From Candidatus Woesearchaeota archaeon (GTDB lineage Archaea > Nanobdellota > Nanobdellia > Woesearchaeales > GW2011-AR9): DNA of 11,582 nucleotides. The notes below the pieces were generated by a model. The model was not told the origin of the DNA. It searched no databases and was given only the letters and a program-made list of their open reading frames with translations. The position numbers were made by a program, and so were the translations under genes. The DNA lies in assembly GCA_016203215.1 (NCBI GenBank), contig JACQNF010000042.1, positions 1-11,582 of the forward strand. Reading direction: 5' to 3'. Positions 1-11,582 of the stretch are shown here, in pieces (within the stretch, counting starts at the first letter, position 1; each line of letters opens with the position of its first letter).

Positions 1-1
1 C

Positions 2-23
2 CAATGAAGTATTATCTTCATTG
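2..23. repeat. Small perfect hairpin
   Basis: An 8-bp perfect inverted repeat, CAATGAAG (2-9) and CTTCATTG (16-23), encloses a 6-nt loop. It lies about 100 nt past the stop codon of the minus-strand eL15 gene. No T-run follows it directly on either strand, so it is not a classical terminator. It could belong to a neighbouring gene or RNA that starts outside the window. The structure is seen directly; its function is unknown. Confidence 0.5.
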
Positions 24-50
24 AGCGATTTCTCAACCCCGCACTTTGTG

Positions 51-117
51 ACATAAATGTGCTAGAAAGCCATTCATCCTCGCACTAAAGTGCGAGGCTT
101 TCTGGCACATTTAATGT
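51..117. repeat. Long imperfect hairpin downstream of eL15
   Basis: This is one extended palindrome built from three stacked stems. Bases 51-54 pair with 114-117. Bases 55-69 pair with 98-112, with one T-G wobble at 63/104. Bases 78-86 pair with 89-97, with a 2-nt loop (or 8 bp with a TAAA loop). An 8-nt bulge (70-77) lies on the 5' arm and a single-base bulge at 113, giving about 28 pairs. It sits just past the T-run after eL15. It may be a 3' processing or stability structure, a small RNA, or a remnant of a palindromic repeat. It shows no sequence similarity to the two larger elements at 3352 and 8370. Confidence 0.6.
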
Positions 118-123
118 AAAAAA
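118..123 (-). terminator. Oligo-T stop after eL15
   Basis: On the minus strand the eL15 stop codon TGA is followed at once by six T residues. Archaeal RNA polymerase commonly terminates at such U-runs without needing a hairpin. The large hairpin at 51-117 lies beyond the run, so if termination is complete here that hairpin is not part of the eL15 mRNA. Confidence 0.45.
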
Positions 124-642
124 TCAACGAACTAATCCACGACCTTTTCTTCCTGCGGCGGTCTGTCCATGATAAACCCTACTCTGGTTTTTCTGAGTTG
201 TCAACCACTGCAGATGTTGGTCGCTCTGAATTACAGGATGATGCGGATCGACAAGAATCACTTCGTACCAGAAATACTTCCCATCAACACCGACCCAATA
301 CGAGTTCAGAACAGAAAGGTTATGAAATTTCTTCTGAGCACGCTCTTCTGCAATCTGCTGATAATTCTTACGCAGATTCATATTTGTTCCAGATCGTTTT
401 GGACGACGACCGCCTTTAATCTGGGGTCGGACATGGCCCCCTCGAGTAACCCGCTGGCGGACAACAACAATTCCTTGCTTCGCTTTATATCCAAGCGATC
501 GAGCGCGGTCAAGACGAGTTGGACGCTCTAACTTTACCGTCACTGGTTCAGTTCTCCACTGAATCAGTCGTTCTTTGACCAATGCAGGGATTGCCTGCTT
601 TGGACTTTTCCATAGTGTTCTGATATGTTTGTATAAACTCAT
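124..642 (-). CDS. rpl15e: 50S ribosomal protein eL15 (L15e)
   Basis: Large-subunit ribosomal protein found only in archaea and eukaryotes; it binds 23S rRNA. The 172-residue product is close to the usual archaeal length. Family motifs are plain: ERPTRLDRARSLGYKAKQG near residue 40, KGGRRPKRSG near 77, NLSVLNSYWVG near 108, WYEVILVDPHHP near 125, and AGRKGRG close to the end. The frame is open up to a start at 672, but ATG at 642 is preferred. It has a strong GGAGG 5 nt upstream, and translation from it begins MSLYKHIRTLW, the usual eL15 N-terminus. The gene stands alone, with a divergent unrelated gene upstream, and ends at an oligo-T run. Confidence 0.96.
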   Translation of the reverse strand: MSLYKHIRTLWKSPKQAIPALVKERLIQWRTEPVTVKLERPTRLDRARSLGYKAKQGIVVVRQRVTRGGHVRPQIKGGRRPKRSGTNMNLRKNYQQIAEERAQKKFHNLSVLNSYWVGVDGKYFWYEVILVDPHHPVIQSDQHLQWLTTQKNQSRVYHGQTAAGRKGRGLVR

Positions 643-646
643 GGTT

Positions 647-651
647 GCCTC
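647..651 (-). promoter_or_regulatory. Shine-Dalgarno site of eL15
   Basis: GGAGG lies 5 nt upstream of the ATG at 642 on the minus strand. It decides the eL15 start against the in-frame upstream start codons at 654 and 672. Confidence 0.8.
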
Positions 652-703
652 CATTAAAACTTTTTTTCTCATTCGGATTCAGGTAAGCAACTACCCACAT
701 CTC

Positions 704-714
704 CGATTTTAAAC
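704..714 (-). promoter_or_regulatory. Probable TATA box for eL15
   Basis: Minus-strand GGTTTAAAATC, centred near 709, would place transcription start near 683 and give a leader of about 40 nt containing the GGAGG site. A second AT-rich box near 728-741 is an alternative. The box pattern is seen in the sequence; the transcription start is inferred from standard archaeal spacing. Confidence 0.45.
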
Positions 715-770
715 CAAGAAGTACGCCTCTTTAAAAATGTTTGGAGGGATAAAAATCAAGTCGGACTAAA

Positions 771-787
771 GAAAAGATATAAATATT
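771..787 (+). promoter_or_regulatory. BRE/TATA promoter of the coiled-coil gene
   Basis: A purine-rich BRE-like stretch runs into GATATAAATATTT. The TATA core is centred near 781, about 29 nt before ATG 810. Standard spacing puts transcription start at or just before the start codon, so the mRNA is probably leaderless or nearly so. No Shine-Dalgarno sequence is present, which agrees with this. Confidence 0.6.
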
Positions 788-809
788 TCAGAAGAATACT
801 CTCCGTTTG

Positions 810-1436
810 ATGGATGTGACTCTAGAGACAAGAAGAAAACAAGTGAATTGGACGAAAATACTTCTTCTCATCACAACCATCCTTGCTGTCGTGTTCTTTC
901 TAAAGCCAGGAATCCAAGGCTACAGTGTCTATCTTCAAGCAAAGAATAGCAACTACTCCCTCGAAGAACTGGGACAGAATATCCAAACATTGCAACATAA
1001 ATTAGATCTCTCAGAACAAAACTTGTCAATGCAGAACACACTCACAGGAAACGTGATCCAACTTGTAGAAAAGAGCAATATTGAACTCACGACCTGTCTT
1101 ACAGAAAAAGCGAAACTTCAAGCAGAGAACACCTATACTACTGAACTCTGTGATCAACGTGTAAAACTCCTCCAACAGAAAATTAATGAAGACGCCGCAG
1201 CACAGGCAGCGCAGACGTCAGAAAGTGTGACAAAAGCACAAGAGGATTTAAAACTTATTCAGGGACAGCTTGAACGAACACTGAGCGATTTCAATTCGTT
1301 TACAGAAAATACTGCCAGAAGTGTCTGTTGCAAACAAAAATTTGATAATCCAAACATTAATTCCTACAGTATCATCAACCACAAGCTTGTCTGTTTAGAA
1401 AATAGCGGAACGCCCCTTGCGTGTTCATTAGGATAA
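810..1436 (+). CDS. Membrane-anchored coiled-coil protein, unknown function
   Basis: The 208-residue protein starts with a short basic N-terminus, then one hydrophobic segment at about residues 16-33, which should act as a signal anchor. A long helical region follows (about 50-165), rich in Q, E, K and L with coiled-coil character. The C-terminal tail of about 40 residues is compact and contains SVCCKQKFDNPNINSY (171-186). Cysteines at 96, 114, 173, 174, 195 and 205 suggest disulfides if the protein faces outward. I recognise no named family; it resembles small lineage-specific DPANN surface proteins. ATG 810 is preferred over TTG 807 because it is the stronger codon and sits at the predicted transcription start. 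It converges on the glycosyltransferase gene with a 12-nt gap. Confidence 0.82.
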   Translation: MDVTLETRRKQVNWTKILLLITTILAVVFFLKPGIQGYSVYLQAKNSNYSLEELGQNIQTLQHKLDLSEQNLSMQNTLTGNVIQLVEKSNIELTTCLTEKAKLQAENTYTTELCDQRVKLLQQKINEDAAAQAAQTSESVTKAQEDLKLIQGQLERTLSDFNSFTENTARSVCCKQKFDNPNINSYSIINHKLVCLENSGTPLACSLG

Positions 1437-1448
1437 TCATCTAGAGAA

Positions 1449-2141
1449 TCATCTTATTTTCTCGTACTCGCTCTCCTGGAGGTGCCCAGCTTTATCTTTC
1501 ACCCGCTGGGTGAGCCAAAAGAGCGCCGCTTTGCCAAGACCCCAATCTTTTAATCTTCTCATCGATGTTGTGACAGAGGTATCAATACAGCGATAACGCC
1601 CTTTCTCGATCAGCTTCATAATCAATTTACGATGCTCCATAACATTTAAGCCAGAGTCATAACCGTTAACTGCATCAAAGTCGGCACGTCGACAGAGCAG
1701 AGCACCACTACAGCTTTTATATAACCCATTTTTTAAATAGAGAGATTTTAATGTCATGATCAACGAAAACGGAAATGTCTCTTCATCAGGTTTAACTGTT
1801 GTCGTCGCAATCGCATATCCCTCAGTGAATTGCTCATTCATCTTCTGCAGTGCATCGGGTGCAAGTTGCGTATCAGCATCCAGAAACAGAAGCAACTCTC
1901 CCTCCGCTTTGCTTGCACCATAATTACGGGCGCGGCTGACATTCGCCACGGGAAGGATGATTAGTTTCACTCGTTCGTTTTCACGCTTTCGCGTGATTTC
2001 TTCCGTTTTATCCGTACATCCATTTGCAACGATAATGGTTTCAAAATCTTGGTACGTCTGATTCTTGAGGCTATGTAACGTTGGACGAATGTATTTCTCT
2101 TCGTTATGTGCAGGGATGATAACAGAAATGTGAGGAGGCAT
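1449..2141 (-). CDS. Glycosyltransferase family 2 protein
   Basis: GT-A fold glycosyltransferase of 230 residues, transferring a sugar from a nucleotide- or lipid-linked donor. The N-terminus carries the nucleotide-binding start ISVIIPAHNEE (5-15). The metal-binding DxD motif is FLDADT (86-91), preceded by SRARNYGASKA (69-79), the usual family arrangement. The later VNGYD (158-162) and TTSMRRLKDWG (191-201) match the acceptor-side region of GT2 proteins. No clear membrane helix is seen apart from a weakly hydrophobic stretch near 205, so the enzyme is probably cytosolic or peripheral. A TATA box 27 nt upstream of the ATG suggests a leaderless mRNA. The family is certain; donor and acceptor cannot be told. 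Confidence 0.9.
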   Translation of the reverse strand: MPPHISVIIPAHNEEKYIRPTLHSLKNQTYQDFETIIVANGCTDKTEEITRKRENERVKLIILPVANVSRARNYGASKAEGELLLFLDADTQLAPDALQKMNEQFTEGYAIATTTVKPDEETFPFSLIMTLKSLYLKNGLYKSCSGALLCRRADFDAVNGYDSGLNVMEHRKLIMKLIEKGRYRCIDTSVTTSMRRLKDWGLGKAALFWLTQRVKDKAGHLQESEYEKIR

Positions 2142-2162
2142 ATACTCCAGCGGAAGAGGTGG

Positions 2163-2176
2163 TCTTTTAAATAATT
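2163..2176 (-). promoter_or_regulatory. TATA box of the GT2 gene at 1449-2141
   Basis: Minus-strand CAATTATTTAAAAG is centred near 2168, about 27 nt before the ATG at 2141. This predicts transcription start at or next to the start codon. It also shows that this gene has its own promoter and need not be co-transcribed with the glycosidase-like gene upstream. Confidence 0.5.
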
Positions 2177-2223
2177 GCCCTAGTCGGAACTATATTTTCA
2201 AGAACAATGAAGACCGATCAGAA

Positions 2224-3306
2224 TCAGAGGGTAAGATAATTTGCTGCCCAGAGCAAGCCTTGATCACAGGTGTAGAGAGGAGTCTTATAGGGCAAACCTT
2301 CTTTAGTATACACTTCGAGGTAATTTCCTGCCTTCTCAATCATTTCTGTGTAGCGTTGCCGATACAGCGCAGCTTTATCTTTATCAACGTGCTGCAGCAG
2401 TTTAATGTACAACGGGCCCATATGCGCCCAGACCGTATCACTTTCATAATTAGGCATCAGCTTCTCTTGCCAGACAAAATGAACATGACGTCGGGAAGAG
2501 GTATAACGTAAAGGAAATGGCTCCGCTAACCCTGCCCCCTCAATTGCTTGAATGGCAGCATGAAGTATCTCCTCATCACGAATCAAGCCAGTTATGAAAG
2601 GAAAGAGATTGGCGTCCCCCGCAACATATCCTTTTTTTGTAAGATCATCGTAAAAGAATGACCCATTCCAGAAATGTTCTTGAAGTAGAGCGGGATAATT
2701 GTACTTTTCAAATGGGCTGACTAATTTTAACTGTTCCAGGTCCGCAGCAAGCATCCCCACCATGCAATTATCGTAACACGAGCTTTTTCTCACGGCAAAA
2801 TCTTTCATCGACGAGACCTGTAAATCTGGCTGGACCAGCCCGGTAACCGGGTTAATAAAATCCTTGAAAAAGCGCTGGACCTGAAGATTCAGGAATCCAC
2901 GATGCTCATAGTGAGGAAATGACGAGAGACGGATACTGTGGATGAGCCACGGCAGTGAATCGACGGCAGGAGAAGGGAAATCAAAAGGTTTTCCCGCAGG
3001 AGAAATCGTCGTCGTAATGGTGTTATAGTGTTTAAATCGATTGAGTGCATAGCGTAAGGTTTGATGCACTTTTTCTTCGTGTCCTAATTTCATCAAGGAT
3101 TGCGTACACCAGCCAAAATCCCGCGTCCAAAATTGGGGGAAATTATGTGTCGACGTCTGAAAAAAACGCCCATTCCAACAATCTGCCACCGTTAGCTTAC
3201 AAACATCATCTGCCGTCCCATAATAGCGATGTGGCTTGATCTTGTTCTTAAGTCCGGTAAGGAAAATACGAGTACCTTGCGTAGCATAGAGGAGCGGCGA
3301 CGTCAT
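2224..3306 (-). CDS. Six-hairpin glycosidase-like protein
   Basis: This 360-residue protein looks like an (alpha/alpha)6-barrel glycoside hydrolase, the fold shared by glycogen-debranching enzyme, trehalase-like and invertase-like families. Characteristic pieces are FPQFWTRDFGW (56-66), AVDSLPWLIH (114-123), SSCYDNCMVGMLAADLEQL (175-193), GDANLFPFITGLI (230-242), YESDTVWAHMGPLYIKLL (287-304) and CDQGLLWAANYL (347-358). Likely acidic catalytic candidates are D63, D116 and D179, but I cannot assign which act. No signal peptide is visible, so action is probably cytosolic. A glycosyltransferase lies just downstream on the same strand and another lies divergently upstream, which fits a glycan-related role. 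The substrate is unknown. Possible activities include alpha-glucan debranching, trehalose or sucrose-like hydrolysis, or glycan trimming. Confidence 0.82.
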   Translation of the reverse strand: MTSPLLYATQGTRIFLTGLKNKIKPHRYYGTADDVCKLTVADCWNGRFFQTSTHNFPQFWTRDFGWCTQSLMKLGHEEKVHQTLRYALNRFKHYNTITTTISPAGKPFDFPSPAVDSLPWLIHSIRLSSFPHYEHRGFLNLQVQRFFKDFINPVTGLVQPDLQVSSMKDFAVRKSSCYDNCMVGMLAADLEQLKLVSPFEKYNYPALLQEHFWNGSFFYDDLTKKGYVAGDANLFPFITGLIRDEEILHAAIQAIEGAGLAEPFPLRYTSSRRHVHFVWQEKLMPNYESDTVWAHMGPLYIKLLQHVDKDKAALYRQRYTEMIEKAGNYLEVYTKEGLPYKTPLYTCDQGLLWAANYLTL

Positions 3307-3327
3307 GCAGGCGGGAGACCATTTCTT

Positions 3328-3337
3328 CTATAAAAAG
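3328..3337 (-). promoter_or_regulatory. TATA box of the glycosidase-like gene
   Basis: Minus-strand CTTTTTATAG is centred near 3332, 26 nt before the ATG at 3306. No Shine-Dalgarno sequence lies next to the start, so a leaderless mRNA is predicted. The box lies 15-24 bp outside the left end of palindromic element A. Confidence 0.6.
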
Positions 3338-3351
3338 ATATAGGTGAATGG

Positions 3352-3538
3352 GTACGTATTTAGTTCGCTACGCCGCTTCGGCGGGCGGGCCGTCTGTCTC
3401 GCGGAGAATATCTGATGTGTAAGTGGGTTGAAGAAAAAATGTTTAGAAAGATATTCTCCGACCATAACTACTCTGCTTTGCTCAGTAGATCGAGACAGAC
3501 CGATTGGCCGTGCCCGCCATGACAAACTAAATACGTAC
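3352..3538 (+). repeat. Palindromic element, copy A
   Basis: A 187-bp structured element in the divergent intergenic region 3307-3608. The ends form a perfect 14-bp inverted repeat, 3352-3365 against 3525-3538. Further inward, 3380-3386 pairs with 3512-3518, 3388-3391 with 3506-3509, 3392-3401 with 3491-3500, and 3402-3413 with 3449-3460. The 3' arm carries an extra side hairpin (3468-3472 with 3484-3488), and a local hairpin CGCCG-CTT-CGGCG can form at 3371-3383. Bases 3356-3518 align without gaps to copy B, offset by 5014, with about 138 of 163 identical. Taking the shared core as 3356-3534, GTAC lies directly on both sides, which may be a target duplication. No transposase is encoded. It may be a MITE-like repeat or a structured RNA/DNA element. 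Confidence 0.85.
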
Positions 3539-3576
3539 GGTGACGTAATAGGTCCAAGATCAATTTGCGAGCGAGA

Positions 3577-3588
3577 AATATATAAAAA
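3577..3588 (+). promoter_or_regulatory. BRE/TATA promoter of the second GT2 gene
   Basis: GCGAGAAATATATAAAAAAA holds a BRE-like purine stretch followed by a strong TATA box centred near 3582, 27 nt before the ATG at 3609. A leaderless transcript is predicted. The promoter lies about 40 bp outside the right end of palindromic element A. Confidence 0.65.
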
Positions 3589-3608
3589 AAGACCTGTTTT
3601 GAACAAAA

Positions 3609-4454
3609 ATGGATACCGTTACACATCAAGCGCTTTCAGATACGACGCTCACGATGATTGTTCGAGATGAGCTGATGAATCCGGCAGGGGGATTACTTCC
3701 CATGCTAGAATACCATCTCCCTTACTTTCCAGAGGCCGTCGTTGTCGATACCGGTTCTGTGGACGGAACACGTCAATTGCTTGAGCATCTGCAACAAGAA
3801 TATCCTCATCTCCGCGTCGAGGACCATCAATTTGTAGGCTTTGGCCGCGCACGAACCTATGCCAATTCCAAGGTTAGAACGAGATACTCCATGATCCTCG
3901 ATGCAGATGAAATGATCTCGTCGATGGATAGTTTGGCTCATGATATTAATACCGTTGCGGCAGAAGCAGAACAAAAAAGTGTTCGTTACAGCTTACATTT
4001 CGACTTCTTATGGATTCCGACACAGGGTGCGCCATCTCTTCGCAACGAAAATGTCCTTCGTCTCCGTCTCTTCCCCCAGAGCCAAGTACGATTTTTCTAT
4101 GGTGAGGTGTACGAATACCCAAATACATTGTCCCCATTTACCATCACGTCGACTGCTAAAACAGTGCTAAGACATTTTGTACCTGAACGTGATCTTAAAA
4201 AAAGGCTACAGTTTTATCGCCCTCTCATGGATATTGGTATCAATACCAGCTATGAAAAGAGATTTCACCAAATCAGGAAACTGGGGCCCCCTTCCTCAAA
4301 AGAAGGGTTTGCCTCGTGGAAAACACCAAATCCTGCTGTTTTAAGAACGTATGGAATAAACCTCGATGAAATCCTTGGTAAAATCCATCAACTGGGATTA
4401 CACGTTGATCCACGAATTAGGGAAAGACTGGAGAACACCAAAACCTCGCCGTAA
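3609..4454 (+). CDS. Glycosyltransferase, GT2-like
   Basis: A 281-residue GT-A type glycosyltransferase related to family 2. The N-terminal region LTMIVRDE (14-21) corresponds to the short GT2 branch that starts with I.VKNE-type sequences. The nucleotide-binding loop is VVVDTGSVDGTRQ (44-56), GFGRARTYANSKV (77-89) is the usual approach helix, and ILDADE (96-101) supplies the DxD-type metal site. The C-terminal 100 residues are helical and basic, with no clear membrane helix. The DTGSxDGT plus LDADE combination resembles enzymes adding sugars to lipopolysaccharide-like or glycoprotein glycans in bacteria, but donor and acceptor are not predictable here. Its own promoter places transcription start at the ATG. 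Confidence 0.87.
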   Translation: MDTVTHQALSDTTLTMIVRDELMNPAGGLLPMLEYHLPYFPEAVVVDTGSVDGTRQLLEHLQQEYPHLRVEDHQFVGFGRARTYANSKVRTRYSMILDADEMISSMDSLAHDINTVAAEAEQKSVRYSLHFDFLWIPTQGAPSLRNENVLRLRLFPQSQVRFFYGEVYEYPNTLSPFTITSTAKTVLRHFVPERDLKKRLQFYRPLMDIGINTSYEKRFHQIRKLGPPSSKEGFASWKTPNPAVLRTYGINLDEILGKIHQLGLHVDPRIRERLENTKTSP

Positions 4455-4455
4455 A

Positions 4456-4465
4456 CTATATAAAG
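4456..4465 (+). promoter_or_regulatory. TATA box of uL11
   Basis: CTATATAAAG starts just after the stop codon of the preceding glycosyltransferase. Expected transcription start is near 4486, leaving a leader of about 46 nt before ATG 4532. So uL11 is probably transcribed independently, and unlike several neighbours its mRNA has a real 5' leader. Confidence 0.6.
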
Positions 4466-4520
4466 AGACCACTTTTCTACTGATAGTTACGCACGCGCTT
4501 CAAGATTAAACGATTATTAT

Positions 4521-4526
4521 AGGTGA
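4521..4526 (+). promoter_or_regulatory. Shine-Dalgarno site of uL11
   Basis: AGGTGA sits 5 nt before ATG 4532. It overlaps the in-frame GTG at 4523, which argues that this GTG is part of the ribosome binding site and not the start codon. Confidence 0.75.
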
Positions 4527-4531
4527 CATTC

Positions 4532-5242
4532 ATGGCAAAACAAGCAGTAGAAGTCCTCATCGAAGGCGGTAAAGCAACGGCAGCGCCGCCACTGGGTCCG
4601 GCTCTCGGTCCAACCGGAGTTAATATCGGCCTGGTCATTTCTGAAATTAACAAGAAAACAAATGATATGAAAGGAATGCAAGTTCCTGTCAAGGTTGTTA
4701 TTGATACCGCGACCAAAGAGTTTCTCATTGAAGTTGGTACTCCGCCGGCATCGGCTCTGATCAAGAAAGAAGCAGGAATTGAAAAAGGGGCAGGAAACCC
4801 TCTACGAGAAAAAGTTGCTGATCTTCTCATCGAGCAGATCATTAAAATCGCCAAAATCAAAGAAGACAATCTTCTCGGAAAAGATTTAAAACGAAAAGTA
4901 CGTGAAGTTATTGGGACATGCCAATCGATGGGCATTCTTGTCGAGGGCATGCCAGCGCAAGACGCTCTTAAAGCAATTGCGGAAGGTCGCTTCGATCAGA
5001 AGATTAAAGCAGGACGTACAGAACTGACTGAAGAAGAGAAGAAACATCTCCAAGAAGAAAAAGCACGCCTGCAGAAAGAATTGGAACGACAAAGAGCAGA
5101 ATTCGAAACACGAGCAAAAGAGATTGTCAAAGCCAACGAAGGCAAGGAACCGAAGAAGATCCGTTCTGCACTCTTGGAAGCGGGTATTCCAATGAAGATC
5201 GTGGACGAATTAGTGCCGCCAGAAGCGAAAGAGAAGAAATAG
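4532..5242 (+). CDS. rpl11: 50S ribosomal protein uL11 with long C-terminal extension
   Basis: uL11 binds the GTPase-associated region of 23S rRNA and forms the stalk base where translation factors act. The N-terminal domain has EGGKATAAPPLGPALGPTGVNI (11-32) with the usual Gly/Pro-rich linker to the stalk base. The C-terminal RNA-binding domain is recognisable through GTCQSMGILVEG (128-139). The usual archaeal protein ends around residue 160; this one has 236 residues. The extra 75 are a charged coiled-coil helix (about 164-200) followed by a short helical module, KKIRSALLEAGIPMKIVDEL (208-227). The start is ATG 4532, giving MAKQAVEVLIEGG with a good Shine-Dalgarno site. The customary partners uL1 and uL10 do not follow. 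Confidence 0.95.
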   Translation: MAKQAVEVLIEGGKATAAPPLGPALGPTGVNIGLVISEINKKTNDMKGMQVPVKVVIDTATKEFLIEVGTPPASALIKKEAGIEKGAGNPLREKVADLLIEQIIKIAKIKEDNLLGKDLKRKVREVIGTCQSMGILVEGMPAQDALKAIAEGRFDQKIKAGRTELTEEEKKHLQEEKARLQKELERQRAEFETRAKEIVKANEGKEPKKIRSALLEAGIPMKIVDELVPPEAKEKK

Positions 5243-5245
5243 GTT

Positions 5246-5258
5246 CTTTTTTTATTTT
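5246..5258 (+). terminator. Oligo-T terminator of uL11
   Basis: Four bases after the uL11 stop comes CTTTTTTTATTTT, with seven uninterrupted T residues. This is a typical archaeal U-run terminator. It overlaps the stop codon (TAA, 5252-5254 on the minus strand) of the convergent small membrane protein. Confidence 0.6.
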
Positions 5259-5488
5259 CCTTTACTTTCTTTTCCAGCAACTTTTGTTTCTTTTTCTAAT
5301 TCTTCGCGCTTTACATGCGAAGAGAGATGATACATATTCTCTAAAGAAGTGATGACATTCTTCATCTTATTCATCTGCTTGATGAACACAAAGAGCATAA
5401 TCACTGCTTCGATCAAAATAATGATAATAAGAACAGCAACGGTAAAAATGACTTCTACTAAAGGAATATCAACACCAAAGACTAACAT
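5252..5488 (-). CDS. Small single-pass membrane protein, unknown function
   Basis: 78 residues: a short start MLVFGVDIPLVE, one strongly hydrophobic segment (about 12-36), then a charged helical tail (37-78) rich in K and E with short coiled-coil potential. No enzyme motif is seen. The protein is acceptable as a real gene because it has a clean TM-plus-helix design, its own TATA box and no overlap with its neighbours' coding regions. Small proteins of this shape occur in DPANN archaea, but I cannot name a family. It converges on uL11 with a 9-nt gap. A GAGGAG sequence lies 12 nt upstream of the ATG, somewhat far for a Shine-Dalgarno site. Confidence 0.72.
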   Translation of the reverse strand: MLVFGVDIPLVEVIFTVAVLIIIILIEAVIMLFVFIKQMNKMKNVITSLENMYHLSSHVKREELEKETKVAGKESKGK

Positions 5489-5527
5489 TCTCTCATCACA
5501 CTCCTCTGAGAAGGGATGTCTATGGGT

Positions 5528-5536
5528 GTTATAAAG
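5528..5536 (-). promoter_or_regulatory. TATA box of the small membrane protein gene
   Basis: Minus-strand CTTTATAAC centred near 5532 predicts transcription start near 5506 and a leader of about 18 nt before ATG 5488. The rest of the 170-bp gap (5489-5658) shows no other clear gene or structure. Confidence 0.45.
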
Positions 5537-5658
5537 ATTTCGCAGGCAGGGGTGTGTTTAGTTTGTTATTCACTTAGAGTTTCTCAACAGCGGTAATAGA
5601 TACAAAAAGCCGTTTCTTGAAGAAAAACACGTCAACCTCTTCTTTTGAAAATATTTTT

Positions 5659-8295
5659 TTATTTCCAAAAATCAAAGAACCGCATTCGGTTATTGATCAT
5701 CTTCAACACATCAAACACGATAATTAAGATCAATCCCGCAGATCCTGCAAGAATCCAATCCACTACAAGAAGAGGTACAGTTTCAAAGATTTGATTTAGC
5801 GGTGTATACAGAATAAGAAACGTCGCCGCAAGAGAGATCAGGGAAGCAAAGAAGAGGTACTTGTTGGTAAAGAGAGACCGAGAAAAAAAACATTTCCGGA
5901 AAGAACGAAAATTGAATGCAGAAGCAATCTGAAGCAAGATCAAGGACACAAGCGCGGTCGTCCGAGCGACGTCGATCTCGTTGCCAAAGATGTTGAACGA
6001 AATGTAAAATACCGCCAGAATCAGCGCAGCACTGATGCCGCTCGTAAAGAAGAGCAAGAGAAAAACGTTCCGAGAGAGTAATTCTGTTCCCTTCCGAGGA
6101 GTTTCATTCATCACGTCTGTTGACGGCGGATTCAAGCCGAGAGTGATCGCCGGTAAATTATCCGTAACTAAATTGATAAACAGAATCTGCAAGGCCAACA
6201 ACAACGGAATCTGCCATCCTAATACCGAAGCAAGAAGAACGCCAAAAAAAAGGATCGCTAATTCGGTCAAATTACACGACAGTTGATAAGTCACAAATTT
6301 TCGGATGTTACGATAGATTGTACGCCCTTCTTTGATAGCACTGACAATCGTGTTAAAATTATCATCTTTGAGGATAAGATCAGCCGCCTCTCGTGAAACA
6401 TCTGTACCTGCCTTGCCCATCGCCACCCCGATATGCGCTTCTTTCAACGCTGGCGCGTCGTTGACACCATCACCGGTCATCGTGACAATCTCACCAAGAG
6501 ATTTCAACGCCTTGACGATGCGTAATTTGTGTTCTGGCTGCACCCGTGCAAAGATGGAAATATTCGAAATTACTTTCCGCAATTGGGATTCTGTCAGTCT
6601 TTCCAATTCTTTTCCTTCCATCACCTTCCCGTGCAAGTTAATCTCAGAAGCAATTGCCAATGCCGTTTCTTTATTGTCACCCGTAATCATCTTGACAGAA
6701 ATTCCCGCTGCGCGGCACTGAGCAATCGCGTCTTTCACTGCTTCCCGTGGGGGATCTTCCATCCCTACAAACCCAAGAAAAACAAGCTCTTCATCTAAAT
6801 CTTTTTGAGAAGAGACACGCTCTTTTGTGGCAATGGCCAGTGTACGTAACGCGCGCGAGGTCATCTGCTGATTCTGAGCAAGGAGCTGCTGCTTTTCTCT
6901 TGCAGAGAGAGGAACAACGCCGCTCAGCTTCTGGACGGATGAGCACTTCTCCAAGACCATTTCAGGAGCGCCTTTTACAAACACAATCCTCTTCTTGCCA
7001 AGACTACAGAGAACAGACATCATCTTTCGTTCTGAACTAAAAGGGATCTCTTCGAGACGAGTGAACTTCAAATCATCTTTGAAGATTCCTGCCTTTGCCG
7101 CGAGGATGAGCAAGGCTACTTCTGTCGGCGTGCCGATACCTCGGAAAAAATGATTCTCGCCGGTCCGTTCAATCCGCGCATCGTTACAGAGCACAACCGC
7201 TTTTAATAGCTGAGATAGCAATGGGTGCGCCGATGCTTTCATTAACCGATTTCCTAATGTAAAGTCGCCGTTGGACGTGTATCCAATACCACTGACAGAA
7301 ATATTCTCGCCGCCGACAACAACATTGCGGACGGTCATCTCTCCTTTCGTGATCGTGCCGGTCTTATCGGAACAGATGACGGTTGTTTCTCCCAAAGTCT
7401 GGATAATCGACATCCGGTTGACGATTGCATTTTGTTTCGCCATCCGCCGCGCACCAAACGCAAGAGCAGTGATCAGGACGACGGGAAGCCCTTCTGGAAA
7501 AGCAGAGACAGAGAGGGCGATGATTAAAATAAGAACTGAAACAAGGAAAGCAGGTGTGAGAGAGTCTGCCTGTAAGACCATCAACAAGCCCGTCAGTATC
7601 GAGACAGCAAGAGCAACAATTGCCATGTATTTCGCCACGGCATTTACTTTTTTCTGTAACGGCAATTCTTTTTCTGCGGTGGAAATCATCTTGGCAATGT
7701 TCCCGAAACGCGTGTTCATCCCTGTATGCTGGACTTCCGCAACGCATTTACCATCGGCAATAAACGACCCCATATAGAGTACGTTTTGCTCGGTTGTCTT
7801 CTTCCGAGATTGCATCGCTTCTTTCCGTATTTCTTTCGCCTCGCCCGTGAGGATCGATTCATTCACGACAAGGTCTTTCTCCTCCAGAACAAGGCAGTCC
7901 GCCGGCACTTTCTCGCCACTTCGAAGAATAATAATATCACCCGGCACGAGCTCCAGAGACGGCACGTCTCGTTCTTTGCCATCACGGATGACGATCGAAA
8001 CGGGAAAAATCATCTTCTTCAGCGCTTTGATCGCTTTATCGGCTTTATATTCTTGAATGAAGCCGACGCCGATAACCATCACGATCACAAAGAGGATGGT
8101 ATACGCGGTAATATCTTTCCCTACAAAAAAAGAAATAAACACTGCCCCCAGGAGAAGATAGACAATAAAATTATTCCGTATTTGCCTTAGAAGAATCTTT
8201 ACGATCGTCGTCCGAGAAACCTCACGGATCTCATTAAGCCCATACTGTTGCAGTCTCTTTCTTGCTTCGGATGCCGATAAACCTCTTTTTTCCAT
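5659..8295 (-). CDS. P2-type cation-transporting ATPase, probably Ca2+ exporter
   Basis: 878-residue P-type ATPase of the SERCA/PMCA class, using ATP to move cations across the cytoplasmic membrane. The N-terminal cation-ATPase domain (GLSASEARKRLQQYGLNEI, 5-23) is followed by about ten membrane segments. The phosphorylation site is SDKTGTIT with Asp310; KGAPE (441-445) is in the nucleotide domain; MITGDN (536-541) and TGDGVNDAPALKEA (607-620) form the hinge and Mg2+ region. Ca2+-type ligands are present: PEGLP in M4 (E268), N675 and E678 in M5, and N708, T711 and D712 in M6. The position matching SERCA Glu908 in M8 is Gln789, as in plasma-membrane-type pumps. The actuator loop reads TGEA (150-153) where TGES is usual. 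It has no obvious regulatory tail. Substrate is inferred. Confidence 0.93.
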   Translation of the reverse strand: MEKRGLSASEARKRLQQYGLNEIREVSRTTIVKILLRQIRNNFIVYLLLGAVFISFFVGKDITAYTILFVIVMVIGVGFIQEYKADKAIKALKKMIFPVSIVIRDGKERDVPSLELVPGDIIILRSGEKVPADCLVLEEKDLVVNESILTGEAKEIRKEAMQSRKKTTEQNVLYMGSFIADGKCVAEVQHTGMNTRFGNIAKMISTAEKELPLQKKVNAVAKYMAIVALAVSILTGLLMVLQADSLTPAFLVSVLILIIALSVSAFPEGLPVVLITALAFGARRMAKQNAIVNRMSIIQTLGETTVICSDKTGTITKGEMTVRNVVVGGENISVSGIGYTSNGDFTLGNRLMKASAHPLLSQLLKAVVLCNDARIERTGENHFFRGIGTPTEVALLILAAKAGIFKDDLKFTRLEEIPFSSERKMMSVLCSLGKKRIVFVKGAPEMVLEKCSSVQKLSGVVPLSAREKQQLLAQNQQMTSRALRTLAIATKERVSSQKDLDEELVFLGFVGMEDPPREAVKDAIAQCRAAGISVKMITGDNKETALAIASEINLHGKVMEGKELERLTESQLRKVISNISIFARVQPEHKLRIVKALKSLGEIVTMTGDGVNDAPALKEAHIGVAMGKAGTDVSREAADLILKDDNFNTIVSAIKEGRTIYRNIRKFVTYQLSCNLTELAILFFGVLLASVLGWQIPLLLALQILFINLVTDNLPAITLGLNPPSTDVMNETPRKGTELLSRNVFLLLFFTSGISAALILAVFYISFNIFGNEIDVARTTALVSLILLQIASAFNFRSFRKCFFSRSLFTNKYLFFASLISLAATFLILYTPLNQIFETVPLLVVDWILAGSAGLILIIVFDVLKMINNRMRFFDFWK

Positions 8296-8340
8296 ACAAC
8301 ACCGATGAAACGTTAAAAAGCACGGATGATAATGACGACA

Positions 8341-8353
8341 GCCTTTATATTCT
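8341..8353 (-). promoter_or_regulatory. Probable TATA box of the P-type ATPase gene
   Basis: Minus-strand AGAATATAAAGGC centred near 8347 predicts transcription start near 8321 and a leader of about 26 nt before ATG 8295. Only a weak GGTG precedes the start. The box lies 17-29 bp from the left end of palindromic element B. Confidence 0.45.
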
Positions 8354-8369
8354 TTACTTCTATTCGTTT

Positions 8370-8551
8370 GTATTTAGTTCGCTACGTCGCTTCGGCGGGC
8401 GGGCCGTCTGTCTCGCGGAGAATATCCGATGTATGAATGGGTTAAAGAAAGACTGTTCAAAAGGCTATTCTCCGACAATAAACTCTCTGCTTCGCCTAGT
8501 AGTTCTCGACAGACCTCTTGGCCTTGCCCGCCGCGACGACGAACTTAATAC
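8370..8551 (+). repeat. Palindromic element, copy B
   Basis: A 182-bp element homologous to copy A and in the same orientation. Terminal inverted repeats of 12 bp with one mismatch are 8370-8381 and 8540-8551. Inward pairings are 8385-8390 with 8533-8538, 8394-8400 with 8526-8532, 8402-8405 with 8520-8523, 8406-8412 with 8508-8514, and 8416-8424 with 8466-8474. The first 55 bases differ from copy A at one position only (T8387 for C3373), which turns a C-G pair of the local hairpin into a T-G wobble. It fills most of the gap 8296-8550 and ends on the first base of the stop triplet of the next minus-strand gene. No clear flanking target duplication is seen. Confidence 0.82.
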
Positions 8552-9192
8552 TACTTCTTCCTCTTCCCGACCAGCGTATATGGCCGAACAACATCATTTC
8601 CGTCCAAGAAAACACTCGTACTAGATGCACAGAACGTACACCATGCTGCACGAGTGAGAGGGCGGTCCACAGCATTTTCTCGAACATAGTCCGGGTTGAG
8701 CATATAGATGCGTAACGAAGGAATCCCTTCTTGCTGAAACGTTTTCATTGTTCTTGCAAAAGTCTCGCCTCGACCATAGACCCGCTCTACTACCATTCGT
8801 TCTTCTCTCAAAAGTTCGTCCACTGCATCGGGCGCAAATTCCAAGCGACGCCATTCTGGTTCGTTGCCCTGTAATCGTAACCTCGTCAAATTGATGCGAA
8901 GCGTGTCGTTTGCTTTCATGGCCGCCTTCGCGTCTCGCACATCGGGAAAGAAGTTGCCGCTTCCCTGTGTTAATTGCAGATATGAATTTTCCCTGTCATC
9001 GTCCAAATGTCGAAGGACGAGATTCTGCGGCTCACGTGTTAACCATAACGTTGGAATTTTCTTCTTTCCTTCGACAGAATAGAGCGGACCATCGGCAGTA
9101 TAAAACCAGCGTGTTCGCAAAAGGGGGTCATTTGCTTCCATCACCATTGCAGTCAATTGATCTGCATGAAAGAAAGACCTGGTTCCAAACAA
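8551..9192 (-). CDS. Hypothetical protein of about 213 residues
   Basis: I do not recognise the family. The product is soluble, with no signal peptide or membrane segment. It has a mixed beta/alpha pattern in the first half (RTRWFYTADGPLYSVEGKKK near 26-45, IPTLWLTREPQNLVLRHL near 46-63) and charged helices later (AVDELLREERMVVERVYGRG near 123-142). Two cysteines fall together in WCTFC (185-189). The longest reading starts at TTG 9192 without a convincing Shine-Dalgarno or TATA signal. Internal ATGs at 9147 and 9141 are alternatives, and a stop lies seven codons upstream of the TTG. It follows Cdc48 on the same strand after 75 nt and could be co-transcribed with it. Its stop codon abuts element B. 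Confidence 0.65.
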   Translation of the reverse strand: MFGTRSFFHADQLTAMVMEANDPLLRTRWFYTADGPLYSVEGKKKIPTLWLTREPQNLVLRHLDDDRENSYLQLTQGSGNFFPDVRDAKAAMKANDTLRINLTRLRLQGNEPEWRRLEFAPDAVDELLREERMVVERVYGRGETFARTMKTFQQEGIPSLRIYMLNPDYVRENAVDRPLTRAAWCTFCASSTSVFLDGNDVVRPYTLVGKRKK

Positions 9193-9267
9193 CGATATCC
9201 ATTCCGGAGATCACCGGTGATATTGTCAAGGGATTCCATGGAAGATTAACTGTAATAGCAACATTCT

Positions 9268-11577
9268 TTATCCAAAATAGCTATCCTTACGTTCCTCTTT
9301 TATTTGTTTAGCACGGGCAGAACTAAAATAAGTCTCCAATTCTTGGTAGGAGTCTTCAACTTCTTTGTCGACAGACGGCTTAATGACATCTAAAGCTCTC
9401 TTGAAATGGGCAGACATCACTTGCTTCGCTTTAATATCTTCACGCAAGGCAATCATCGCCGCCTCACGACAAAGACCTTCGATATCCGCGCCAACATACC
9501 CTTCGGTGATGCCCGCAAGTTCTTCAACATTAACATCGCCAGCGAGCGGCATTTTCTTAAGGTAGATCTCAAAGATACGACGTCGACCTTCCTCATCAGG
9601 AACCGGCGTTAAGATGATGCGGTCAAAGCGCCCCTGACGGAGAAGCGCAGGATCAACGATATCTGGCCGGTTTGTCGCAGCGATAATTACCACGTCATTC
9701 AGACTCTCCAACCCGTCCATCTCTGTCAACATCTGATTCACGATTCGCTCATTTGTCCGACCGGTATCGACAGCAGAACTGCCGCGCCGGGGTACAAGCG
9801 CATCAACCTCATCAAAGAAGAGAATGGTTGGAGCAGTCTGCCGCGCCTTGCGGAAGATCTCTCGGACAGCTTTTTCTGATTCACCCACCCATTTGCTGAG
9901 AAGACTCGGACCATTAACGAGAATAAAATTTGCTTCGCTTTCCTTAGCGACTGCTTTCGCTAACAATGTCTTTCCGGTTCCTGGCGGGCCATATAATAAG
10001 AGTCCTCGCGGCGGACGAATACCCATCCGCTTGAAGACTTCCGGCTTCTTCAACGGCCATTCTACCGCTTCACGCAGTTTGTTCTTGACTTCCTCCAAGC
10101 CGCCGATTTCTTGCCAACCAACATCGGGTGTTTCAACAAGAACCTCGCGCATCGCGCTTGGACGAACAACCTTCAGTGCTTCCATGAAATCCTTCTGTGT
10201 CACTTGTAATTTTTCAAGTATCTCCGGAGGAATGGGTTCGCCCTCTTCCACCCCTTCAACCTTGAGTTCTGGCAAGATACGGCGAAGAACGATCATTGCT
10301 GCTTCTTTGGCAAGAGAACTGAGATCGGCGCCAACAAATCCATGCGTTACTTTGGCGATATCTTTCAACAACACGTCTTTTGCCAGAGGCATGTTCCGAG
10401 TATGGATCTTCAAGATTTCCAAACGCCCTTGCACGTCCGGGACACCAATTTCAATTTCACGATCAAACCGTCCCGGCCGTCGTAGTGCAGGATCCAGCTG
10501 ATTGGGAATGTTTGTCGCCGCGATGACGATTACTTTTCCACGAGATTTAAGACCATCCATCAATCCTAACAACTGAGCGACAACACGCTTCTCGACATCA
10601 CCTTTTGTCTCTTCTCGTTTTATGGCAATCGCATCGATTTCATCAAAGAAGATGATCGAAGGAGCATTCTGTTCTGCTTCTTCAAATTTTTTCCGCAGGT
10701 TTGCCTCACTCTCTCCATAAAATTTGCTGATAACTTCAGGGCCATTGATAAGAATAAAATGGGAATTTGTTTCCGAAGCTACTGCTTTCGCCAACAACGT
10801 TTTTCCCGTTCCCGGCGGACCATGAAGAAGGACACCTTTAGGCGGTTCAATACCTAGTTTTTCAAAAATTTCTGGATGTTTCAGCGGCAGCTCGACCATC
10901 TCACGAACTTTTTTAATCTCGTCTCCTAAACCGCCGATATCCTCATAGTTAATCCCGAGGCTGATCCCTTCTTCTTCATCAATATCAACAGCGGAAGGAT
11001 TCAACTCAATTTCTGTTTCAGGAGTGACAACCACAATCTCTTTCTTGGGGTTCACATCAGCAACAATAAAACGCAAGCTGCCCAACCCGAAGCCCGCAAA
11101 CTGCTGTTCCATCATCGAAAAGATATCGCTCATCTCTCGATCAGGGAACTGTGTACGGCGGCGGTGTGTCCCGCCTAACGAAACAAGATCACCTTTAACA
11201 AACGCTTTTCCCAGGAGACTTTGCTTAAACCATTCTGGAGACGCTTTGATCATCAATCCCTTGCTTGCCGGCGCAATAGTTACTTTCTTCGCGGGCTTAA
11301 CCTGTGCTTTCTGGACAACGACGATCTCGCCAACAGAAGTGCGGGCATTTCGCCGAAGATTTCCATCCATCCGAATAATATTTAACCCAATATCACCAGG
11401 ATAACCCCGGTCAACAATCGCCGCTGTCCGGCGTTCGCCTTTAATTTCAACAACATCACCGGGATTAAGATTGATCTGTTTCATAAAATTAGAATCTATC
11501 TTGACAATGCCTCGATTGACATCGTCCTGCACTGCTTCCATTACTTTTAACTTCAGTTGTGGTTGGTTCTCCATCAT
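9268..11577 (-). CDS. cdc48: Cdc48/VAT-type AAA+ ATPase
   Basis: Archaeal homologue of p97/VAT, a hexameric unfoldase that feeds proteins to the proteasome or dismantles complexes. Over 769 residues it has the N-domain (double-psi barrel about 5-95, second subdomain to about 195), then two AAA+ modules. D1 has Walker A GPPGTGKT (253-260), Walker B IIFFDE (308-313), sensor AATN (353-356) and arginine fingers near 367/370. D2 has GPPGTGKT (530-537), ILFFDE (585-590), AATN (633-636) and arginines near 647/650. Pore loops are KFYGES (285-290) and KWVGES (562-567). All catalytic residues are present in both rings, so both should hydrolyse ATP. The tail ends SYFG. ATGs at 11577 and 11574 are adjacent starts; the promoter region is outside the window. 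Confidence 0.96.
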
Positions 11578-11582
11578 GTGTC

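Follow-up and report, generated by a model that had tools for sequence, protein, structure and literature searches.

A family of palindromic MITEs in a Woesearchaeota genome ends at a fixed distance from the TATA box of neighbouring genes

Here we describe a family of short mobile elements in the genome of a Candidatus Woesearchaeota archaeon, whose copies end at a fixed distance, most often exactly 14 nt, from the TATA box of an adjoining gene. As a pattern, this fixed spacing is firmly established. It constitutes the main finding of the work and was absent from the initial annotation of the stretch of DNA under study (11,582 nucleotides, hereafter the window), in which two homologous, highly structured intergenic elements had been recognized.

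Both window copies have the same orientation. The first was correctly placed at 3352 to 3538 (187 bp, forward strand, ends GTAC...GTAC), whereas the second, originally delimited at 8370 to 8551, is better bounded at 8366 to 8555 (190 bp, forward strand), because the four outer bases are part of the element; the two are included in a 17-copy alignment, A2. A recount of the ungapped alignment first reported between 3356-3518 and 8370-8532 gives exactly the same 138 identical positions of 163, and a repeat search finds 84% identity across 168 nt. The inverted ends were also rightly seen, since the first 20 bases pair with the opposite end at 16 of 20 positions in copy 1 (left terminal inverted repeat at 3352-3371, forward strand; right one at 3519-3538, reverse strand) and at 12 of 20 in copy 2 (8366-8385, forward strand; 8536-8555, reverse strand). 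In agreement with the earlier statement that no protein is encoded, no ORF of at least 60 aa lies inside either copy, those that cross them extending into the flanks.

On the left of copy 1 stands a gene of 360 aa with no Pfam match (2224-3306, reverse strand; ORF and Pfam evidence), whose TATA box, at 3330-3337 on the reverse strand, starts 14 nt outward from the left end of the element, the best site in the blind PWM scan described below being at 15. A glycosyltransferase family 2 gene lies on the other side (3609-4454, forward strand), with its own TATA-like motif at an offset of about 40. The left end of copy 2 faces a P-type cation ATPase gene (5659-8295, reverse strand; ORF and Pfam evidence) through the TATA-like AATATAAA at 8344-8351, reverse strand, which also starts 14 nt outward; this motif was assigned by eye, and the blind scan preferred a site at 46. 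The right end is overlapped by the stop codon of an ORF of 213 aa with no Pfam match (8551-9192, reverse strand; ORF and Pfam evidence).

The element is about 188 bp long, with ends GTNNGTATTTAGTTCGCC...GGCGAACTAAATACNNAC, and the suggestion that two copies in the window meant many in the genome proved right. Searched as DNA against the assembly that contains the window (650 kb in 93 contigs, 83% complete), copy 1 has 61 matches at E <=10, 21 of them covering 144 nt or more of it, and the end pattern with at most two mismatches finds 86 matches, against 3 for a reversed control. These 86 were fetched in part (C11, C93, C85:1385 and C80:3930, for instance, were left out), and the family set studied comprises 27 two-ended copies and 26 further single ends. 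Seventeen of the two-ended copies, the window's two among them, measure 186-190 bp and have a mean pairwise identity of 79%; the ten others are variants, of which three have been lengthened by inserts to 274-311 bp and seven shortened by internal deletions to 64-113 bp. Throughout the two-ended set the outer four bases vary, the consensus ends being GTAC...GTAC with extended complementarity. A miscalled copy, C14a, was removed from this set before the duplication test and was later counted as a single end, while the single ends went from 30 to 26 when L072:174, L002:1719 and two in L003 were dropped before the TATA scan. The genes adjoining the single ends look like host genes, as judged by eye from the first 60 residues in the ORF listing.

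Some copies depart from the common form. In a second form of the element, the 3′ arm is extended by a hairpin module of about 85 bp. Eight places match this module (L020, L008/L077, L075, L076, L078, L079, L080 and L081), and four of these begin at the first base of a contig; the copy L020, which bears the module, has the perfect duplication AAATTTCC and a fold z of -6.7. As read by eye, L023 (C62:3327-3597) has an insert of two hairpins in the apical loop and L021 (C43:5328-5630) one of roughly 120 bp in the 3′ arm. Moreover, columns 139-144 of alignment A2, in the right arm, show two common alleles, TCGAGA and TCTCGA, as if the hexamer had been inverted in place.

The spacing to the TATA box was determined with cross-trained motif models, the one from single ends scanning the two-ended copies (up to 100 nt on both sides) and vice versa, because sites chosen by eye were to be avoided. 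In this blind scan, the best site of the 27 two-ended copies lies at exactly 14 nt in 13, at 12-16 in 19 and at 10-17 in 22, the remaining five having theirs at 45, 46, 50, 65 and 82. Among the 26 single ends, 15 have it at exactly 14 nt and 19 at 11-14, and the other seven at 6, 7, 7, 20, 29, 38 and 55. Counted over 54 ends, with overlaps included, outward TATA-like motifs give 48 matches at 10-19 nt versus 11 at the other 90 positions together; the inward-facing motif, intended as the control, has a peak at 10-19 as well (32 matches). The near-palindromic nature of the motif accounts for this, so that the inward count is no independent control. When 24 copies are aligned by the element end, the TATA box occupies positions 15-22, with A at 11 (19/24) and at 12 (15/24), base counts that come from those of the 27 copies chosen because a TATA-like motif begins 9-21 nt away from one end or both. 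Furthermore, the distance to the start codon has a SD of 14.4 nt versus 1.7 for the distance to the TATA box (n=36), the latter being narrowed by the choice of the 36 ends for a site at 9-21. Both orientations occur: 16 of the 27 copies have the TATA box next to their right end and 11 next to their left, with some of the sides assigned by hand.

The flanks of the copies speak for mobility. Over 8 bp, the two sides of the 27 two-ended copies are 58.8% identical, whereas shuffling of left and right flanks among copies brings the figure to 27.1% (z 9.2, 0/5000), and the other duplication widths from 4 to 13 give z of at most 3.8 (3.8 at width 7, 1.5 at width 9). With slips of up to 2 allowed, 12 of the 27 match at 7-8 of the 8 bases (shuffled mean 0.66, maximum 4 in 1000). 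Perfect unslipped duplications are found in six copies, L009, L010, L012, L019, L020 and L026 (TGGTCCGA, TTATTTTC, GTTAAAAG, AAGACCGA, AAATTTCC, TTTATTCT). The window's own copies have poor duplications, reaching 5 of 8 with slips, and are therefore probably old. Around copy 1, the decayed repeats are GGTGAATG at 3343-3350, slipped by one base, and GGTGACGT at 3539-3546, which match at 5 of 8 positions, a signal that is weak in this copy and strong in the family.

Empty sites were compared for two insertions. At the syntenic locus of the Woesearchaeota relative L045, where the L11 protein is 91% identical, copy 1 is missing and the promoter, TATAAAAAGATAT, is like that of the window, the TATA box at 3330-3337 being kept. 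Likewise, two genomes of the same genus, G001 and G002, are without the L010 copy and have a TATA box at the same promoter (CAATCTTTATATAG and AAATTTATATAC, respectively). The search of related genomes that had been put forward as a check on the family came back empty: with one copy (L015) as query, none of 58 relatives, G001 and G002 included, gave a match at 1e-5. The same query had no match among phages and plasmids, nor did the right-arm pattern in viral contigs. In turn, the 14-mer of the terminal inverted repeat, with at most one mismatch, matches 44 times in this genome and at most twice in any of 286 other genomes of the order, a sample that excludes G001 and G002. As far as searched, the amplification thus appears to be confined to this species.

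The MITE nature of the family is firm. The initial annotation had offered two options, a MITE-like mobile repeat and a family of structured RNA; the first is upheld, the elements being short and non-coding and showing terminal inverted repeats, 8-bp target duplications, a multicopy state and empty sites in relatives, and the second is not supported, for the reasons given below.

As to the origin of the spacing, we consider it likely that a non-autonomous MITE is integrated in a targeted manner at the TATA/BRE, with a transposase acting in trans. The element is a non-autonomous DNA transposon of about 188 bp, forming over its whole length a branched palindrome, and the transposase, presumably supplied in trans and not encoded by the element, would act on its symmetric ends; because these ends are alike, insertion would occur in both orientations. 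A staggered cut of 8 bp just upstream of the BRE would leave the element ending 14 nt before the TATA box, so that the spacing would be imposed by the transposase complex itself, the likely guide being either TBP/TFB on the promoter or the TATA/BRE DNA. Such targeting would leave the coding regions and core promoters of a compact genome untouched and so allow the family to build up many copies, and the single ends found beside promoters would be remnants of deletions.

Regarding the guide, two variants of targeted integration are to be weighed. In an archaeal promoter, such a cut would fall near position -44, at the upstream limit of the DNA that TBP and TFB occupy. The transposition complex may dock on TBP and TFB at the TATA/BRE and cut at this upstream edge, in which case each copy would mark a promoter occupied in vivo; we hold this to be a little short of an even chance. 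Alternatively, the transposase might read TATA-like DNA directly, by its sequence or bendability and without TBP/TFB, a serious possibility that we nevertheless regard with some doubt. The copy L026 leans a little towards direct reading, since it has a perfect duplication and lies between genes that are apparently convergent (from rough ORF calls), and yet has the TATA-like TCTTATAG about 15 nt from one end. It is the sole case that separates the two variants, and an antisense promoter is possible at that place. Against direct reading, the yeast element Ty3 shows, in the account of PMC8632968, that guidance by factors exists.

Other readings dispense with targeting. It could be argued that insertion was random and that selection, or lack of space, left only the copies just upstream of promoters, given that intergenic gaps are short (the median room upstream of the TATA box is 53 nt) and that copies landing in genes or core promoters would not survive. 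Short gaps, however, predict a broad spread. When copies are placed uniformly in the room upstream of the TATA box, as measured from rough ORF calls with rough starts, 3.43 of 27 are expected at 12-16 nt and the maximum in 200000 simulations is 11, against 19 observed in the blind scan, or 24 when sites are assigned by hand. The sides and offsets of all 27 copies in this simulation were entered from earlier results, those of L004, L013, L019, L023 and L026 by hand against the blind scan; as several offsets were hand-set, the blind 19 of 27 is the count to use. Moreover, four of the six copies with perfect duplications (L009, L010, L012 and L020) have their best blind site at 14. In the other two, L019 and L026, it lies elsewhere (65 and 82), although the next blind site of L026 is at 14 and a weaker TATA-like motif is found at 17 in L019. 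Altogether, we find random insertion followed by selection improbable as the source of the spacing.

Even less credit can be given to the idea that copies are held at a fixed distance because the end sequence was adopted as an upstream regulatory site. The existence of 26 single ends, 19 of which face a TATA box at 11-14 nt in the blind PWM scan, would agree with it, but the far end is the one that would be lost in any case, since deletions at the near end would harm the promoter. Furthermore, either end of a two-ended copy can face the promoter, and the outer four bases are variable. The spacing is also seen in full copies whose duplications are intact, which suggests that it was set at the time of insertion.

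The strong structure ascribed to the elements at the outset is real, and it raises the question of a function as RNA. Copy 1 folds at -79.8 kcal/mol (z -5.9) and copy 2 at -79.2 kcal/mol (z -6.4), with 0/200 shuffles as good in either case; folded as DNA, copy 1 reaches a z of -7.4. The RNAalifold consensus contains 46 pairs in five helices, with 96.9% of cells paired versus 95.7% in shuffled alignments (0/500 shuffles), and paired columns are 95% conserved versus 77% for unpaired ones. Pairs changed on both sides number 6 of 46, a count reached by 32/500 shuffles, and the cells with such changes 11, reached by 1/500, while further pair types are no higher than in shuffles (251/500). G-U exceeds A-C in cells (31 vs 12), but hardly in pairs (13 vs 10), so that there is no clear strand bias. 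This covariation is modest and reads as the upkeep of a palindrome in a mobile unit, for which an RNA function is not required. A leader RNA or riboswitch of the facing gene is rejected, as the elements lie upstream of its TATA box, outside its transcript, and in both orientations. That they form a family of structured RNAs or cis-acting RNA elements, perhaps within the 3′ end of the upstream gene's transcript, where they may lie, is the least credible reading of all, since against the stable folds (copy 1, copy 2 and L020), the excess of paired cells, the conserved paired columns and the G-U cells stand this placement, the weak covariation, the near parity of G-U and A-C pairs, and the lack of any Rfam match at gathering score over the whole window.

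Targeted integration at a fixed distance from promoters has precedents in other domains. Bacterial Mutator-like transposases of the p-MULT 3 and 4 groups (TnGBS, ISLre2 and the ISKra4 group, or part of it) are described as inserting 15-17 bp upstream of the sigma-A -35 box, with duplications of 8-9 bp and inverted repeats of 18-39 bp that have a terminal C; where the repeats are near-symmetric, promoters occur on either side of the element, and ISLbu1 was found in both orientations (PMC3942029). On the features there described, the MITE family shares with them the 8-bp duplication, the repeats ending in C (GTAC...GTAC), the fixed promoter spacing and both orientations, and differs in being non-autonomous and spaced 14 nt from an archaeal TATA/BRE, not from a sigma-A -35 box. 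It looks as though the family works like the p-MULT elements, and it looks like an archaeal TATA/BRE counterpart of bacterial promoter-targeting Mutator-like elements; membership is not claimed. According to the same source, archaeal ISH6 duplicates an AT-rich motif and might favour promoter regions, with no fixed spacing given in the portion available (PMC3942029). An ISKra4-type insertion sequence is present in another family of the same order (L091:1087-2824; L090/L091, genome G049), with a Mutator-like transposase, 26-bp inverted repeats (81% complementary) and a 9-bp duplication, CGTACCCAC; its end sequence is different from that of the MITE family, and this single copy has no clear TATA at 14 nt.

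In eukaryotes, the Ty3 retrotransposon is reported to integrate upstream of genes with base-pair precision, TBP and the TFIIB relative Brf1 being the minimal targeting factors (PMC8632968). The likeness lies in this precise integration upstream of genes; Ty3, as described there, is a yeast retrotransposon that inserts 2-3 bp from the start site of genes transcribed by RNA polymerase III, whereas the present family is a DNA element at archaeal protein-gene promoters, where docking on factors may be involved. The word "archaea" is absent from the available portion of a review of retrotransposons at RNA polymerase III genes (PMC5911963). Among archaeal MITEs, SM1-SM4 of Sulfolobus are described as short, non-autonomous elements with inverted ends, present in 25-44 copies (review PMC10969869). 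Our family resembles them in its short length, lack of autonomy, inverted ends and tens of copies; unlike it, they carry no mention of a TATA spacing in the available portion of that review, where "TATA" has 0 occurrences. In the open-access literature searched, a scope outside which most subscription papers fall, we found no report of fixed-distance insertion at archaeal TATA/BRE promoters.

The best guess for the transposase is a Mutator-like partner, because the geometry of the family matches that of the bacterial Mutator-like elements. PF13610 has no match in this genome, where alone it was searched. PF00872, NF033572, PF10551 and PF06782 likewise give none in this 83% complete genome and, across 39 genomes, hit only one ISKra4/UPF0236 gene, in G049. 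With six families searched in the 83% complete assembly in 93 contigs, no autonomous partner with matching ends was found. PF01609 detects one IS5-like fragment of 72 aa at the end of contig C67 of this genome, which was rejected as the partner transposase, as the adjoining element end reads GGCTCTGTAGAA and not as the MITE ends. The GGCTCTGTAGAA ends belong to a second element family, seen at L093:1070-1264 (the C67 contig end), L080 2585, L063 89-98 and L041 1717. Of five hits in the loci examined, two (C67 and L080) have plain genome as their outward flank; in both, the end is followed at 16 nt by the start of a TATA-like motif, so that the spacing to promoters may be common to this second family.

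Fixed-distance transposition aimed at promoters is already on record for the sigma-A promoters of bacteria and for the RNA polymerase III genes of eukaryotes. If targeted integration is the right reading, the family would link mobile DNA to the archaeal core transcription machinery, and the choice between factor-guided and DNA-guided targeting would become directly testable. The archaeal core transcription factors are homologous to the eukaryotic ones that are used by Ty3. If docking on these factors holds, the family would represent a DNA-transposon counterpart of Ty3 targeting in Archaea. The copies would provide a map of promoters in the genome of an uncultured DPANN archaeon, and potentially a promoter-seeking tool for insertion.
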